A stretch of 64,000 nucleotides of DNA from the NCBI RefSeq assembly GCF_023699475.1, contig NZ_JALXFV010000005.1, forward strand, positions 1-64,000, given 5' to 3'. Within the stretch, counting starts at the first letter, position 1; every line of letters begins with the position of its first letter. This stretch comes from Halomarina rubra (GTDB lineage: Archaea; Halobacteriota; Halobacteria; Halobacteriales; Haloarculaceae). The notes beneath the pieces are model-generated. The model was not told the origin of the DNA, ran no database searches, and saw only the letters and a program-made list of their open reading frames with translations. Positions 1-64,000 of this stretch are shown here, in pieces. A program made the position numbers and the translations under genes.

Positions 1-837
1 TGTCCGCTCGCGGGCTTCGAGTGGGCGGTCGCCGACCGCGAGCGCGTCCGCGTCACGACCGAGGCGGGCGACACCCGGACGCTGGCGGTCGGCGCGCACG
101 TCGTCCCCGTCGAGGGCGGCCCGCTAGCGTCCGCAGGTCTCTCGTCGGAGAGGTTCACCGTCACCCGATTCGACGGCGAGCGCGTCGCCTCGACGGACGA
201 CCTCTACGATGCGCTCGCCGGGACCACACCGGGACAGCGGGTGCGCGTCGTCGGCTTCGCGGGCGACGGAGAGAGCGCCGAACGCCGCGCGTTCGGTGTT
301 ACGCTCGGCGGCGACGGCGACCGGGAGACGGGCTACCTCGGCGTCACGCCCCGACCCGGCGTCGGCGGGATGGCGCTCGTCGACACCGGTCTCCGGACGT
401 ACCCTGCTGCCGAGATGCTCGGTCTGTTCCGCGGAGCGGGCGGCGAGTCGGTCCCCTTCGGCGTGTTCGGGGTGTTGCTCGTCGTCGTCCTCCTGCCGCT
501 GGCCGCCACGGTCGGGTTCGCGCCGTACAACTTCGCCGGCTTCGAGGGGGACGTCGCCGGGTTCTACACCGTCCCGGCGGTGCCGGGGGCGCTCGACGGT
601 GGCGTCCTCGTCCTCGCCAACGTCCTGTTCTGGACGGGGTGGGTGAACCTCCAGTTGGCCGTCTTCAACGCCATCCCGGCGTTCCCGCTCGACGGCGGGA
701 AGATACTCCACACCGGCGTCGGCGCGGTGAGCGAGCGCGTTGGTGCGCCGGAGTCGACCGCGAGTGCCGTCACCGCGTTCGTCACGCTGGCGATGCTGGG
801 GGCGGTGACGACGATGCTCGTCGCCCCGGCGCTCTGA
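1..837 (+). CDS. Site-2 protease (M50) family membrane protein, 3' part only
   Basis: The reading frame is open from the first base, so the start lies outside the window and about 278 C-terminal residues are visible. They hold the end of a PDZ-like region, several hydrophobic segments and a second metal-ligand motif of the type NAIPAFPLDGGKIL, where the Asp of LDGG coordinates zinc in intramembrane metalloproteases. The same ending (TGW, then N, then IPAFPLDGG) occurs in the complete paralogue at 52195-53982, which also supplies the HExxH-type motif missing here. The family cleaves membrane-embedded substrates such as anti-sigma-like factors; the substrate here is unknown. The next gene converges on it. 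Confidence 0.8.
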   Translation, partial: CPLAGFEWAVADRERVRVTTEAGDTRTLAVGAHVVPVEGGPLASAGLSSERFTVTRFDGERVASTDDLYDALAGTTPGQRVRVVGFAGDGESAERRAFGVTLGGDGDRETGYLGVTPRPGVGGMALVDTGLRTYPAAEMLGLFRGAGGESVPFGVFGVLLVVVLLPLAATVGFAPYNFAGFEGDVAGFYTVPAVPGALDGGVLVLANVLFWTGWVNLQLAVFNAIPAFPLDGGKILHTGVGAVSERVGAPESTASAVTAFVTLAMLGAVTTMLVAPAL

Positions 838-861
838 GCCGGTCGGCGGTGTCCCGCCGAT

Positions 862-1701
862 TCACTCGACGCGAACGCGGAGCGCGATGCCGTCGGGGTC
901 GGCGAACGTCACCCCGTCGTCGGTCCACTCGACCGCCACGTCGCGGTCGACGAGTCGCTCGGCGACCCCCTCCAGTGCCGCCTCGTCGGGGACCAGCACC
1001 TCGAACCAGTCGAGGCCCAGCCCCGTCCCCGGCGTCGTCCGCCCGTTCCACGTGTTCAGGCCGACGTGGTGGTGGTAGTCGCCCGCCGCTACGAACGCCG
1101 CTCCCGACCAGTCCTGTCTGAGAGCCATCCCGAGACCGTCGACGTAGAACGACCGCGAGTCGGGCGTCGAGGACACTTCGAGGTGGACGTGTCCGACGGT
1201 CGTCTCCGCCGGTGCGCCCGCGGTCGAGTCACCCGCGGCGTCCTCGCGGAGCGCGTCGAGGTCGAGCGGGAGCGTGTCCATCTGGACCCGTCCGTCGGCG
1301 ACGGGCCACTCCTCGCGGGGGCGGTCGCGGTACAACTCGACGCCGTTCCCTTCGGGGTCTCGGAGGTAGAGCGCCTCGCTGACGCGGTGGTCGGACGCGC
1401 CGGTGAGTCGCCACGCGTCGTCGACGCGGGCGAGGGCGTCACCGAGGGCCGCGCGGTCGGGGAACAGGAACGCCGTGTGGAACAGGCCGGTCTCCGCCGG
1501 CGTGCGCTCGGGGAGTCCCTCGTGGGCGTGGAGTTCGAGCAGCGGCGTCTCCTCGACGCCGAGGGTCGCTCGCTCGTCGGTCGCGTCGAGTCGGTCGAGA
1601 CCGACGACGGACTCGTAGAACGCCGCGACGCGGTCCAGGTCGCCGACGCGCAGGGCGACGCGACCGATACGGCTCTCTGGAGGGAGTGCGGTGTCGTGCA
1701 T
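862..1701 (-). CDS. VOC family protein, catechol 2,3-dioxygenase/glyoxalase-like
   Basis: About 279 residues with two vicinal-oxygen-chelate modules. The first begins IGRVALRVGDLDRVAAFY and carries LYLRDPEGNGVELY. The second begins VGHVHLEVS and ends FADPDGIALRVRVE. The DPEGNG/DPDGI strand ending in Glu and the His of HVHLEV fit the metal ligands of extradiol dioxygenases such as bacterial CatE. I start at the Met of MHDTALPPESR because the 17 residues upstream do not resemble the family. The likely role is ring cleavage or a related metal-dependent reaction; the substrate cannot be inferred. The gene stands alone, convergent with the upstream protease fragment. Confidence 0.8.
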   Translation of the reverse strand: MHDTALPPESRIGRVALRVGDLDRVAAFYESVVGLDRLDATDERATLGVEETPLLELHAHEGLPERTPAETGLFHTAFLFPDRAALGDALARVDDAWRLTGASDHRVSEALYLRDPEGNGVELYRDRPREEWPVADGRVQMDTLPLDLDALREDAAGDSTAGAPAETTVGHVHLEVSSTPDSRSFYVDGLGMALRQDWSGAAFVAAGDYHHHVGLNTWNGRTTPGTGLGLDWFEVLVPDEAALEGVAERLVDRDVAVEWTDDGVTFADPDGIALRVRVE

Positions 1702-1833
1702 GGACGTGAGAGAACGCGCGAGGGGATAGACGTGCGTACCGCGACCGTGCACAGTGGACGCTCGACCGTCCGTCTGTGCTACGGGAGCGGTGTCGAGGGG
1801 CGGAGAGCGTCGTCGAGGAACGGCCGGCGTCGC

Positions 1834-3612
1834 CTACTCGACGGTGACGGACTTCGCGAGGTTGCGCGGTTTGTCGATGGAGCGCCCGAGCAACGCGGCG
1901 GCGTGGTACGACACCAACTGGAGTTGGACGTTCGCGAGGATGGCAGCCGTTCGCTGGTCGCTGGCGGGAATATCGAGCACGTGGTCGGCGTAGCGGTGGA
2001 CGTCGCTCTTCCCGTCGGTGACGGCGACGACCGGCGCGCCGCGCGCCTCGACCTCCTTGACGTTCCCGATGGTCTTCCGGGCCTGCTCGCCGTCGCCGGT
2101 GACGAGCGCGAACACCGGCGTGTTCTCGGTGACGAGCGCGAGCGGGCCGTGTTTCAACTCGCCGGCGGCGAACCCCTCGGCGTGCTCGTAGGATATCTCC
2201 TTGAACTTCAGCGCCCCCTCCAGTGAGACGGGGAACTGCAGGCCCCGGCCGATGAAGAAGTACGCGTCCGACCCCTCGTAGGCGCGGGCGATCTCCTCGG
2301 CGTCGGACTCGTCGAGCACCTGCTGGACGTTGCCCGGCAGGTCACGCAGCGCTGCGATGTCGTGTCGGGACGCGCCGGTCAGCGAGAGGACGAGCAGGGC
2401 GAGCGCCACGACCTGCGAGGAGAACGTCTTGGTCGCGGCGACCCCGATTTCGGGGCCGGCGCGGATGTAGAGCGTCTGGTCGCACTCGCGCGAGACGGAG
2501 GAGCCGACGACGTTCGTCACCGCGAGCGTCTCCGCGCCGCGGCGTTTGGCCTCCCGGAGCGCGCTCAGAGTGTCGGCGGTCTCGCCGGACTGGGTGACGC
2601 CGACGACGAGGTCGCCGTCGACCGGCGGCGGCGAGGTGGCGTACTCGCTGGCGAGGAACGCCTGGGCGGGGATGCCCGCCTGCTGGAACAGGTGGACGCC
2701 ACAGAGCGCAGCGTGGTAGGATGTCCCGCAGGCGACGAACTGGACGCCGTCGGGGTCGACGTCCACGTCGAGGCTGACCGACCCCGCGAGCTCCGAGACT
2801 CGCTCGCGGAGACACTGCCGGAGCGAGCGTGGCTGTTCGTGTATCTCCTTGAGCATGAAGTGGTCGTAGCCGGACTTCCCGGTCTCCTCGGGGGACCACT
2901 CGACGGTGTCGACGTCCCTGTCGATGCGTCGCCCCTCGTCGTCGGTGACGCGCCACTCGTCGGCCGAGATGACGGCGAACTCCCCGTCTTCGAGGTAGAC
3001 GACGCGGTCGGTGAACTCCCGGAAGGCGGGGACGTCGCTGGCGAGGTAGTAGGCGTCGTCGCCGAGGCCGAGCACGAGCGGCGAGTCCTCGCGGGCGGCG
3101 AACACCCGGTCGTCGCCGGCGACGACGACGGCGATGGCGTAGCTCCCCTCCAGTCGCGAGACGGCCGCCCGGACCGCCGCTTCTGGGTCGTCGCCAGCCG
3201 CGAGACGGTCTTCGACGAGGTGAGGGACGACCTCGGTGTCGGTGTCGCTGCGGAACTCGTGGCCCGCCTCCAGGAGGTCGGCCTTGAGGTCCTCGTAGTT
3301 CTCGATGATGCCGTTGTGGACGACCGCCACCCGTTCGGTGCAGTCGCGGTGCGGGTGGGCGTTGGCGTCGGTCGGCGGCCCGTGGGTCGACCAGCGGGTG
3401 TGGCCGATGCCGACGCGACCCGAGAGGCTGTCCCCGTCGAGCGCAGCGCGCAGGTCGTCGAGTTCGCCCGCACGCTTGACGACGTCGAGGTCGCCGTCGG
3501 CGAGGGCGACGCCCGCCGAGTCGTAGCCGCGGTACTCCAGTTTCGAGAGGCCGTGGACGAGCGTCGAGAGCGTCTCTTCGCCGCGACCGACACAGCCGAC
3601 GATGCCACACAT
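1834..3612 (-). CDS. glmS: Glutamine--fructose-6-phosphate aminotransferase (isomerizing)
   Basis: 592 residues, the normal length. It makes glucosamine-6-phosphate from fructose-6-phosphate and glutamine, the first step to UDP-GlcNAc. The N-terminal class II glutaminase starts MCGIVGCVG with the catalytic Cys2 exposed after Met removal, followed by EYRGYDSAG and GIGHTRWSTHG. Two SIS sugar-isomerase domains follow from about residue 285, with the VACGTSYHAAL and GVTQSGETADTLSALR motifs, and the end PRNLAKSVTVE is typical. The start codon shares one base with the stop of the upstream glmU-like gene (TGATG on the minus strand), so the pair is almost certainly co-transcribed and translationally coupled. 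Confidence 0.97.
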   Translation of the reverse strand: MCGIVGCVGRGEETLSTLVHGLSKLEYRGYDSAGVALADGDLDVVKRAGELDDLRAALDGDSLSGRVGIGHTRWSTHGPPTDANAHPHRDCTERVAVVHNGIIENYEDLKADLLEAGHEFRSDTDTEVVPHLVEDRLAAGDDPEAAVRAAVSRLEGSYAIAVVVAGDDRVFAAREDSPLVLGLGDDAYYLASDVPAFREFTDRVVYLEDGEFAVISADEWRVTDDEGRRIDRDVDTVEWSPEETGKSGYDHFMLKEIHEQPRSLRQCLRERVSELAGSVSLDVDVDPDGVQFVACGTSYHAALCGVHLFQQAGIPAQAFLASEYATSPPPVDGDLVVGVTQSGETADTLSALREAKRRGAETLAVTNVVGSSVSRECDQTLYIRAGPEIGVAATKTFSSQVVALALLVLSLTGASRHDIAALRDLPGNVQQVLDESDAEEIARAYEGSDAYFFIGRGLQFPVSLEGALKFKEISYEHAEGFAAGELKHGPLALVTENTPVFALVTGDGEQARKTIGNVKEVEARGAPVVAVTDGKSDVHRYADHVLDIPASDQRTAAILANVQLQLVSYHAAALLGRSIDKPRNLAKSVTVE

Positions 3613-4799
3613 CAGCGCACCACCTCCGTGTCCGTCTTCACCTGTCCGGCGACGACGACGCCCGTTCGCAGGCGGGCGCTCGTCCCGACGAGCGTCCCCG
3701 GCGCACAGCTCACACCACCCTCGGCGCGGACGCGGTCGCCGAACACCGCGCCGAGTCGCTCGCCGCGGTGGATGGCGTCACCGACCTGGACGTCGGCGGG
3801 GCCGCCCGGCACGACCGTCGCCGGGCCGAGGTGGACGTCGTGACCCGTCACGCAGTCGACGAGGACGCTCCCCGCGCCGACGCGAGTGTCGGTGTCGAGG
3901 ACCGCTCCCTCGACGGTGGCGTTCGCACCGACGGTCGCGTTCCGACCGAGCGCGACGTTCGGCCCGACGACGGCCCCCGCGGCGACTTCGGTGTCCGGGC
4001 CGACGACGACCGGCCCCTGGAGGGTCGCTTCGGGGTCGATACGCGCACTGTCGGCGACCCACACGTCACGGTCCCGTTCGGGGGCCTCGACGAGGCCGTG
4101 GCGCAGCACCTCGCGGGCGACCTCCAGCAGGTCCCAGGGGTAGGTCGCGTCGACCCACAGCCCGTTCGTGCGGACCGCCTGCACCTTGCGTTCGGCGACC
4201 AGCGACTCGACGGCGGTCGTCAGCGGGAGGGTGCCATCGATGCGGTCGGCCCGTGCCAGCGCGTCGAAGATGCTGCGGTCGAACGCGTAGACGCCGGCGT
4301 TGATGAGGCGGAACGCGCGGCGGTCCGGTTTCTCGACGAACGCGGTGATGGTGTCGTTCTCGACGTCGACCGCACCGTAGCGCTGGGCGTTGCCGTGTTC
4401 GAGGACGGCGAGGACGGCGGAGGCGTCCTCGTGGGCGTCGACGACCGCCGACACCATCTTCGACTGGATGACCCGGTCGCCGTTGACGACGACGAACGAG
4501 TCGTCGACCGCGCCGGCGGCCTGCTGGAGGGCGTGGCCGCTTCCGAGTTGCTTCTTCTGGACGACGTAGTCGATGGGGACGTCGCGGTAGGTCGGGCCGA
4601 AGTGGTCCTGCACCCGGTCGCGCTTGTAGCCGACGACGAGGCAGAGCTTCGAGATGCCGGCGTCGACCAGCGCGTCGAGGACGTACTCCAGGATGGGCCG
4701 ATTGGCCGCCGGGAGCATCGGTTTCGGTCGATTGTGCGTCAGCGGGCGCAATCGGTTGCCCTCACCCGCCGCGAGGACGACGGCGGTGTCGATTGTCAT
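3612..4799 (-). CDS. glmU: Bifunctional sugar-1-phosphate nucleotidyltransferase/acetyltransferase, GlmU-like
   Basis: 395 residues. The N-terminal half is a nucleotidyltransferase: AVVLAAGEGNRLRPLT and RPKPMLP form the NTP-binding signature, GSGHALQQA follows near residue 87, and FVEKP appears later. From about residue 240 the sequence becomes a left-handed beta-helix of hexapeptide repeats (A-R-I-D-P-E-A-T-L, then G-P-V-V-V-G-P), as in GlmU acetyltransferase domains. With glmS directly downstream by a one-base overlap, the likely role is glucosamine-1-phosphate acetylation and UDP-GlcNAc formation. Related haloarchaeal glucose-1-phosphate thymidylyltransferases look similar, so the nucleotide and sugar specificity is inferred from context. 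Confidence 0.85.
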   Translation of the reverse strand: MTIDTAVVLAAGEGNRLRPLTHNRPKPMLPAANRPILEYVLDALVDAGISKLCLVVGYKRDRVQDHFGPTYRDVPIDYVVQKKQLGSGHALQQAAGAVDDSFVVVNGDRVIQSKMVSAVVDAHEDASAVLAVLEHGNAQRYGAVDVENDTITAFVEKPDRRAFRLINAGVYAFDRSIFDALARADRIDGTLPLTTAVESLVAERKVQAVRTNGLWVDATYPWDLLEVAREVLRHGLVEAPERDRDVWVADSARIDPEATLQGPVVVGPDTEVAAGAVVGPNVALGRNATVGANATVEGAVLDTDTRVGAGSVLVDCVTGHDVHLGPATVVPGGPADVQVGDAIHRGERLGAVFGDRVRAEGGVSCAPGTLVGTSARLRTGVVVAGQVKTDTEVVR

Positions 4800-4916
4800 A
4801 CCTACCGGTACACGTGCAGGGTCGTGAACGTTCTGCTACCGACGGCCGCGGGCCGGCCCCACGCGGCTCGACAGTCACGTCGCCCGCCGACGGGCGGGAG
4901 GTACCGCAGGCATCAC

Positions 4917-4924
4917 ATTCAAAC
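4917..4924 (+). promoter_or_regulatory. TATA-like element for mini-ORF/unknown gene unit
   Basis: attcaaac is centred about 27 nt upstream of the ATG at 4948, the usual position for a leaderless haloarchaeal transcript. Confidence 0.4.
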
Positions 4925-4947
4925 GTGGGCAGTCCTGCGATACGGCC

Positions 4948-5025
4948 ATGAAGCTCACTGGCATACTCGTCTCGGCCGACCTGACCGACTCGCACCCCGA
5001 CACCGGGGCCGGTCCCCCTCTATGA
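4948..5025 (+). CDS. Candidate 25-residue leader peptide overlapping the next gene
   Basis: A short frame, MKLTGILVSADLTDSH then PDTGAGPPL, ends in TGA that overlaps the ATG of the next gene by 4 nt (ATGA). A TATA-like element lies about 27 nt upstream of its own ATG, so a transcript would begin on this codon and downstream translation would depend on termination and reinitiation. Whether the peptide is functional or only a coupling device is unknown. Confidence 0.35.
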   Translation: MKLTGILVSADLTDSHPDTGAGPPL

Positions 5026-5747
5026 ACCTCGACAGCACAGGCGCTGAGCGACTCGTTTCGCTCGGGCGAGACCTCGGGGCAGCGGCTCCGTCAGGAGACA
5101 TCATCGACATGATGGCCGTCGGAATCGGCGTCAAACCGATGGCGGGGCTGGCGACGTGCTACACGGAAGCTGGCGACCCGGCGTGGGACGCCGTCGAGAC
5201 CGACCCGGCGATGCCGCGGTCGGCGCTCGGTCCCCGACTCAACGACGCGGGCTTCGAGTGGACGTTCACGCCCGTCGAGACCGTCCGGGAGGACGGGCAG
5301 GCGTTCACCTGGTACGAGTTGCTGCTGGGAGCCGACGGGACGACGCTCCGGGAGTTCCTCTCCCAGACCGGGACCCACCCCAACGACCGCACCGAGGCCG
5401 AGTACGGGCGGGCGCTCGGCTACCCCGAGAGCGCCGTCGAGTGGTTCGTCCGCCAGTCCGCCTCGCAGTTCGACAGCGCGTTCGAGGTCATCCAGAGCGG
5501 CGAGTACGACGAGAACGCCCAGACGCTCGCCGCGAGCGTCCCTTACGTCCCCGCGCCGACCCGCGACGGGGCCGACGACGCCATCGACGACGGGCGGGAA
5601 CTCACCGACGCACTCGGGCGACTCGACACGACGACCGAACAGGAGGCGTTCGCCGAACGCCTGCTCGGCGAACGCGTCAGTGAGACGCTCGCGACCCACG
5701 ACGAGACCGAACCGTGGCGCGACCCGCTCCACCGGGCGATGGGCTGA
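5022..5747 (+). CDS. Haloarchaeal protein of unknown function
   Basis: 241 residues, acidic and soluble by appearance, with no signal peptide or membrane segment. I do not recognise a domain. The middle holds aromatic stretches (FEWTFTPVETV, FTWYELLLGADG) and a segment AVEWFVRQSASQFDSAFEVI that could form helices. The start is the ATG at 5022, which overlaps the TGA of a 25-codon frame. A hairpin-like inverted repeat follows the stop. Acidic composition and codon use match the neighbours, which argues for a real gene. No function is offered. Confidence 0.75.
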   Translation: MNLDSTGAERLVSLGRDLGAAAPSGDIIDMMAVGIGVKPMAGLATCYTEAGDPAWDAVETDPAMPRSALGPRLNDAGFEWTFTPVETVREDGQAFTWYELLLGADGTTLREFLSQTGTHPNDRTEAEYGRALGYPESAVEWFVRQSASQFDSAFEVIQSGEYDENAQTLAASVPYVPAPTRDGADDAIDDGRELTDALGRLDTTTEQEAFAERLLGERVSETLATHDETEPWRDPLHRAMG

Positions 5748-5771
5748 GTCGGCCTCGCCCACACACCGGTC

Positions 5772-5798
5772 ACGAGACGACCCCCTCCGTGGTCTCGT
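5772..5798 (+). terminator. Possible hairpin after the unknown gene
   Basis: ACGAGAC at 5772-5778 pairs with GTCTCGT at 5792-5798 around a 13-nt loop, about 25 nt after the stop at 5747. There is no clear T tract, so a terminator role is tentative. Confidence 0.25.
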
Positions 5799-5876
5799 CG
5801 TTCGTTCGCGGTGTCGATGCGCGCTCGCGACGGTGAACTGGTCCTCGGTCGTGGAGGTCGCCGTGTGACGACACAA

Positions 5877-5884
5877 CGTATAAC
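5877..5884 (+). promoter_or_regulatory. TATA box for the mini zinc finger gene
   Basis: cgtataac is centred about 27 nt upstream of the ATG at 5908, which fits leaderless transcription. Confidence 0.55.
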
Positions 5885-5907
5885 GTACCCCGCGCCGAAC
5901 CGTCCGT

Positions 5908-6024
5908 ATGGCTACCGAGAAGAGCGAGGCGAAGGGGGTCCACCGCTGTTCCTGTGGTGCGACGTTCGAGGACGCCGAGGAGTTACGCGAGCACGCCCGC
6001 AAGGAGCACGACGCGGTCGTCTGA
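5908..6024 (+). CDS. 38-residue C2H2-type mini zinc finger protein
   Basis: The protein has Cys14 and Cys16 (HRCSCG), then a helix-forming stretch TFEDAEELREH and a second His: Cys14-x-Cys16, then His29 and His34 (spacing C-x1-C-x12-H-x4-H). This resembles the single-finger C2H2-like microproteins common in haloarchaea, some of which bind nucleic acid or act as regulators. A TATA box sits about 27 nt before the ATG, and codon use is normal, so expression is plausible despite the small size. The carotenoid oxygenase gene follows on the same strand 67 nt downstream. The target is unknown. Confidence 0.7.
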   Translation: MATEKSEAKGVHRCSCGATFEDAEELREHARKEHDAVV

Positions 6025-6091
6025 ACCGAACGAGGGGCCGGGGCGACCCCTCGACCCACCGGGTTTTAGCGACGGCGGGCGTTGGCCCGCC

Positions 6092-7615
6092 ATGGACGGA
6101 CTGGGGTTCCACACGCTCGATTCGGAGCAGGACACCGAGTTGCGCGTCGACGGGAGCCTCCCGTCGTGGCTCGACGGCAGTCTGATTCGGAACGGCCCCG
6201 CACTGTTCGAGGCCGACGGCGACGGCGTCGACCACTGGTTCGACGGCCTCGCCATGCTCCATCGGTTCTCCTTCGCCGACGACGAGGTCCACTACCGCAA
6301 CCGCTTCCTCCGTACCGAGAGCTACGAACGTGTCCGTCGCGGCGACGTCCCGACGGGTTTCGCCACCGGCAGTTCCTCGCTGCTCGACACGCTGCGCTCG
6401 CTGGTGGCCGGGGCCCGTTACGACAACACGAACATCGTCGCCGAACGGTTCGACGACCGCTACCTCGCGCTGACGGAGACGCCCGGCGGCGTCGCCTTCG
6501 ACCCCGAGACGCTGGCGACCGACGGACACGTCCGGTACACCGGCGACGAACCCAGCGGTCACCTCGCGTGTGCCCACCTCCAGCGTGACCCGTGGACCGA
6601 CCGGTTCGTCACCTTCGAGACCGAGTTCGGCCGACCCTCGCGCTACCACGTCTTCGAGACGCGTGACTTCACGACCCGCCGACACGTCGGGTCGGTTCCC
6701 GTCGAGGAACCGGCGTACATGCACAGTTTCGCGCTGACGCCGAACTACGTCGTCCTCACGGAGTTCCCGTTCGTCGTCGATCCGCTCGCGATGCTGGTCG
6801 GCGACGGCGCGTTCGTCGACGCCTTCCGCTGGGAACCCGAGCGCGGGACCCGGTTCGTCGTCCTCGACCGCCGTTCGGGGGGCGTCGTCGCTACCCCGAC
6901 GACGGAAGCGGTGTTCGGCTTCCACCACGTCAACGCCTACGAGCGCGACGTGCAGGGTCGACCCGGCGAGTCCGGCGGAGTCGGCGAGGTGGCCCACACC
7001 GAATACGGCGAGACGACCGACGGCCGGCCTCGCCCCGGCGCGGAACTCGTCGTCGACTGCGAGACGGTTCCCGACGCCGCCTCCCTGGCCGCACTCTCGC
7101 TCGACCGCTTACGGCGGGGCGACCTCGACGTGTTCGGCGGGTCGCTCGACCGGTTCGTCGTCTCGCTTCGGGCGGACGGCGCGACGGTTCGTCGCGAACG
7201 TGTCCACGACGGCACCGCGCTCCCGACGGCCTCGCCCGCGGTCCGCTGTCGGCCCTACCGCTACGCCTACGCGCAGGACACCGACCAACCGGTGACGGCG
7301 TGGCCGAGTCGACTCGTCAAGGTCGACGTCGAGACCGGCGACTACTGGACGCACAGTGTCGAGGCAGGGCACGTGAGCGAACCGATTTTCGTCCCGCGTG
7401 TGACGGGTGAGAGTGGCGAGAGCGGTGAGAGTGGCGAGCGTGCTCGGGACCACAGCGAGGACGACGGCGTCGTGCTCGCGGTCGAACTCGACCGGGAGGC
7501 GGGTCACTCCTGGCTGGTCTGTCTCGACGGGCCGACGTTCGAGGAGCGGGCGCGAGCGGCGATTCCCCACGCCGTCCCGTTCGACTTTCACGGCCGGTGG
7601 TTCCCGGAGCTGTGA
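6092..7615 (+). CDS. Carotenoid oxygenase (RPE65/CCD family)
   Basis: 507 residues. The family cleaves double bonds of carotenoids or related polyenes with a non-heme iron held by four histidines. All four contexts are visible: HLACAHLQRDP, YMHSFALTPNYVV, FGFHHVNAYE and, near the C-terminus, VPFDFHGRWF. The N-terminal SWLDGSLIRNGPALFE matches the usual GxxxRNGP motif. The start is the ATG at 6092. Near residue 440 there is an unusual run of three ESG units, probably a surface loop. It may cleave a C40/C50 carotenoid (retinal or an apocarotenoid as product); the bacteriorhodopsin-linked Brp/Blh enzymes are a different family. Confidence 0.93.
   Translation: MDGLGFHTLDSEQDTELRVDGSLPSWLDGSLIRNGPALFEADGDGVDHWFDGLAMLHRFSFADDEVHYRNRFLRTESYERVRRGDVPTGFATGSSSLLDTLRSLVAGARYDNTNIVAERFDDRYLALTETPGGVAFDPETLATDGHVRYTGDEPSGHLACAHLQRDPWTDRFVTFETEFGRPSRYHVFETRDFTTRRHVGSVPVEEPAYMHSFALTPNYVVLTEFPFVVDPLAMLVGDGAFVDAFRWEPERGTRFVVLDRRSGGVVATPTTEAVFGFHHVNAYERDVQGRPGESGGVGEVAHTEYGETTDGRPRPGAELVVDCETVPDAASLAALSLDRLRRGDLDVFGGSLDRFVVSLRADGATVRRERVHDGTALPTASPAVRCRPYRYAYAQDTDQPVTAWPSRLVKVDVETGDYWTHSVEAGHVSEPIFVPRVTGESGESGESGERARDHSEDDGVVLAVELDREAGHSWLVCLDGPTFEERARAAIPHAVPFDFHGRWFPEL
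7409..7435 (+). repeat. Three tandem 9-nt units inside the carotenoid oxygenase gene
   Basis: gagagtggc, gagagcggt and gagagtggc encode ESG-ESG-ESG in frame. The repeat is probably a slippage expansion in a surface loop. Confidence 0.8.
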
Positions 7616-7631
7616 GTGACGTCGGCTGCGG

Positions 7632-8462
7632 TCACTCCGTCGGCGTCGGCGCGGGACCGCTCCGGACGACGTGGCCGTACTTCAACAGCGCGACGAACAC
7701 CGTCCCGCCGATGACGTTCCCGAGCGTCGAGAACAGCAGGAAGTAGCCCACGTTCCCGAGGCCGAGCGCCCCGGCGAACAGGCCGAACCCCACCTCGACG
7801 GTGCCCGCGATGCAGTGTGGCGCGTGGAGCAACGCGATGGCGCTCGTCGTGACGACGACGAACAGCACGCGCGCGATGGACTCCTATGCGGCCGCGACGA
7901 GCCACGACAACAGCCCCATCAGCCAGCCGGCGAGCACCCCCGCACCGACGACGACGAACCACTCGTGTTCGACGAGGCTCGTCGACAGTTCGGCGAACGC
8001 CTGCGGTTCGACGACGCCCACCGCGGGGCCGACGAGGACGAAGAAGCCCGCGAACAGCGTCGCGCCGACGAGGTTCCCGGCGTAGACGACGCTCCAGAGC
8101 CGCCCGAGTTCGCGGACCGACGCCTGTCGGTCGAGCACCGGCAACACCGCGAGCGTCGTGTGCTCGGTGAACAGTTCCGAGCGCCCGAGCACGACCAGCA
8201 CGAACCCGACGGAGTACGCGAACGCCATCAGGAGCTCCTTGTTCAGCTCGCTGGCGAACGAGAAGTCCGCGAGCGTCAACACGATGGCCATCAACGCGGG
8301 CCCGAACCCGATGTCCAGCCCCGCCGACAGCCCCGACAGGAACAGGCCGTCGGTCGGCCGTCGCAGTTCCGAGAGACCGCTGCGAATCTGCTCGGAGAGG
8401 ATGTCCTCCTGGCTCTTCGGTTGCTCACCCGCACGGCCGCCGCCCGAGGAGACGAGACTCAT
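7632..8462 (-). pseudogene. Formate/nitrite transporter (FNT) gene interrupted by one in-frame TAG
   Basis: The first 192 codons encode an FNT channel: GLSAGLDIGFGPALMAIV, a GRSELFTEHTT signature, then AGWLMGLLSWL. They end at TAG (7884-7886 on the plus strand). The same frame continues without interruption from ESIARVLFVV to the natural end, with the expected HAPHCIAG and GNVIGGTVFVALLKYGH motifs. In the intact paralogue at 54057 the stop position aligns with Gln (CAG), so a single C-to-T change would explain it. No other damage is visible, so the lesion is recent, a sequencing error, or tolerated by readthrough. The family moves formate, nitrite or similar small anions across the membrane. 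Confidence 0.85.
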
Positions 8463-8587
8463 CGCCCCTCGTAGCCGACCCGAACGGATAGGAAATCGAC
8501 TTGCGAGGTCAGAACCGCCCGAGTGCGGCCGGACGGACGTGAACCTGCCCGAGACGTGTCAGAAACCGTGTTCTTGCAGGCCCAACA

Positions 8588-8595
8588 GTTATCAG
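8588..8595 (+). promoter_or_regulatory. TATA-like element upstream of the DUF1328 unit
   Basis: gttatcag is centred about 30 nt before the ATG of the 18-codon frame at 8622. Confidence 0.35.
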
Positions 8596-8621
8596 GCGAG
8601 GTCGTGTTCGAGAAAAGTACC

Positions 8622-8678
8622 ATGTGCCACTTCAACGGTCGTCATGGTGTCGCGGTACTCGGTGGTGAGTCCGCATGA
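8622..8678 (+). CDS. Candidate 18-residue leader peptide overlapping the DUF1328 gene
   Basis: The short frame MCHFNGRHGVAVLGGESA ends in TGA overlapping the ATG of the DUF1328 gene by 4 nt. A TATA-like element lies about 30 nt upstream. The arrangement matches the other mini-ORFs at 4948, 10308 and 29063. Real translation is unproven. Confidence 0.35.
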   Translation: MCHFNGRHGVAVLGGESA

Positions 8679-8869
8679 ACGCGCTCGCGGCAGTCTCAGC
8701 GCTCCCACTGCAAGGCGGTGGGTTGCTCTGGTTGGCCGTCGTGTTCGTCGTTCTGGCGGTCGTCGCCGGAATGGCGGGATTCCGCGGCATCGCGGGGTTA
8801 ACGATGGGGGCAGCACGACTCCTCGTGCTCATCTTCATCGTCCTCGCGGTGATCGCGTTCCTGGTATAG
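8675..8869 (+). CDS. DUF1328 family small membrane protein
   Basis: 64 residues with two membrane segments (about 18-36 and 43-62) around a Gly-rich turn GMAGFRGIAGLTMGAARLL. This is the hallmark of the DUF1328/YtjA family of tiny inner-membrane proteins found in bacteria and haloarchaea. The function is unknown; bacterial members are linked to envelope stress. The start overlaps the stop of an 18-codon upstream frame by ATGA, suggesting translational coupling. The N-terminus is slightly longer than usual, and the stop is TAG. Confidence 0.75.
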   Translation: MNALAAVSALPLQGGGLLWLAVVFVVLAVVAGMAGFRGIAGLTMGAARLLVLIFIVLAVIAFLV

Positions 8870-8885
8870 CCGCGAACGCGGCCCT

Positions 8886-10214
8886 TCAGGCCGCGTGAAC
8901 GCGGACGTGCTCACGCACGTCTGTTTCTGCAGACGCCGACTGGTAGTCGACGAACTGGATTCGAACAGTGACGTCGTTACCGGTCTGTGCGTCGATACTG
9001 TCCCTGAGCGACTGCGCTAACTGCGCGTAGTCCTCGTCGGTGGTCCGCCCGAGCGTCACCGTCACCGTCTCCGGGTCGCCGAACAGCCCCGCGTCGTCGT
9101 AGCTGACGGCGACGTCGTGGAGTTCGAGGCCGCCGTACAGGTCGTCCTCGAGCGTGTCCGAGGTGGCGGTGACCGCACCGTGTTCGAACGCGATGTGCTG
9201 GGCCGACGCCCCGACGGTGATACCGGCGACGACGAGGAAGACGCCCACCAACAGGGCGTACGCCCCCGTTCGAGCCGATATCGTCGAGCCCGAGAGCGCG
9301 GAGCTGATCACCGACGACCGGTAGCCAAGCGCGACGAGCGCGACGTACGCGGTGATGTTGAGGAAGACGATGTTCATGAGGAGGAGCACGATGGACCCGG
9401 CGGCCATCAACGGCTGGTTCCAGACGACGCCGATGGCCGACGTCGCCACCGCGGGGATGATGGCCGCGGCGACGGCGACCCCGGTGATGGCGGCCGGGAG
9501 GTCCGTCGCCAGCGCGAGTGCGCCGGCCGCCCCCGCGCAGATGGCGATGGCGAGCGCGAGCAGACTCGGAGTGAGGAAGAAGCCGACCTGTTCGGCCTGG
9601 GATATCTGCAACTGCTCGGGGACGAACCCGAGTTGCTGGATGGTGAAGGCGGCGGTCAGCGCCCCCAGGAGGCCGACGCTGAGTCCGATGAGCTGAGCGC
9701 GCGTGCTCCGGACGACCATGTCGTAGTCGCCGATGACCGCCCCGGCGCTCGCCGAGAGCGTCGACCCGGCGAACGGCGCGATGACCATCGCACCGACGAT
9801 GACGATGGCCGAGTCGATGAGCAGCCCCGAGACGGCGACGAGCGCCGCCAGAAACGAGAGGGCGACGTACGTCGCCCCGTCGGGCCAGAGGTTCTCGGCG
9901 CGCTCACGGAGTTCGGTGTGGGAGACCCCACGCTCGCCCTTCGGTCCCTCGACGAGCGCTTCGAGGTCGGCGGTGTCGACCCCCGACACCGACTGGGCGT
10001 CTGTGACGACGACGTAGGTGTCGTCGCCGAGACCGGCGTCCCGGAGTCGTTCGCGCATCCGTTCGACGGCCCCCGTCGGAACCGGGACGTAGAACACGAC
10101 CGCCTCGGTTCGGCGGACCTCGTCGACGACGAGGTACTCCGCACCGACGTCTTCGAGCACGTCCTCGACGCGGGCGCGCTTCGACGTCGGTACGAGCACC
10201 TGGAGTAATCGCAT
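8886..10214 (-). CDS. DUF389 / TIGR00341 family membrane protein
   Basis: About 442 residues. The N-terminal ~120 form a soluble alpha/beta domain that begins MRLLQVLVPTSKRARVEDVL. About seven to eight hydrophobic segments then run from residue ~125 to ~340, including IVIVGAMVIAPFAGSTL and IIPAVATSAIGVVWNQP, which are typical of DUF389 (once called hydrophobic domain protein). A soluble tail of ~100 residues follows. I place the start three residues inside the longest frame, at MRLLQ, where similarity begins. The function of the family is not established; transport of small molecules has been suggested. Confidence 0.85.
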   Translation of the reverse strand: MRLLQVLVPTSKRARVEDVLEDVGAEYLVVDEVRRTEAVVFYVPVPTGAVERMRERLRDAGLGDDTYVVVTDAQSVSGVDTADLEALVEGPKGERGVSHTELRERAENLWPDGATYVALSFLAALVAVSGLLIDSAIVIVGAMVIAPFAGSTLSASAGAVIGDYDMVVRSTRAQLIGLSVGLLGALTAAFTIQQLGFVPEQLQISQAEQVGFFLTPSLLALAIAICAGAAGALALATDLPAAITGVAVAAAIIPAVATSAIGVVWNQPLMAAGSIVLLLMNIVFLNITAYVALVALGYRSSVISSALSGSTISARTGAYALLVGVFLVVAGITVGASAQHIAFEHGAVTATSDTLEDDLYGGLELHDVAVSYDDAGLFGDPETVTVTLGRTTDEDYAQLAQSLRDSIDAQTGNDVTVRIQFVDYQSASAETDVREHVRVHAA

Positions 10215-10276
10215 CGCGACCACCGACTCGTCCCGGGGTGAAAACCGTTGTCGCCACGGGGACGGTCTCGCACACA

Positions 10277-10284
10277 GTATTATG
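10277..10284 (+). promoter_or_regulatory. TATA-like element for mini-ORF/membrane protein unit
   Basis: gtattatg is centred about 27 nt upstream of the ATG at 10308, supporting a transcript that starts on the mini-ORF rather than on the main gene. Confidence 0.5.
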
Positions 10285-10307
10285 CTCCTCGACAGTCAGG
10301 TCGACGT

Positions 10308-10370
10308 ATGGTCCCTCCGTATCGTACCGAACGCCTCAGAACCGTCCGACGGACGAGGCCCCGCCGATGA
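10308..10370 (+). CDS. Candidate 20-residue Arg-rich leader peptide
   Basis: The frame MVPPYRTERLRTVRR then TRPRR ends in TGA overlapping the ATG of the membrane protein gene by 4 nt. A good TATA match sits about 27 nt upstream of its ATG. The high Arg content is unlike normal haloarchaeal proteins, so it may act in coupling rather than as a protein. Confidence 0.35.
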   Translation: MVPPYRTERLRTVRRTRPRR

Positions 10371-11197
10371 CCTCGTTCCGAGCGCTCGTCCGTGATAGCT
10401 GGTCTCGAACCGAGTCGGCGCGCTGGCTCGTCGTCGTCCCGTTCGTCTGGTCGTTCGCTCAGTTCCACGCCGTCGCGAGCGTTCTCGGCCTGCAGGGGTT
10501 CAGTGTCGGAGTCCGGTTTCCGACCCCCGCGGCGTTGCCCACGATGTGGACGTTCGCACGAGCGCCCCAACCGGGAGTCGTCGTCGGGACGCCGCCCTCG
10601 ATGGACGCGCCCTCACTCGTCGTCGCGAACCTCCTCTTCAGCACACTCGTCGGGGGACTCCTGACCGCGGGGTTCCTCGGTGCACTTCACGCGTCGACGA
10701 CGGGGCGAAAAGAGGGGTTCGGCGAGAGCGTCACCCGGTACGGACTCCGACAGACGCTGTTCGCGGGGTGCGTCGCGCTCGCCGGCACCGCCGTCTTCGC
10801 CGTCACGGCACTCGTTCCCCCGCTCTTCCTGCTCGCGTTCCCCGGGTCCATCGTGGCGGGCTACCTTTTCTACGCGACGCCGTTTCTCGTCGTGACCGAC
10901 GACCTGACGCTCGGTGACGCCTTCGGACGGAGTTACCACCTCGCACTCCGGGGTGGGGGCTACTTCTCGTTCTTCCTCGGCTACCTCGGCGTCGGGGCGC
11001 TCTGTTCGATTCCGATCACGCTCGTCTCGGTGAACCTCGGTGTCCTCGGCCTCCTCGCCGGGGCGACACTCACCGCGCCGCTGTGTCTGGCGTTCGCGGC
11101 GGCGACGCTCACCGCACTCGACGAAATCGATGGGCCGAACGGGAGCGGTGACCCGAGCGTCACGGGCAGCGGGGTCAACACGTCCACTCGACCGTAA
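10367..11197 (+). CDS. Polytopic membrane protein of unknown function
   Basis: 276 residues. Hydrophobic segments occur near residues 20-40, 85-110, 125-155, 160-180 and two more before ~260. The tail is polar and Gly/Ser-rich (GPNGSGDPSVTGSG). The pattern, with a soluble RYGLRQTLFAGC and the segment LGDAFGRSYHLALRGGGYFSFFLGY, resembles the glycerophosphoryl-diester/DUF4013-like membrane proteins of archaea, but I cannot name a family with confidence. The start overlaps the stop of a 20-codon frame, and pus10 follows 37 nt downstream on the same strand. Confidence 0.7.
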   Translation: MTSFRALVRDSWSRTESARWLVVVPFVWSFAQFHAVASVLGLQGFSVGVRFPTPAALPTMWTFARAPQPGVVVGTPPSMDAPSLVVANLLFSTLVGGLLTAGFLGALHASTTGRKEGFGESVTRYGLRQTLFAGCVALAGTAVFAVTALVPPLFLLAFPGSIVAGYLFYATPFLVVTDDLTLGDAFGRSYHLALRGGGYFSFFLGYLGVGALCSIPITLVSVNLGVLGLLAGATLTAPLCLAFAAATLTALDEIDGPNGSGDPSVTGSGVNTSTRP

Positions 11198-11234
11198 TCC
11201 GAAGGCCAAAGGCGTGCCGTGGCGTTCGCTCGCC

Positions 11235-12542
11235 ATGGACCTCATCGAGGTGACGGGGCGGGCGCTGGCGACGGGGCCGCTCTGTGATTCGTGTCTCGGG
11301 CGTCTCGTCGCCGGCCGGTCGTTCGGGTTGACGAACGCCGAGCGTGGCGAGGCGATGCGGACGGCACACGCGCTGGCCGTCGACGAACCGTACGAACGTC
11401 CCGACGAGCCGTGTTGGGTCTGTGAGGGCGAGTGCGAACGGTTCGAGACGTTCGCCGAGCGTGCGGTCGCCGCGCTCGAACCGTGGGCGTTCGAGACCTA
11501 CCAGGTCGGCACCCGCGTCTCGCCGCTGCTGGAGGAGAACGAGCAGTTCCTCCGGGAGGACGCGGGCGTGGTCGAGGAGGAGGGCGAACGCGAAGGGGGC
11601 GTCGAGACGCTCAACAACGAGTTCAACCGAGAGGTCGGCAAACGCATCGGTGCGGCGACGGGCACCGACGTCGACCTCGAACGCCCCGACGTGCTGGTGC
11701 TCATCGACCTCTCGACCGACGAACTGGAGGTGCAGGTCAACTCCGCGTTCGTCTACGGCCGGTACCGCAAACTCGAACGCGACATCCCCCAGACGAAGTG
11801 GCCGTGTTCGGACTGCAACCAGACCGGCCTCAAGCGCGGCGAGGAGTGTGAAGCCTGCGAGGGCACGGGCTATCGCTACGGGACGAGCGTCGAGCAACTG
11901 ACCGCGCCGCCGGTCGTCGAGGCGATGGACGGCAGCGAGGCGACGTTCCACGGCGCGGGTCGCGAGGACGTCGACGCGCTGATGCTCGACACCGGCCGGC
12001 CGTTCGTCATCGAGGTCAAAGAGCCACGCACGCGCGACGTCGACGTCGAGGAACTGGAGCGGGCGGTCAACGAGTTCGCCGACGGCCGCGCGGAGGTCGA
12101 GGGCCTCCGACTCGCGACCCACGAGATGGTCGAGCGCGTGAAGGGACTCGACGCCTCGAAGACCTACCGGGCGTTCGTCGAGTTCGACGCTCCCGTCGAG
12201 GCGGACGCGCTCGCGGCGGCCGTCGAGGAGTTGCGGGGCGCGACGGTCGAACAGCGCACCCCTCAGCGCGTCGACCACCGACGGGCCGACATCGTCCGGA
12301 CCCGGTCGGTGTACGACGTCGACGCCGAGTTGGAGGACGACCGCCACGCCGTCGTCGAGATACACGGTGCGGGCGGCCTCTACATCAAGGAACTCATCAG
12401 CAGCGACGAGGGCCGGACCGACCCCTCGCTGGCCGGCCTCCTCGACGTCGAGGCGGTCGTGACCGACCTCGACGTGCTGGCCGTCGAGGGCGAGGACGAA
12501 CCGTTCGAGCGCCCCGAGTTCTTCCGGGACGCGACGGCCTGA
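11235..12542 (+). CDS. pus10: tRNA pseudouridine(54/55) synthase Pus10
   Basis: 435 residues. It makes pseudouridine 54 and 55 in the T loop of archaeal tRNA. The N-terminal THUMP-containing part holds Cys pairs Cys17-x2-Cys20 (CDSCLGRL) and CWVCEGEC that bind zinc. A second CxxC pair set (CSDCNQTG and CEACEGTG) lies near residue 195-215 and is common in archaeal Pus10. The catalytic region carries HGAGREDVDALMLDTGRPFV with the nucleophilic Asp, then the conserved VIEVKEPR. The C-terminal region includes HGAGGLYIKELISSDEGRT. Length and order are normal. The start is the ATG at 11235. Confidence 0.95.
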   Translation: MDLIEVTGRALATGPLCDSCLGRLVAGRSFGLTNAERGEAMRTAHALAVDEPYERPDEPCWVCEGECERFETFAERAVAALEPWAFETYQVGTRVSPLLEENEQFLREDAGVVEEEGEREGGVETLNNEFNREVGKRIGAATGTDVDLERPDVLVLIDLSTDELEVQVNSAFVYGRYRKLERDIPQTKWPCSDCNQTGLKRGEECEACEGTGYRYGTSVEQLTAPPVVEAMDGSEATFHGAGREDVDALMLDTGRPFVIEVKEPRTRDVDVEELERAVNEFADGRAEVEGLRLATHEMVERVKGLDASKTYRAFVEFDAPVEADALAAAVEELRGATVEQRTPQRVDHRRADIVRTRSVYDVDAELEDDRHAVVEIHGAGGLYIKELISSDEGRTDPSLAGLLDVEAVVTDLDVLAVEGEDEPFERPEFFRDATA

Positions 12543-12683
12543 GCGCTCCAGGAGTGAGCGCCGGCGACCCCACCCCACGGGACGGGGGACGTGGTCCACG
12601 CTGGAGAGACAGTCTTTCCTTCCGGCGGGTGGCCGCCAGCTTTATCCTTAACGATTCGTAATGCCGTGGTAGGTAGTAACACA

Positions 12684-12818
12684 ATGTGCCACCGGAACAC
12701 GACCGAGGAGTACGCGTACTACGTCCTCGGCGAGCGAGAGGAGCATGGCGACGAGGAGGGGAACGACGTGCGGGTCGACGGCGAACCGACCCGAGTCGTC
12801 CGGAACGCCGACGACTAG
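12684..12818 (+). CDS. 44-residue acidic small protein
   Basis: The sequence begins MCHRNTTEEYAYYVLGERE and is rich in Glu, Asp and Arg, with no membrane segment. It lies alone between pus10 and a convergent HTH-10 regulator and overlaps the 3' end of that gene by 4 nt. A T/A-rich stretch (tttatcctta) lies about 35 nt upstream and may be a promoter. Its composition fits a real haloarchaeal microprotein. Cys2 and His3 could bind a metal, but there is no second pair. I do not recognise a family. Confidence 0.5.
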   Translation: MCHRNTTEEYAYYVLGEREEHGDEEGNDVRVDGEPTRVVRNADD

Positions 12819-13462
12819 TCGAGCGCCTCGCGGACGAGGTTCGCTTCGGCCTTCCTGAGGTGTGTCGACGCCGTACTCGGCGCACAGTCCAGTCGCTCGG
12901 CGACGGCGGCGACGCCGTCGGTCCGGGGGACGTCGTAGTAGCCGACGTCGAGCGCCGCGTCCAGCGCCTCGCGCTGGCGGGCGGTGAGCCTGCGGCCGAC
13001 GCCGCCGTGGTCGTACTCGCCGAGTTCGTCGACGGTCGCCGCCAACTCCTCGGGGAACCCCTCGACGACCGACCGGAGGCCCGCCGGCGGGCCGACGACG
13101 GTGAACTGCATCTTCCCCCGTGGGAGGTACGTCATGGGGTGGACCACGAGCAACCCCTCGTGGGCGAACGCTCGCTCGAAGGTGCGGACCTGCTCGCGGG
13201 TCTCCTCGCGAACGAAGACGTAGAACCCGCGGTCCGACGCGGGGGTCACGTCGAAGTCGAGCACCGATTCGACGCTCGCGAGACGCTCGACGTACGGGTC
13301 GCGCTCGGCGACGACGTGGAACAGCCCGAACGTCAACGACTCGTGGGTCGTGCTCACGGACAGCATCTTCGAGTGCTCGGCCGTCGGGTCCTCGTCGAGG
13401 TAGGCGTGCATCGGGTGTCGCCACGCCCGCGGGAACGTGAGGGTGAGGCGAACGTACTTCAC
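12815..13462 (-). CDS. HTH-10 (bacterio-opsin activator-type) transcription regulator
   Basis: 215 residues. The N-terminal ~150 form an effector domain of the bat type (starting VKYVRLTLTFP, with RGFYVFVREETREQ). The C-terminal HTH_10 domain spans about 160-213: LTARQREALDAALDVGYYDVP, then AAVAERLDCAPSTASTHLRKAE. The start is set to the GTG at 13462 because a CTTTAAG element on this strand lies 28 nt upstream and homologues begin here; a longer form from an ATG at 13501 is possible. It is divergent from a P450 gene and so is a candidate regulator of it. Confidence 0.85.
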   Translation of the reverse strand: MKYVRLTLTFPRAWRHPMHAYLDEDPTAEHSKMLSVSTTHESLTFGLFHVVAERDPYVERLASVESVLDFDVTPASDRGFYVFVREETREQVRTFERAFAHEGLLVVHPMTYLPRGKMQFTVVGPPAGLRSVVEGFPEELAATVDELGEYDHGGVGRRLTARQREALDAALDVGYYDVPRTDGVAAVAERLDCAPSTASTHLRKAEANLVREALD

Positions 13463-13486
13463 GAGCGAGACGTGCGCGAGACTGCA

Positions 13487-13493
13487 CTTAAAG
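13487..13493 (-). promoter_or_regulatory. TATA element in the HTH-10/P450 divergent region
   Basis: CTTTAAG on the minus strand (cttaaag on plus) is 28 nt from the GTG at 13462. On the plus strand it could also serve the P450 gene at 13547 with a leader of about 30 nt. Confidence 0.5.
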
Positions 13494-13546
13494 ACGCACA
13501 TCCACTCGTGCGAACCGGGAACCGCACGGGTGGCCGACCGCCTCTC

Positions 13547-14911
13547 ATGGCGACCAATCGAGCGCGGGTGCCACCCGGTCCGGACGGCCTCCCACTGGTC
13601 GGGCACACCCTCCAACTCTCCAGAGACGTGTTCGGCTTCTACGAGCGACTCCACGCCGACTACGGCGACGTGGTGCGCTACGAGGTCAACGGCGACGAGG
13701 GGTACATCGTCGCCCACCCGGACCTCGTCGAACAGGTGCTCGTCACCGACGACGCGGCGTTCGTCAAGGGCGACCTGCTCCAGCGCACGCTGTCGAGTGC
13801 GCTCGGCGAGGGGATGTTACTCGCCGAGGGCGACGACTGGCGCGGGCAGCGAACCACCGCACAGCCGGCGTTCTACCGCGAACGCGTCGCGGCCTACGGC
13901 GAGACGATGACCGCCTTCGCCGGGGACGTGGCCGAGGGCTGGACCGACGGCGCGGTGGTGGACGTCCGCCCCGCGATGAGCGAGCTCACCCTGCGCATCC
14001 TCGGCCGGACGCTGTTCGGTCTCGACATCCGTGGGCGCGAGTCGGTCGTCCGGGACACCGCCGAGGCGTTGCGGACGCGCACCGACCCCTCCAGCCTCAC
14101 CGCGTTCCTCCCCGACTGGGTGCCCGCGCCGTCCGTCCGGGCGTACAGACGAGCCATCGAGGACGCTCGGGACCTCGTCGACGACCTCATCGCTCAGCGG
14201 CGGGCAGAGCGCGAGGAGGCCACCGCGACCAGCGCCGACGAGGCGGTCTCGCGGTTCGCGGGCGGCGACGACCTGCTGACGATGCTCGTCGCGGCGGCCG
14301 ACGCCGGCGGGATGGACGACGCCACGCTCCGGGACAACATGCTCACGTTCCTGTTCGCCGGCCACGAGACCTCCGCGCTCGCGGTGACCTACGCGCTGTT
14401 CTGTCTCGGCCACCACCCCGAAGCGCAGGCGCGGGTCCACGCCGACCTCGACGCTCTCGACGCCCCGCCGACCGCCGACGACGTCGACGACCTGCCCCAC
14501 CTCGACCGGGCGGTCCGGGAGGCGATGCGTCTCTACCCACCCGTCTACACCCACTTCCGCGAACCCGTCCGGGACGTCACCGTCGGTGACTACCTGATTC
14601 CTGAGGGGTCGGTCGTCTCACTGCCCCAGTGGCTCGTCCACCGCGACGAGCGCTGGTACGACGACCCGCTAGCGTTCGCCCCCGAGCGGTGGGTCGACTG
14701 GGACGGTCCCGAGTACGCCTACTTCCCGTTCAGCGGCGGGCCCCGCCACTGCATCGGGATGCGCTTCGCGGAACTGGAGATACGGCTCGTCCTCGGGACG
14801 CTCCTGCGCGAGTGGCGCGTCGAGTCGCTCACCGACCGTCCGCTCGACCTCGACGCGGCCGCCAACACCACCCCGACCGACCCGGTCGAACTGCGACTCC
14901 ACGCTCGCTGA
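13547..14911 (+). CDS. Cytochrome P450
   Basis: 454 residues, a normal length for a soluble P450. It has a Pro-rich N-terminus (VPPGPDGLPLVGH), the C-helix WRGQR, the I-helix oxygen-activation motif AGHETS (271-276), the K-helix ExxR (EAMR, 325-328), FAPERW and a canonical heme loop FSGGPRHCIG with the thiolate Cys402. It should hydroxylate or epoxidise a hydrophobic substrate with electrons from a ferredoxin-type partner; none is adjacent. It lies between two HTH-10 regulators, one divergent upstream and one convergent downstream. A second P450 at 60550 is clearly related but diverged. Confidence 0.93.
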   Translation: MATNRARVPPGPDGLPLVGHTLQLSRDVFGFYERLHADYGDVVRYEVNGDEGYIVAHPDLVEQVLVTDDAAFVKGDLLQRTLSSALGEGMLLAEGDDWRGQRTTAQPAFYRERVAAYGETMTAFAGDVAEGWTDGAVVDVRPAMSELTLRILGRTLFGLDIRGRESVVRDTAEALRTRTDPSSLTAFLPDWVPAPSVRAYRRAIEDARDLVDDLIAQRRAEREEATATSADEAVSRFAGGDDLLTMLVAAADAGGMDDATLRDNMLTFLFAGHETSALAVTYALFCLGHHPEAQARVHADLDALDAPPTADDVDDLPHLDRAVREAMRLYPPVYTHFREPVRDVTVGDYLIPEGSVVSLPQWLVHRDERWYDDPLAFAPERWVDWDGPEYAYFPFSGGPRHCIGMRFAELEIRLVLGTLLREWRVESLTDRPLDLDAAANTTPTDPVELRLHAR

Positions 14912-14971
14912 CCGGTCCGTCGCTCACGTGCCGTATGCGCAACGAGGTGGCCGTCGGGGGCGACCCCCGCC

Positions 14972-15682
14972 TCAGCGGTCGCCGAACTCGTCGCGCAACA
15001 ACACCTGCTCGGCGCGGCGCAGGCGCTCGGAGAGCGCCTGGTGGGTGACGTCGAGTTCTTCGGCGAGTTCCTCAAGCGAGACGCGCCGGGGAATCTCGAA
15101 GTAGCCCCGTTCGTAGGCGGTCGCGACCGTCTCGCGTTGCTTGTCGGTCAGGTCGCCGACCGGCGACCCGCTCCGACCGCCGATCTGGGCGAGTTCGGCC
15201 TCGACGTCGAACCGTGCGAGCGTCTCGACGCTGTCGGCGAGTCGCTCGCGCGAGGGGTACCGGACCCGCAGGGACCACTCGCCGTTCCGCGCCATCGCGG
15301 CGAGCACCGTCCCCGAGCGACTGGCGACGACGTCGACGACGAGCGAGACGTGGTCGCCGTAGCCGAGTTCACACAGCGACTCGTCGGAGCGGTCGGCGAG
15401 CACCGACCGGAGCGAGACCGTCGGGTCGGCCGACAGCGCCTCGGTCGGGTCGGCGACGCCACCGACCCACGCGAACGTGAGCGGTGCGCCGGGGCGACTC
15501 GCCGCGACGCGTTCGACGCGCACTCGAAGGTCGGCGTGGCGCTCGAACGACGGTCCGAGGGCGAGGTCTGTCGCCTCGAACCGTAGCTCCGCGACCGTCC
15601 GACTCTCGGCCGCCCCGTGTGACGCCTCGGTCGTGGTCGGTGACGGTTCTGCGCTCCGGTCACCGGTCGTGTTCGGTCTCAT
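14972..15682 (-). CDS. HTH-10 (bat-type) transcription regulator
   Basis: 236 residues. The N-terminus (~30) is low-complexity and Thr/Ser-rich and may not all be translated. The effector domain follows (about 33-175), with a hydrophobic core SLVVDVVASRSGTVLAAM. The HTH_10 DNA-binding domain covers about 180-233: LTDKQRETVATAYERGYFEIP, then LEELAEELDVTHQALSERLRRAEQ. It converges with the P450 gene, whose stop is 60 nt away. The signal it senses is not visible. Confidence 0.85.
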   Translation of the reverse strand: MRPNTTGDRSAEPSPTTTEASHGAAESRTVAELRFEATDLALGPSFERHADLRVRVERVAASRPGAPLTFAWVGGVADPTEALSADPTVSLRSVLADRSDESLCELGYGDHVSLVVDVVASRSGTVLAAMARNGEWSLRVRYPSRERLADSVETLARFDVEAELAQIGGRSGSPVGDLTDKQRETVATAYERGYFEIPRRVSLEELAEELDVTHQALSERLRRAEQVLLRDEFGDR

Positions 15683-15876
15683 GGAGAAGCGACGGGTCGG
15701 TCCGACGGCGCGGTCCCCACCGCGAGGCCGGTTCGAGACCGACCCCTCGCGCCGACGACACCGCCCGTCTCGTGTCAGTGGAGTTCGCCCGCCGACGTAT
15801 CTACCTGTCGGCCACCTATCAGAGTCGGTGAACGCGTGCCGACGGGTTTAGGACGGCCCCCGCCCTCGCCCCGGCC

Positions 15877-16506
15877 ATGCAGTTCGGCGTCGACGAGGCG
15901 GGGAAGGGACCGGTTCTCGGACCGATGGTCGCGGCCTGCGTCGTCGGGCCGGCCGACGCGCTCCCCGAGGGAGTCGACGACTCGAAACGCGTCGCTCCCG
16001 AGCGTCGCCGGGAACTCGCGGCCACACTCCGCGAAGACCCGGCGTTCGACGTCGGCGTCGCCCGAATCACGCCCCGGCGCATCGACGGTGAGGAGGACAT
16101 GAACACGCTCACCGTCGTCGCCCACGCCGACGCCATCGTCGTCGCCAGGGCGAGCGGGAGCGGCCTGCTCGACGCCTGCGACGTGGACGCGGCGCGGTTC
16201 GCACGGCGCGTCGCCGCCCGCCTCGACGACGACGTCGATGTCGGTGCCGAACACGGGGCCGACGAGTCCGTCCCGCTCGTCGGCGCGGCGAGCATCGTCG
16301 CGAAGGTCGAACGCGACGCGGCCGTCGCCGCCGTCGACACCGACCGCGACGTCGGGAGCGGCTACCCGAGCGACCCGACGACTCGCTCGTTCCTTCGCGC
16401 GTACGTCCGCGAGAACGGCGAACTCCCCCCGTGTGCGCGTGCGTCGTGGAAGACGAGTCGCGACGTGCTGGCGGCGGCCGAACAGTCACGCCTCGATGGG
16501 TTCTGA
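15877..16506 (+). CDS. rnhB: Ribonuclease HII
   Basis: 209 residues, the usual archaeal length. It hydrolyses RNA in RNA-DNA hybrids and removes misincorporated ribonucleotides. The N-terminal MQFGVDEAGKGPVLGPMV contains the DEAGRG-type active-site motif with Asp6 and Glu7 as metal ligands. Further motifs are DDSKRV, EEDMNTLTVVAH, and VGAASIVAKVERD with the conserved Lys. The segment GSGYPSDPTT precedes the C-terminal helix. The start is the ATG at 15877, preceded by a divergent HTH-10 gene. Confidence 0.96.
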   Translation: MQFGVDEAGKGPVLGPMVAACVVGPADALPEGVDDSKRVAPERRRELAATLREDPAFDVGVARITPRRIDGEEDMNTLTVVAHADAIVVARASGSGLLDACDVDAARFARRVAARLDDDVDVGAEHGADESVPLVGAASIVAKVERDAAVAAVDTDRDVGSGYPSDPTTRSFLRAYVRENGELPPCARASWKTSRDVLAAAEQSRLDGF

Positions 16507-16801
16507 ACACCGGGCTACACACGTACCCCCGAACGGACGACCGGCTAGCCTCGTAGCCACCAGACCGACCTCCCACCTCCTCGGACCGTCACCCGCGTGG
16601 TCGCTCCGGTCGCCCGACAGGTTCGACAGGTGGCTCGTCGGGCCACCGGAGACGGCACGACCATCGCCTCTGTCCCCCCTCGCTGACGCGGTGTGGACGC
16701 GCACGGTCCCCGCGTGCGACCGACACCTCCCGTTCTCGCTTTCGACCGACGCGCCGAGCGACCGCCACCAGCGGCCACCCACGACCGACCGACGGGACGC
16801 C
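16507..16801. other. 295-nt stretch without a supported gene
   Basis: This lies between rnhB and the convergent GNAT gene. Short Arg-rich frames exist on both strands, but their composition does not resemble haloarchaeal protein. I see no RNA gene or repeat. Confidence 0.5.
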
Positions 16802-17215
16802 TCAGTCGTCGGTCCGGAGGAACATCCCTCGCGAGGCGGGGGCGGTGTGTTCGAACCCCCAGCGCTCGTAGTACCCCTCGACGTCGGCGAACAGGTTGAC
16901 GTACGCGTTCGGCGGCGCGGTCTCCTCGACGTACGCCATCAGCGCGTCCATCAGCCGGGTGCCGAGCCCTCGCCCCTGGTGGTCCGGGTGGACGACCAGG
17001 TCACAGAGCTGGTAGATCGAGGCGTCGTCGCCGACGATACGGCCGGTGCCGACCACCGTCTCCGCGTCGGTGACGGCGACGACGCCGAACACCGAGTTGG
17101 GTAGCCCACGGCGAAGCCCCTGTATCGACCGCGGCCCCATGTCGTTCAGTTCGCGGAGTCGCGCCAGCGTCGCCGCCGTCGGGAGGCGGTCGACGACGGT
17201 GTACGTCGCGTCCAT
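16802..17215 (-). CDS. GNAT family N-acetyltransferase
   Basis: 137 residues. The acetyl-CoA-binding core LVVHPDHQGRGLGTRLM (the Q/RxxGxG/A signature) lies at about 80-96, preceded by VVGTGRIVGDDASIYQLCD and followed by VNLFADVEGYYERWGFEHT, the usual final strand-turn of the fold. The start is the ATG at 17215. The upstream extension in the same frame is antisense to the next gene and is discarded. The substrate is unknown; small GNATs of this kind acetylate amines or protein N-termini. Confidence 0.9.
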   Translation of the reverse strand: MDATYTVVDRLPTAATLARLRELNDMGPRSIQGLRRGLPNSVFGVVAVTDAETVVGTGRIVGDDASIYQLCDLVVHPDHQGRGLGTRLMDALMAYVEETAPPNAYVNLFADVEGYYERWGFEHTAPASRGMFLRTDD

Positions 17216-17306
17216 GGCGAGTGACCGGCCGGCAGTGTGAGGACCGTTTCGGTCCGTGGCCACCGACGGTCGTAAGGAAGAAACCACAGGGAGTCGACAC
17301 CCGGGT

Positions 17307-18173
17307 ATGGACGGCCGCGACTCGTCGAACCCGTTCTCGCTGCTCGCGAACGAGACGCGGCTCGGCATCGTCGAAGCCATCGGCGACGCCAGTGGCGACG
17401 GCGAGTACGCGTGTCTGTCGTACTCGGCCATCCAGACGGCACTGGGTGACCACGACGCCGGCAACCTCAACTACCACCTCCGAAAGCTCAAAGCCCGGTT
17501 CGTCGAACGGACCGACGACGGCTATCGGCTGACCGTCCCCGGCATCCGCGTGTACCAGGCCGTCTCGTCGGGACAGTTCGACGGCGACCGCCCCACCGTT
17601 CCGCCCACCGAACTCGACGCCGACTGCGACATGTGCGACGGGACCGTCGTCGTCAGCTACGAACGCGACCGGTTCATCGTCCGCTGTGACGGCTGTGACG
17701 TCCTCTACCACCGCTATCCGCTCTCGCCGAACGCGTTCGACGTGGACGACACGGCGGGGCTGGTCACCACCGCGATGACCAAGAGCCACGTCGACTCGCG
17801 GTCGATGCTGGCGGGCGTCTGTCCGTACTGCTCCGGGACCGTCGAACGGGGTCTCTCGGCGGACGACCGGGGCGACACGAACAACGACGAGTGGGACGTG
17901 TTCGCCCACCTGACGTGCGAGCGCTGTGGCTGGTTCGTCCACCCACCGGTGATGATGGTGGCGTTTCGCCACCCCGCCGCGACGGTGTTCTTCGAGCAAC
18001 GCGGGGTCGAGAACCCACACGCGCGTGTCGAGATTCCCGGCCCGTGGGGGTCGACGGTGCTCTCGACGGACCCCTGGCGCGTCCGCGTCGACCTGACCTA
18101 CGAGGGCGAGACCATTCGCTTCCTCGTCGACGGGAGCCTGGACGTCCTGGAGTGGGAGGTGCTGGAGGCGTGA
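17307..18173 (+). CDS. Winged-helix regulator with two zinc ribbons (first of a tandem pair)
   Basis: 288 residues. The N-terminal ~90 form an ArsR-like winged helix: NPFSLLANETRLGIVEAIGD, then LGDHDAGNLNYHLRKLKARFVERTDDGYRLT. This is followed by a region with two Cys pairs (CDMCDG and CDGCD) and another ribbon (CPYCSGT and CERCGW). The family is common in haloarchaea as DUF7351-like HTH proteins; the name is from memory. The C-terminal half may sense a ligand or bind a metal. The stop overlaps the GTG of the next gene (GTGA). Its first 101 aligned codons are about 94% identical in DNA to that gene. Confidence 0.85.
   Translation: MDGRDSSNPFSLLANETRLGIVEAIGDASGDGEYACLSYSAIQTALGDHDAGNLNYHLRKLKARFVERTDDGYRLTVPGIRVYQAVSSGQFDGDRPTVPPTELDADCDMCDGTVVVSYERDRFIVRCDGCDVLYHRYPLSPNAFDVDDTAGLVTTAMTKSHVDSRSMLAGVCPYCSGTVERGLSADDRGDTNNDEWDVFAHLTCERCGWFVHPPVMMVAFRHPAATVFFEQRGVENPHARVEIPGPWGSTVLSTDPWRVRVDLTYEGETIRFLVDGSLDVLEWEVLEA
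17328..17630 (+). repeat. Direct repeat copy 1 (HTH half of tandem regulators)
   Basis: 303 nt that match 18188-18490 without gaps, with 17 differences by my count. The longest identical run is 89 nt (17448-17536). Identity falls sharply just after 17630. Confidence 0.9.
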
Positions 18174-19078
18174 ACGACGAGGTGGAGAACCCATTCTCGC
18201 TGCTGGCCGACGAGACGCGGCTCGGCATCGTCGAAGCCATCGGCGACGCCAGTGGCGACGGCGAGTACGTCAGCCTCCCGTACTCGGCCATCCAGGCGGC
18301 GCTGGGCGACCACGACGCCGGCAACCTCAACTACCACCTCCGAAAGCTCAAAGCCCGGTTCGTCGAACGGACCGACGACGGCTATCGGCTGACCGTTCCG
18401 GGTATCCGCGTGTACCAGGCCATCTCGTCGGGACAGTTCGACGGCGACCGCCCCACCGTTCCGCCCACCGAACTCGACGCCGACTGCGACGAGTGTGGCG
18501 CACCACTCCTCGCGTCGTACGAGGACGGGCGGTTCTTCGTCCACTGTTCGGACTGTGACATCATGTTGCACCGGTACCCGGTGTCGCCGAACTCGTTCGA
18601 CCCCGACGACGTCGAGGACCTGGTCCGGACCGCGAACACCCGGATACACCTCGACTTCTCGTCGATGGTCGACGGTATCTGTCCGTACTGCTCCGGGACC
18701 GTCGACCACGACCTCTCGACTGACGACCGGGTCGACGCCGGGGTCGAGGAGCGAGACGTGTTCGCGCACCTGACGTGTCGCGTCTGTGGCTGGTTCAACC
18801 ACCTCTCCGTCGAGATGGTCGCGTTCCACCACCCCGTGACCGTCGTGTTCTTCGAACGCCGCGGCGTCCCCGAGCACTACCTCGACCCGGTCGTCCCCGG
18901 CGAGTGGACCACGACGGTGCCCTCGACGGACCCCTGGCGAGTCGAGGTGACCATCGACCTCGACGGTGCCGAGGGGACCTCGCCGGTCGGTCGGGACGCC
19001 ACGCTCGGGACCGGCGACACGCTCCGTCTCGTCGTCGACGGCGCCCTCGACGTCGTCGAGTGGGCGGTGCTGGAGTGA
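18170..19078 (+). CDS. Winged-helix regulator with two zinc ribbons (second of a tandem pair)
   Basis: 302 residues starting at a GTG that overlaps the previous stop (GTGA). It has the same layout as its neighbour: winged helix from ENPFSLLADETRLGIVEAIG to about residue 90, Cys pairs CDECG and CSDCD, then CPYCSGT and CRVCGW. The DNA-binding half is nearly identical to the neighbour, while the C-terminal half differs widely and carries an insert near the end (VTIDLDGAEGTSPVGRD). The two proteins probably bind the same DNA site but respond to different inputs, or form heterodimers; this is inference. Confidence 0.85.
   Translation: MNDEVENPFSLLADETRLGIVEAIGDASGDGEYVSLPYSAIQAALGDHDAGNLNYHLRKLKARFVERTDDGYRLTVPGIRVYQAISSGQFDGDRPTVPPTELDADCDECGAPLLASYEDGRFFVHCSDCDIMLHRYPVSPNSFDPDDVEDLVRTANTRIHLDFSSMVDGICPYCSGTVDHDLSTDDRVDAGVEERDVFAHLTCRVCGWFNHLSVEMVAFHHPVTVVFFERRGVPEHYLDPVVPGEWTTTVPSTDPWRVEVTIDLDGAEGTSPVGRDATLGTGDTLRLVVDGALDVVEWAVLE
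18188..18490 (+). repeat. Direct repeat copy 2 (HTH half of tandem regulators)
   Basis: This is the second copy of the block at 17328-17630, offset by 860 nt. Confidence 0.9.
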
Positions 19079-19240
19079 TGTCAGCCCGCTATGAGTAGCT
19101 GGCTGCTCCAAACGCCTTTACCGTCGTCTTCCTTCGGCTGAGACAGTGGGCGCGCACCATTCCCGTGCCTCTGACAGCATCGGTGTGTGCCCACGGATGC
19201 CTCTTGGTCCCGCTGACCGCTTCGAAAAGACCGTTCTCTC

Positions 19241-20902
19241 TCAGTCCAGCACGACGCTCCTGAGGATGTCACCGTAGGCCGGCCGCGTCACCAGCACGCC
19301 GACCAGCACGCCGACGATGGTGACGATGGCGAACCCTTGCAGGTCGCCGAGCGACAGCACCGCGAGCGGACTCAGCGCGATGATGGTCGTCGCGGCGGCA
19401 GCGCCGATGACCCAGAACGCCTTGCGGAACCGGGAGGCGAACACCCGGCCGGTCTTCACGTCGCCGCTCTGGAGGATCTCGTCGGCGATGATGACCAGGT
19501 CGTCCACCCCCGTCCCGATGACGGCGATGAACCCGGCGATGTGAGAGAGGTCGAGCGCCAACCCGACCGCGGCGGCGAACCCGAGGAGGATGTACACCTC
19601 GGCGGCCGCGGTCAGCACCATCGGCAGCGCGACGCCCGCTTCACGGTACCGGAAGAACACGACACCCGCGACGGCGAGCATCGCGACCAGACCCGTCACG
19701 ACCGAGAACGACTTGAACTCGCTGGCGAGACTCGGCTGGAGGTAGTACGACGTTCCGCTGTCGAGGTCCAGTTCGGCGGGCAACGCCCCTGCTTGCAGGT
19801 CGAGTTGGAGACGCTGGGCGGCCGAGCGGTTGGGGGCGCTCGTCACGAACGAGGGGTCCTTGACGAAGTCCTCGTTGTTGATGATGTTGGCGAGGTCGGG
19901 CCCCATCGCCGCCTTGTAGACGACGTCGCCCCGAATCTCGCCGTCGACGACGCCGTCACCGCGGACGGTGTAGAGACAGTAGCCGTCCTCGTCGTTGGGC
20001 ATGTTCGTCCGGCAGGCGCTGACGCCCTGCTGGGTGAACCCGAACTTCTGCATCGCGTCCGAGAAGTTCTCGGCGGCGGTCTGCGTGAGCGTCGTCGGGA
20101 CGACCGGCTGTTCGCCACCCTGTTGGGTCTGCTGTATCTGTACCGGGTTGACGTTCGCGATTCCGTCCTGCGAGAACAGCGGGACGTTGCGGTACGACCC
20201 GTTGCCGTCGGGGAAGTGCGCGACGACGACGACCTGACCGCGGTCGCCGATGAGTTCGAGCACCTCCGCTCGGGTCGCGCCGGGGACCTCGATGAGGACG
20301 AACGCCTCGCCGCCCGAGCGGACGATGGCGGCGTCACCGCCCGACAGCGACCCCGCACCGCGAATCTTGCGGTCGAGGACGCCGACGGCGGTCTCCAGGG
20401 TCTGCTCGGTGACGCCGTCGCGAATCTCGTTCTGCTGGACGTCGTAGCCCGACGCCTGCAACGCGCTCGCGAACTGTTCCTCGGTGACGTTCTCGGTGAA
20501 CACCTCGACGGTCCGGCCCTGCGAGTCGACCCGGAGGTCGAGCGTCGAGACGTTGAGTCGCGTCGCGAGGTCCTGTTCGAGCGTCGTCGCGTTGTCGGCG
20601 GGCACCTCGACGCCCTCGGCGGTGAGACCGACCAGCGGCGCACGGATGCGTGTCCCACCCGAGAGTTCGAGGCCGAACTTCAGGTTCGTCGGCCCGTCGG
20701 TGGTGTTGGCCTGGACCGTGACGGTGGTGTTGTTACCGCTCGCGTTGGTTCCGTTCGTACCGTTCTGTGCGGACTGGGTGGACTGTGCCGGCACCTGGTT
20801 GGTCGGGGCGTCGGAACTCCCCGTCGGCGCGAACAGCGCCACGCTGGCGAGGACGACGAACACGACCAGCAGGACGACCCGCCAGTTCTCTCGGAGGTTC
20901 AC
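19241..20902 (-). CDS. secD: Protein translocase subunit SecD
   Basis: About 553 residues. With SecF it forms the membrane complex that assists Sec-dependent export. It has an N-terminal membrane segment (RVVLLVVFVVLASVALFAP), a long extracytoplasmic region with FGLELSGGTRI and the paired P1 motifs, and then five membrane segments with DDLVIIADEI and the C-terminal TRPAYGDIL. I choose the GTG at 20902 because a GGAGGTG Shine-Dalgarno-like sequence lies about 6 nt upstream of it; a GTG three codons earlier (20911) is the alternative. It follows secF by about 60 nt in the order F-D, as in other haloarchaea. Confidence 0.95.
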   Translation of the reverse strand: MNLRENWRVVLLVVFVVLASVALFAPTGSSDAPTNQVPAQSTQSAQNGTNGTNASGNNTTVTVQANTTDGPTNLKFGLELSGGTRIRAPLVGLTAEGVEVPADNATTLEQDLATRLNVSTLDLRVDSQGRTVEVFTENVTEEQFASALQASGYDVQQNEIRDGVTEQTLETAVGVLDRKIRGAGSLSGGDAAIVRSGGEAFVLIEVPGATRAEVLELIGDRGQVVVVAHFPDGNGSYRNVPLFSQDGIANVNPVQIQQTQQGGEQPVVPTTLTQTAAENFSDAMQKFGFTQQGVSACRTNMPNDEDGYCLYTVRGDGVVDGEIRGDVVYKAAMGPDLANIINNEDFVKDPSFVTSAPNRSAAQRLQLDLQAGALPAELDLDSGTSYYLQPSLASEFKSFSVVTGLVAMLAVAGVVFFRYREAGVALPMVLTAAAEVYILLGFAAAVGLALDLSHIAGFIAVIGTGVDDLVIIADEILQSGDVKTGRVFASRFRKAFWVIGAAAATTIIALSPLAVLSLGDLQGFAIVTIVGVLVGVLVTRPAYGDILRSVVLD

Positions 20903-20963
20903 GCGAGACACCTCCGGTGGCGAGCGTGAATCCGGGAGTGACCGGTCTGAGAGCGACTGTGGT

Positions 20964-21848
20964 TCATTTGGCGATACCCTCGTACTTGTAGTAGCGAAGC
21001 AGGCTCACGTTGAGCAGATAGGTGTTCATCAGGTCGGCGGTGAGACCGAACACGAGCACGATTCCGACCTCGGGGAGCAGCGGGATGCCGAAGACGAACC
21101 GCGAGGAGACGAGCGTCATCACGCTCATCGCGGCGATGGAGGTGACGGTCATCGTCACACCGGTCCGCATCGCGCGGTACGTCGACTCGTAGAAACTCCC
21201 CGAGCGCCGCAACACGTGGTTGTTGAGCAGGAGGTCCGAGTCCACGGAGTACCCGATGAGCATCAGGAGGGCGGCGACGGTGCCGAGAGTGAGTTTGATA
21301 CCGAAGATGTTCATCAGCGCGATGGGGATGACTATGTCGGAGAACGCGCTGGCGACGACGGCGATGGAGGGGACGAACGTCCGGAACAGCACGAACACGA
21401 GGAGGCTCATCCCGACGAACGCCGCGCCGATGCCGAGAAGCGCCTGGCGCTGGGACTCGCCGGAGAACGACGCCGAGCGCGAACTGACGGACTCGATGGT
21501 GTAGCCCGCGTCCTCCGCGGCGCTCGTTATCTGCCTGACTTCGCTGTTCTCGGTGGCCTGGAAGGTGACCAGCCAGGAGTTACCGCTACCGGCTTGCTGG
21601 ACGGACTCCACCTCGTAGGGCGTCCGTGACTCGAACGCCTGGGTGATCTCCCCGCTCGACGCCGTGGTCGACACCTGGAGTTCGGTGCCGCCGGTGAACG
21701 CGATGCCGGGACTCACGGGAGCGCCGGTCAGGGCGTACCACCCGACGATGACGGCGAGGGCGACCGCCAACACGAGCAGCGGAATCGCTACCAGCTGTCG
21801 GTTGCTGTAGCGGGTGTAGTCGATAGTCTGCACCTCGAATCGGGACAT
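20964..21848 (-). CDS. secF: Protein translocase subunit SecF
   Basis: 294 residues with six membrane segments. The first (about 20-42) is followed by the diagnostic AFTGGTELQV. The periplasmic-type loop leads to a five-helix bundle with SDIVIPIALMNIFG, LIGYSVDSDLLLNNHVLRR and TADLMNTYLLNVSLLRYY. It partners SecD, encoded just downstream on the same strand. A GCTTAACC element about 28 nt upstream of the ATG indicates a leaderless promoter for the secFD unit. Confidence 0.95.
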   Translation of the reverse strand: MSRFEVQTIDYTRYSNRQLVAIPLLVLAVALAVIVGWYALTGAPVSPGIAFTGGTELQVSTTASSGEITQAFESRTPYEVESVQQAGSGNSWLVTFQATENSEVRQITSAAEDAGYTIESVSSRSASFSGESQRQALLGIGAAFVGMSLLVFVLFRTFVPSIAVVASAFSDIVIPIALMNIFGIKLTLGTVAALLMLIGYSVDSDLLLNNHVLRRSGSFYESTYRAMRTGVTMTVTSIAAMSVMTLVSSRFVFGIPLLPEVGIVLVFGLTADLMNTYLLNVSLLRYYKYEGIAK

Positions 21849-21871
21849 GGCCGACGGTGCGAATCGGCCGC

Positions 21872-21879
21872 GGTTAAGC
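21872..21879 (-). promoter_or_regulatory. TATA box for secFD
   Basis: The minus strand reads GCTTAACC, centred about 28 nt upstream of the secF ATG at 21848. Confidence 0.5.
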
Positions 21880-21887
21880 GTTCCTTT

Positions 21888-22160
21888 TCAGCTATTCGTC
21901 GCGAGCGAAACGCTCCCGTCGGCGTCGACGGTCACCTCGTACTCCGCGAGTTCGAACGTCGCCGTCCCCGTCGTGCGGGCGGCCCCGTCGCGTCGTGGGG
22001 CGAACAGCGCGTCGAGGGCGTCGGGTTCGACGACGTCGTAGAGGACCGGTTCGAGGGCGTCCGGGCTGACGCCCTTCTCGGCCGCGACTGCGCTGACGAC
22101 GGCGTAAGAGAGCGACTCGTCCGGTTCCATCGGGAGGTTGTCGTCGCGCTTCTGACTCAT
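21888..22160 (-). CDS. HalOD1 output domain protein
   Basis: 90 residues that form a single HalOD1 domain: ESLSYAVVSAVAAEKGVSPDALEPVLYDVVEPDALDALF is cut by a short basic loop and then FELAEYEVTVDADGSVSL. The domain is restricted to haloarchaea and usually occurs alone or at the end of response regulators, where it is thought to act as an output module. The partner is unknown. It lies between secF and a large sensor-regulator, all on the minus strand, but a gap of 84 nt on the sensor side leaves operon membership uncertain. Confidence 0.85.
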   Translation of the reverse strand: MSQKRDDNLPMEPDESLSYAVVSAVAAEKGVSPDALEPVLYDVVEPDALDALFAPRRDGAARTTGTATFELAEYEVTVDADGSVSLATNS

Positions 22161-22244
22161 CTCTTGTGGCCGACCGTACGACTATCCGGGCAGTCCGGCT
22201 GGTCGCTACGGTGTGAACCGCGAGAAGGGTCGGGGGCTACGAGT

Positions 22245-25127
22245 CTAGCCTTCGAGCAGCATCGAGAACAGTTTGCGCTCGGCCGCCCGGAGGTGCTTGT
22301 TGAACGTCGGCTGGGAGATGTCCAGCGAGTCCGCGACCTCCTGGCCGGTCCGGTCTCGGGGCCACTCGAAGAAGCCGCTGGCGAACGCCGTCCGTAACAC
22401 CTCGTGTTGACGGTCGGTCAGCCGTTCGGAGATGCCCGCGCGCACGTCGCGACGGGTCTGGGCCGACGACGAGCGGTTGCGACGGGCCAGCAGGTCGGTG
22501 TCGGCGTAGCGGTGCTGGACGGCCTCGACGAACTCCCGGACGTCGGCGTCCTGGGGGAGTTCGACGACGACCCGGGTGCCCGAGTCGTCGACGCTGATGG
22601 AGCGGGTCACCGCCCCGCAGTCGGCGAGGTGGACGGCGACGATGTCGCTGCTCATCCGGAGTTCACAGCGCACGGCGTCGTCGTCCTCGGCGATGATGCC
22701 CACGTGTTCGACGCCGACGAACTCCTCTTCGAGCGAGCGGATGGTGTCGGGGTCGGTGTCGTGAGCGCTACAGAACACGAGCGAACTGTTGCCGGACTCG
22801 TGGACGATGTCGTCGACCTCGAAGCGGCAGTCGGCGGCGGTCGCCAGTGCGCGCAGCGGCAGGTCGTCGTCCTCGATCTTCAGTTCGAGTTCCGTCACGC
22901 GGTCGGCGAGCATCGTCCGCCGGGTCTCGACGTTGTTGATGGCGTTGGCGACGGTGCCGCCGAACTCGTTGAGCACGTCCCGACGCATCTGGTCGAACGC
23001 GTCCTGTTCGGTCGCGTACACCGCGAGCACGCCGTACAGCACGTCGCCGTGGAGTAGCGGGACGGCGAGCACCGAGAGGTAGTCGTTCGAGAGCGCTGTG
23101 CGTCGCCACGGTTCGTCCTGGAACCCACTCGCCACCTCGCTGACGACGACCTGTTCGCGGGTCGCGGCGGCGCGGGCGGCGGGTTCGGCGAACTCCTCGC
23201 CGAGGGTGAGGTCTACACTGTCGAGGTAGCCGCGGGCGTCGCCGGCGGTCGCACGCGAGACGAGTTCGCCGTCCTCGACGGCGGCGGTCCACGCGAAGCC
23301 GAACTCGTCGGCCGTGACGAGTTCCTCACAGACCGCGGCCTCGATCTCCTCGCGCGTGTTCGCGCCGACGAGTGCGGCGTCGACCGACCGGATGATGTCG
23401 TTGGTCTGTTTCAGGCCGGTCAGTCGGGCGTTCTGTTCGCGCAGTTCCTCGTCGCGTTCGCGCAGGTCGTCCTCGCGTTCGACGCGGTCGAGGGCGGCCT
23501 CCGCGCTCGCGGCGAGCAGGTCGACCAGTTCGCTGGTCTGGTCGTCGAAGGCAGCCGTATCGGTCGACTCGGCGAACAGGACGCCGTGTTCGCCAAGCGG
23601 GACGTACAGCCCCGAGCGGAACGGGGTGTCCTCGTTGAACACCGAGTCGGCCTCGCGCACGTCGTCGTAGCTGAGTAGGTCGCCGGCGACGAACGAGCGC
23701 CAGACGAGCGCCGGGTCCGCGGGGCCGACCGTCGGCAGGTCGCCGACGAGGTCGGTCATCTCGGGGGACCACGAAGCGGGTTCGAGGCGGCCGTGGTCGC
23801 CGTCGAACAGGTAGACCCCGACGCCCTGGAGGTCGAGCACGTCCGAGGCGGTCTCGGCGATGAGGTCGCTGACGTCCTGGCGGTGCTCGGCGGTCAACAG
23901 CTCCCGGGTCGAAGTGTGGAGTGCCGTGAGCGTCTGTTCGTAGCGTTTGCGGTCGGTGATGTCACGAGCGACGCCGACGAACCCCTGGCTGCCGTCGCGT
24001 CGCGACAGCATCGAGAAGCGCGTCTCGATGGGGACCGACCCGCCCTCGCTCGTCGCGAGGTTCGTGTCGACGCTCGCCACGTCCTCGCCGGACTCGAGCA
24101 TCTGCGCGGAGAGCTCCTCGACCATCTCGAACACGTCGTCGTCCGCGAGCTTCGCGGAGTGCTCGCCGATGAGCTCCTCGCGCCCGAAGCCGGTCATCTC
24201 GGTCGTCGCGTCGTTGACCCACTCCATCCGGAAGTTCGGGTCGAGCGAGTAGACGGCGTCGTCGACGGTCTCCAGGATGGTCTCGTAGCGTTCGAGTTCG
24301 CCCTGGCGACGCTGGCGCTCGATGACGGGTTCGAGCACCGAGGCGACGCGGTGGAGCAGTTGGCGTTCGGCCGACCCGAACTCACGCGCGTTACTGGTGT
24401 AGGCTGCGAGCACCCCCCACGGTCCGTCCGGGAGGTCGAGACCCAGCGCGATGCCGCCGGCGACGTCCCCGACGGACGCGTCGGCGCTGACGGCACCCTC
24501 GGCGTCGAGGGCGGCGCGCGCGAGCGAGTGGTCGTCCGATAGCGTCTCGGGACCGCGCCACCCGGTCTCGGCGACCAGCCCCAGGTCGTCGCTGTCGGCG
24601 CGGTACTCGAACAGGCCACAGCGGTCGATGCCGAGCGACGCCTGGATGAGCGCGGTCGCCTCCTCGAACAGGCGCGGGAGGTTCTGACCTTCGAGCGCGG
24701 ACTGTCGGAGGTCGGCGAGCGCCTCCTGTCTGGTCGCGCGGTCGACGGCGTCCGGTGTGCCGACGGCGTTCCGGACTCGGCGGTGGAGGAGTTCGGAGGG
24801 AGCATCGACGTCGACCACGTCGGTCGCGCCCGCGGCGAGGACGTCGGCAGTCGCCACGTCGTCGGGCACGCGCGCGACGACCGGAACGTCCGGGTCGACG
24901 GCGCGAATGCGGTCGATTACCTCCGGGCCCGTCGTGTTAGGCAGGTCGTATTCGACCAATAGGCAGTCGACGCGCGCGTCGGCCGAGACGCGGTCGAGCG
25001 CCTCGGGCGTGGTCGCGACGGTCACTGCGAGCCCGTTGGCGGTCGTTTCGTCCTCGTTAACACCGCTCACGTGGAGCACGCGCAGAGGAGTGTCGTTCGT
25101 GTCGTTTCGCACCCGACCCGTAATCAT
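22245..25127 (-). CDS. Multi-domain sensor: pseudo-receiver, GAF, PAS, GAF, GAF, bat domain, HTH-10
   Basis: 960 residues. The domains in order are a receiver-like domain (about 15-122), GAF (about 140-272), PAS (about 280-398, ending VGVARDITDRKRYE), GAF (about 400-548), a coiled coil (548-575, REDDLRERDEELREQ), GAF (about 580-735), a bacterio-opsin-activator effector domain (about 745-885) and HTH_10 (903-957, LTDRQHEVLRTAFASGFFEWP, then VADSLDISQPTFNKHLRAAE). The receiver lacks the phospho-acceptor Asp (Glu59 is in its place), so input is likely by ligands or redox. A TATA box (GATTTATC) sits about 29 nt upstream of the start. It is divergent from the terpene synthase candidate and may control it. 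Confidence 0.9.
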   Translation of the reverse strand: MITGRVRNDTNDTPLRVLHVSGVNEDETTANGLAVTVATTPEALDRVSADARVDCLLVEYDLPNTTGPEVIDRIRAVDPDVPVVARVPDDVATADVLAAGATDVVDVDAPSELLHRRVRNAVGTPDAVDRATRQEALADLRQSALEGQNLPRLFEEATALIQASLGIDRCGLFEYRADSDDLGLVAETGWRGPETLSDDHSLARAALDAEGAVSADASVGDVAGGIALGLDLPDGPWGVLAAYTSNAREFGSAERQLLHRVASVLEPVIERQRRQGELERYETILETVDDAVYSLDPNFRMEWVNDATTEMTGFGREELIGEHSAKLADDDVFEMVEELSAQMLESGEDVASVDTNLATSEGGSVPIETRFSMLSRRDGSQGFVGVARDITDRKRYEQTLTALHTSTRELLTAEHRQDVSDLIAETASDVLDLQGVGVYLFDGDHGRLEPASWSPEMTDLVGDLPTVGPADPALVWRSFVAGDLLSYDDVREADSVFNEDTPFRSGLYVPLGEHGVLFAESTDTAAFDDQTSELVDLLAASAEAALDRVEREDDLRERDEELREQNARLTGLKQTNDIIRSVDAALVGANTREEIEAAVCEELVTADEFGFAWTAAVEDGELVSRATAGDARGYLDSVDLTLGEEFAEPAARAAATREQVVVSEVASGFQDEPWRRTALSNDYLSVLAVPLLHGDVLYGVLAVYATEQDAFDQMRRDVLNEFGGTVANAINNVETRRTMLADRVTELELKIEDDDLPLRALATAADCRFEVDDIVHESGNSSLVFCSAHDTDPDTIRSLEEEFVGVEHVGIIAEDDDAVRCELRMSSDIVAVHLADCGAVTRSISVDDSGTRVVVELPQDADVREFVEAVQHRYADTDLLARRNRSSSAQTRRDVRAGISERLTDRQHEVLRTAFASGFFEWPRDRTGQEVADSLDISQPTFNKHLRAAERKLFSMLLEG

Positions 25128-25151
25128 CGCTTAATCAGCACATCTACTAGT

Positions 25152-25161
25152 GGATAAATCG
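25152..25161 (-). promoter_or_regulatory. TATA box for the 960-residue sensor gene
   Basis: The minus strand reads CGATTTATCC, centred about 29 nt upstream of the ATG at 25127, inside an AT-rich divergent intergenic region (25128-25308). Confidence 0.6.
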
Positions 25162-25261
25162 TTCGGCCCATTCTTTACATTCTTGATTCTTTTCCCGTCG
25201 TAATTCATGATTCGGAGAGTGTTTAGTTCATCATTTCGAGAATGTTTCCATACTAAGACCG

Positions 25262-25280
25262 TTTAATGCAAACATTTACG
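25262..25280 (+). promoter_or_regulatory. TATA-like elements for the terpene synthase candidate
   Basis: tttaatg (25262-25268) and catttacg (25273-25280) lie 30-45 nt upstream of the ATG at 25309. Which one is used cannot be decided from the sequence. Confidence 0.4.
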
Positions 25281-25308
25281 TGGGGTGCTTCCAGAGTTGG
25301 GGCTGGAC

Positions 25309-26310
25309 ATGGCACACGAACTGGTCGAACTTACCCCGCAACAACCTTCCCTCCCCATCGAGCCCGAACAGACCGACCTCATCGGCGAGGTGACGGCCGT
25401 GGAGCTCCCAGAGACCGTCCGCGAGTTCGTCGCGCAGTACGAGGAGGTGTTCACCGACCGCGACACCTTCCTCTGGAAGTGGATCCACAGTCTGTTCGAC
25501 GCGTTCACGCTCTCGTCGGTCGACGACCGAGACGTTCACGACGTCAAGGAGATTAAGACGCTCTTTACGGTGTTCATCACCTCGCTGGACGACCTCATCG
25601 AGTCCCACGACGACCAGGAGACGTTCGACGAGGCACGGCGTGTGGTCCGGGACCCAGAGACGGTAGACGCCTCGCGCGACGGTGTCAACACCGAGGTCAT
25701 CGAGTTCATCGACGACCTCTGGACGCACATCGACGAGCGTCTCCGTTCGTCCCCCCGATACGGCGAGTTCAAGGACATCTTCGAGTACGACCTCCGACAG
25801 GGGTTCAACGCGATGGAGTACACCCGACTCGTCAGCGACAACGCCCACATCGCCAACGCGACCGGTGCGCGAACGTACGACGCGCACAACATGGTGCTGT
25901 TCCCGTACACCGACATCGACCTCATGTTCTCGACCGGGTTCGCCCTCGAGGACCTCTCGGACCTCCGCGACCTCACGTGGGACCTCCAGAAGATGGCACG
26001 CATCGGCAACTGGGTGACGACCTGGGAGCGCGAACTCACCGAGGGCGACTACTCCGCGGGCGTCATCGTCCAGGCCATCCAGGACGACATCGTCGCCGCC
26101 GACGAACTCGACCCGGCGGGCGACCTCGAGGACGTCGCCGAGCGAATCAAGGAGTGCGGCGTCGAGGAGGCGTTCCTCGACGAGTGGTGCCAGCGCCACA
26201 AACGCGTCTGCGAACGTGAGTACGACATCGAGAGCGTCGACGTCGGCGCGTACATCGGCGGGATGGAGACCGTCATGGAGTACCACCTCGCCAGTCGCGG
26301 CATGAAGTAG
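25309..26310 (+). CDS. Putative class I terpene synthase (terpene cyclase)
   Basis: 333 residues, mostly helical, the length of bacterial class I terpene cyclases. Three metal/pyrophosphate motifs appear in order and spacing. An aspartate-rich motif D94-D95-L-I-E98 sits in a hydrophobic helix (FITSLDDLIE). A pyrophosphate-sensor-type Arg188 follows. An NSE-type triad Asn234-x3-Thr238-x3-Glu242 lies within NWVTTWERE, followed by a Gly-Asp-like turn. Arg188 is exactly 46 residues before Asn234, the spacing described for bacterial cyclases. The usual C-terminal RY pair is not obvious. It would cyclise a prenyl diphosphate (C15-C20). The start is the ATG at 25309 (an in-frame GTG at 25285 is possible). 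Divergent from a sensor-regulator. Confidence 0.72.
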   Translation: MAHELVELTPQQPSLPIEPEQTDLIGEVTAVELPETVREFVAQYEEVFTDRDTFLWKWIHSLFDAFTLSSVDDRDVHDVKEIKTLFTVFITSLDDLIESHDDQETFDEARRVVRDPETVDASRDGVNTEVIEFIDDLWTHIDERLRSSPRYGEFKDIFEYDLRQGFNAMEYTRLVSDNAHIANATGARTYDAHNMVLFPYTDIDLMFSTGFALEDLSDLRDLTWDLQKMARIGNWVTTWERELTEGDYSAGVIVQAIQDDIVAADELDPAGDLEDVAERIKECGVEEAFLDEWCQRHKRVCEREYDIESVDVGAYIGGMETVMEYHLASRGMK

Positions 26311-26493
26311 CGCGGCGCGCCGGACGACGACTCACCACCAGTTCTGTGTCTTCACGCCGCCGAGCGGCGCGTCTCGCTCGCCGGTCGCGTCGGCCGACGG
26401 ACTCGTTCGTCGAGCGCGGGTCCTCACCGTCTCCCGACCACCTGTGCGGACAGCGTTCGGAGAAACCGCCTGTAAAGGTGAGCTTACAACCCG

Positions 26494-26976
26494 CTACGGG
26501 AGGTAGCGGACGGCGACGACACCCGACTCTGCCCGGACTTCGACCCGGACGACCTCGTCCATCCGGGCCGCCCGCACCAGCGTCCCCTCGTCGTCGAGGA
26601 CGTCGTCCACTGCCTCGTCTGTCCGGTCGTCGGGGACGGTGATGACGTGAATCTCGCCCTTGCCGGCGCGCTCCTCGCGAGTGATCTCACCTTCGTCCTG
26701 TGTCTCGCCGATGTCGCGTTCCCGAGCGGTCGGAGGTTCCGTGCTGCGTTCGACGCTGAGTGAACGTCGCGACTCGACCTCGACGACGACCCACGTCAGT
26801 TCCATCGGTGGTTCGGGCGCGAGTCGCGCATCGAGCACGTCGCCGGGTTCGACACCGGGGTTCTCGCCCAGTGTGTGGACCTGCCCGTCGTCGACGTTCT
26901 TCAACACCGCGCTGTCGTCCTCGGCGTGAGTGACGAGGAATCGCCCGGTCTTCTCGTCGGCGTCACGGTCGCTCAT
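26494..26976 (-). CDS. DUF5812-like haloarchaeal protein
   Basis: 160 residues, acidic and soluble. It begins with GRFLVTHAEDDSAVLKNVDDGQVHTL, and a small beta-rich half (to about residue 75) that looks like a TRAM/OB-like barrel leads into a charged linker and a second domain (about 105-160) ending in VRVEVRAESGVVAVRYLP. I recall this as the DUF5812 family of haloarchaea; no function is known. It stands alone upstream of a membrane protein gene on the same strand, with 72 nt between them. Confidence 0.75.
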   Translation of the reverse strand: MSDRDADEKTGRFLVTHAEDDSAVLKNVDDGQVHTLGENPGVEPGDVLDARLAPEPPMELTWVVVEVESRRSLSVERSTEPPTARERDIGETQDEGEITREERAGKGEIHVITVPDDRTDEAVDDVLDDEGTLVRAARMDEVVRVEVRAESGVVAVRYLP

Positions 26977-27048
26977 GGCGTCGGATAGCGCCTCGTACCT
27001 TTTCGTCGTGTCGTTCCGGTCTCGTGGGCGGTCGCCGCGGCGGCCGCG

Positions 27049-27615
27049 TCAGCGCAGTCGTCGGTGGGCGAGGTACATCGACAGCGCGACGAGCGCCGGT
27101 GGGACGGGACTCGCGACGCCCGGCAGGGCGTAGAGGACGCTCACGACGGGAGCGAGCGGTCCGGTCGGCTCCTCGCGTTGGACCGTCTCGCCGTCGAGTT
27201 CGAACGTCTCGGGGATTGAGACGACCGACGCGACGTACAGCGAGAGGACGAAGATGACGCCGAGCATCGCCATCGTCCGGTCGTACCGGACGTCACCCTT
27301 CCCGTGGCGGTGCTGGCGCGCGACGAACAGGACGGGTGCGACCAGTGGCGCGACGGCGAAGAAGCCGACGAGCACGAACAGCGAGCGGGAGAACGAGAAC
27401 GTCCCCGCCCCCGCACCCGCGGTTCGGCCGACGAGAGTGACGACCGCCAGACCGAAGAAGACGCCGAGGAGGAGCGCCAACAGTCCCCCGACGACGACGT
27501 AGACGCGGAACAGTCGCGACTCGCTCTGCCGATAGGCGTAAGGGAACGCACTCAGCAGCCCCGAGTACGTCGCCGCCTCGCCGTCGTCGGACTGCTCTCG
27601 CGCCGTCTCGCTCAT
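27049..27615 (-). CDS. Conserved haloarchaeal membrane protein
   Basis: 188 residues with about four membrane segments: VYVVVGGLLALLLGVFFGLAVV (about 40-60), LFVLVGFFAVAPLVAPVLFVA (83-104), MLGVIFVLSLYVASVV (115-132), and a final one near 160-180. A short charged loop ARQHRHGKGDVRYDR sits between two of them. It is divergent from pgi, with which it shares a 68-nt intergenic region. No family name can be given, and no catalytic motif is visible. Confidence 0.75.
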   Translation of the reverse strand: MSETAREQSDDGEAATYSGLLSAFPYAYRQSESRLFRVYVVVGGLLALLLGVFFGLAVVTLVGRTAGAGAGTFSFSRSLFVLVGFFAVAPLVAPVLFVARQHRHGKGDVRYDRTMAMLGVIFVLSLYVASVVSIPETFELDGETVQREEPTGPLAPVVSVLYALPGVASPVPPALVALSMYLAHRRLR

Positions 27616-27653
27616 ACGGGACCGACGAGCGGCCCGCGATTAACGATGCCGGA

Positions 27654-27660
27654 TTTATAT
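27654..27660 (+). promoter_or_regulatory. TATA box for pgi
   Basis: tttatat is centred exactly 27 nt upstream of the pgi ATG at 27684, a model leaderless promoter. Confidence 0.65.
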
Positions 27661-27683
27661 GCCGGGCCGGTGACGCTCAACCC

Positions 27684-28985
27684 ATGTACGTCGACATCGG
27701 GAACGCGCTGTCGTCCGTCGCGACACCGGGCGTCTCGCGCGCGTCGCTGGAGCGACTGGACGAGCGGGTCGCCGCGGCCCACGAGCGCATCGAGCGAGGC
27801 ATCGAGGACCGCGAGTTCGGCTACGCCGCGCTCGCGCTCCCGGAGGACACCGACGCCGACGCCATCGAGTCGGCGGTCGAACCGCTCGTCGAACTCGACG
27901 TCGACGCCGTCCTCACGGTCGGTATCGGGGGGAGCGCACTGGGCGCGGCCACCGTCTCGGGCGCGCTCGGTCCCGGTCGCGCCGGCACGTTCCACCTCGA
28001 CAACGTCGACCCGCAGCGGACCGCCCGTCTGCTCGACGACCTGCCGCTGGCCGACACCGCCGTCCACGTCGTCTCCCGGTCGGGGACCACGGCGGAGACG
28101 CTCTCGAACTTCCTCGTCGTCCGCGAGGCCTACGAACGGGAGGGCGTCGACTGGACCGAGCGCACCGTCGTCACGACCGGTCCCGACGGGCCGCTGCGCG
28201 CGCTCTCCGAACAGGAGGGCCTCCCGGCGCTCGACGTGCCCGAGGGCGTCCCCGGCCGGTTCTCGGCGCTCTCGACGGTCGGTCTCGTCCCGGCGGCCAT
28301 CCAGGGCCACGACGTCGCGGGGCTCCTCGCCGGGGGTCGGGCCGGTCGCGAATCGCTCGCCGGGAGCCTGTTCGACTGTCCCGCGTACGCCTACGGCGCG
28401 GTCTCGTACGCGCTCGAACAGCGCGGCGCGACCCAGCAGGTGTGTATGCCCTACGCCGAGGACCTGGAGTACTTCGCGGAGTGGTTCGCCCAACTGTGGG
28501 CCGAGTCCCTCGGGAAGGACGGTCTCGGCCAGACGCCCGTCCGGGCGCTCGGCGCGACCGACCAGCACTCCCAACTCCAACTGTACCGCGCCGGCCGCCA
28601 CGACAAGCAGGTCACCTTCGTCCGCCCGCGCGACCGGCCGGACGTCCCCATCCCCGACACCGACGTCGAGGGGCTGTCGTACCTCGGTGGCTCGTCGCTG
28701 GGCGACCTGCTCGACGCGGAGTTCGAGGCGACCGAGGCGAGTCTCGCCGCCGCCGGACTCCCGAACGTCCGGGTCGAACTCGACGCGCTCGACGCCGAGA
28801 GCGTCGGCGAACTGTTGTACGGGTTCGAAGCCGCGTGCGTCCTCGTCGGCGAACTGATGGGCGTCGAGACGTTCACCCAACCGGCCGTCGAGTGGGGCAA
28901 ACGCGCGGCCCGCGGCCTGCTCGGTGGCGGCGAGTTCGAGGAGGCCGACGCCGTCGCCGAGAAGGAGCGACTCCTCGTCGAGTGA
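27684..28985 (+). CDS. pgi: Glucose-6-phosphate isomerase
   Basis: 433 residues of the classical PGI family with two SIS-type subdomains. It interconverts glucose-6-phosphate and fructose-6-phosphate in gluconeogenesis and feeds the GlmS substrate pool. Visible signatures are the phosphate-binding GIGGSALGAATVSG, VVSRSGTTAETLSNFLV, and FALSTVGL-like FSALSTVGLVPAA; the C-terminal QPAVEWGKRAARGLL is the PGI family ending with the active-site Lys. It is shorter than bacterial enzymes but normal for haloarchaea. Confidence 0.95.
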   Translation: MYVDIGNALSSVATPGVSRASLERLDERVAAAHERIERGIEDREFGYAALALPEDTDADAIESAVEPLVELDVDAVLTVGIGGSALGAATVSGALGPGRAGTFHLDNVDPQRTARLLDDLPLADTAVHVVSRSGTTAETLSNFLVVREAYEREGVDWTERTVVTTGPDGPLRALSEQEGLPALDVPEGVPGRFSALSTVGLVPAAIQGHDVAGLLAGGRAGRESLAGSLFDCPAYAYGAVSYALEQRGATQQVCMPYAEDLEYFAEWFAQLWAESLGKDGLGQTPVRALGATDQHSQLQLYRAGRHDKQVTFVRPRDRPDVPIPDTDVEGLSYLGGSSLGDLLDAEFEATEASLAAAGLPNVRVELDALDAESVGELLYGFEAACVLVGELMGVETFTQPAVEWGKRAARGLLGGGEFEEADAVAEKERLLVE

Positions 28986-29032
28986 CGACGGTCATCGGGC
29001 GGCCGACCGGCGGGGGGACCGGTCGCGCAACA

Positions 29033-29040
29033 CCTAACCG
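29033..29040 (+). promoter_or_regulatory. TATA-like element for mini-ORF/CPBP unit
   Basis: cctaaccg is centred about 27 nt upstream of the ATG at 29063. Confidence 0.4.
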
Positions 29041-29062
29041 GCCGGTCGCCGAACTATCGGGC

Positions 29063-29095
29063 ATGTTCGGAGCACCGTCAGGGGCGATACGGTGA
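29063..29095 (+). CDS. Candidate 10-residue leader peptide before the CPBP gene
   Basis: The frame MFGAPSGAIR ends in TGA overlapping the GTG start of the CPBP gene by 4 nt (GTGA). A TATA-like element lies about 27 nt upstream of its ATG. It has the same layout as the mini-ORFs at 4948, 8622 and 10308. Confidence 0.3.
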   Translation: MFGAPSGAIR

Positions 29096-29856
29096 GCGAG
29101 CGGTCGGCCAACGAACGCTCGGCGGGCGGGACGCGTGCGACCCTCGACACGCTGGTCGCCGCCGCCGCCCTCGCGTTCGGGGGGTACGCGATGGGGAACC
29201 TCGCGCTCATCCTCATCGCCAGCCTGGTCGAGGCCGTCGGCGTCTCCGTGTTCGGCAACCCGCTCCGTGCCCAGATCGTCGGCACCATCGCCATCCAGGG
29301 GGTCGCCTTCCTCGGCGGGTCGCTGGCGTTCCTCGCGGCCGCCGAGCGCTGGGACCTCCTCAGGGTCCGGGTGCCGTCGGCGCGCGACCTCGGTCTCGTC
29401 GTCGTCGGCTACCTCCTCCTGATGGGGTCGTTCTACGCGTTCACCGTCGTCTACGGCTACTTCGACGTCTCGCTCGCCGAGAGCGGCGTCATCGCCGCCG
29501 GTCGCGAGAACCCGACGCTCCTGTTGGTCCTCATCCCGCTGTCGGTGCTGCTGGTCGGTCCCGGCGAGGAACTGTTCTACCGAGGGGTCGTCCAGGGCTG
29601 GCTCCGCGAGTCGTTCGGTCCGGTCGGTGCCATCGTGGCGGCGAGCGTCCTGTTCGCCTCCATCCACGTCCCCGGCCTGGTCGGCTCGTCGGGACTCGCG
29701 GTCCTCGCGACGCTCGCCATCATCGGCTTCCTCGCGCTGTACCTCGGTGCGCTGTACGAGTACACCGGGAACCTCGTCGTCCCCGCGCTCGTCCACGGGT
29801 TGTACAACGCGACCCAGTTCGCTCTGGCGTACGTCCAGGCGACCGGCGGGGCCTGA
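29092..29856 (+). CDS. CPBP family intramembrane glutamic protease
   Basis: 254 residues starting at GTG, with six to seven membrane segments. The CAAX-protease/bacteriocin-processing motifs are all present: EELFYRGVVQGWLR (EExxxR), then FASIHVPG (FxxxH), and HGLYNATQFAL with the last His/Asn. Family members cleave membrane peptides or prenylated proteins; the archaeal homologue MmRce1 is a structural model. It follows pgi on the same strand after 106 nt but likely has its own promoter. The substrate is unknown. Confidence 0.92.
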   Translation: MSERSANERSAGGTRATLDTLVAAAALAFGGYAMGNLALILIASLVEAVGVSVFGNPLRAQIVGTIAIQGVAFLGGSLAFLAAAERWDLLRVRVPSARDLGLVVVGYLLLMGSFYAFTVVYGYFDVSLAESGVIAAGRENPTLLLVLIPLSVLLVGPGEELFYRGVVQGWLRESFGPVGAIVAASVLFASIHVPGLVGSSGLAVLATLAIIGFLALYLGALYEYTGNLVVPALVHGLYNATQFALAYVQATGGA

Positions 29857-29937
29857 ACCTCACCGCTCGGTGCCGGCACTCGCCTCCGACAGAGGGTCGA
29901 CCAGGTCCGACCCGTGACCGACAGTCGTCTGACCAGT

Positions 29938-29945
29938 CTTTATGA
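29938..29945 (+). promoter_or_regulatory. TATA box for the 46-residue RHH-like gene
   Basis: ctttatga is centred 28 nt upstream of the ATG at 29969. Confidence 0.5.
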
Positions 29946-29968
29946 GAGAGTGTGTCGAATGATAGCAT

Positions 29969-30109
29969 ATGCAGGAGTACACCCTCCTCTGTGAAGACGG
30001 CCTGGCGAGAGACATCGACCGTCTCGCCCGCGAGTACGGGCTGACACAGGAGGCCGTCCTCCGCCAACTGGTGAGCGCCGGACTCGACAGTCTCGACGGG
30101 TTGGACTAA
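29969..30109 (+). CDS. 46-residue ribbon-helix-helix-like small protein
   Basis: MQEYTLLCEDGLARDIDRL starts with a short strand, then helix one (GLARDIDRLAREYG) and helix two (TQEAVLRQLVSAGLDSL). This is the strand-helix-helix layout of CopG-type DNA-binding proteins, although the strand is atypical and it may be a different helical fold. A TATA box sits about 28 nt upstream, so it is probably expressed. Its stop overlaps the end of nob1, on the other strand, by 4 nt. It could be a small regulator; there is no evidence that it is an antitoxin. Confidence 0.6.
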   Translation: MQEYTLLCEDGLARDIDRLAREYGLTQEAVLRQLVSAGLDSLDGLD

Positions 30110-30558
30110 CGCTTCCGTGTCAGTTCGCTGCCACACACCGGGCAGCGGTCGCGGTCGTCGTCGAACGTCCGACCACAGCCGACACACTGCCAGCGCCACT
30201 CGCATTCTTCGCTGATGCCGTCGCGGCCGACGGTCTCTGTCGGCACGTCGAGACGACTCGCGACGTTCTGCATCGCGTAGTCGTCGGTGACGAGCGTCGC
30301 GTCCAGTTCGAACGCGGCGGCGACGAGGTGGGTGTCGGTCTCGGAGAGTTCCCGTGCGTCGCCGGACTGTTCGGCGGCGTTCGTGACGGTCCGGACGGAC
30401 TCGGGACTCGGCGCGTGGACCGCCATCCCGGCACCCTCCTCGGCGTCGAACCGGAGGCTCGACTCCTCGTTCAGTTCCTCGCGGACGCGGGGGACCGAGG
30501 CGGTCGGCCCCTCGACGTCGTGGCTCCGGATGAACGCCGACGAATCGAGGACGCGCAT
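30106..30558 (-). CDS. nob1: rRNA maturation endonuclease Nob1
   Basis: 150 residues. A PIN nuclease domain (1-~105) begins VLDSSAFIRS with the first acidic residue Asp5, continues with the acidic residue in ELSETDTHLVAAAFEL, and ends with VTDDYAMQNVA. A zinc ribbon follows (about 120-148) with CVGCGRTF and CPVCGSEL. Nob1 cleaves the 3' end of pre-16S rRNA. It is a little shorter than typical, but all key residues are visible. Its start abuts the stop of the PRC-barrel gene upstream (no gap), indicating co-transcription. Confidence 0.92.
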   Translation of the reverse strand: MRVLDSSAFIRSHDVEGPTASVPRVREELNEESSLRFDAEEGAGMAVHAPSPESVRTVTNAAEQSGDARELSETDTHLVAAAFELDATLVTDDYAMQNVASRLDVPTETVGRDGISEECEWRWQCVGCGRTFDDDRDRCPVCGSELTRKR

Positions 30559-30798
30559 CTACCGGCGGATGACGATGTGGTCCTTGACGGCCTGGACGTT
30601 GCTGACCGGGACGAGGTAGCGCCCGAACTCGTTGGTCGTGAAGTTCACGTCCCGGACGCCCTCCTCGGGGTCGACGACGAGGTCGTGGAGTTCGCCCGTC
30701 TTCAGGTCCATCGTGATGTTGTAGAGCTGTCCCAGCGTGGCACCGTCCGAGCCGATGACGTCCTTCCCGGAGAGGTTCTCGGCGAGTAGCTCGGCCAT
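30559..30798 (-). CDS. PRC-barrel domain protein
   Basis: 79 residues that make one PRC-barrel: LLAENLSGKDVIGSDGATLGQLYNITMDLKTGELHDLVV, followed by the closing strands RYLVPVSNVQAVKDHIVI. Such proteins bind RNA or proteins; archaeal ones occur near rRNA processing genes, and a RimM-like role is possible. Here it lies directly before nob1 without a gap, which supports a link to 16S maturation. A CGTTTATGTG element about 28 nt upstream of the ATG is the likely promoter for both genes. Confidence 0.9.
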   Translation of the reverse strand: MAELLAENLSGKDVIGSDGATLGQLYNITMDLKTGELHDLVVDPEEGVRDVNFTTNEFGRYLVPVSNVQAVKDHIVIRR

Positions 30799-30820
30799 AC
30801 CACCCCTTCCGAAGCGCCCC

Positions 30821-30830
30821 CACATAAACG
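30821..30830 (-). promoter_or_regulatory. TATA box for the PRC-barrel/nob1 pair
   Basis: The minus strand reads CGTTTATGTG, centred about 28 nt upstream of the start at 30798. Confidence 0.5.
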
Positions 30831-30925
30831 GTCGTGTCGTCGTCCGACGAGCGTCCGCCGTCCAGTGGCCCGTTTCTGGTCGGATTTGGGCGAACGTTGA
30901 AACGAGAGCCGGGAGTCGGAGGCGT

Positions 30926-31537
30926 ATGGACAGACGAGTGTTCCTCCGACGCGCGGCGGTGCTCGGCGCGGTCGGTCTCGCCGGCTGTGCGAGCGACGAC
31001 GACGAGACGACCGACACCCCCGGCGACGGCGGAGCCCAAGGGACGACCGAGGGCGACGGGACGATGGACGACCCCACCACGACGAGCGAGATGGGGACCG
31101 AAGGAACCGGGACGACCGAACCGACGACCGACGGGACCGCGACCGAGTCGATGGACGACGGAACCGAGACCTCGGAAGCGACGGCGGAACCGACCGCGGA
31201 GCAGACCGACGAGGCGACGACCGCACCCACCGAGAGCGAACCCCAGGAGTCGGTGACCGTCGCCGTCGGCGTCGACGGGAGGTCCCGCTTCGGCCCCGAG
31301 ACGTTCACGCTCGCACAGGGCGGGACGGTCACCTGGGAGTGGAACCAGCCCGGACACAACGTCGTCCCCGACAGCCAGCCCAGCGGGGCGTCGTTCGAGG
31401 GCACACCCGGCGGCGAGTCGGAGACCTACGGCCCGGACTACAGCCACGAGGAGACGTTCGACACCGCCGGCGAGTACGAGTACGTCTGTAGCGTCCACGA
31501 GGAGTTCGGGATGGTCGGGTCGTTCACCGTCGAGTGA
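30926..31537 (+). CDS. Halocyanin-like blue copper lipoprotein (Tat-exported)
   Basis: 203 residues. The N-terminus MDRRVFLRRAAVLGAVGLAGC carries the twin-Arg signal and a lipobox (LAGC), so it is exported folded and anchored by lipid at Cys21. A very long low-complexity linker of Thr, Asp, Glu and Ser follows (about 22-108). The C-terminal cupredoxin domain (about 110-203) shows type-1 copper ligands: His in GHNVVP and a Cys-x2-His-x4-Met set (CSVHEEFGM). It is a mobile electron carrier on the outer face of the membrane. Confidence 0.92.
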   Translation: MDRRVFLRRAAVLGAVGLAGCASDDDETTDTPGDGGAQGTTEGDGTMDDPTTTSEMGTEGTGTTEPTTDGTATESMDDGTETSEATAEPTAEQTDEATTAPTESEPQESVTVAVGVDGRSRFGPETFTLAQGGTVTWEWNQPGHNVVPDSQPSGASFEGTPGGESETYGPDYSHEETFDTAGEYEYVCSVHEEFGMVGSFTVE

Positions 31538-31667
31538 CCGTCCCGGGTCGGTGTCGCCGACCCCACGGACGGCCTCGTTCGGGTGTGTCCCGTGTGGACG
31601 CGGCCCACCTCGCTTCTGAAAGACTTAACCGGAACGACCGGCAGTTTTCCACTAAGAGTTCTTCGCC

Positions 31668-33473
31668 ATGTCAGATTCGGACACCACCATGGACGCGGGT
31701 GGCGGGTTGCGGACCCCCATCGTCGCCGTCCTCGGACACGTCGACCACGGGAAGACCAGTCTCCTGGACAAGGTACGTGGCTCCGCGGTCACCTCGGGGG
31801 AGGCCGGAGCCATCACACAGCACATCGGGGCGACCGCCGTCCCGCTGGAGACCATCTCGGACATCGCCGGGCGACTCGTCGACCCCGACGACTTCGACCT
31901 GCCGGGACTGCTGTTCATCGACACGCCGGGCCACCACTCGTTCTCCACGCTCCGCTCTCGCGGTGGCGCGCTCGCGGACATCGCCGTCCTCGTCGTCGAC
32001 GTCAACGACGGGTTCCAGCCCCAGACGCTCGAGGCCATCGACATCCTGAAACGCACGCAGACGCCGTTCATCGTCGCCGCGAACAAGATCGACACGACGC
32101 CGGGGTGGAACCCCAACCCCGACACGCCCGTCCAGCAGACGCTCGCCGAGCAGTCCGACCGCGCCGAACAGCGTCTCAACGAGAGCCTCTACGAGATCAT
32201 CGGCGAACTGTCGGACAACGGCTTCTCCGCGGACATGTACTGGCGCGTCCAGAACTTCCGGGGTAACATCGGCGTCGTCCCCGTCTCCGCAGAGACCGGC
32301 GAGGGCGTCCCCGACCTGCTCGCCGTGTTGATGGGTCTCTCCCAGCGCTACATGAAAGAGGACATGTCCATCGACACGGCGGGTGCGGGTGCCGGGACGG
32401 TCCTCGAAGTGAAAGAGGAGCGCGGGTTCGGGACGACGCTGGACGTCGTGCTGTACGACGGGTCGATTCGCACCGACGACACCATCGTCGTCGGTGGGAA
32501 GAACGACCCCATCGTCACCGACGTTCGAGCGCTGCTCCAACCGCGGCCGCTCGAGGAGATCCGCACCGAGAAGCGCTTCGAGAAGGTCGACGAGGTGACG
32601 GCCGCGGCCGGGGTGAAGATCGCCGCCCCCGACCTCGACGAGGCGCTCGCGGGCGCGCCGGTCCGGGTCGTCCGCGACCGCCCCGAAGAGGAGGTCGTCG
32701 AGGAGGTCAGACAGGAACTCGCGGACATCTCGGTCGACACCGCCGAGAACGGCGTCGTGGTCAAGGCCGACACGCTCGGGTCGCTCGAAGCCATCGCCAA
32801 CGCGCTGGAGGAAGCCGAGATTCCCATCGTCCGCGCCGAGGTCGGGGACGTCGCCCCGCGCGACGTCGCCGTCGCCTCGACCGCCGAGGAGGTGACCGAG
32901 GAGGTCATCCTGGCGTTCAACGTCGACGTGCTCCCGGACGCCCGCCAGGAGGCCGGCGACCGGAACATCCGCCTGTTCGAGGACGACGTCATCTATCAGC
33001 TCATCGACGAGTACGAGGAGTTCGTCGACGAGATAGAGCGCGAACAGCAGTCGGCCATCATGGACAACATCCGTCGCCCCTGCCGGTTCCGTATCCTCGA
33101 AGACCACGTCTTCCGCCAGTCGAGTCCCGCCGTCGTCGGCGTCGAAGTGGCCTCGGGAACACTGCGGCGGAACACGCCCATCGTGAAGTTCCAGGGCAAC
33201 GACCCGAAGCGCGTCGGGAACCTCAAAGCCATCCAGAGTCAGGGCGAGGACGTCGACGAGGCCCGAGCCGGCGAACGCGTCTCCGTCTCCATCGACGGCC
33301 CGACGGTCGGCCGGCAGATAGACGAAGGCGACGAACTGTGGACCGAACTCCCCGAGAAACACGCGAAGATTCTCGAACAGGAACTGAAAGAGGACATCCC
33401 CGGCGACGAACGCGAGGCGCTGTCGATGTACCTCGACAAGCGCCGGAAGGTCGACCCCTTCTGGGGCAAGTAG
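31668..33473 (+). CDS. infB: Translation initiation factor aIF5B
   Basis: 601 residues, archaeal length. The N-terminal GTPase has the P-loop GHVDHGKTS, DTPGHHSF (switch II) and NKID, followed by domain II with GTVLEVKEERGFGTT, domain III, and the C-terminal domain IV that binds the aminoacyl end of the initiator tRNA. It promotes subunit joining. There is no intein; haloarchaeal infB can carry one in the P-loop region, but here GHVDHGKT is continuous. The start is the ATG at 31668, with a likely TATA (gacttaac, 31622-31629), giving a short leader. Confidence 0.97.
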   Translation: MSDSDTTMDAGGGLRTPIVAVLGHVDHGKTSLLDKVRGSAVTSGEAGAITQHIGATAVPLETISDIAGRLVDPDDFDLPGLLFIDTPGHHSFSTLRSRGGALADIAVLVVDVNDGFQPQTLEAIDILKRTQTPFIVAANKIDTTPGWNPNPDTPVQQTLAEQSDRAEQRLNESLYEIIGELSDNGFSADMYWRVQNFRGNIGVVPVSAETGEGVPDLLAVLMGLSQRYMKEDMSIDTAGAGAGTVLEVKEERGFGTTLDVVLYDGSIRTDDTIVVGGKNDPIVTDVRALLQPRPLEEIRTEKRFEKVDEVTAAAGVKIAAPDLDEALAGAPVRVVRDRPEEEVVEEVRQELADISVDTAENGVVVKADTLGSLEAIANALEEAEIPIVRAEVGDVAPRDVAVASTAEEVTEEVILAFNVDVLPDARQEAGDRNIRLFEDDVIYQLIDEYEEFVDEIEREQQSAIMDNIRRPCRFRILEDHVFRQSSPAVVGVEVASGTLRRNTPIVKFQGNDPKRVGNLKAIQSQGEDVDEARAGERVSVSIDGPTVGRQIDEGDELWTELPEKHAKILEQELKEDIPGDEREALSMYLDKRRKVDPFWGK

Positions 33474-33541
33474 CTCCCGGCGACGAGCACCGGTTTCCCG
33501 ACGGTGGCCACCCCACCGGCTTGCCACTGCCGGTAATTACT

Positions 33542-33549
33542 CTTAATTA
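33542..33549 (+). promoter_or_regulatory. TATA box for the 76-residue membrane protein
   Basis: cttaatta is centred about 30 nt upstream of the ATG at 33576. Confidence 0.5.
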
Positions 33550-33575
33550 GGTGGCCGGTGTAGCGCGGACACACC

Positions 33576-33806
33576 ATGCCAGAGAGCGAAGCGTCGATGC
33601 GGCACGATCTCGTGCTCACAGCGATTCCACTGATGCTCGTCCTCGGGGCGGGCGCAGCGGTCGCCACGTCGTTGTCGCTTATCTTCGGTCTCGCCGGCGG
33701 CGGACTGCCGGCGAGCGGGATGGTCGGGTACGCGCTGTTCGTCGACCCGCCCGAGGGAGGGGCGTCGGAGTCGCCCGCAGTCGGCGACACTGCTGGCGAC
33801 CGGTGA
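33576..33806 (+). CDS. Small membrane protein with one to two membrane segments
   Basis: 76 residues. A short polar N-terminus (MPESEASMRHDLV) is followed by a long hydrophobic stretch (about 13-40, PLMLVLGAGAAVATSLSLIFGLAGG), a second weaker one (GMVGYALFV), and a polar Ser/Gly tail. The layout matches DUF7314-like or similar haloarchaeal small membrane proteins; the name is uncertain. A strong TATA element upstream supports a real gene. The function is unknown. Confidence 0.65.
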   Translation: MPESEASMRHDLVLTAIPLMLVLGAGAAVATSLSLIFGLAGGGLPASGMVGYALFVDPPEGGASESPAVGDTAGDR

Positions 33807-33959
33807 CGAACCACAGTCCGTCACACGCCCGCGAGCGAGCGACGACGCGACCCGCAGGGAGCGCGCCGACACGGTGCCTCCCGTACTCACCCGGCGAGCG
33901 ACGGCGACTCCCGACGCCCGCGAGGGACGTAGCCGGGTCCCGACGCGGATGACGGAACG

Positions 33960-33967
33960 TTTCTAAC
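33960..33967 (+). promoter_or_regulatory. TATA box for the AEC transporter
   Basis: tttctaac is centred 27 nt upstream of the GTG at 33990, supporting that non-ATG start. Confidence 0.5.
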
Positions 33968-33989
33968 GCAGACCCCCGTCGGGTGAGTC

Positions 33990-34934
33990 GTGTCGCTGGT
34001 GTCGATCTTCGTGTCGGCCATCGCCCCGGTCGTCGCCATCGCGGCCGTCGGCTACCTACTCGGGCGGACTCGGGGGTTGGACGTCGGCGCGCTGAACACC
34101 GTCGTCGTCTACGTGTTCGCGCCCGCACTCGTCTTCCACAGCCTGCTCACCGCCGACATCGACCCCGAGACGGTCGCCCGTCTCGGACTCGCCGTCGTCG
34201 CGTTCGTCGGCGTGATGACCGTCCTCGCGGAGCTCGCGGTTCGCGCGGGCGGCGTCGACGAACCGCTCGCGAGCGCGACGGTGCTGACGGGGGTCTACCC
34301 CAACTCCGGAAACTACGGCATCCCGCTGTCGACGTTCGCCTTCGGCGGCGTCGGACAGTCGACGGCGGTGCTCTACCTCGCCGTCCAGAGCGTCCTCGTC
34401 TACACGCACGGCGTCTACGTCGCCGCACGCAGCGGCGGCAACGCGGGGCGAGGCGCGCTCGAACGCGTGTTCACCATCCCGCTGGTGTACGCCGTCGTCC
34501 TGGCACTCCTCGTCCGCGCACTCGGGGTCGGCCCGCCCGAGGGTGGGACGCTCCTGCAGACGCTCGACCTCGTCGGGAGCGCCGCCATCCCGCTGATGCT
34601 CGTCATCCTGGGGAGTGAACTCGTCGGGACGGACGTCCGGGGGGCGCTCGGCGTGCTGTCGCTGGCGACGGGGTTGAAACTGCTCGTCGCGCCACTGGTC
34701 GCTCTCGGCATCGCGCTGGCACTCGGCGTCTCGGGTACCGTCGGCGCGGTGTTCGTCCTGGAGTGTGCGACCCCGGCGGCGGTGACGCCGCTCATCTTGC
34801 TCGTGGAGTTCGGTGACGTCGACGCCGACGTCGCGGGGGAGTTCGCCAGTTCGGTCGTCCTCGTCTCGACGCTACTGAGCGTCGTGACGGTGACCGTCCT
34901 CGTCTCGCTGCTGCAGAACGGCGTCGTACTCTGA
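33990..34934 (+). CDS. AEC (auxin efflux carrier) family transporter
   Basis: 314 residues in ten membrane segments arranged as two repeats. The first ends with GVYPNSGNYGIPLSTFAFG and the second with CATPAAVTPLILLVEFG; the Asn/Pro crossover motifs are typical of the AEC/PIN-like family. Related proteins move malonate, malate or other organic anions. The GTG start at 33990 is supported by a TATA box at exactly 27 nt. The substrate cannot be read from the sequence, and the neighbours give no hint. Confidence 0.9.
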   Translation: MSLVSIFVSAIAPVVAIAAVGYLLGRTRGLDVGALNTVVVYVFAPALVFHSLLTADIDPETVARLGLAVVAFVGVMTVLAELAVRAGGVDEPLASATVLTGVYPNSGNYGIPLSTFAFGGVGQSTAVLYLAVQSVLVYTHGVYVAARSGGNAGRGALERVFTIPLVYAVVLALLVRALGVGPPEGGTLLQTLDLVGSAAIPLMLVILGSELVGTDVRGALGVLSLATGLKLLVAPLVALGIALALGVSGTVGAVFVLECATPAAVTPLILLVEFGDVDADVAGEFASSVVLVSTLLSVVTVTVLVSLLQNGVVL

Positions 34935-35025
34935 AGACGGTGCTGTGCGGTCGACGTCGGAACGGGTCGAGTTGGGACGAGTCACGACGGGACGAGTCGA
35001 GTCGGTCGGGTGGTGTGTGCGCGAG

Positions 35026-35364
35026 TCAGCCGGCGGTCGGGGAGACGTCGTTGACGGCCAGTTTCACCTGCATCGCGGCACCCGCCGCGAGTTCGGTCGC
35101 GAGACCGTCGCGTTCCTCGTCCGTCGCGTCGGCGGCGATGCCCGCTCGAATCGGGTCGCCGATGGGCGGTTGGACGGAGACGGTCCCTTGCGGGCCTTCG
35201 AGACCGGCCTGGAGGTTCGACCCGACGACGAACTCGTCGGTGAGGAGCGCGCGGGTCCGGGCGGCCACCCCTTCGGTCTCCGTCCGGAGTCGCTCGATGG
35301 TCTCCGGGTCCGGCGCGTCCGCTGTGTCTGGCTGCTGGTTCGCGTACGGTGCGTTTCCGTACAT
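35026..35364 (-). CDS. DUF5811-like haloarchaeal protein
   Basis: 112 residues from the Met of MYGNAPYANQQ (two codons more in the longest frame). The protein is soluble with a Pro/Asp-rich N-terminus, then a helical segment IERLRTETEGVAARTRALL, a strand-rich middle FVVGSNLQAGLEGPQGTVSVQPPIG, and a final helical AAMQVKLAVNDV. I recall this pattern as DUF5811. No function is known. Directly upstream on the same strand is pdaD, with about 50 nt between. Confidence 0.75.
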   Translation of the reverse strand: MYGNAPYANQQPDTADAPDPETIERLRTETEGVAARTRALLTDEFVVGSNLQAGLEGPQGTVSVQPPIGDPIRAGIAADATDEERDGLATELAAGAAMQVKLAVNDVSPTAG

Positions 35365-35416
35365 TCGCAAGGGAAGACGCGGAGCGGGGTATTAAAGCGT
35401 GTGGGGTTGGGTCCGC

Positions 35417-35884
35417 TCAGAGCAACGGCGAACTCCGACCGTACACCGCCAACACGAGCGCCGTCGTGTGTCCCGACTCGGGGGCCGCCCCGACGACCTC
35501 ACAGCCCTCGTCGACGAACGCCCAGTCCCGAAGCTCCATGCCGGTGTGCAGTCCCGCCCGGACCTCCTCGCGGACCGCGTCTCGGTCGCGACCCGACGCC
35601 TCGTAGAACAGGCCCTTGCCGTCGGCCGTCGTCGCCCACGCGAGTCCCGCCGCCGCCGGCCCCTCTTCGACCGTCGCCCGGCCCTCGACGACGGTGAGAC
35701 GCTCGCCGACCGGGCCGAGGTCGGGGGCGGTCCCGACGCGCTCGACGTGTGCGTCGCTCGGGATGACCGACGACACCGACACGAGGTTGTAGTTCTCGAC
35801 GCCAGCGTCGGCGAGCGCCGCGTCGTACGACGACATCTCCGTCGGTGCGCTCGCGGTGCCCCAGACGACCCGAATCGTTCCCAT
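35417..35884 (-). CDS. pdaD: Pyruvoyl-dependent arginine decarboxylase
   Basis: 155 residues, the size of the archaeal PdaD proenzyme. It cleaves itself between two Ser residues, producing an N-terminal pyruvoyl group; the SVSSVIP motif (about 37-43) is the cleavage site. It makes agmatine from arginine. Agmatine is used in haloarchaea to modify cytidine 34 of isoleucine tRNA (agmatidine) and as a polyamine source. Other motifs are GAAPESGHTTALVLAVYG near the C-terminus and AWATTADGKGLFYEA in the middle. Confidence 0.94.
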   Translation of the reverse strand: MGTIRVVWGTASAPTEMSSYDAALADAGVENYNLVSVSSVIPSDAHVERVGTAPDLGPVGERLTVVEGRATVEEGPAAAGLAWATTADGKGLFYEASGRDRDAVREEVRAGLHTGMELRDWAFVDEGCEVVGAAPESGHTTALVLAVYGRSSPLL

Positions 35885-35989
35885 CGGCCGTGCTAGCGCG
35901 AGCGCGAGGTAACGCCTTTCGCATCGCGAGAGCTACGCGATTGAGGCACACGGTTGGCGGGAGTGGAGCCGTCGCTGTGCGGTGCGGAA

Positions 35990-36099
35990 GAAGACAGTAC
36001 ACTGTACCGCGAGCGACTGAGCGTAGCGAGAGAGCGAGCGGCCTTTTTCGTCCAGGGTTTTGCGTCGAACGGTGCGCGAAGCGCGCCCGAGGCGGAAAA
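35990..36099. repeat. Short repeats and hairpin between pan and pdaD
   Basis: This holds AGCGAG/GAGCG-type repeats (about 36010-36038), a 5-bp hairpin gcgcg-aag-cgcgc (36074-36086), a gtac-act-gtac element (35996-36006) and a T4 run on the minus strand (36096-36099) about 10 nt after the pan stop, which could be a terminator. Confidence 0.3.
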
Positions 36100-36108
36100 C
36101 GGTGGGTG

Positions 36109-37332
36109 CTATTGGAACGCGATAGAGGGGCCGCTCCCGTCGTCGCCACCGACGTCGATCTTCTCGTGGGCGGCCTCGAAGTCCGCCATCTCGACGGTCG
36201 TGCGGTCGTCGCGGATGGCGAACATCCCGGCTTCGGTCGCCAGACTGGCGATCTCCGCGCCGCTGAACCCGTCGGCCAACTCGGCGACGGCTTCGAGGTC
36301 GAGGTCGTCCGCCAGTGGCATCGACTCGGTGTGGATGTCGAGGATGCGCTTGCGCCCCTCCAGTTCGGGGACGGGCACCTCGATGAGACGGTCGAAACGA
36401 CCGGGCCGGAGGATGGCGCGGTCGAGCATGTCGAAGCGGTTGGTGGCGGCGATGATTCGAATCTCGCCGCGCTCGTCGAAGCCGTCCATCTCCGAGAGGA
36501 GCTGCATCATGGTGCGCTGGACCTCGGCGTCGCCGGAGGTCTTCGAGTCCGTGCGCTTCGAGGCGATGGCGTCGATCTCGTCGATGAAGATGACGGCGGG
36601 TTCGCGCTCGCTCGCGAGTTCGAACAGGTCGCGGACGAGGCGTGCGCCCTCGCCGATGAACTTCTGGACGAGTTCGGAGCCGGCCATCTTGATGAACGTC
36701 GCGTCGGTCTCGTTGGCGACGGCCTTCGCGAGCATCGTCTTCCCCGTGCCGGGCGGCCCGTACAGCAGGACGCCCGCGGGCGGTTCGACGCCGACGGTCT
36801 CGAACTGCTCGGGGTCGAGCAGCGGTTGTTCGACGGCCTCACGGACCTCGAGGATCTGCTCGTCGAGACCACCGATGTCCTCGTAGGTCACCTCGGGGCT
36901 GGCGTCGACCTCCATCGCCTGGGCGCGGGCGTCGGTCTCCGTGCTGAGCACCGACTGGATGGCGAAGGAGTCGTTGATGGCGACGCGGTCGCCGGCTTCG
37001 ACCTCCTCCTGGATGCGCGGGACGGTCTCGGTGAGGACCTCCTGGTTGTTGCCGTGCTGTTTGAGGACGACCTCGTCGTCGGTGACCTCCTCGACCGTCG
37101 CGATGTACCGAGCGGCGCTCTTCAGCGTCTCGTTCTCGCGCTGGAGCGAGTCGACGTCCTCGCCGAGGGACTCCTGTTTCGCGCGGGCGGCGTCGATCTG
37201 ATCGGTGAGTTTCTCGTTGACGTCGACGAGGCGAGCGTAGTGTTCGCGCAGCGCGTCCAGCCGCTCGGACGGCGACATCTCCGGATCGAGTTCGAGCGTT
37301 GGCCGATCCGGCAACGAGGGGCTGCGTGACAT
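36109..37332 (-). CDS. pan: Proteasome-activating nucleotidase (PAN)
   Basis: 407 residues. This AAA+ ATPase ring unfolds proteins for the 20S proteasome. It has an N-terminal coiled coil (about 25-75, [19 protein letters not shown]), an OB domain, then the AAA+ domain with Walker A GPPGTGKT, Walker B IFIDEID, SRH ([18 protein letters not shown]), and a C-terminal helical lid. The last residues (SIAFQ) give a hydrophobic-aromatic-X end, like the HbYX motif but with Phe in place of Tyr. I start at MSRSPS, four codons inside the longest frame. Confidence 0.96.
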
Positions 37333-37413
37333 GTGGGTACCCACGATACGAGTCTGAGCTAAAAGTGACTTTGGGTAGCCGACGGTTTCAGCCGTCAGCC
37401 GCGCCGAGAGCTA

Positions 37414-39210
37414 TCAGTCGAGCACGAGGTCTCGCATCTCGTCGACGAACTCGCGGTAGGTGTCGATGGCGGACTCGACGGGGTGGGGCGTCGCCATGTC
37501 GACCCCCGCGATGCGGAGCAGGTCGAGGGGGTACTCGCGGGACCCCGAAGCGAGGAAGTTGCGGTACTCCTCGGCGGCGACCTCCCCGTCCTCGCGGATG
37601 CGGTCGACGACGGCGACGGCCGCGGAGATACCCGTCGAGTACTGGTAGACGTAGAACGCGCGGTAGAAGTGCGGGATACGCATCCACTCGCGGGCGATGG
37701 CGTCGTCGACCTCGGCGGGTTCGTAGTACGTCTCCTTGAGGTCACCGTACAGTTCGTCGAGCACGTCCGGCGTGAGCGCCTGCCCCTCCTCCGCCATCTC
37801 GTGGGCGCGGTGTTCGAACTCGGCGAACATCGTCTGGCGGAACAGCGTCGAGCGGAACCGTTCGAGGTACTCGTCGAGGACGTGGCGGCGGAACTGCTCG
37901 TCCTCGACGGTCTCCAGTAGGTGGTGGGTCAACAGCGTCTCGTTGACCGTGCTGGCGACCTCCGCCACGAATATCTCGTAGCTGGAGTAGATGTAGGGCT
38001 GTTCGTCACTGGAGCGGTCGGAGTGCAGCGAGTGACCGAGTTCGTGGGCCAGCGTGAACATCGAGGCGATGTCGTCCTGGTAGTTCATCAGGATGAACGG
38101 CTGGCTGTCGTAGGTGCCACCCGAGTACGCCCCGGCGCGCTTGCCGGTGTTCTCGTAGACGTCGACCCAGCGCGATTCGAGACCCTCTTCGAGGCGACGC
38201 TGGTACTCCTCGCCCAGCGGCGCGACGGCCTCGACGATGTACTCCTTGGCCTCCTCGTAGCTCACGTCGGGGCTCTCGCTCTCGACGATGGGCGCGTAGA
38301 GGTCCCACATCTGCAGTTCGTCGACGCCCAGCGCCTCGCGCTTCAACTCGGCGTGGTCGTGGAGCACGTCGAGGTTCTCGTTGACCGTGTCGACGAGCGT
38401 GTCGTACACCTCGACGGGGATGTTCGGGCCGTCGAGCGCCGCCTCGCGGGCGGTCTCGTAGTTCCGCGCCTCGGCGAGTTTGATGTCGGCTTTGACGCTG
38501 TTCTTGAACGACGACCCGACCGCGTTGCGCACCGACGCCCACTCCTCGTAGAACGACTCGTGGACGCGCTGGCGGAACTCGCGGTCCTGGCTCTTCAGGT
38601 GCTTCGTGAAGTTCGACTGGGTGACCTCGACCTCCTCGCCGTCCGGTCCCTCGACGCTCGGGAACTCCATGTCGGCGTTCGACAGCATCGAGTACACTTC
38701 GCCGGCCGCCCCCGTGACCTCGCTCAGTTCGGCGAGTAGGTTCTCGACCTCCGCCGAGCGCGTGTGGGGTTTCATCCGTAGCACGTCGTCGAAGTAGTGG
38801 TCGTACTTCTCCAGCGCGGACTCCTCGGCGACGAACTCGTCGATGGTGTCACGCGAGACGCTCTGGAGTTCCGGTTCGAGGAAACTGCCCGCCGAAGACG
38901 CACTGGCGTACAGCGACTGGGCGCGCGCCTGGAACGCCTGGTACTCCTGGTCGCGCGTGTCCTCGTCGCTCCGCATGCTGGCGTAGGAGTAGACGTTCGA
39001 GACGAGTCGCATCGTCTCTTCGTACTGTTCGAGCGTCGCGAGCAGCGTCGCCGCGTCCGCCGTCGCCTCCCCTTCGTAGGCCGCGAGCGCCTCGACCTCC
39101 TCCTCGGCGGCTTCGTAGGCGGCCTCCCAGGACTCGTCGTCGTCGTAGAGGTCCGCGAGGTTCCACTTGTACTCCTCCTCGATATCTCCCCGTTCGGGAA
39201 CCGAACTCAT
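37414..39210 (-). CDS. pepF: Oligoendopeptidase F (M3B)
   Basis: 598 residues, a full-length M3B peptidase. The N-terminal helical half (about 1-350) covers the substrate cleft. The zinc site is HELGHSLHSD within TLAHELGHSLHSDRSS (about residue 385), with a third ligand Glu downstream in FVAEVASTVNE. It degrades short peptides (about 7-17 residues) in the cytoplasm, downstream of the proteasome. PAN is encoded next on the same strand, which fits a shared role in peptide turnover, although 80 nt separate the two. Confidence 0.95.
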   Translation of the reverse strand: MSSVPERGDIEEEYKWNLADLYDDDESWEAAYEAAEEEVEALAAYEGEATADAATLLATLEQYEETMRLVSNVYSYASMRSDEDTRDQEYQAFQARAQSLYASASSAGSFLEPELQSVSRDTIDEFVAEESALEKYDHYFDDVLRMKPHTRSAEVENLLAELSEVTGAAGEVYSMLSNADMEFPSVEGPDGEEVEVTQSNFTKHLKSQDREFRQRVHESFYEEWASVRNAVGSSFKNSVKADIKLAEARNYETAREAALDGPNIPVEVYDTLVDTVNENLDVLHDHAELKREALGVDELQMWDLYAPIVESESPDVSYEEAKEYIVEAVAPLGEEYQRRLEEGLESRWVDVYENTGKRAGAYSGGTYDSQPFILMNYQDDIASMFTLAHELGHSLHSDRSSDEQPYIYSSYEIFVAEVASTVNETLLTHHLLETVEDEQFRRHVLDEYLERFRSTLFRQTMFAEFEHRAHEMAEEGQALTPDVLDELYGDLKETYYEPAEVDDAIAREWMRIPHFYRAFYVYQYSTGISAAVAVVDRIREDGEVAAEEYRNFLASGSREYPLDLLRIAGVDMATPHPVESAIDTYREFVDEMRDLVLD

Positions 39211-39348
39211 GGCTGAGGCTTGCTGGCACGGGTGTTAACGCCGTCGGTTCACCGCGCTGTCACTCGCTTTTCGACCGTCCTGGGAGGACACCGCGCTCCG
39301 CTCGACGCGGGCGCACAGAGTTTTCTCCTCCACCCGTGAACGCGAGCC

Positions 39349-40701
39349 ATGGACGACGACACCGCCGCCGCGCTCGGACGGGCGTGGCGCGACGACACCC
39401 CCTGGCAGTTCCTCACCAGACTCACCGAACTCGGCGACCGGATGGGCGGCCACACCGGCGAGCGTCGGGCCGCGGACCTCGTCGCCGAGGCGTTCGAGAC
39501 CGTCGGTGCAGACCCCGCTATCGAATCGTTCGAGATGACCCGGTGGACGCGCGGCGACGCCGAACTCGCGATTCGAACCGAACGCGACGGCGACCCCGTC
39601 GAGCGGTCGTTCGAGACCATCGCGCTACCGTACTCGGCTGCCGGCGACGTGACGGGACCGCTCGTCGACGTGGGCTACGGCACCCCCGACGAGATAGACG
39701 ACGTGGGCGAGGAGTTGGCCGGTGGTATCGCGCTCGCGAGCACCGACACGCCCCCGGAGAAGGGTCGGTTCGTCCACCGGATGGAGAAGTTCGGCCACGC
39801 CGCCGCTGCGGGCGCACAGGCGTTCGTCTTCGCCAACCACGTCCCCGGACAGCTCCCGCCGACCGGTTCCCTCAGATTCGACGCCCAGGCCGCGATGCCC
39901 GGCGTCGGCGTCTCGACGGAGACCGGCGACTGGCTTCGGGAGTACGCCGCGATGGGCGCGGAGGCGACCGTCCGCGTCAGTGCCGAGACCGACCGGGCCG
40001 AGAGCCACAACGTCGTCGGGACGCTCGGTCCCGACACCGACGAGGAGGTCGTAGTGGTCGCCCACCTCGACGCCCACGACATCGCCGAGGGCGCGACGGA
40101 CAACGGCTGTGGCATCACGGCGGTGGTCACGGCCGCTCGTCTGATGGCCGATATGGAGCTCGACTGCCGGGTCCGACTCGCCGGCGTGGGCTGTGAGGAA
40201 CTCGGGTTGATGGGCGCGGAGGCGCTCGCGGACTCGCTCGACCTCGACCGGGTGAAGGCCGTCGTCAACGTCGACGGCGCGGGCCGCGCCCGGAACCTCA
40301 GGGCGTACGTCCACGGCCACGACGGGATTCGAGCGCTCGCTCGACGCGTCGTCGAGGAGGAGGCGGGCCAACCGCTCGCCGTGACCGACGAACCGCACCC
40401 CTACAGCGACCACTGGCCGTTCGTCCGGTCGGGCGTCCCCGCACTGCAACTCCACAGCCAACCACCCGAGGGTGCGGAACGCGGTCGCGGGTGGGGCCAC
40501 ACCCACGCCGACACGCGCGACAAGGTGGAGGTGAGAGACGTCCGCGAACACGCGATGCTGACCGCGTTGCTGGTGACGGACCTCGCCGCCAGCGACCCGC
40601 TGGAGCGCATCGCTCCCGAGACGCTGGCCGACCAACTCAGAGACGCGGACTTCGAACGCGGGATGCGCGCCGCGGAGCTGTGGCCCGCAGACTGGGACTG
40701 A
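39349..40701 (+). CDS. M28 family aminopeptidase with a PA domain
   Basis: 450 residues. The N-terminal part is followed by a protease-associated domain (about 105-205). The metallopeptidase core begins near residue 218 with the M28 pattern: AHLDAHDIAEGATDNGCGI supplies the first His and Asp ligands, EELGLMGAEAL the Glu pair, VNVDGAG the next Asp, and HPYSDHWPF near 350 the last ligand region. There is no signal peptide, so it acts in the cytoplasm, unlike most exported members. It probably releases N-terminal residues from peptides. It is divergent from pepF. Confidence 0.92.
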   Translation: MDDDTAAALGRAWRDDTPWQFLTRLTELGDRMGGHTGERRAADLVAEAFETVGADPAIESFEMTRWTRGDAELAIRTERDGDPVERSFETIALPYSAAGDVTGPLVDVGYGTPDEIDDVGEELAGGIALASTDTPPEKGRFVHRMEKFGHAAAAGAQAFVFANHVPGQLPPTGSLRFDAQAAMPGVGVSTETGDWLREYAAMGAEATVRVSAETDRAESHNVVGTLGPDTDEEVVVVAHLDAHDIAEGATDNGCGITAVVTAARLMADMELDCRVRLAGVGCEELGLMGAEALADSLDLDRVKAVVNVDGAGRARNLRAYVHGHDGIRALARRVVEEEAGQPLAVTDEPHPYSDHWPFVRSGVPALQLHSQPPEGAERGRGWGHTHADTRDKVEVRDVREHAMLTALLVTDLAASDPLERIAPETLADQLRDADFERGMRAAELWPADWD

Positions 40702-40710
40702 CGCGCGCGA

Positions 40711-41532
40711 TCAGTCCGAATCGCTGTCCCCGACGCCGTCACGAACCGACCGCGCGACCCGTGCGCTCGTCTCGCGCTCGACGCGTCTCGTCTCGAACAC
40801 CTCGCGTGCGCTCTCGGCGGCCCGGTCGTCGCGCTCGAATGTGACGTCAGGGTACTCGACGTCGGTCAGAACCAGCGGTTCGGGAGCGGCCGCGCCGATG
40901 CCATCGCCGCCGCCCAGTTCTTCGGTGGAGAGGACGCGCTCGACGAACGCGAGGTCCCGGTCGCCCCGTGCCAGTTCGCCCAGGAGCGTCGCCAGTCGCC
41001 TGACGAACGACCGAGGGAACCCGTCGGAACGTGCGGTGACGACGAGGAACGGGCCGTCGACTGCCAGCGAGGCGTCGAGCGTCCGTTCGGTGCCGTCGGT
41101 GTCCGGCGTGAGGTTGTGGAAGTCGTGACTCCCGGCGAGCGTGCCGAGCGCTTCGCGTGCGTGGTCGGCGTCCGCGTCGGGAGCGTAGAGGTGGTAGGTG
41201 TACTCGCGGGCGACGGCGTCGTGGGTCGCGTGGAACGCGTCGGGAACGGGCGCGCTCGCCCACGCCCGTACGTCCGCCGGGAGTTCGCTGTTGAGCGCCC
41301 GCGGCGTGAGCCAGTCGGGACAGTCGAGGGCGACGGTCTGGGCGAGCGCCGAGACGCCGCGGTCGGTCCGCCCGGCGGCGGCGTACCCCTCCGGTCGCCA
41401 GCGGTCGCGGTCGTAGACGTCGAGGCGCGCCAGCGCGTCGAACAGCGTCCCCTCCACGGTCGGTGCGGTCGGCTGACGCTGGAAGCCGTAGAACGCGGTG
41501 CCGTCGTAGGCGAGTCGGAAGGCGCGTTTCAT
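40711..41532 (-). CDS. truA: tRNA pseudouridine(38-40) synthase TruA
   Basis: 273 residues. It converts uridines 38-40 of the tRNA anticodon stem to pseudouridine. The catalytic Asp is in AAGRTDRGVSALAQ (Asp57). Other TruA motifs are AYDGTAFYGFQRQP at the N-terminus, ALNSELPADVRAW, HDFHNLTPD, and SFVRRLATLLGELARG. The acidic tail DGVGDSDSD is haloarchaeal. It lies 15 nt downstream of hisS on the same strand, so the pair is likely one operon. Confidence 0.95.
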   Translation of the reverse strand: MKRAFRLAYDGTAFYGFQRQPTAPTVEGTLFDALARLDVYDRDRWRPEGYAAAGRTDRGVSALAQTVALDCPDWLTPRALNSELPADVRAWASAPVPDAFHATHDAVAREYTYHLYAPDADADHAREALGTLAGSHDFHNLTPDTDGTERTLDASLAVDGPFLVVTARSDGFPRSFVRRLATLLGELARGDRDLAFVERVLSTEELGGGDGIGAAAPEPLVLTDVEYPDVTFERDDRAAESAREVFETRRVERETSARVARSVRDGVGDSDSD

Positions 41533-41547
41533 CGCTGACGAGGCGAC

Positions 41548-42852
41548 TCAGGCGAAGTCGTCGTAGGTCGGGCGGTCGGCCGCGTCGAGGAACGAGTCGA
41601 AGGGGGCGGTCGTCTCCTCGCCGCTGTCCATCTCCTTGACCGTCACCTCGCCGTTCTCCAGGTCGCGCTCGCCGACGACGATAACCGTCTCGGCGTTGAC
41701 GCCGTCGGCGTAGCCCAACTGCGAGCCGAACCCGCGGTCGGCGACGTCCGTCTCCACGACGTACCCACGCGAGCGGAGTTCGCGAACGACCGTCCCGGCC
41801 TCGCTGCGGGTGTCGCCGACCGTCAGGACGTAGTAGTCCGTCGACAGCGCCTCCTCGGGCCAGACGCCCGCACGCTGGAGCAAGAGCGGGAGCGTCGAGT
41901 TCATGACGCCGAGGGCGACGCCGACGGCGGGCGTCGGCTGCCCGCCGAAGTCCTCGATGAGGTCGTCGTAGCGCCCGCCGCCGAACACAGACCGGCCGAC
42001 CTCGCCGGTCGTGTCGAAGCACTCGAAGACGACACCCGTGTAGTAGTCCAGGCCGCGCGCGGTGTCGAGCGCGACGGTGCAGTACTCGCGCGCGCCGAAG
42101 TCCTCGGCCGCCTCCAGGACCGCGTCGAGGTTCCCGACGGCCTCGCGGACGCGGTCGGTGCCCGCGAACTCGACGAGTTCTTGCCTGTCGTCGGCGTCGA
42201 GCAGGTCGTCGAACTGCCGGGCCTCGTCGTAGGTCAGGCCGGCGTCCTCCAGGAGTCCGTAGTACTCCGCCGGTTCGACCTTCTCGCGTTTGTCGACCGC
42301 TCGGATGGCGGCCTCGGTGTCGACGTCGCGGTCGAACGACTCCAGGAGGCCGCCGAGGATGTCGCGGTGGGAGACCTTGAAGTCGAAGTCCTCGCTCGTG
42401 AGCCCGAGTTCGACGAGCGCGTCGGCGGCGAACGCCAGCACCTCGGCGTCGGCTTCGGGGGCCGAGGAGCCGAAGACGTCGACGTTCGTCTGGTAGAACT
42501 CGCGGAATCGGCCCTGCTGGACCTGCTCGTAGCGCCAGAACGGGCGCGTCGAGCGCCACTTGATGGGTTTCGACAGCTCCTGACCCTTCGCGACGACCAT
42601 CCGAGCGACCGTCGGCGTCAACTCGGGGGTCATCGTGACGTGGCGGCCGCCCTTGTCCTCGAAGGCGTACAGTTCGTCGACGATGTCGTCGCCGCTCTTG
42701 TCGGTCCACAGCTCGGCGTGTTCGAGTGCCGGCGTCGCTATCTCGCGAAAGCCGTAGCGCGCGGCCACCGACTCGACCGTGTCGATGGTCTCGCGGTGTG
42801 GCGACATCTCGGCGGGGTAGAAGTCACGGAACCCCTTGATGCGCTCGTACAT
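41548..42852 (-). CDS. hisS: Histidyl-tRNA synthetase
   Basis: 434 residues of class II synthetase. Motif 1 is around GFREIATPALEHAE, motif 2 contains STRPFWRYEQVQQGRFREFYQ, the histidine signatures LDTARGLDYYTG and FGGGRYDDLIEDFGG follow, and the anticodon-binding domain lies at about 335-434. It is full length. A TATA-like CCTTCAAG lies 27 nt upstream of the ATG. Upstream of that is a cluster of gtggttcg repeats. truA follows in the same direction. Confidence 0.96.
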   Translation of the reverse strand: MYERIKGFRDFYPAEMSPHRETIDTVESVAARYGFREIATPALEHAELWTDKSGDDIVDELYAFEDKGGRHVTMTPELTPTVARMVVAKGQELSKPIKWRSTRPFWRYEQVQQGRFREFYQTNVDVFGSSAPEADAEVLAFAADALVELGLTSEDFDFKVSHRDILGGLLESFDRDVDTEAAIRAVDKREKVEPAEYYGLLEDAGLTYDEARQFDDLLDADDRQELVEFAGTDRVREAVGNLDAVLEAAEDFGAREYCTVALDTARGLDYYTGVVFECFDTTGEVGRSVFGGGRYDDLIEDFGGQPTPAVGVALGVMNSTLPLLLQRAGVWPEEALSTDYYVLTVGDTRSEAGTVVRELRSRGYVVETDVADRGFGSQLGYADGVNAETVIVVGERDLENGEVTVKEMDSGEETTAPFDSFLDAADRPTYDDFA

Positions 42853-42875
42853 ACTCGCATCTCAGGCGAGACGTA

Positions 42876-42883
42876 CTTGAAGG
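42876..42883 (-). promoter_or_regulatory. TATA box for hisS-truA
   Basis: The minus strand reads CCTTCAAG, centred 27 nt upstream of the hisS ATG at 42852. Confidence 0.5.
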
Positions 42884-42891
42884 GACTGATA

Positions 42892-42966
42892 GCGTGGTTC
42901 GTGTGCGTGGTCAGAGTGTGTGGTTCGAATGCGTGGTTCGAACGAGCGATAGCGAGTGAGAACCAC
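42892..42966. repeat. Cluster of gtggttcg repeats upstream of hisS
   Basis: gcgtggttcg (42892-42901), gtgtggttcg (42918-42927) and gcgtggttcg (42931-42940) are direct copies, and gaaccac (42960-42966) is an inverted one. All lie upstream of the hisS TATA box and may form an operator cluster. Confidence 0.5.
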
Positions 42967-43069
42967 GGAGACGCGGGGGGCACCGCGACCCGTGAGGCAC
43001 TGACCTCACGGTCGTCGTGGGTGGTGTCGAGTCGGAGGTCGAGAGACGAGAGAGAACGAGTGCGCTCGT

Positions 43070-43414
43070 TCAGCGCCGCGAGATGTTGAAGCTCTGCTTG
43101 TCGGGCGTCATCTCGCGGAGCAGCTCCTTCATCTGCTCCTCGTCGATCTGGTTCTGGACGCGGCCGGACTGGGCGAGCGCGACGAGTTGCTGTTCGATCT
43201 GCTCGCCGCGTTCGGGTTTCGACATCTTCACTGTGTTGAGCCGTTTGCGCGCCCCGTCGGTGAGGTACTGGCGCAGGACGGCCTTCTTCTGAGCCTCGGC
43301 CTGCTCGCGCTGGGCCTGCATGGCCTCCTCGTCGGCCTCGCCGCCGCCCTGTTGCTCTTTGAGCTGTTCCATCTTCTTGCGTCGAAGCTCCTCCAGGTCT
43401 TCCTCGTCGGGCAT
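43070..43414 (-). CDS. PDCD5-related DNA-binding protein
   Basis: 114 residues of the archaeal/eukaryotic PDCD5 family. [21 protein letters not shown] begins a charged helical tail, followed by [21 protein letters not shown] and the three-helix core ending [24 protein letters not shown]. It probably binds DNA and/or assists chaperonin-related processes; the precise role in archaea is unknown. It sits next to rps19e on the same strand (145 nt apart), a gene pair conserved in archaea. Confidence 0.92.
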
Positions 43415-43559
43415 ACCCACCCGTTGGGGAGTCCGAAACAAAACCGTGACGCCATCCCGGACGGTTCACGGGGGCGTCCGCGACCCGGACGTGGCGAGTC
43501 GAGGGCGGCGCGGTCGCTGGGCGGCGGCGAAAATCGAAGGATGTCGTGGAGTGGAACGC

Positions 43560-44009
43560 TTACGCGTAGCGTTCGAGTTCCGGACGGTCGAGGTCCTCGA
43601 GGACCTCGCTCGCGGTGCTGTCGAGCAGTGCACGACCCTCGCCGGAGACACGACGGCCCTCGCCCTCGGCGACCTCGACGTAGCCCGCGTCCTCGAGCTG
43701 CTGGAGGATGGTGCGGATGATCTTCCCCGAGGCGTCGGTCTTCCGGTCCGGGCGGACGCGGTAGCGCGTCGACCCCTTCTTCGAGCCGCCGTAGCGGGTG
43801 CGGAGGCGCTCGACGCCGACGGGCTGGTCCTTGGCGATGGTTCGGAGGACGCTCGCGGCGCGAACGTTCCAGAAGTCCTCCTGCTCGGGGGGAAGCTCTC
43901 GCGAGACGCCAGTCTTCGAGTACGCGGCCCATTCCGGCTCCTCCAGGTCGAGTTCCGCGGCGACGGCCTCGATGAGGGCGTCGACCGGGACGTCGTAGAA
44001 CGTCGTCAT
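43560..44009 (-). CDS. rps19e: 30S ribosomal protein S19e
   Basis: 149 residues. The family signatures are all present: MTTFYDVPVDALIEAVAAEL, EPEWAAYSKTGVSRELPPE, DFWNVRAASVLRTIA, GVERLRTRYGGSKKGS and RPDRKTDASGKIIRTILQQLEDAGYV. The protein is archaeal/eukaryotic only and helps assemble the small-subunit head. The start is the ATG at 44009, with CTTAAAC about 28 nt upstream as a leaderless promoter. Confidence 0.97.
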   Translation of the reverse strand: MTTFYDVPVDALIEAVAAELDLEEPEWAAYSKTGVSRELPPEQEDFWNVRAASVLRTIAKDQPVGVERLRTRYGGSKKGSTRYRVRPDRKTDASGKIIRTILQQLEDAGYVEVAEGEGRRVSGEGRALLDSTASEVLEDLDRPELERYA

Positions 44010-44033
44010 TACCCCAACACTCCCTCGCGCGCC

Positions 44034-44040
44034 GTTTAAG
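44034..44040 (-). promoter_or_regulatory. TATA box for rps19e
   Basis: The minus strand reads CTTAAAC, centred 28 nt upstream of the ATG at 44009. Confidence 0.6.
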
Positions 44041-44125
44041 GGCATCGATGGTTCGCGGGCGTGGTAGACGATGGCGTGGAGGGTGCCACGAGGTGGACGT
44101 TCCGGTGTGGCCCGGTGCCCGTGAC

Positions 44126-44794
44126 TCAGTTCGGTGGCGTCGAGGACCCGCCCAACGCGTCCTCGGACAGCGTCAGCAGACCGAACGCGACGAGAACGAC
44201 CCCACTGGCGCGTTCGAGCGCTCGTTCGTGGCCGACGAGTCGGTCGGCAACCGAGTCCGCGCCGACGGCGACCACGCCGAGATACACCACCGTGAGCAGC
44301 GCGTAGGTCCCCCCGAGCGCGGCCAGTCCGACCGGGTCGCCGCTCGGGACGAACTGCGGGAGGAACGCCAGGAAGAACAGCGCAACCTTCGGGTTGAGGA
44401 CGTTGACGAGCAGACCGCGACCGTAGCCTCCCGTGGCGGTCGAGTCGGTCGCGCCGGACGTGTCGGTCGAGTCGGTGGCGTCGGTGGCCGCACCGAACCC
44501 ACCGTCGTCGCCGCCCGTCAGCGCACGCACGCCGAGGACGAGCAGGTAGGCCGCGCCGAGGTACTTCACCACCAGGTACGCCGTCGGGACGGTCCGCAAC
44601 AGCGCCGCGAGACCGAGGACCACGACCGCCGTGTGGACGAGGACGCCCGTCGCGACTCCGCAGGCGGCCCGGAACCCCGTCGCGCGACCGTCGCCGACGC
44701 CACGGGAGAGGACGTAGACCGTGTCGGGGCCCGGCGCGAGTATCAGTGCGAGCGCGGCCGGCACGAACGCGACGAGCGTCTCGACGGCGACCAT
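44126..44794 (-). CDS. LysE family translocator
   Basis: 222 residues with about six membrane segments. The N-terminus holds the LysE/RhtB signature ALALILAPGPDTVYVLSRGV, followed by GFRAACGVATGVLVHT. After the third segment a low-complexity loop of Thr, Asp, Ser and Gly (about 98-120) leads to GLLVNVLNPKVALFFLAFLPQFV. The family exports amino acids and derivatives. The loop is longer and more repetitive than usual. The substrate is unknown. Confidence 0.9.
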   Translation of the reverse strand: MVAVETLVAFVPAALALILAPGPDTVYVLSRGVGDGRATGFRAACGVATGVLVHTAVVVLGLAALLRTVPTAYLVVKYLGAAYLLVLGVRALTGGDDGGFGAATDATDSTDTSGATDSTATGGYGRGLLVNVLNPKVALFFLAFLPQFVPSGDPVGLAALGGTYALLTVVYLGVVAVGADSVADRLVGHERALERASGVVLVAFGLLTLSEDALGGSSTPPN

Positions 44795-44835
44795 CGACCA
44801 CGAGTCGGCAGGGAACGGTCAAAAACGCTCGGGGG

Positions 44836-45852
44836 TCACTTGCGGTTCAGCCCGAAGGCGATGGCTCCCACCCCTCCGAGCACCGTGGGCAGCCAGTAGG
44901 TGACCGAACGGTGGATGATGACGGCGGCGGCGGCCGTCGGCGCGGTGACGCTCGTCGTCGGGACGAGCAGCGTGATGAGGACGGCCTCGATACCGCCCAG
45001 ACCGCCCGGAAGTGGCGTCACCGACGCGATAGAGGCGATGGGGACGATGAGCAACGCCGCGGCCAGCGGGACGCGGGCGTCGAGGGCGTACAGCGACAGC
45101 CAGAGCGACGTCGACAGCGCCAGCCACCCGATGGTGGCGAACCCCAGCGCGAGCACGAGTTGGCGACGGTCGGTCGCGACGCGCTCGATAGCGTGGAAGA
45201 ACCCGTCGACGCGCACGCGAATCGACTGCTCGGTTGGGGCCTGTCGGTTCGGGAGGAGACGATAGACGCCGCTGGCGAGCGTCGTGAGCGACCGTGCGAG
45301 CGTGTCTTCGACGACGTCTCGACGCCGCCAGACGGCGTAGCCGACCAGTGGGATGAGGACGGCGAGCGCGGCGACGGCCACCCCCGCGACCTGTAACTGC
45401 CGGCCGAGCGTCGCGGTCGCGGCGTAGTACCCCAGGCCGACCGCAGCGAGCGACAGCGAGGGGAACAGGTTGAGCGCGTCGACGCTGGCGATGGCCGCCA
45501 GGCCCGTCTCGTAGCGACTCTCGGTCGCATCGGAGATGAGAAAGGCGGTTATCGGTTCGCCGCCGGCCTGCCCGAACGGGGTGACGTTGTTCGCGAAGAC
45601 GGCCGTGGTGTAGATGGAGATGGCCTTCAGCGTCGAGATGGGTATCCCGATGACGCCGAGGACGACCCGTAGCGACAGTCCCCACGCCGTCAGCCAAGCC
45701 AGCGAGACCACGGGGAGCAAGGCGAGGATGGCCGGGTCCGCCATCTGGACGGCGGCGAGCGTCTCGTCGACGCCGACGAAGACCAGGAGGACGGCGAGGA
45801 CGCCCAGCGCCGCGAGGAAGCCGGCGACCGTGGCGCGTACGTTGACGTCCAT
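44836..45852 (-). CDS. UPF0104/lysylphosphatidylglycerol synthase-like flippase domain protein
   Basis: 338 residues with about eight membrane segments. It matches the flippase-like UPF0104 family, with the diagnostic FANNVTPFGQAGGEPITAFL, SLDALNLFP-like SVDALNLFPSL and the late TPLPGGLGGIEAVLITLL. Members move lipids or lipid-linked precursors across the membrane. The start is the ATG at 45852 (MDVNVRAT); longer frames lack family similarity. It lies downstream of thiL but on the opposite strand, divergent with a 114-nt spacer. Confidence 0.88.
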   Translation of the reverse strand: MDVNVRATVAGFLAALGVLAVLLVFVGVDETLAAVQMADPAILALLPVVSLAWLTAWGLSLRVVLGVIGIPISTLKAISIYTTAVFANNVTPFGQAGGEPITAFLISDATESRYETGLAAIASVDALNLFPSLSLAAVGLGYYAATATLGRQLQVAGVAVAALAVLIPLVGYAVWRRRDVVEDTLARSLTTLASGVYRLLPNRQAPTEQSIRVRVDGFFHAIERVATDRRQLVLALGFATIGWLALSTSLWLSLYALDARVPLAAALLIVPIASIASVTPLPGGLGGIEAVLITLLVPTTSVTAPTAAAAVIIHRSVTYWLPTVLGGVGAIAFGLNRK

Positions 45853-45966
45853 ACCTCGGTTCGTGAGCGTGGATAGCATCAAACCACCGAAGCGAGTCGA
45901 AACGCCCGACTGCGCGGAGCCGTATCGAACCACAACCGGTTTTCACCCACTGGCCGACACGGGGGT

Positions 45967-46827
45967 ATGGACGAACGGGCCGCGCTCGCGCTCATCGGTG
46001 GGTCACTCCCCACGGCGGGCGACGACGCCGCCGTCGTGGACGACCTCGTCGTGACGACGGACATGCTCCACGAGACGACCGACTTCCCCGACGGAACGAC
46101 CCGCCGTACCGCCGGGTGGCGCGCGGTCGGGGCGTCGCTGTCGGACGTGGCCGCGATGGGCGCGGACGCACGCTGTGCGGTCGCGGTGTACGCCGCGCCG
46201 CGCTTCGAAGAAGCCGACCTCCGGGCGTTCCTCGACGGTGCGCGCGAAGTCTGTGAGACCGTCGGCGCGGAGTACGTCGGTGGCGACCTCGACGACCACG
46301 AGGAGTTCACCGTCGCGACGACGGCCATCGGCCGCACCGACGACCCCGTGCCGCGCTCGGGGGCGACCCCCGGCGAGGCGGTCTGCGTGACGGGGACGCT
46401 CGGTCGCTCCGCGGCCGCCGTCCGCCTGTTCCCCGAGGCCCCCGACCGTGCGAACGACCTGTTCCGGTTCGAACCACGCGTCGCCGCCGGGCGTGCACTC
46501 GCGGCCCACGCGGGCGCGATGATGGACTCCAGCGACGGTCTCGCGCGCTCGCTCCACCAACTGGCCGAGGCGAGCGACTGCGGGTTCGCCGTCGACGCCG
46601 AGACCCTCCCCGTCGACGTCGCCGTCGACGACGTCGCCGCGGACGCCGCCGACCGTCGCGAACTCGCCGTCCACTACGGCGAGGACTTCGAACTCGTGTT
46701 CACCACGGACGACCCCGCGGCCGCCCGTGCTGCCTCCCCCACGCCCGTGACGGTGCTCGGCGAGGTGACGGAGTCGGGCGTGGAGATGGACGGCGAACCG
46801 CTCGCCGACCGCGGCTACACCCACTGA
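45967..46827 (+). CDS. thiL: Thiamine-monophosphate kinase
   Basis: 286 residues. It phosphorylates thiamine monophosphate to the diphosphate cofactor, the last step of the pathway. The PurM-like fold motifs are GDDAAVVDD, TTDMLHETTDFP, SDVAAMGA with the ATP/Mg site, and MDSSDGLARSLHQLAE. The C-terminus contains HYGEDFELVFTT. It is slightly shorter than bacterial enzymes at the N-terminus but complete. The upstream genes thiE, thiM and thiD are about 10 kb away. Confidence 0.95.
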   Translation: MDERAALALIGGSLPTAGDDAAVVDDLVVTTDMLHETTDFPDGTTRRTAGWRAVGASLSDVAAMGADARCAVAVYAAPRFEEADLRAFLDGAREVCETVGAEYVGGDLDDHEEFTVATTAIGRTDDPVPRSGATPGEAVCVTGTLGRSAAAVRLFPEAPDRANDLFRFEPRVAAGRALAAHAGAMMDSSDGLARSLHQLAEASDCGFAVDAETLPVDVAVDDVAADAADRRELAVHYGEDFELVFTTDDPAAARAASPTPVTVLGEVTESGVEMDGEPLADRGYTH

Positions 46828-46864
46828 GTCGGTTACCGACGTCCGCGAGCGACGGTCCAGCGAG

Positions 46865-47968
46865 TCACATCGCGACGAACGTGAACGGTACGGGGGTGAA
46901 ACAGAGCAGACCGAGGACGAACGTGAACACGCCGACGAGCATCCGCCCGCGTCCGAGTTCGTCGTCGACGACCGGCGACGCCGGGCCGGCGTACGCGAGC
47001 GCGATGGCGACCATCCCCCAGAAGAACCAGAGCGTGATGGCCTGGAGCGCTTCCTCCTGGACGAAGAACAGGTAGCCACCGAGACCGAACAGTCCCGCCG
47101 GGACGAGCGCGCCGACGGTCTCCTGGCGTTCGCCCAGCATCGCCCGGACGAGGTGGCCGCCGTCGAGCTGTCCGACGGGCAGCAGGTTGAGGAACGTCAC
47201 GAACATCCCGACCCAGCCACCGACGACGACGGGGTTGACGCGCGCGCCGGGGGGGTTCAGGTCCGCGCCCGTCAGCGCCGCGATGAACTGGATGAGCGGC
47301 GGGTAGTTCAGCGTCTCTATCGAGTACACCGGTCCGGCGGCGACCGGTTCGAGCTGCAGACCGACGGCCGTGACGACCATCGCGGCGAGCAACCCCGCGA
47401 GCGGACCGGCGACGCCGATGTCGAACAGCGCCTTGCGGTCGGGGATACGGCCTTTCATCTTGATGACCGCGCCCATCGTCCCGAAGATGGTCGGGACGGG
47501 GATGAAGTACGGTAGCGTCGCGTTCACGTCGTGGTAGCGGCTCATCACGTAGTGACCGAGTTCGTGGATGCCGAGCACGCCCAGAACGGCGGCGGCGAAC
47601 GGCCAGGTCTGGAGCAACGAGAGCGGGTCGTCGAGGCTCACCGTCGCGCCGTACCACTCGATACCCGCGAACAGCGTCGTCAGCACCGTCAGCAGGGCGA
47701 AGACGACGTTCGTCCACGGAATACCGTCGACGCCCGTCGTGTGAGGTTCGGCGACCAGCACGTGCTCGCCGGTCCGCACTTCGAGGGTGACCTCGTAGCC
47801 CGCTTCGCGGAACAGCGGCCAGACGTGCCGTTCGAGGACGTCCGGGGAGACGATGGGGTCGCCGAAGTAGAGGAGGCGGTCGCCTTCGCGACGCATCTCG
47901 TAGACCCGAAAGACCGACCGGAGTGCGTAGACGGGGGGACCGTCCGGTGGTCCCTGGTGCTCCTCCAT
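46865..47968 (-). CDS. M50 site-2 protease-like integral membrane metalloprotease
   Basis: 367 residues. The N-terminal ~75 are soluble (YALRSVFRVYEMRREGDRLLYFG), followed by six to seven membrane segments. The zinc site GIHELGHYVMSRYHDVNA (HExxH, about residue 142-146) and the second motif LNLLPVGQLDGGH are intact, so it is probably active. The family members of this layout (cyanobacterial/plant EGY-like) lack PDZ domains. It converges with thiL (37 nt). The substrate is unknown. Confidence 0.93.
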   Translation of the reverse strand: MEEHQGPPDGPPVYALRSVFRVYEMRREGDRLLYFGDPIVSPDVLERHVWPLFREAGYEVTLEVRTGEHVLVAEPHTTGVDGIPWTNVVFALLTVLTTLFAGIEWYGATVSLDDPLSLLQTWPFAAAVLGVLGIHELGHYVMSRYHDVNATLPYFIPVPTIFGTMGAVIKMKGRIPDRKALFDIGVAGPLAGLLAAMVVTAVGLQLEPVAAGPVYSIETLNYPPLIQFIAALTGADLNPPGARVNPVVVGGWVGMFVTFLNLLPVGQLDGGHLVRAMLGERQETVGALVPAGLFGLGGYLFFVQEEALQAITLWFFWGMVAIALAYAGPASPVVDDELGRGRMLVGVFTFVLGLLCFTPVPFTFVAM

Positions 47969-48141
47969 CGCTGGTCACTAACGGTGGCTGTCGGGATAAA
48001 CTTCCTGCCGCCCGCGAAAATCGGGGGTCGACGGTGTCGTCGAGCGTGTGCGAGGAGGGCGAGCGGGGACCAGGGGGCCGTCGTCCAGGGGGGACGTGTC
48101 GGAACCGGAACCTGTGAGGGGAGGGGGACGGAGTCAGTCGC

Positions 48142-48396
48142 TCACGCGACGGCGACGCGCCACGTCGTCGCGCTCGTGTACGACCACTTCTCGATCTCGA
48201 GGTCCGTCGCGCTGTCACGGAGTTTGACCATCAGCGCGCCGATCTCCTTCGGCGAGAGACCGACGTCCTCGGAGATGAACTTCCCTTTGAAGTACATCTC
48301 TCCTTGCTCGGCCTGTGCACGCAGGTACGAGCGGAGTCGGTCTTCTTTGCTTTCGGTCTGGGGGGAGGGTGCTGTTGCGCTCATGTCTGACCTCAC
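48142..48396 (-). CDS. DUF7123-like small haloarchaeal protein
   Basis: 84 residues from GTG at 48396, which a TATA element (GTTATATG on the minus strand) places at the leaderless position; the ATG at 48384 (80 residues) is the alternative. It has a charged N-terminus, then SKEDRLRSYLRAQAEQGEMYFKGKFISEDVGLSPKEIGALMVKL, a winged-helix-like segment (helix, turn LSPKEIGALM, helix) and a strand ending WSYTSATTWRV. It may bind DNA. The family name is from memory. The function is unknown. Confidence 0.7.
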   Translation of the reverse strand: MRSDMSATAPSPQTESKEDRLRSYLRAQAEQGEMYFKGKFISEDVGLSPKEIGALMVKLRDSATDLEIEKWSYTSATTWRVAVA

Positions 48397-48656
48397 CCAT
48401 CGCTTGCTCTGCAGGGAGCATATAACGGCGAGAACCTTAGCACGTATTCACTTCATTTTGCGCCTAAAACGTGATTCGAAGACCTTTCACGAGTGCCTGA
48501 AAGAGTCTTAGACGTTTTAAAAGGCTCTCCAAGATTTTCTTTTCTTATCTTGGGTATAGGAATTATTGGGTCGGCTATCGACCGTCCCGAGGCGTTAATT
48601 GCCGCTTGTCGCCGTAATGGACCGGTTATTTTCGCCGATAATCGACCGAATCTCCA
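48397..48656. other. AT-rich intergenic region before the DUF7123-like gene
   Basis: About 260 nt between the start of the DUF7123-like gene and the stop of moaE, clearly richer in A+T than the flanks (runs such as gttttaaaagg and ttttcttttcttatcttggg). It contains the promoter of the leftward gene near 48419. Nothing else coding or RNA-like is supported; a plus-strand frame from 48493 has no known similarity. Confidence 0.5.
48419..48426 (-). promoter_or_regulatory. TATA box for the DUF7123-like gene
   Basis: The minus strand reads GTTATATG, centred about 27 nt upstream of the GTG at 48396. Confidence 0.55.
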
Positions 48657-49466
48657 TCAGGACCGGTCGTGGACCCAGAACTCCTCGTCGGTGGTGACCT
48701 CCTTCTTGAAGATGGGCACTTCGGCCTTGAGGCGGTCGATGCCGTCCGACACCGTGCGGAACGCCTCCCCTCGGTGGCCCGCGAGCACGACCACGAAGAC
48801 GATGTCCTCCCCGTCGGGGATGACGCCCGAGCGGTGGTGCATCCGGACCTCGAGGACGCCGTCTCGCTCCTCCAGTTCGCGGGAGATGGTCGCCATCCGT
48901 TCTTCGGCGACGCCCTCGTACATCTCGAACTCCAGCAGTTCGGTGCGCGCGTCGTCGGCGGCGTCTTTCGCCCGGACGCGACCGGTGAACGTCGCGATTG
49001 CCCCCGACCGGTCGGCGTCGGGCGAGCGTTTGACCGCCGCGACGAGCGACGCCAGGGTCTCGTGGGGTTCGGTCGCGTCGACGGCAGCGGCGAGGTCGTC
49101 GAGGTCGGCCGTCTCGGCGTCGACGGTCGCCACCACGCGGTCGGTCGTCGCAGGGGCGTCTCCCGCGACGACGGTCGGGAGTCGGGCGTCCGGGAAGCCG
49201 TCTGCCAGCAGGTAGTCGTAGTCGGGTGCGCAGTCGTCGACCACCTCCCCCAGCGTGCGTTCGTGGCCGAGGGCGGTCCACCCGTCGCCGAGGCCGTAGG
49301 TGACGTCCGCACCTTCACCGCCGAACGTGACGCTCTCCTCGAACCCGGGGGCGGGTGCGAGCGGGAGGTTCGAGACGGTGGCGACGCGACCCTCGACGGC
49401 GAGGCGACCGACGAGTCGTTCGACGAGCGCCGTCGAGTCGGGCCCGACGACGGAGATAGCGTACAT
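48657..49466 (-). CDS. moaE: MobB-MoaE fusion, molybdopterin synthase large subunit
   Basis: 269 residues. The N-terminal ~135 resemble MobB (YAISVVGPDSTALVERLVGRL, and later DYDYLLADGFP), but the Walker A Lys is missing, so nucleotide binding is doubtful. The C-terminal MoaE domain (about 140-269) contains GAIATFTGRVRAKD, LEFEMYEGVAEERM, MHHRSGVIPDGEDIVFVVVLAGHRGEAF, and IFKKEVTTDEEFWVHD, with the catalytic Lys pair. It transfers sulfur from MoaD/SAMP proteins to make molybdopterin; a haloarchaeal fusion of this type is known. The ATG at 49466 has a TATA-like element 27 nt upstream. Confidence 0.93.
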   Translation of the reverse strand: MYAISVVGPDSTALVERLVGRLAVEGRVATVSNLPLAPAPGFEESVTFGGEGADVTYGLGDGWTALGHERTLGEVVDDCAPDYDYLLADGFPDARLPTVVAGDAPATTDRVVATVDAETADLDDLAAAVDATEPHETLASLVAAVKRSPDADRSGAIATFTGRVRAKDAADDARTELLEFEMYEGVAEERMATISRELEERDGVLEVRMHHRSGVIPDGEDIVFVVVLAGHRGEAFRTVSDGIDRLKAEVPIFKKEVTTDEEFWVHDRS

Positions 49467-49487
49467 GGTTTGAACACGCTCGCGCGT

Positions 49488-49497
49488 CGGTATGAGG
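49488..49497 (-). promoter_or_regulatory. TATA-like element for moaE
   Basis: The minus strand reads CCTCATACCG, centred about 27 nt upstream of the ATG at 49466. The match is weak. Confidence 0.3.
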
Positions 49498-49576
49498 TTT
49501 GCTGCGGAGCGCCGCGGAGCACCGCGAAGTGCAGCGACGTGTCACCGACCCACTCGTCCGTCCGCCCTTGGCAACT

Positions 49577-49583
49577 CTTAAAC
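49577..49583 (+). promoter_or_regulatory. TATA box for pyrH-lysS
   Basis: cttaaac is centred 28 nt upstream of the pyrH ATG at 49608. Confidence 0.6.
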
Positions 49584-49607
49584 GCCGCACAGAGTTACCC
49601 GGAGTCA

Positions 49608-50288
49608 ATGAGAGCAGTGGTTTCTGTGGGCGGGAGCGTCCTCGCGCCGGGGCTCGACAGCGGGCGGGTCGCGGCGTACGCGGACGTCATCGAATCGCTC
49701 CTCGACGAAGGGGTCGAACTGGGACTCGTCGTCGGCGGCGGCGGTGTCGCCCGCGACTACATCGAGACGGCCCGCGAACTCGGGGCCAACGAGATGGCGC
49801 TCGACCAACTGGGTATCGGCGTCACGCGACTGAACGCGCGTCTCCTCATCGCCGCGCTCGGTGAGCAGGCCGCCCCGACGCCCCCCGAGGCGTACGAGGA
49901 CGCCCACGTCGCGTTCCACCGCGGCGACGTCCCCGTCATGGGCGGGATGATTCCGGGCCAGACGACCGACGCGGTCAGCGCCGCACTCGCCGAGACGGTC
50001 GGGGCGGACCTGCTCGTGTTCGCGACCAGCGTCGACGGCGTCTACTCCGCGGACCCCAGCGAGAACCCCGACGCCGAGAAGTACGACGAAATCGCGACCG
50101 AGGAACTGGTCGACATCATCGGCGACATCGAGATGACCGCCGGGTCGAACGCGCCCATCGACCTGCTCGGCGCGAAGATCGTCCAGCGCTCGAACACCCG
50201 CACGCTCGTCCTCGACGGCGAGGACCCCCGGACCGTCTACCGCGCTATCGCCGAGGGCGAGCACGACGGGACGGAGGTCGTGCCGTGA
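49608..50288 (+). CDS. pyrH: Uridylate kinase
   Basis: 226 residues of the archaeal UMP kinase (amino acid kinase fold). It phosphorylates UMP to UDP. Motifs are VVSVGGSVLAPG at the N-terminus, LVVGGGGVARDYIETAREL, MGGMIPGQTTDAVSAALAE, and ATSVDGVYSADPSENPDA. The tail is short. The stop overlaps the GTG start of lysS (GTGA), so the two are translationally coupled. A leaderless promoter lies upstream. Confidence 0.95.
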   Translation: MRAVVSVGGSVLAPGLDSGRVAAYADVIESLLDEGVELGLVVGGGGVARDYIETARELGANEMALDQLGIGVTRLNARLLIAALGEQAAPTPPEAYEDAHVAFHRGDVPVMGGMIPGQTTDAVSAALAETVGADLLVFATSVDGVYSADPSENPDAEKYDEIATEELVDIIGDIEMTAGSNAPIDLLGAKIVQRSNTRTLVLDGEDPRTVYRAIAEGEHDGTEVVP

Positions 50289-51988
50289 GCTCCGGGGCCG
50301 ACGAGTCAGCAGAGCAGGCCGACGCGTTCGACGCCGACCCGCTCACCTCGGGGCGCGACGAGCGCGAGGAGCCGAGCGAGGGCCACCGCGTGTTCTGGGC
50401 GGACGCCGTCGCCGACGAGGTCGAGGCGCGCGACCCCACGGACCCCATCATCGTCAAGGGCGGCGTCTCGCCGTCGGGCGTCCCCCACATCGGCCACCTC
50501 AACGAGATCATGCGCGGCTACTTCGTCGCCGAGGCGCTCCGGGACCGCGGCCACGAGGTCCGCCAGGTGTTCACCTCCGACGACAAGGACCCGCTCCGGA
50601 AGGTCCCGCGCACGCTCGCGACGCTCGACTGGGAGGTCGTCGGTCTCGGCGACACCGAGAACCCCGGCGCGCTCGGGAAGAACCTCGGCCACCCGCTGAC
50701 GAACGTCCCCGACCCGTTCGGCTGCTGTGACTCGTTCGGTGCCCACCAGACGCGCTTGCTGGAACAGATGGCCGAGGCGATGGGCGTCCCCATCGAGGTC
50801 AAATCGAACACCGAACTGTACGAGGAGGGCGCGTTCGACGACGCCGTCCGGACCGTGCTCTCGAAGGCCGACACCGTCCGCGAGGTGCTCGCGGAGTACC
50901 AGGACAAGGTCGACTCGGAGTACGTCCCGTTCAACCCCGTCTGTGCGGAGTGTGGGAAGATAACCGAGGACGTCACGGGAGTCGACCTCGACGCCGGCAC
51001 CGTCGACTACCGCTGTTCCGACATCGAGGCCGGCAACCGCACCATCGAGGGCTGCAACCACGAGGGGACCGCGACGTTCCGCGAGGGGAAGCTCCCCTGG
51101 CGACTGGAGTGGCCCGCCCAGTGGCAGGTGCTCGACGTGGACTTCGAGCCGTTCGGGAAGGACCACGCCGAGGGGTCGTGGCCCTCCAGCGAGCACGTCG
51201 TCCGCGAGGTGTTCGAGGCCGAACCGCCCGTCCCGATGGTCTACGAGTGGTTCACCTACAACGGCGAGGCGCTCTCCTCGTCGTCGGGCCACGTCATCAC
51301 CGTCGACGACGTGCTCTCGATGCTCGAAGTCGAGGTGTTCCGCTACTTCTTCACCAAACAGCCAAAGCGCGCCCGCGACTTCGACGTCTCCCGGCTCGAC
51401 CAGCTCGTCGACGAGTTCGACCGCTTCGAGGGTGTCTACTTCGGCGACGTGAGCGTCGAGGAACGCGAACGAGCGCTCGCCCAGCGGGCGTACCCGATGT
51501 GTGTGGACGACACTCGGGAGGGTGTCGAGCGTATCCCCTACACCTTCGCCGCCGTCCTCGGGATGACCGACGACGAGGACCTGCGCGAGACGATGGCTCG
51601 CCGAAGCGGGCATCTCACCGACGACGCGCCCGCGTGGGCCGTCGAACAGGCACTCGCTCGCGTCGAGAAGGCCCGGACGTGGGCCGTCGAGACGGACAAC
51701 GAGTACAACTACCGCCTCGCCGAGGACCTGCCGGACGTCGAGGTGACCGCCGACGAAGCCGCCGCGCTGGACGCGCTCGCCGACTTCGTCGAGTCCGAAC
51801 GACCCGACGAGGAGGCCGTCCAGGAGCAGGTGTACGAGTCCGCCCGTTCCAACGACGTCGAGGTGGGCGACTTCTTCACCCTCGGCTATCGCCTGTTCCT
51901 GGACGAGGACCAGGGACCGCGACTCGGCCCGTTCCTCGCCGCGCTCGACCGGACGTTCGTGGTCGAACGGCTTCGCCGGGAAGGCTGA
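50285..51988 (+). CDS. lysS: Lysyl-tRNA synthetase, class I
   Basis: 567 residues starting at GTG. It is the class I form typical of archaea and unrelated to the class II enzyme. The HIGH-type motif is PSGVPHIGHLNE, the KMSKS-type motif is ALSSSSGHVIT. A zinc-ribbon-like CAEC and further Cys follow at about 222-265. The ~35-residue acidic N-terminal extension (DESAEQADAFDADPLTSGRDE) is a halophile feature. It is coupled to pyrH by a 4-nt overlap. Confidence 0.96.
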   Translation: MSSGADESAEQADAFDADPLTSGRDEREEPSEGHRVFWADAVADEVEARDPTDPIIVKGGVSPSGVPHIGHLNEIMRGYFVAEALRDRGHEVRQVFTSDDKDPLRKVPRTLATLDWEVVGLGDTENPGALGKNLGHPLTNVPDPFGCCDSFGAHQTRLLEQMAEAMGVPIEVKSNTELYEEGAFDDAVRTVLSKADTVREVLAEYQDKVDSEYVPFNPVCAECGKITEDVTGVDLDAGTVDYRCSDIEAGNRTIEGCNHEGTATFREGKLPWRLEWPAQWQVLDVDFEPFGKDHAEGSWPSSEHVVREVFEAEPPVPMVYEWFTYNGEALSSSSGHVITVDDVLSMLEVEVFRYFFTKQPKRARDFDVSRLDQLVDEFDRFEGVYFGDVSVEERERALAQRAYPMCVDDTREGVERIPYTFAAVLGMTDDEDLRETMARRSGHLTDDAPAWAVEQALARVEKARTWAVETDNEYNYRLAEDLPDVEVTADEAAALDALADFVESERPDEEAVQEQVYESARSNDVEVGDFFTLGYRLFLDEDQGPRLGPFLAALDRTFVVERLRREG

Positions 51989-52194
51989 CTCAGCATAGTC
52001 GTTCGAACCGCCACCGGCCCTCCTCGAACGCTCGTCCCACACTGGTCGCTTAGCAATCGACGCGAGTGGACTGAGTGGGGCGAGTCGTGCGCCTCGGGCT
52101 TTCGGGGGTCGTCAGTTTCGCCGGGGCTGAACACACACGGTCTCCTAGCCGCGAGGGACAAGCCTCATAGCCGTCACCCGCTTCGGATACGCTA

Positions 52195-53982
52195 ATGGTG
52201 GATACGCTCTGGCTGGTGCTGGCGGGCATCGGCCTCTACACCCTCCTCGCGATGGCCGCGTCCGCCCGCGGCCTCCTCCCCGACTCCGTCAACGTCTCCG
52301 GACCGATCATGACCATCCGGACGATGCGCGGGAAGGTCCTGCTCGACAAGCTCGCCCGTCCCAAACGGTTCTGGCGGGCGTGGGGGAACTTCGGCATCGG
52401 TCTCGTCCTCGTCGTGATGTTCGGCGTCTTCTTCGCCGTGCTGTTCTCGGGGTACAGTTCGCTCACGAACCCCCAGCCGAGCGCCGTCACCGAACCGCAG
52501 AACGTGCTCGTCATCCCCGGCGTCAACGAGTTCCTCCCGCTGTCGGTGGCTCCGGAGATCGTCCTCGGACTGCTCATCGGTCTCGTCGTCCACGAGGGCG
52601 GCCACGGGCTGTTCTGCCGCGTCGGCGACATCAAGATCGCCTCGATGGGCGTCGCGTTGCTCGCACTCCTCCCCATCGGCGCGTTCGTCGAACCCGACGA
52701 GGAGGACCGGGCGAAGGCCAACCGGGGCGACCAGACCCGGATGTTCGCCGCGGGGGTGACGAACAACTTCGCGGTGACGGTCGTCGCGTTCGCGCTGTTG
52801 TTCGGTCCCGTCGTCGGCGCTATCGGCGTCGCGGCGGGCGCACCCGTCGGAACCGTCGTCCCCGACTCCCCCGCCGCGAACGCGGGTATCGAGAGCGGCG
52901 ACCGCATCGTGAGCGTCGCCGGGCAGCAGATAGCCGACGCCGAGCAGTTGGACGGCGTCCTCGCGGACACGCCCGACCGAGCCATCACCGTCACCGTCGA
53001 CAACGGGTCGGGAGAACGGCAGGTGACCGTCGAGCGCGAACTCATCGTGACGCGGGCGACCGAGAGCGTCCTCGGCGGGTTGAACACGAGCGGTGACCCG
53101 CCGCGTATCCAGACCGTCGCCGGGGAGAACGTCTCCTCCAGTGCCCAGTTCTACGGCGTGCTCGCGGAGAACCCCGTCGCGACCGTCCAGACCGACAAAG
53201 GGTCGACCGAGATCGTCGGTGGCGCGTACTACGTGCAGGTGACCGACGGCGGCGGCCTGGAAGCCGCGCTGGAGGACGCCGGTGTCTCGACGGACGGTCC
53301 GGTCGTCGTCACCGAGTTCGACGGCCAGCGGACCGTGACGACCGAACAGCTTCAGGAGGCGCGTGAGGGGACCAGCGCCGGTCAGACGGTCGACGTACAG
53401 GTGTACGTCGACGGCCAGCCCCACGATCTGCAGGTGACGCTCGGTGAGGACGCCAACAGCGACGCCGGTCTCATCGGCGTCAGCGTGCCGCGCACCGGTG
53501 CGGGCGGCTTAGCGGTCGACGACTTCGGCGTCACCACCTACCCGGCCCAGCAGTACCTGAACATCCTCGGAGCCTCGGGCGGTGGCATCCAGGCGTTCTT
53601 CTACCGCATCGGGGCCGCGCTGTTCCTCCCGCTGGCGGGGACCGTCGGCCAACTGCCGTTCAACTTCGCCGGGTTCGTCACTCCCTACACCAACTTCTTC
53701 GTCGTGGAGGGGCCGCTGGCGGCGCTCGGTGGTGGTGTGTTCCTGCTCGCCAACGCGCTGTTCTGGACCGGGTGGATAAACGTCAACCTCGCGTTCTTCA
53801 ACTGCATCCCGGCGTTCCCGCTCGACGGCGGGCACATCCTCCGGACGTCGACGGAGGCGGTCGTCTCGCGACTCCCCATCTCCGGTGGGCGACGGCTCAC
53901 CAACACCATCACAACGGTCGTGAGCATCACGATGCTCGCCAGCGTCTTCCTGATGGTGTTCGGTCCGCAGCTGTTGGCGTAG
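52195..53982 (+). CDS. Site-2 protease (M50) with two PDZ-like domains
   Basis: 595 residues. The zinc motif is HEGGHGLFCRVGD (HExGH, about residue 133-137), followed by membrane segments, a PDZ domain (about 218-290), a second diverged one (about 300-425) and the C-terminal second motif CIPAFPLDGGHILR. Such proteins cut membrane-anchored regulators, so it may control stress responses. The catalytic motif has Gly in place of the more common Leu, without affecting the metal ligands. The same gene family ends at base 837. The start is the ATG at 52195, with a TATA-like tcatagcc about 25 nt upstream. Confidence 0.92.
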   Translation: MVDTLWLVLAGIGLYTLLAMAASARGLLPDSVNVSGPIMTIRTMRGKVLLDKLARPKRFWRAWGNFGIGLVLVVMFGVFFAVLFSGYSSLTNPQPSAVTEPQNVLVIPGVNEFLPLSVAPEIVLGLLIGLVVHEGGHGLFCRVGDIKIASMGVALLALLPIGAFVEPDEEDRAKANRGDQTRMFAAGVTNNFAVTVVAFALLFGPVVGAIGVAAGAPVGTVVPDSPAANAGIESGDRIVSVAGQQIADAEQLDGVLADTPDRAITVTVDNGSGERQVTVERELIVTRATESVLGGLNTSGDPPRIQTVAGENVSSSAQFYGVLAENPVATVQTDKGSTEIVGGAYYVQVTDGGGLEAALEDAGVSTDGPVVVTEFDGQRTVTTEQLQEAREGTSAGQTVDVQVYVDGQPHDLQVTLGEDANSDAGLIGVSVPRTGAGGLAVDDFGVTTYPAQQYLNILGASGGGIQAFFYRIGAALFLPLAGTVGQLPFNFAGFVTPYTNFFVVEGPLAALGGGVFLLANALFWTGWINVNLAFFNCIPAFPLDGGHILRTSTEAVVSRLPISGGRRLTNTITTVVSITMLASVFLMVFGPQLLA

Positions 53983-54056
53983 GCTCGCCGGTCCGGCACG
54001 GACGGGCACAACAGGTATCTCAGGGTCGGTCGTAGCACGGAACGACACACGCCTCC

Positions 54057-54884
54057 ATGACCAACCAGACCCCCGACACGCAACGGGACTACACGACCAT
54101 CCTCGAACAGCAGGTCGAGGAGGGGTTGATGGCGCTCCGGCGGCCCGTGAGCGGCCAGTTCCTCTCGGCGCTCTCGTGTGGCCTCGACCTCGGTATCGGG
54201 ATGTTCATGCTGTACGCCGTTCACACGGCCGTCACCGGCTACTACGACGAGCCGACGATGAAGTTCATCACGTCGAGCGTCTACACGTTCGGGTTCATCT
54301 TCGTCATCCTCGGACGACTCGAACTGTTCACCGAGCACACGACGCTCGCGGTGTTGCCGGTGTTGACCGACCGGTCGTCGCTGAACGAACTCGGCTCGCT
54401 GTGGGTCGTCGTGCTGGTCGCGAACCTCATCGGCGGCGCGCTGTTCTCCGTCGTGGCCGTCTACGCCGGGCCGGCGCTCGGCGTCATCGAACCGAAGGCG
54501 TTCGTCGACATCGGGAAGACGTTCGTCGAACTGACGCCGCTGGCGACGTTCACCGGCGCGGTGTTCGCCGGCTGGCTGATGGGGCTGCTGTCGTGGATTC
54601 TCACCTCCGCTCAGGACACCATCAGCCGGATGTTCACCATCTTCATCGTGACGTTCACCATCGGGTTCGCCCACCTGCCCCACTGCGTCGCGGGGAACAT
54701 CGAGGTGCTGACCGGCCTGCTCGCCGGGGCGGACTACACCGTCGCGGACTTCCTCGTCTTCGAGGTGCTCGCCATCCTCGGGAACATCGTCGGCGGCGTC
54801 GTCTTCGTCGCGCTGTTCATGTACGGCCACACGGTCCGGACCGCCGGCGACCAGAGCGTCGACATCAACCCGACCGAGGACTGA
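54057..54884 (+). CDS. Formate/nitrite transporter family protein (intact)
   Basis: 275 residues with six membrane segments, the normal FNT layout. The pore signature includes LSCGLDLGIGMFM, GRLELFTEHTTLAVLPVL, GWLMGLLSWIL, and FAHLPHCVAG. It probably moves formate, nitrite, hydrosulfide or acetate. Residue Gln after WILTSA aligns with the amber codon of the broken copy at 7632-8462. The last ~15 residues are acidic. It is alone between the site-2 protease and pitA genes (74 and 84 nt gaps). Confidence 0.93.
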   Translation: MTNQTPDTQRDYTTILEQQVEEGLMALRRPVSGQFLSALSCGLDLGIGMFMLYAVHTAVTGYYDEPTMKFITSSVYTFGFIFVILGRLELFTEHTTLAVLPVLTDRSSLNELGSLWVVVLVANLIGGALFSVVAVYAGPALGVIEPKAFVDIGKTFVELTPLATFTGAVFAGWLMGLLSWILTSAQDTISRMFTIFIVTFTIGFAHLPHCVAGNIEVLTGLLAGADYTVADFLVFEVLAILGNIVGGVVFVALFMYGHTVRTAGDQSVDINPTED

Positions 54885-54968
54885 CGCCGCGGTCGGTCGT
54901 CCCTCGACACCGGCCGCCACCCGCCGCGGACTCACAAACCCCTTGAGCGGCCCGTCCCAAACCCACGT

Positions 54969-56705
54969 ATGCCCGAACCACCGCAGACCGACGAGGGTTG
55001 GTACGTACTCCACGACTTCCGCCGGGTCAACTGGGCGGCGTGGCGTGCGGCCCCCGAGGAGAAACGCCAGCGCGCCCTGGCGGAAGGAATCGAGTACCTC
55101 ACGGCCAACGAGGCCCACGACGGCGAGGGCTGGACGGCCGTCTTCTCCGTGCTGGGCCACAAGGCCGACTTCATGGTGCTCCACCTCCGGCCGACGACCC
55201 AGGAGTTGGACACGCTCGAACGGCAGTTCCAGCAGACGACGCTCGCCGACTACGCGACTCAGAGTTCGTCGTACGTCTCGGTGACCGAAGCGTCGGCGTA
55301 CTCCGAGTCCGCACGGGACTACTTCGAGGAGGGCGAGGTCGAGAACGAGGGGCTGAAACGCTACATCGAGTCGCGCATCTACCCCGACCTCCCCGACGCC
55401 GAGCACGTCTGTTTCTACCCGATGGACAAGCGCCGCGACCCCGAGTACAACTGGTACGACCTCTCGTTCGAGGAGCGCGCCGACCTGATGGCCGGCCACG
55501 GCGACATCGGCCGGGGGTACGCGGGGAAGGTCAAACAGATCATCTCGGGGAGTCTCGGGATGGACGACTACGAGTGGGGCGTGACGCTGTTCGCCGACGA
55601 CCCGACCGACATCAAAGACCTCCTCTACGAGATGCGGTTCGACCACTCCTCCTCGCGGTACGCCGACTTCGGCGAGTTCTACTTCGGCCGGCGGTTCCCC
55701 GCCAGCGACCTCCCCGCACTGCTCGCGGGCGAGGCGATTCCGACCGGCGACGAGTCCACCGGCGGCGAGGCGGCCACCGAGAGCGGTCTCCGCGAGGACA
55801 TCGAAGCGCTCGGCGTCGACGTCGAGGCCCCGTCCGGTGCACACGGCGTCATCGTCCGTTCCGAGGGCGAGGCCGAGGCGGTGACGGACGCCGTCGACGG
55901 CCTCCGCGGGAACTTCGACCACTACGACAGCCACGTCGCCACGCTCGTCCAGTCGACCGGCGACGGCACCGCCGTGGTGAGCGTCTGGACGACGGCCAGC
56001 GCCGCCGACACCGCGAGCGGATTCCTCGCCGACCTGCCGGGCGTCACCGAGACCGAGACGGGTCCGCTCGGAGGCGGTGAGGGGAGCGAGGACGCCGGCG
56101 GGTCGACCCCCCAGAGCACCGACGACGAGATTCGCGGCGAACTCGCGGACCTCGACATCTACGCCGGGAAACCCCACGGCGAGGACGTCTACGCCATCGT
56201 GCTCTACTCCGAGGCCGACGGCGAGACGCTCGCCGAGGAGGTCGAGGACCTCTCCGACGGGTTCGACCGCTACGACACGCACGTCCGGACGGCCGTCTAC
56301 GAGGGTCGGGTCACCGACCGCCACGCCGTCGTGAGCATCTGGGAGACCGCGAGCGCCGCCGACACCGCCGCCGGGTTCCTCGGCGACCTGCCCGGTATCG
56401 TCGCCCGCGCTGGCGAAGAGAGCGGCTTCGGGACGATGGGGATGTTCTACACCGTCAAACCCGACCACCGCGAGGAGTTCGTCGAGAAGTTCGACACCGT
56501 CGGTGACCTGCTCGACGACATGGACGGCCACCACGAGACCGACCTGATGGCGAACCTCGCCGACGAGAACGACATGTTCATCGCCAGCCAGTGGCGCTCC
56601 CAGGAGGACGCCATGGCGTTCTTCGGCTCCGACGCCTTCCGCGACACCGTCCAGTGGGGCCGCGACATCCTCGCGGACCGCCCCCGACACGTCTTCCTCG
56701 CGTAA
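54969..56705 (+). CDS. pitA: PitA: chlorite dismutase/HemQ-like domain, duplicated linker domain, ABM domain
   Basis: 578 residues. Residues 1-~250 form a chlorite-dismutase fold close to coproheme decarboxylase (HemQ/ChdC): Tyr150 in FYPMDKRR and His177 in MAGHGDIGR, 27 apart as Y145/H172 in staphylococcal ChdC. Two related modules follow (about 273-359 and 386-476), sharing ASAADTAxGFLxDLPG. An antibiotic-biosynthesis-monooxygenase-like domain (about 485-578) ends it. The Haloferax PitA has the same two ends. A role in heme metabolism is likely; coproheme decarboxylation is not proven for archaea. Confidence 0.88.
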   Translation: MPEPPQTDEGWYVLHDFRRVNWAAWRAAPEEKRQRALAEGIEYLTANEAHDGEGWTAVFSVLGHKADFMVLHLRPTTQELDTLERQFQQTTLADYATQSSSYVSVTEASAYSESARDYFEEGEVENEGLKRYIESRIYPDLPDAEHVCFYPMDKRRDPEYNWYDLSFEERADLMAGHGDIGRGYAGKVKQIISGSLGMDDYEWGVTLFADDPTDIKDLLYEMRFDHSSSRYADFGEFYFGRRFPASDLPALLAGEAIPTGDESTGGEAATESGLREDIEALGVDVEAPSGAHGVIVRSEGEAEAVTDAVDGLRGNFDHYDSHVATLVQSTGDGTAVVSVWTTASAADTASGFLADLPGVTETETGPLGGGEGSEDAGGSTPQSTDDEIRGELADLDIYAGKPHGEDVYAIVLYSEADGETLAEEVEDLSDGFDRYDTHVRTAVYEGRVTDRHAVVSIWETASAADTAAGFLGDLPGIVARAGEESGFGTMGMFYTVKPDHREEFVEKFDTVGDLLDDMDGHHETDLMANLADENDMFIASQWRSQEDAMAFFGSDAFRDTVQWGRDILADRPRHVFLA

Positions 56706-56825
56706 CCGACTCCCCAGGGCCGTCTCTCTCGGCCACACGCCGCGACTCCCGAGCGTCTCGTCGACCACCCAGCACACGCAGTCGGTACTCGTTTGTCCGT
56801 GCGGGACAACCGACGACTACCACCC

Positions 56826-57470
56826 ATGAATTTCGAGTTCCGAACCTACCTCGTGACCGGGGCGACCCACTCGGCCGGGCGCTCGACCGTCGACGTGGTC
56901 CGCCGGGCCGTCGAGGGCGGCGTCGACGTGGTCCAACTCCGCGAGAAAGCGACGACCGCGCGCGAGCGCTACCACCTCGGCGTCGAACTGCGCGACCTGA
57001 CCGCGGCGGCGGACGTCCCGCTCGTCGTCAACGACCGGGTCGACCTCGCGCGCGCTGTCGACGCCGACGGCGTCCACCTCGGCGACGACGACCTGCCCGT
57101 GAGCGTCGCCCGCGAGCAGTTGGGCGCGTCGGCCGTCGTCGGCCGCTCGGTCTCGACCGTGGAGGGCGCTCGCGCCGCGGAGGCTGCGGGTGCGGACTAC
57201 CTCGGAGTCGGGGCGGTGTTCGCCACCGACTCGAAGGACGTCCGCGAGGGGCAGGCCGAACTCGGCCTCGAGCGGGTCCGGGCCATCGCCGCGGCGACGG
57301 ACCTGCCGTTCGTCGCCATCGGCGGCGTCACCGTCGAGAACGCGTCGGCGGTCGTCGAGGCGGGTGCGGACGGCGTCGCCGTCGTCTCGGCTATCACGGC
57401 CGCCGAGGACCCGCGCGAGGCGACCGAAGCGCTCGGTGAGGCCGTCGCGGCGGGGAGGGCCGCCCGATGA
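56826..57470 (+). CDS. thiE: Thiamine-phosphate synthase
   Basis: 214 residues, TIM barrel. It joins HMP diphosphate and thiazole phosphate. Motifs are YLVTGATHSAGRS, VVQLREKATTARER, VNDRVDLARAVDADGVHLGDDDLPV, VGRSVSTVEGA, DYLGVGAVFATDSKD, and AIGGVTVENASAVVEAGADGVAVVS. It starts at the Met of MNFEFRTYLV. The stop overlaps thiM by 4 nt (ATGA). Confidence 0.96.
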   Translation: MNFEFRTYLVTGATHSAGRSTVDVVRRAVEGGVDVVQLREKATTARERYHLGVELRDLTAAADVPLVVNDRVDLARAVDADGVHLGDDDLPVSVAREQLGASAVVGRSVSTVEGARAAEAAGADYLGVGAVFATDSKDVREGQAELGLERVRAIAAATDLPFVAIGGVTVENASAVVEAGADGVAVVSAITAAEDPREATEALGEAVAAGRAAR

Positions 57471-58297
57471 GCGGCGACCCCGACGTCCGCGTCGGAGAGG
57501 CACTCGACGCGCTCGCGGAGGCGACGCCGCTCGTGAACGCGCTCACCAACGAGGTGACGGTCAACGAGGTGGCGAACTGCGTCCTCCACTGGGGCGGTCT
57601 CCCGGTGATGTCCGACGACGAACGCGAGGTCGCGGACATGGTCGCCGGCGCGCAGGCGTGTCTGCTCAACATGGGCACCGTCAGCGAGACTGGCGAGGCC
57701 GCGATGGTCGCGGCCGGCGAAGCGGCCGCCGACCACGGCGTCCCGGTCGTCGTCGACCCCGTCGGCGTCGGCGCGACGCCGACCCGTGACCGCGTCGCCG
57801 AGCGTCTCGTCACCGACCTCGACGTCGCCGTCGTGAAGGGCAACTACGGCGAGGTGACCGCGCTCGCCGGGGCGGACAGCGAGGTCCGCGGCGTCGAGTC
57901 CGTCGGCGAGTACGCCGACATCGCCGAGACCGCGATGGCGCTCGCCGCGCGCGTCGATGCGGTCGTCGTCGCCTCCGGCGAGGTGGACGTGGTCGCGACC
58001 GAAGCCACCGCCCACGAGGTCCACGTCGGCGACCCGGCGATGGGCCGAGTCGTCGGAACGGGCTGTATGCTCGGCGGGACGCTCGCGGCGTTCGCCGGGA
58101 GCGACCTCGACGTCCACCGCGCCGCGCTCGCGGGGACGACGGCGTTCGGTCTCGCCGGTGAGGCGGCCGCAGACGGGGCGTTCGGCGAGTACCACGGCCC
58201 GGCGAGCTACGCGGTCGCGTTCCTCGACGCCGTCGCGGGCCTCGCGAAGACCGAACCGTCCGCGGACGGCCGCATCGAACGGGTGGTCGAGCGATGA
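57467..58297 (+). CDS. thiM: Hydroxyethylthiazole kinase
   Basis: 276 residues of ribokinase-like fold. It phosphorylates the thiazole alcohol, mainly for salvage. Visible motifs are PLVNALTNEVTVNEVANCVLHWGG, VMSDDEREVADM, VVVDPVGVGATPTR, KGNYGEVTALAG, and the anion-hole GTGCMLGGTLAAFAG with the catalytic Cys. It overlaps thiE upstream and thiD downstream by 4 nt each, so the three form one coupled operon. Confidence 0.96.
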   Translation: MSGDPDVRVGEALDALAEATPLVNALTNEVTVNEVANCVLHWGGLPVMSDDEREVADMVAGAQACLLNMGTVSETGEAAMVAAGEAAADHGVPVVVDPVGVGATPTRDRVAERLVTDLDVAVVKGNYGEVTALAGADSEVRGVESVGEYADIAETAMALAARVDAVVVASGEVDVVATEATAHEVHVGDPAMGRVVGTGCMLGGTLAAFAGSDLDVHRAALAGTTAFGLAGEAAADGAFGEYHGPASYAVAFLDAVAGLAKTEPSADGRIERVVER

Positions 58298-59160
58298 GCG
58301 ACCCTGAGCGGGAACGAGCGGCCACGGGTCGCGTCGACGCCACCCCCGAACGGCCGCCGTACGCGCTGACCGTCGCCTCCAGTGACTCCGGTGGCGGGGC
58401 GGGCATCCAGGCCGACCTGAAGACGATGACCCGTCTGGGCGTCTACGGCGGGTCGGTCTGCGTCGCGCTCACCGCACAGAACTCCCACACCGTCGAGTCG
58501 GTCCACACGCTCCCGCCCGCGGAGGTCCGCGCGCAGTTCGAGACCGTCGCGGCGGACTTCGAGGTCCGCGCGGTGAAGGTCGGGATGCTCGCGACCGAAC
58601 CCATCGTCCGGACCGTGACGGACCTACTGGACGGGTTCGACGGCGGGGTCGTCGTCGACCCGGTGATGGTCTCCTCGGCCGACGACACGCTGCTCGACCC
58701 GGACGCTATCGACGCCTACGACGCGCTGTTCGAGCGCGCGACGCTCGTCACGCCCAACGCCGACGAGGCCGAGACGGTGACGGGCCGCCGTCCGGACTCA
58801 CCCGCCGCAGCCCGGGAGGTCGCCGCCGGCTTCCACGACCGCGGGGCCGACGCCGTCCTGCTGAAAGGCGGGCACGTCGACACCGACGACGCGGTCCGGG
58901 ACACGCTCGTCACGCCCGACGAGGAGGTCGTCTTCGAGACCGACCGGGTCGCGACCGACGCTACTCACGGCTCTGGCTGTACACTCTCCAGCGCCATCGC
59001 GGCCCGCCTCGCTCGGGGCGACGACCTCCGAGCGGCCGTCGAGCGGGGCATCACCTTCACCCACGCCACCATCGCCAGTCCCGCCGCCGTCGGCGAGCGC
59101 GGGAGCGTCAACCACCTCGCGGACGTCGAGGGCGCGCTTCCGAGCGTCGAGGTGGAGTGA
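58294..59160 (+). CDS. thiD: Hydroxymethylpyrimidine/phosphomethylpyrimidine kinase
   Basis: 288 residues of ribokinase-like fold. It phosphorylates HMP and HMP-phosphate. Motifs are ALTVASSDSGGGAGIQADLKTM, GGSVCVALTAQNSHTVE, AVKVGMLATEPIV, VVDPVMVSSADD, LVTPNADEAETVTG, LLKGGHVD, and the catalytic THGSGCTLSSAIAARLA. It lacks the fused ThiN domain found in some archaea. It closes the thiE-thiM-thiD operon and converges with the next gene (15-nt gap). Confidence 0.95.
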   Translation: MSDPERERAATGRVDATPERPPYALTVASSDSGGGAGIQADLKTMTRLGVYGGSVCVALTAQNSHTVESVHTLPPAEVRAQFETVAADFEVRAVKVGMLATEPIVRTVTDLLDGFDGGVVVDPVMVSSADDTLLDPDAIDAYDALFERATLVTPNADEAETVTGRRPDSPAAAREVAAGFHDRGADAVLLKGGHVDTDDAVRDTLVTPDEEVVFETDRVATDATHGSGCTLSSAIAARLARGDDLRAAVERGITFTHATIASPAAVGERGSVNHLADVEGALPSVEVE

Positions 59161-59175
59161 CCCCGACGCGCCAGT

Positions 59176-59544
59176 TCACGGTCGCTGTGCGGTCACCGCG
59201 GCCCACATCAGTCGCGGGGCCGCTCGCTCCCCGCGGTCGCGCGCCCGCTCGGCGGTCTCGAACGTCTCGGGCGAGAGCGCGACCGGGTCGCCGGCGACGA
59301 GGAGTCGCCAGCGCCACCCCTCGTCGGTCTCGACGGCGTCGAAGGTGGCCCCGTTCGGTGGTCCCTCGTACCCCCGCGTCCCGAGCGACCCGACTCGCTC
59401 GACCGTCCACTCGCGGGTGAGGTCGAAGAACGCGCTCGAGATTCGGCCCATCGGGTCGCGGACCCGGTTGTCGGTCGCCGTCGTGGTGCAGTCACAGCCG
59501 ACGACGACGCGAACGAGGTCGTCGTCGCGGTCGTCCGCGCTCAC
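59176..59544 (-). CDS. Haloarchaeal protein of unknown function
   Basis: 122 residues, soluble. It begins with DDLVRVVVGCDCTTTATDN, continues DPMGRISSAFFDLTREWTVERVG, and has a C-terminal stretch WRWRLLVAGDPVALSPETFETAERARDR. I do not recognise a domain; the ending of mixed strand and helix (WRWRLLV, VALSPETFETAERARD) resembles the DUF1508-like layout of the next gene. Its start overlaps that gene by 4 nt, so the two are one operon and may work together. Confidence 0.65.
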   Translation of the reverse strand: MSADDRDDDLVRVVVGCDCTTTATDNRVRDPMGRISSAFFDLTREWTVERVGSLGTRGYEGPPNGATFDAVETDEGWRWRLLVAGDPVALSPETFETAERARDRGERAAPRLMWAAVTAQRP

Positions 59545-60023
59545 AGTCGTTCGATCGGCGCGCCGGGCGCGTTCTGTTTGACGCTCCGTAACCCGTTCTC
59601 CGCACCGCCCCAGGTCGCGTACCCCTCGCCGGAGTCGGCGATGACGTTGCCGTTGTCGTGGACGAGTCGCCAGCGGAACTCCCCGGCACGGTCCTCGTAC
59701 ACCTCGAAGTGAGCCTTCGCGCGGACCGGACGAGCGCTCGTCGGAGTCGGGTCGTCGGTCACGCGGTCGGCCGGAGACCGGTCGTCCGTGGCTCGGTCCT
59801 CCGCTCGGCCGGCGTTCGCGGCGGTGGTGGCGTCGGTCGCCTCCTCGCCGGCGCTCGCCGACCTGCCGTTCGGGTCGCGACCGACGCGAACGCGGAGTTC
59901 GCCCCGTACACCGGGGCCTTCGAGGTCGGTGACCGCCTCCTCGCCCTCCGAGGCGGTCAGCGACAGTCTCGCGTCGTCGACGGTGACGGTCAGTGCGGCC
60001 GCCACCCGTGGTTCACCGTTCAT
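59541..60023 (-). CDS. DUF1508 (YegP-like) domain protein
   Basis: 160 residues. The C-terminal ~58 form a DUF1508 domain (AHFEVYEDRAGEFRWRLV, then NVIADSGEGYATWGGAENGLRSVKQNA), a small fold of unknown function seen in YegP and haloarchaeal HVO_2922-like proteins. The N-terminal ~75 look like another beta-sandwich-like region (LTVTVDDARLSLTA), joined by an Ala/Asp-rich linker. The start is set at the ATG at 60023; longer frames are antisense. The stop overlaps the next gene by 4 nt. Confidence 0.8.
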   Translation of the reverse strand: MNGEPRVAAALTVTVDDARLSLTASEGEEAVTDLEGPGVRGELRVRVGRDPNGRSASAGEEATDATTAANAGRAEDRATDDRSPADRVTDDPTPTSARPVRAKAHFEVYEDRAGEFRWRLVHDNGNVIADSGEGYATWGGAENGLRSVKQNAPGAPIERL

Positions 60024-60108
60024 GCCATCGATAGGTGATACGGAGGCAATAGCGTCTCGCCGGGTGGTCGACCGGTCACTTTTCACCCGCGAGCGGGTAG
60101 TGTGACGT

Positions 60109-60429
60109 ATGCAGTTCTGCGACGAGTGCGGTTCGCTCATGCACGCCGACTCGGGAGAGATGGTCTGCTCGTCGTGTGGCGCGCGCGTCGCCAGAGACGA
60201 GGAGGAGGCCGCGAAGTACGTCTCCACGGAGTCACAGACGTTCGACGACGTCATCGAGACGAGCGAGGACGCCGCCGACGAGGGGAAACCGACGGCCAAT
60301 GAGGAGTGCGACCGGTGTGGCAACGACACCGCCTGGTACACCATCAAGCAGACGGGGAGCGCCGACGAACCGCCGACGCGCTTCTTCAAGTGCACCGAGT
60401 GCGGCCACCGCTGGCGGGGGTACAGCTGA
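60109..60429 (+). CDS. tfs: Transcription elongation factor TFS (TFIIS-like)
   Basis: 106 residues. It rescues backtracked RNA polymerase by stimulating transcript cleavage. The N-terminal zinc ribbon is FCDECGSLMHADSGEMVCSSCG, a charged linker follows, and the C-terminal ribbon holds CDRCGNDTAWY and FKCTECGHRWRGY. The SADEPPT hairpin that inserts the acidic pair (Asp-Glu) into the polymerase is intact, so it should be active. It is divergent from the DUF1508 pair. Confidence 0.95.
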   Translation: MQFCDECGSLMHADSGEMVCSSCGARVARDEEEAAKYVSTESQTFDDVIETSEDAADEGKPTANEECDRCGNDTAWYTIKQTGSADEPPTRFFKCTECGHRWRGYS

Positions 60430-60519
60430 ACGTCGAACCGACGGCGTGAGGAGGGCCGTCTGGCGAGTGCGAGGCGACGACCGACCCGTCGCCCGCGACG
60501 ACTGACAGTAGAGCGAACT

Positions 60520-60526
60520 GTTATCC
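60520..60526 (+). promoter_or_regulatory. TATA-like element for the second P450 gene
   Basis: gttatcc is centred about 27 nt upstream of the ATG at 60550, favouring this start over the GTG at 60544. Confidence 0.5.
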
Positions 60527-60549
60527 AGTCGGACGACGAGTGAGTGGCA

Positions 60550-61935
60550 ATGACACGAGCGAGTCCGCCCGGTCCCACCGGCCTGCCGGGTATCGGGAAC
60601 ACGCTCCAGTTCCTCAGGGACCCCATCACGTTCTACGAGACCTGCGCCGAGTACGGCGACGTGGTCCACGCGCGGGTCGCTCGCGACGACGTCTACGTCG
60701 TCTCCCACCCGGAGCTCGTCGAACGGGTGCTCGTCACCGACGAGGCGGCCTACCGGACGCCCGACGGGTTCGACGACCGCATCGACGGCGTCCTCGCCAG
60801 CGGACTGTTGCTGGCCGAGGACGACCGATGGGGCGGCCTCCGGACGGCGACGTCGGCGCTCTCGTTCGACCCCGTCGAGTGGTACGCCGACGTCACCGTC
60901 CGCCACGCCGAGACGATGGCCGCGCTGTGGGACGACGGCGAGACCGTCGCCGTCGACGAGGCGATGCGCGAACTCGCCCTCGACGTGTTCATCGACGCGC
61001 TGTTCGGGGCGGACGCAGACCACCAGCAGCGACGGTCGGAACTGGGCGTCGACTGTGGAGGCCGCGGCGAGGGGGACAGCGAGCGCATCCGAGAGGCGGT
61101 CCACGCCTTCGAGGGGAAGTTCGAGACGCCGGCGCGCGCCGCGTTCGTCCCCGACTGGGTGCCGACGCGGACGAACCGTCGTTACCGGCGGGCGCTGTCG
61201 GAGTTCGACGCGGTCATCGGCGACCTCATCGACCGACGACGGGCCGCCGGCTTCGAGAACTGCCACGACGTGCTCTCGTTGCTGTTGCAGGCCGACGACG
61301 CCGACGGCGACCTGACGGAGTCGACCATCCGCGACCAGTTGGTGACGTTCCTCGTCGCGGGCTACGAGACGACGGCGGCGGCGTTGACGTTCACGGCGTA
61401 CGCGCTCGCGACCCACCCGGGCGTCGCCGACCGACTCCAGGCGGAGGTCGACGCCGTGTTGGGGACCGCCTCGGCGACGGCCGCCGACCTCTCGAACCTG
61501 GGCTACACCGAACGCGTCGTCAAGGAGTCGCTGCGGCGGTACCCGCCGCTGTTCGCGACGTTCCGCCAGCCGATTCGGGAGACCGAGCTGGCCGGTTACG
61601 ACCTGCCCGTCCAGAGCACCGTCGTCATGCCCCAGTACGTCGTCCACAACGACCCGCGGTGGTTCACCGCGCCGGAGACGTTCCGCCCCGAGCGCTGGGC
61701 GACGTGGGACGGCCCCGAGTTCGCGTACTTCCCGTTCGGTGGCGGGTCGGCGAACTGCATCGAACGCCGGTTCGCGATGCAGGAGCTCCAGCTCGTCGTC
61801 GCGACGATGGCCCAGCAGGTGTCGTTCGAACGGGCCAACGACGCGCCGCTCGACCTCTCGTTCGGAACGACGCTCCAACCGGCCGGCGGGTTGGACCTCG
61901 TCGTCACCGAGCGGGTCGCGACCCCCCGGCGCTGA
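60550..61935 (+). CDS. Cytochrome P450 with a non-canonical heme-binding loop
   Basis: 461 residues. Most hallmarks are present: the C-helix W94-x3-R98, the I-helix AGYETT (about 270-275), the K-helix E326-x2-R329, and PERW near 380. The heme loop reads FGGGSANCIE: Cys403 is kept, but the conserved Arg two residues before it is Ala401 and the Gly two after is Glu405. Such a loop is rare in active P450s. It may still bind heme with altered properties, act as a P450-like enzyme without monooxygenation, or be decaying. It is clearly related to the P450 at 13547. Confidence 0.88.
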   Translation: MTRASPPGPTGLPGIGNTLQFLRDPITFYETCAEYGDVVHARVARDDVYVVSHPELVERVLVTDEAAYRTPDGFDDRIDGVLASGLLLAEDDRWGGLRTATSALSFDPVEWYADVTVRHAETMAALWDDGETVAVDEAMRELALDVFIDALFGADADHQQRRSELGVDCGGRGEGDSERIREAVHAFEGKFETPARAAFVPDWVPTRTNRRYRRALSEFDAVIGDLIDRRRAAGFENCHDVLSLLLQADDADGDLTESTIRDQLVTFLVAGYETTAAALTFTAYALATHPGVADRLQAEVDAVLGTASATAADLSNLGYTERVVKESLRRYPPLFATFRQPIRETELAGYDLPVQSTVVMPQYVVHNDPRWFTAPETFRPERWATWDGPEFAYFPFGGGSANCIERRFAMQELQLVVATMAQQVSFERANDAPLDLSFGTTLQPAGGLDLVVTERVATPRR

Positions 61936-62033
61936 GCGACACGGACCGTCGGCGTCGTGGGAGTCGAGAAGAGCGTCCGACCGAGCGAGTGCAGCCACCA
62001 GAGGGACCGTCGAACTCGGTGTCGGAACCGGCG

Positions 62034-62903
62034 TCAGAACCCGCCGTTGAGGACGGTCCACGTGCCGAAGACGGCGAGCGCGCCGACGGTCGTCGAGGCG
62101 ACGGCGTGGGTGCGCAGTCGGTCGAGCAGGTCGTGGTCGTGTTCGGTGATGCCCGCGACCTCGCTGACCTCGCTGCCGACCTCACACCGGGGCAGGAAGT
62201 CGAGCGCGACGTGGAGGAAGATGCCCGCGGCGAACCCGAAGACGAACGCGTTCAGCGTCGCGACGTTCGGAAGCCCGACCGTCGCCGCCGGAATCGCGGC
62301 GATACCGACGCCCGCGGCCGGCAGGAGGACGACCCACGGCGAGCGTCCCGACCGGACGAGTCGGCGGGCGGAGGCGTAGCCCGCCGGCCCCTTGTGCGAG
62401 ACGATGGCGAGACCGAGCAACAGCCCCACGTCCTGCATCGACCCGTAGACGAGACCGATGACGAGCCCCGCCGACAGCGCGTGGGCCGTTATCTGGGCGG
62501 CCGTGCTGTCGAACGGGAGGTCGAGGTGCGAGACGCGGTGGCCGAGCGTGTGGCCGCCGAAGCCGACGACGACGCCGGCCGCGATGCCGAAGCCGCCGAG
62601 TTTGGGGTCGAGACCGATGGCCTGCGGGACGATGAACGCCGCGGCGCTGGTGAGCATCGCGCCGCTGGCGAGGCCGTACCCCCAGACGAGGCGTCGGGCG
62701 TCGATGGCCCCCTCCGCGCGGACCCCGAGCGGGATGGCGACACCCATCGCCAGGAACGCGACCCACGAGATCACCAGCACCTTCCACAGACCCTCGACCG
62801 CCGCGAGGGCCGTGGCACAGACCAACAGTGCGACGGCGGCGACCCCGACCCACGACGGGCGGCCGACCCCGGAGTTGCTATCGAACGTCTCGGCTACCCC
62901 CAT
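62034..62903 (-). CDS. ZIP family metal transporter
   Basis: 289 residues with about eight membrane segments. The ZIP motifs are present: ITAHALSAGLVIGLVYG in segment 4, HKGPAGYAS in segment 5 (the metal-binding His), and GIFLHVALDFLPRC near the C-terminus. It probably imports or exports divalent zinc, iron or manganese. There is no long His-rich loop. No metal-linked regulator is adjacent. It converges with the P450 gene (98 nt) and follows the SDR gene on the same strand (46 nt). Confidence 0.88.
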   Translation of the reverse strand: MGVAETFDSNSGVGRPSWVGVAAVALLVCATALAAVEGLWKVLVISWVAFLAMGVAIPLGVRAEGAIDARRLVWGYGLASGAMLTSAAAFIVPQAIGLDPKLGGFGIAAGVVVGFGGHTLGHRVSHLDLPFDSTAAQITAHALSAGLVIGLVYGSMQDVGLLLGLAIVSHKGPAGYASARRLVRSGRSPWVVLLPAAGVGIAAIPAATVGLPNVATLNAFVFGFAAGIFLHVALDFLPRCEVGSEVSEVAGITEHDHDLLDRLRTHAVASTTVGALAVFGTWTVLNGGF

Positions 62904-62949
62904 ATGTTACTAACTCGATTGTGGTGGTTAATAAACCCTCGGAGACGCC

Positions 62950-63648
62950 TCAGCGCGTCGCCTGCTTCCAGGTCTTCAGGTCCAGGCGGCCGCCGTCGAG
63001 GTCCTCTGCGGGGGCGTCGGTCGCCGCCCAGAGGAACTGGTCGGCGACGTCCGCGGGGTCGCGACCCCCACCGCCGGTGAGTTCGGTGGCGAGTTGGCCG
63101 GGGTCGACGACGCCGACCGTCGCGTCCAGTTCGACGGCGAACTGCCGGACCAGCGCCTCGGCGAACGCCTTCGAGGCGGCGTACGAGCCGAGACCGGGTT
63201 TCGCGTCGACCGCGACGCTCCCCGACGGGACGAGGACGCGGGCGTCGTCGTTCAGGTGCGGGAGCGCCTCCTTGACGGCGGCGAACACCCCGCGACCGTT
63301 CGTCTGGTAGTGCTGGTCGAAGGCGCTGTAGGCGTCGTCCGCCAGCGGCGTCTGGGCGGTCTCACCGTGGTAGACCCCGGCGTTCGCCACGACGACGTCG
63401 ATACCACCGTGCTCGCCCTCGCGGGCCGCCGTCTCCATCAGTCGCTCCATGTCGAACTCGTCGCGCACGTCCGAGCGCATCCCGGTCGCACTCCCGCCGT
63501 CGTCCCGAATCGAGTCGGTGACCGCCTTGATGGCGTCGGCCTCGCGGGCACAGCAGACGACGTGTGCGCCCGCCGCGGCGAACCGCCGTGCGACCGCTTC
63601 GCCGAGTCCGCGACTCGCACCCGTGACGACGACCGTGGTTCCGTCCAT
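62950..63648 (-). CDS. Short-chain dehydrogenase/reductase (SDR)
   Basis: 232 residues of classical SDR. It has the TGASRGLG cofactor motif at residue 9-16, NAG at 89-91, a conserved Asn in TNGRGVF, a catalytic Ser in PSGSVAV (142-144), Tyr156 and Lys160 (YAASK). Its Arg-containing CCAREADA after the second strand suggests NADP preference. The substrate is unknown. It lies upstream of the ZIP gene on the same strand and is divergent from the alpha/beta hydrolase. Confidence 0.93.
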   Translation of the reverse strand: MDGTTVVVTGASRGLGEAVARRFAAAGAHVVCCAREADAIKAVTDSIRDDGGSATGMRSDVRDEFDMERLMETAAREGEHGGIDVVVANAGVYHGETAQTPLADDAYSAFDQHYQTNGRGVFAAVKEALPHLNDDARVLVPSGSVAVDAKPGLGSYAASKAFAEALVRQFAVELDATVGVVDPGQLATELTGGGGRDPADVADQFLWAATDAPAEDLDGGRLDLKTWKQATR

Positions 63649-63758
63649 ACCGATTCCACTCGCGGCGGCCGCTTCGCCGTTTCGGAAGGAGAACCGACGA
63701 CCGGTCCGTCGTCCGGTGCTCCCACAGCTTTTTCGCCCCGGCCCGGGATGTCGGTTCG

Positions 63759-64000
63759 ATGAACGAATCGAGTGTCACGCTGGAAGCACACGGCGAGGAG
63801 TTCGGCGGCCGACTGGCGACGCCGGCCGAGGACACCGACCGCTGCGTGCTCGTGGTCCCCGGCGCGGGTCACGGCCCGTTCGGCGACGTGTTCGACCGGT
63901 TCACCGAGGCGGCCGTCGACCAGGGGGTCGCCGTCGCCCGATTCGAGACGTGGCGCGACCACGACGGGTTGCGCGCGAAGACCGACGCCGAGTTTGAGGC
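63759..64000 (+). CDS. Alpha/beta hydrolase-like protein, 5' part only
   Basis: The first 80 codons are visible; the gene continues past the window. The N-terminus reads MNESSVTLEAHGEEFGGRLA, then CVLVVPGAGHGPFGDVFDRF, typical of strand b3 and the oxyanion-hole turn of alpha/beta hydrolases (dienelactone hydrolase or KANL3/Tex30-like), then VAVARFETWRDHDGLRAKTDAEFE. The nucleophile elbow is not reached. A T-rich gctttttcg about 27 nt upstream of the ATG is a likely promoter. Confidence 0.75.
   Translation, partial: MNESSVTLEAHGEEFGGRLATPAEDTDRCVLVVPGAGHGPFGDVFDRFTEAAVDQGVAVARFETWRDHDGLRAKTDAEFE

Follow-up and report, generated by a model that had tools for sequence, protein, structure and literature searches.

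Terpenes are small carbon-ring compounds that act as scents and signals of plants and soil bacteria, and archaea make their membranes and carotenoids from prenyl diphosphates. Class I synthases in general carry a DDxxD/E motif, an NSE/DTE motif, about three basic residues and an effector triad (PMC10563020). In the bacterial class I synthases (PF19086; Sat1646, PDB 7e4n) the DDxxD/E motif is followed about 140 residues later by N-x3-S/T-x3-E and a basic residue (K or R) stands directly before the triad glutamate, and these features are shared by the archaeal family described here. For Archaea, a Halomicroarcula genome paper described two 'terpene' clusters and noted only one earlier report (PMC8600319). 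These likewise concern terpene biosynthesis in haloarchaea, but they are known as cluster calls from genome mining and may consist of carotenoid-type genes. A literature search that covered few subscription papers or preprints returned nothing on class I terpene synthases in archaea, which is weak evidence of novelty.

The window analysed here is a stretch of 64,000 nucleotides from Halomarina rubra, and it contains a gene that is unannotated, present in a single copy in the genome and similar to class I terpene synthases (Table 1). The ATG at 25309 is backed by the start MAHELV, which is kept in the closest relatives. We consider it probable that the gene belongs to a divergent archaeal family of class I terpene synthases under sensory control, the product of which is perhaps a signal. 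We rejected a 336-aa antisense ORF (25276-26286), regarding it as the shadow of the conserved synthase frame.

Table 1. Features of the synthase gene and of its flank in the window; residue counts refer to the alignment of 63 family members.
Feature	Position	Strand	Remarks
Class I terpene synthase-like gene	25309..26310	+	333 aa; stop codon inside coordinates
DDxxE metal-binding motif D94-D95-L96-I97-E98	25588..25602	+	D94 59/63, D95 63/63, E98 E/D 63/63
R188	25870..25872	+	R 9/63, E 24/63, W 12/63
Y190-D191-A192-H193-N194-M195	25876..25893	+	Y190 52/63, D191 31/63, N194 54/63, M195 56/63
D204, invariant	25918..25920	+	63/63; still invariant with methanogen members added
NSE/DTE-type triad R231-x2-N234-W-x2-T238-W-x-R241-E242-x4-D247, basic residues flanking	25999..26049	+	63-member alignment
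C-terminal R330-G-x-K333	26296..26307	+	R330 42/63; K333 = K 46 + R 7 of 63
Divergent intergenic region, 181 bp, between synthase and regulator	25128..25308	.	Alignment of five close relatives
Sensor-regulator: receiver-like, GAF, PAS, GAF, BAT, HTH_10 DNA-binding	22245..25127	-	Pfam
HalOD1 (halobacterial output domain 1) protein adjoining regulator	21888..22160	-	Pfam E 2.2e-24

An earlier note on this DNA had pointed to the reading frame, to D94-D95-L-I-E98, to R188 and to N234-x3-T238-x3-E242, all of which were confirmed in the translation, where the triad region reads N234-W-V-T-T238-W-E-R-E242. In the alignment of 63 members, which spans identities down to about 27%, R231, N234, W235, W239, E242 and D247 are present in every member, as is R220 (63/63), while T238 is found in 62 (T or S in all 63) and R241 in 61. 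With methanogen members added the invariant set consists of D95, D204, N234, W239, E242 and D247, R231 and R220 not being conserved in Methanosarcina-type members. Of the 354 neighbouring genes that encode 200 aa or more, 5 had DDxx[DE] followed by Nxxx[ST]xxxE 120-160 residues further on, and two of these five are themselves members of the synthase family. Judged from sequence the motif pair in the window protein exceeds chance, and the stronger argument is its conservation across the 63 members.

The note had also taken Arg188, which lies exactly 46 residues before Asn234, to be the pyrophosphate sensor of bacterial terpene cyclases. The spacing is correct; as to the sensor role, arginine occupies this position in just 9 of the 63 members. 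Because R188 is not conserved, the agreement with '46 residues upstream' is most likely a coincidence. A pyrophosphate-sensor arginine is common in bacterial enzymes and absent from some class I synthases, so that its loss limits any claim to the bacterial subtype and leaves the class I assignment unaffected. The RY pair, described as not evident, is indeed absent near the C-terminus, where R330-G-x-K333 is a candidate to stand in for it. R231, R241 and R330/K333 would be better candidates than R188 for the basic residues of the active site, and in the bacterial NDxxSxxKE form of the triad a lysine is found at the position equivalent to R241. The Y190-M195 stretch is a possible effector/linker region. 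In comparison with the bacterial class I synthases the archaeal family thus differs in having N-W in place of the N-D of the triad, with W235 and W239 invariant in the 63 members, in having no conserved arginine at -46 and no RY pair, with a C-terminal R-G-x-K instead, and in being linked to sensory genes (see below).

Identity as a class I terpene synthase is well supported at the level of the family, by sequence. The window protein alone gave no match up to E 10 in Pfam, NCBIfam or PDB, single members gave no useful match in PDB, and a search of NCBIfam with 49 members gave matches at chance level only. Pfam Terpene_syn_C_2 (PF19086) was matched by 32 of 45 members at E<=1 (best E 7.3e-8). 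When 147 haloarchaeal genomes were scanned with this family, 22 of the 23 places found coincided with the coordinates of synthase family members; the curated cut-off was exceeded in 13 of the 147 genomes, and the window protein was unmatched. The sole matches of the family profile in PDB were terpene synthases, aligned N/N, T/S and E/E or D at the triad, with weak E-values (Sat1646 0.18, then 0.042; 9rs5, 9rrz and 9rs4 1.1). An hhalign comparison of the family with three actinobacterial sequences, two of which are annotated as terpene synthase family, gave E 3.6e-5 with both motifs collinear; one bacterial terpene synthase compared alone with the family profile gave no significant score, and the three in alignment did. 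The distance from DDxxE to the asparagine of the triad is 140 residues here vs. 136 in a Streptomyces protein annotated as a terpene synthase. What stands of the original assignment to the class I terpene synthases is therefore its family-level part, based on Pfam and PDB matches and near-invariant motifs, and what falls is the sensor role of Arg188.

A structure search had been proposed in the earlier note. AlphaFold2 was given three sequences (the window protein and the relatives L001 and L002), and the models were all-helical and of low confidence (pLDDT 56 and 60, pTM 0.56), trimming of the N-terminus lifting pLDDT just to 60. With these low-confidence models, the Foldseek matches listed were entries of the isoprenoid synthase superfamily only, i.e., terpene synthases, prenyl diphosphate synthases and similar, all at E >0.001 and with TM of about 0.25-0.42. 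Likeness to the plant/fungal-type terpene synthase C domain (PF03936; aristolochene synthase) consists of weakly scoring Terpene_synth_C matches in 10 of the 45 members and of low-confidence Foldseek matches, aristolochene synthases taking up many of the leading places in the first list.

Besides terpene synthases, the matches of the same low-confidence models include prenyl diphosphate synthases, and the trans-prenyl diphosphate synthases (PF00348; FPPS, GGPPS) belong, by Foldseek, to the same all-alpha superfamily. It is conceivable, if unlikely, that the proteins have kept the class I fold and the metal site without being cyclases, and that they convert a prenyl diphosphate to a linear alcohol or alkene, or transfer its prenyl group to another molecule. 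The motifs do not reveal the product, and both the RY pair and the sensor arginine that are typical of bacterial cyclases are missing. On the other hand the family has one Asp-rich motif and, as second motif, an N-x3-T-x3-E triad of the NSE type, unlike the second DDxxD of prenyl transferases, and neither PF00348 nor PF00494 was matched by the window protein or found among the families matched by members.

If the proteins are terpene synthases, as we favour, DDxxE and N-x3-T-x3-E would hold the Mg2+ ions by which the diphosphate group of the substrate, a prenyl diphosphate, would be bound, and R231, R241 and the C-terminal R330/K333 would help to hold this group. The diphosphate would then leave and the carbocation would cyclise or be quenched to yield a terpene hydrocarbon or alcohol. 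The Halomarina rubra genome encodes three PF00348 polyprenyl synthases and two PF00494 SQS/PSY proteins, located elsewhere, so that prenyl diphosphates should be available and FPP, GGPP or GFPP are possible substrates. GGPP or FPP seems likeliest, and GGPP is our guess because archaeal lipids run through GGPP. In the window the adjoining sensor-regulator probably turns production on and off, and in two other genomes a receiver domain fused to the synthase probably does so directly. As to its role, the product might be a signal or a small molecule connected with stress.

The synthase family is strongly linked to sensory genes. In the window the synthase and the sensor-regulator diverge from a common intergenic region (Table 1), in which a block conserved among the five aligned close relatives sits just upstream of the synthase. 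The adjacency of regulator and synthase is kept in relatives, and HalOD1 recurs at related loci. According to gene calls the synthase has a sensory or regulatory gene as its immediate neighbour at 26 of 47 loci, in varying arrangements, i.e., divergent, or on the same strand upstream or downstream of the synthase. Such genes make up 27 of 94 immediate neighbours vs. 10 of 270 genes located 4-6 places away (Fisher p 2e-10), a count biased by a reference set drawn from the neighbours themselves, with which an independent Pfam count agrees. In the latter, 93 immediate neighbours gave PAS_9 16 times and HVO_A0261_N, HATPase_c, BAT and HTH_10 8 times each, whereas 87 genes five places away gave HTH_10 twice, with the other four outside the 25 commonest families (at most 1 each); the loci in these neighbour counts are related by descent and hence not independent. 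At 19 of the 47 loci, mostly from two lineages, there is no sensory or regulatory gene within two places. As the Halomarina rubra genome holds 60 HTH_10 genes in 4.07 Mb, chance alone would place one of them beside no more than a few per cent of all genes. The Methanosarcina-type synthases show a comparable arrangement at three loci, where PAS proteins lie immediately upstream and co-directional (L105:9645-11183, L108:9730-11205, and L109:7301-8782).

The most direct sign that the synthase belongs to signal transduction is its fusion to receiver domains. A single 504-aa ORF (L064:8763-10274) combines Response_reg (E 8.3e-17), HalX (8.1e-7) and the synthase domain, and by eye its receiver retains the acidic pair, the phospho-acceptor Asp, the Thr and the Lys. 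A receiver is likewise fused to the synthase in L125:1077-2519, which comes from a different taxonomic family. Among the long upstream frames a recognisable extra domain is found in L064 and L125 only; other apparent upstream fusions (L047, L052, L053, and others) were rejected, as they read as GC-rich DNA translated off frame, low in complexity and rich in R/S/P. The adjacency to sensory genes and the receiver-synthase fusions are both newly found here. The fusions suggest phosphorylation as a switch for a terpene synthase and, if true, control of such an enzyme by phosphorylation of a receiver fused to it would be novel as a mode of regulation. It is tempting to go further and regard the terpene as an archaeal signal or stress molecule under two-component control, switched after kinase/PAS sensing by transcription or by phosphorylation of the fused receiver; we hold this full scheme to be tentative and on balance doubtful. 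Owing to the link to sensory genes, the idea of a terpene signal in archaea can be tested directly.

The adjoining sensor kinases and regulators, together with the two receiver fusions, would also fit a non-catalytic sensor, in which an isoprenoid or its diphosphate, once bound by the fold, would trigger a signal to the kinase or regulator next door. In a pure sensor some of the catalytic metal ligands should have been lost, whereas these are kept in nearly every member, which makes this reading highly improbable. That the protein is an unrelated helical protein with motifs arisen by chance in an acidic proteome, for which it would speak that the window protein has no direct match in Pfam, NCBIfam or PDB, is hardly credible in view of the conservation of both motifs in 63 members, the Pfam matches of the family, and PDB profile matches to terpene synthases only.

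Relatives of the synthase were found in 119 of 394 Halobacteriales genomes (about 30%) and in 43 of 95 genera, the nearest named relative's protein being that of H. oriensis (86% identical). The family profile also finds relatives in further families within the phylum, and those outside Halobacteriales are taken to be methanogens, including the Methanosarcina-type members. The statement that archaea are not known as rich sources of such enzymes consequently needs revising, and with members in about 30% of the haloarchaea sampled, and in methanogens too, the family would make archaea a place to look for terpenes. All six annotated haloarchaeal plasmid records that carry the gene label its product 'hypothetical protein'. 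No relatives were found in the viral contigs and phage records searched. The backbone of a maximum-likelihood tree was poorly resolved and allowed no call on whether archaea gained the gene from bacteria.

Additional copies of the synthase gene were seen in a few genomes. A genome of Halomarina contains, besides an intact copy, a second copy that is broken in two pieces, one of them with a stop (G383:C1:1465603-1466555), and the synthase is duplicated, in tandem or near-tandem, in two other genomes (L063:8326-10708 and L062:6504-13225). As to other genes near the synthase, L105 has a methyltransferase-like gene (7099-7902) downstream, and a tryptophanase is located close to the synthase on two Halorussus plasmids (L074:5767-7125 and L075:5841-7196), which may be simple synteny. 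On a Halobellus plasmid a SAM methyltransferase and a prenyltransferase/squalene oxidase repeat protein are encoded directly downstream of the synthase (L073:8952-11241), and this pair is of the kind of tailoring genes that a terpene cluster could have.
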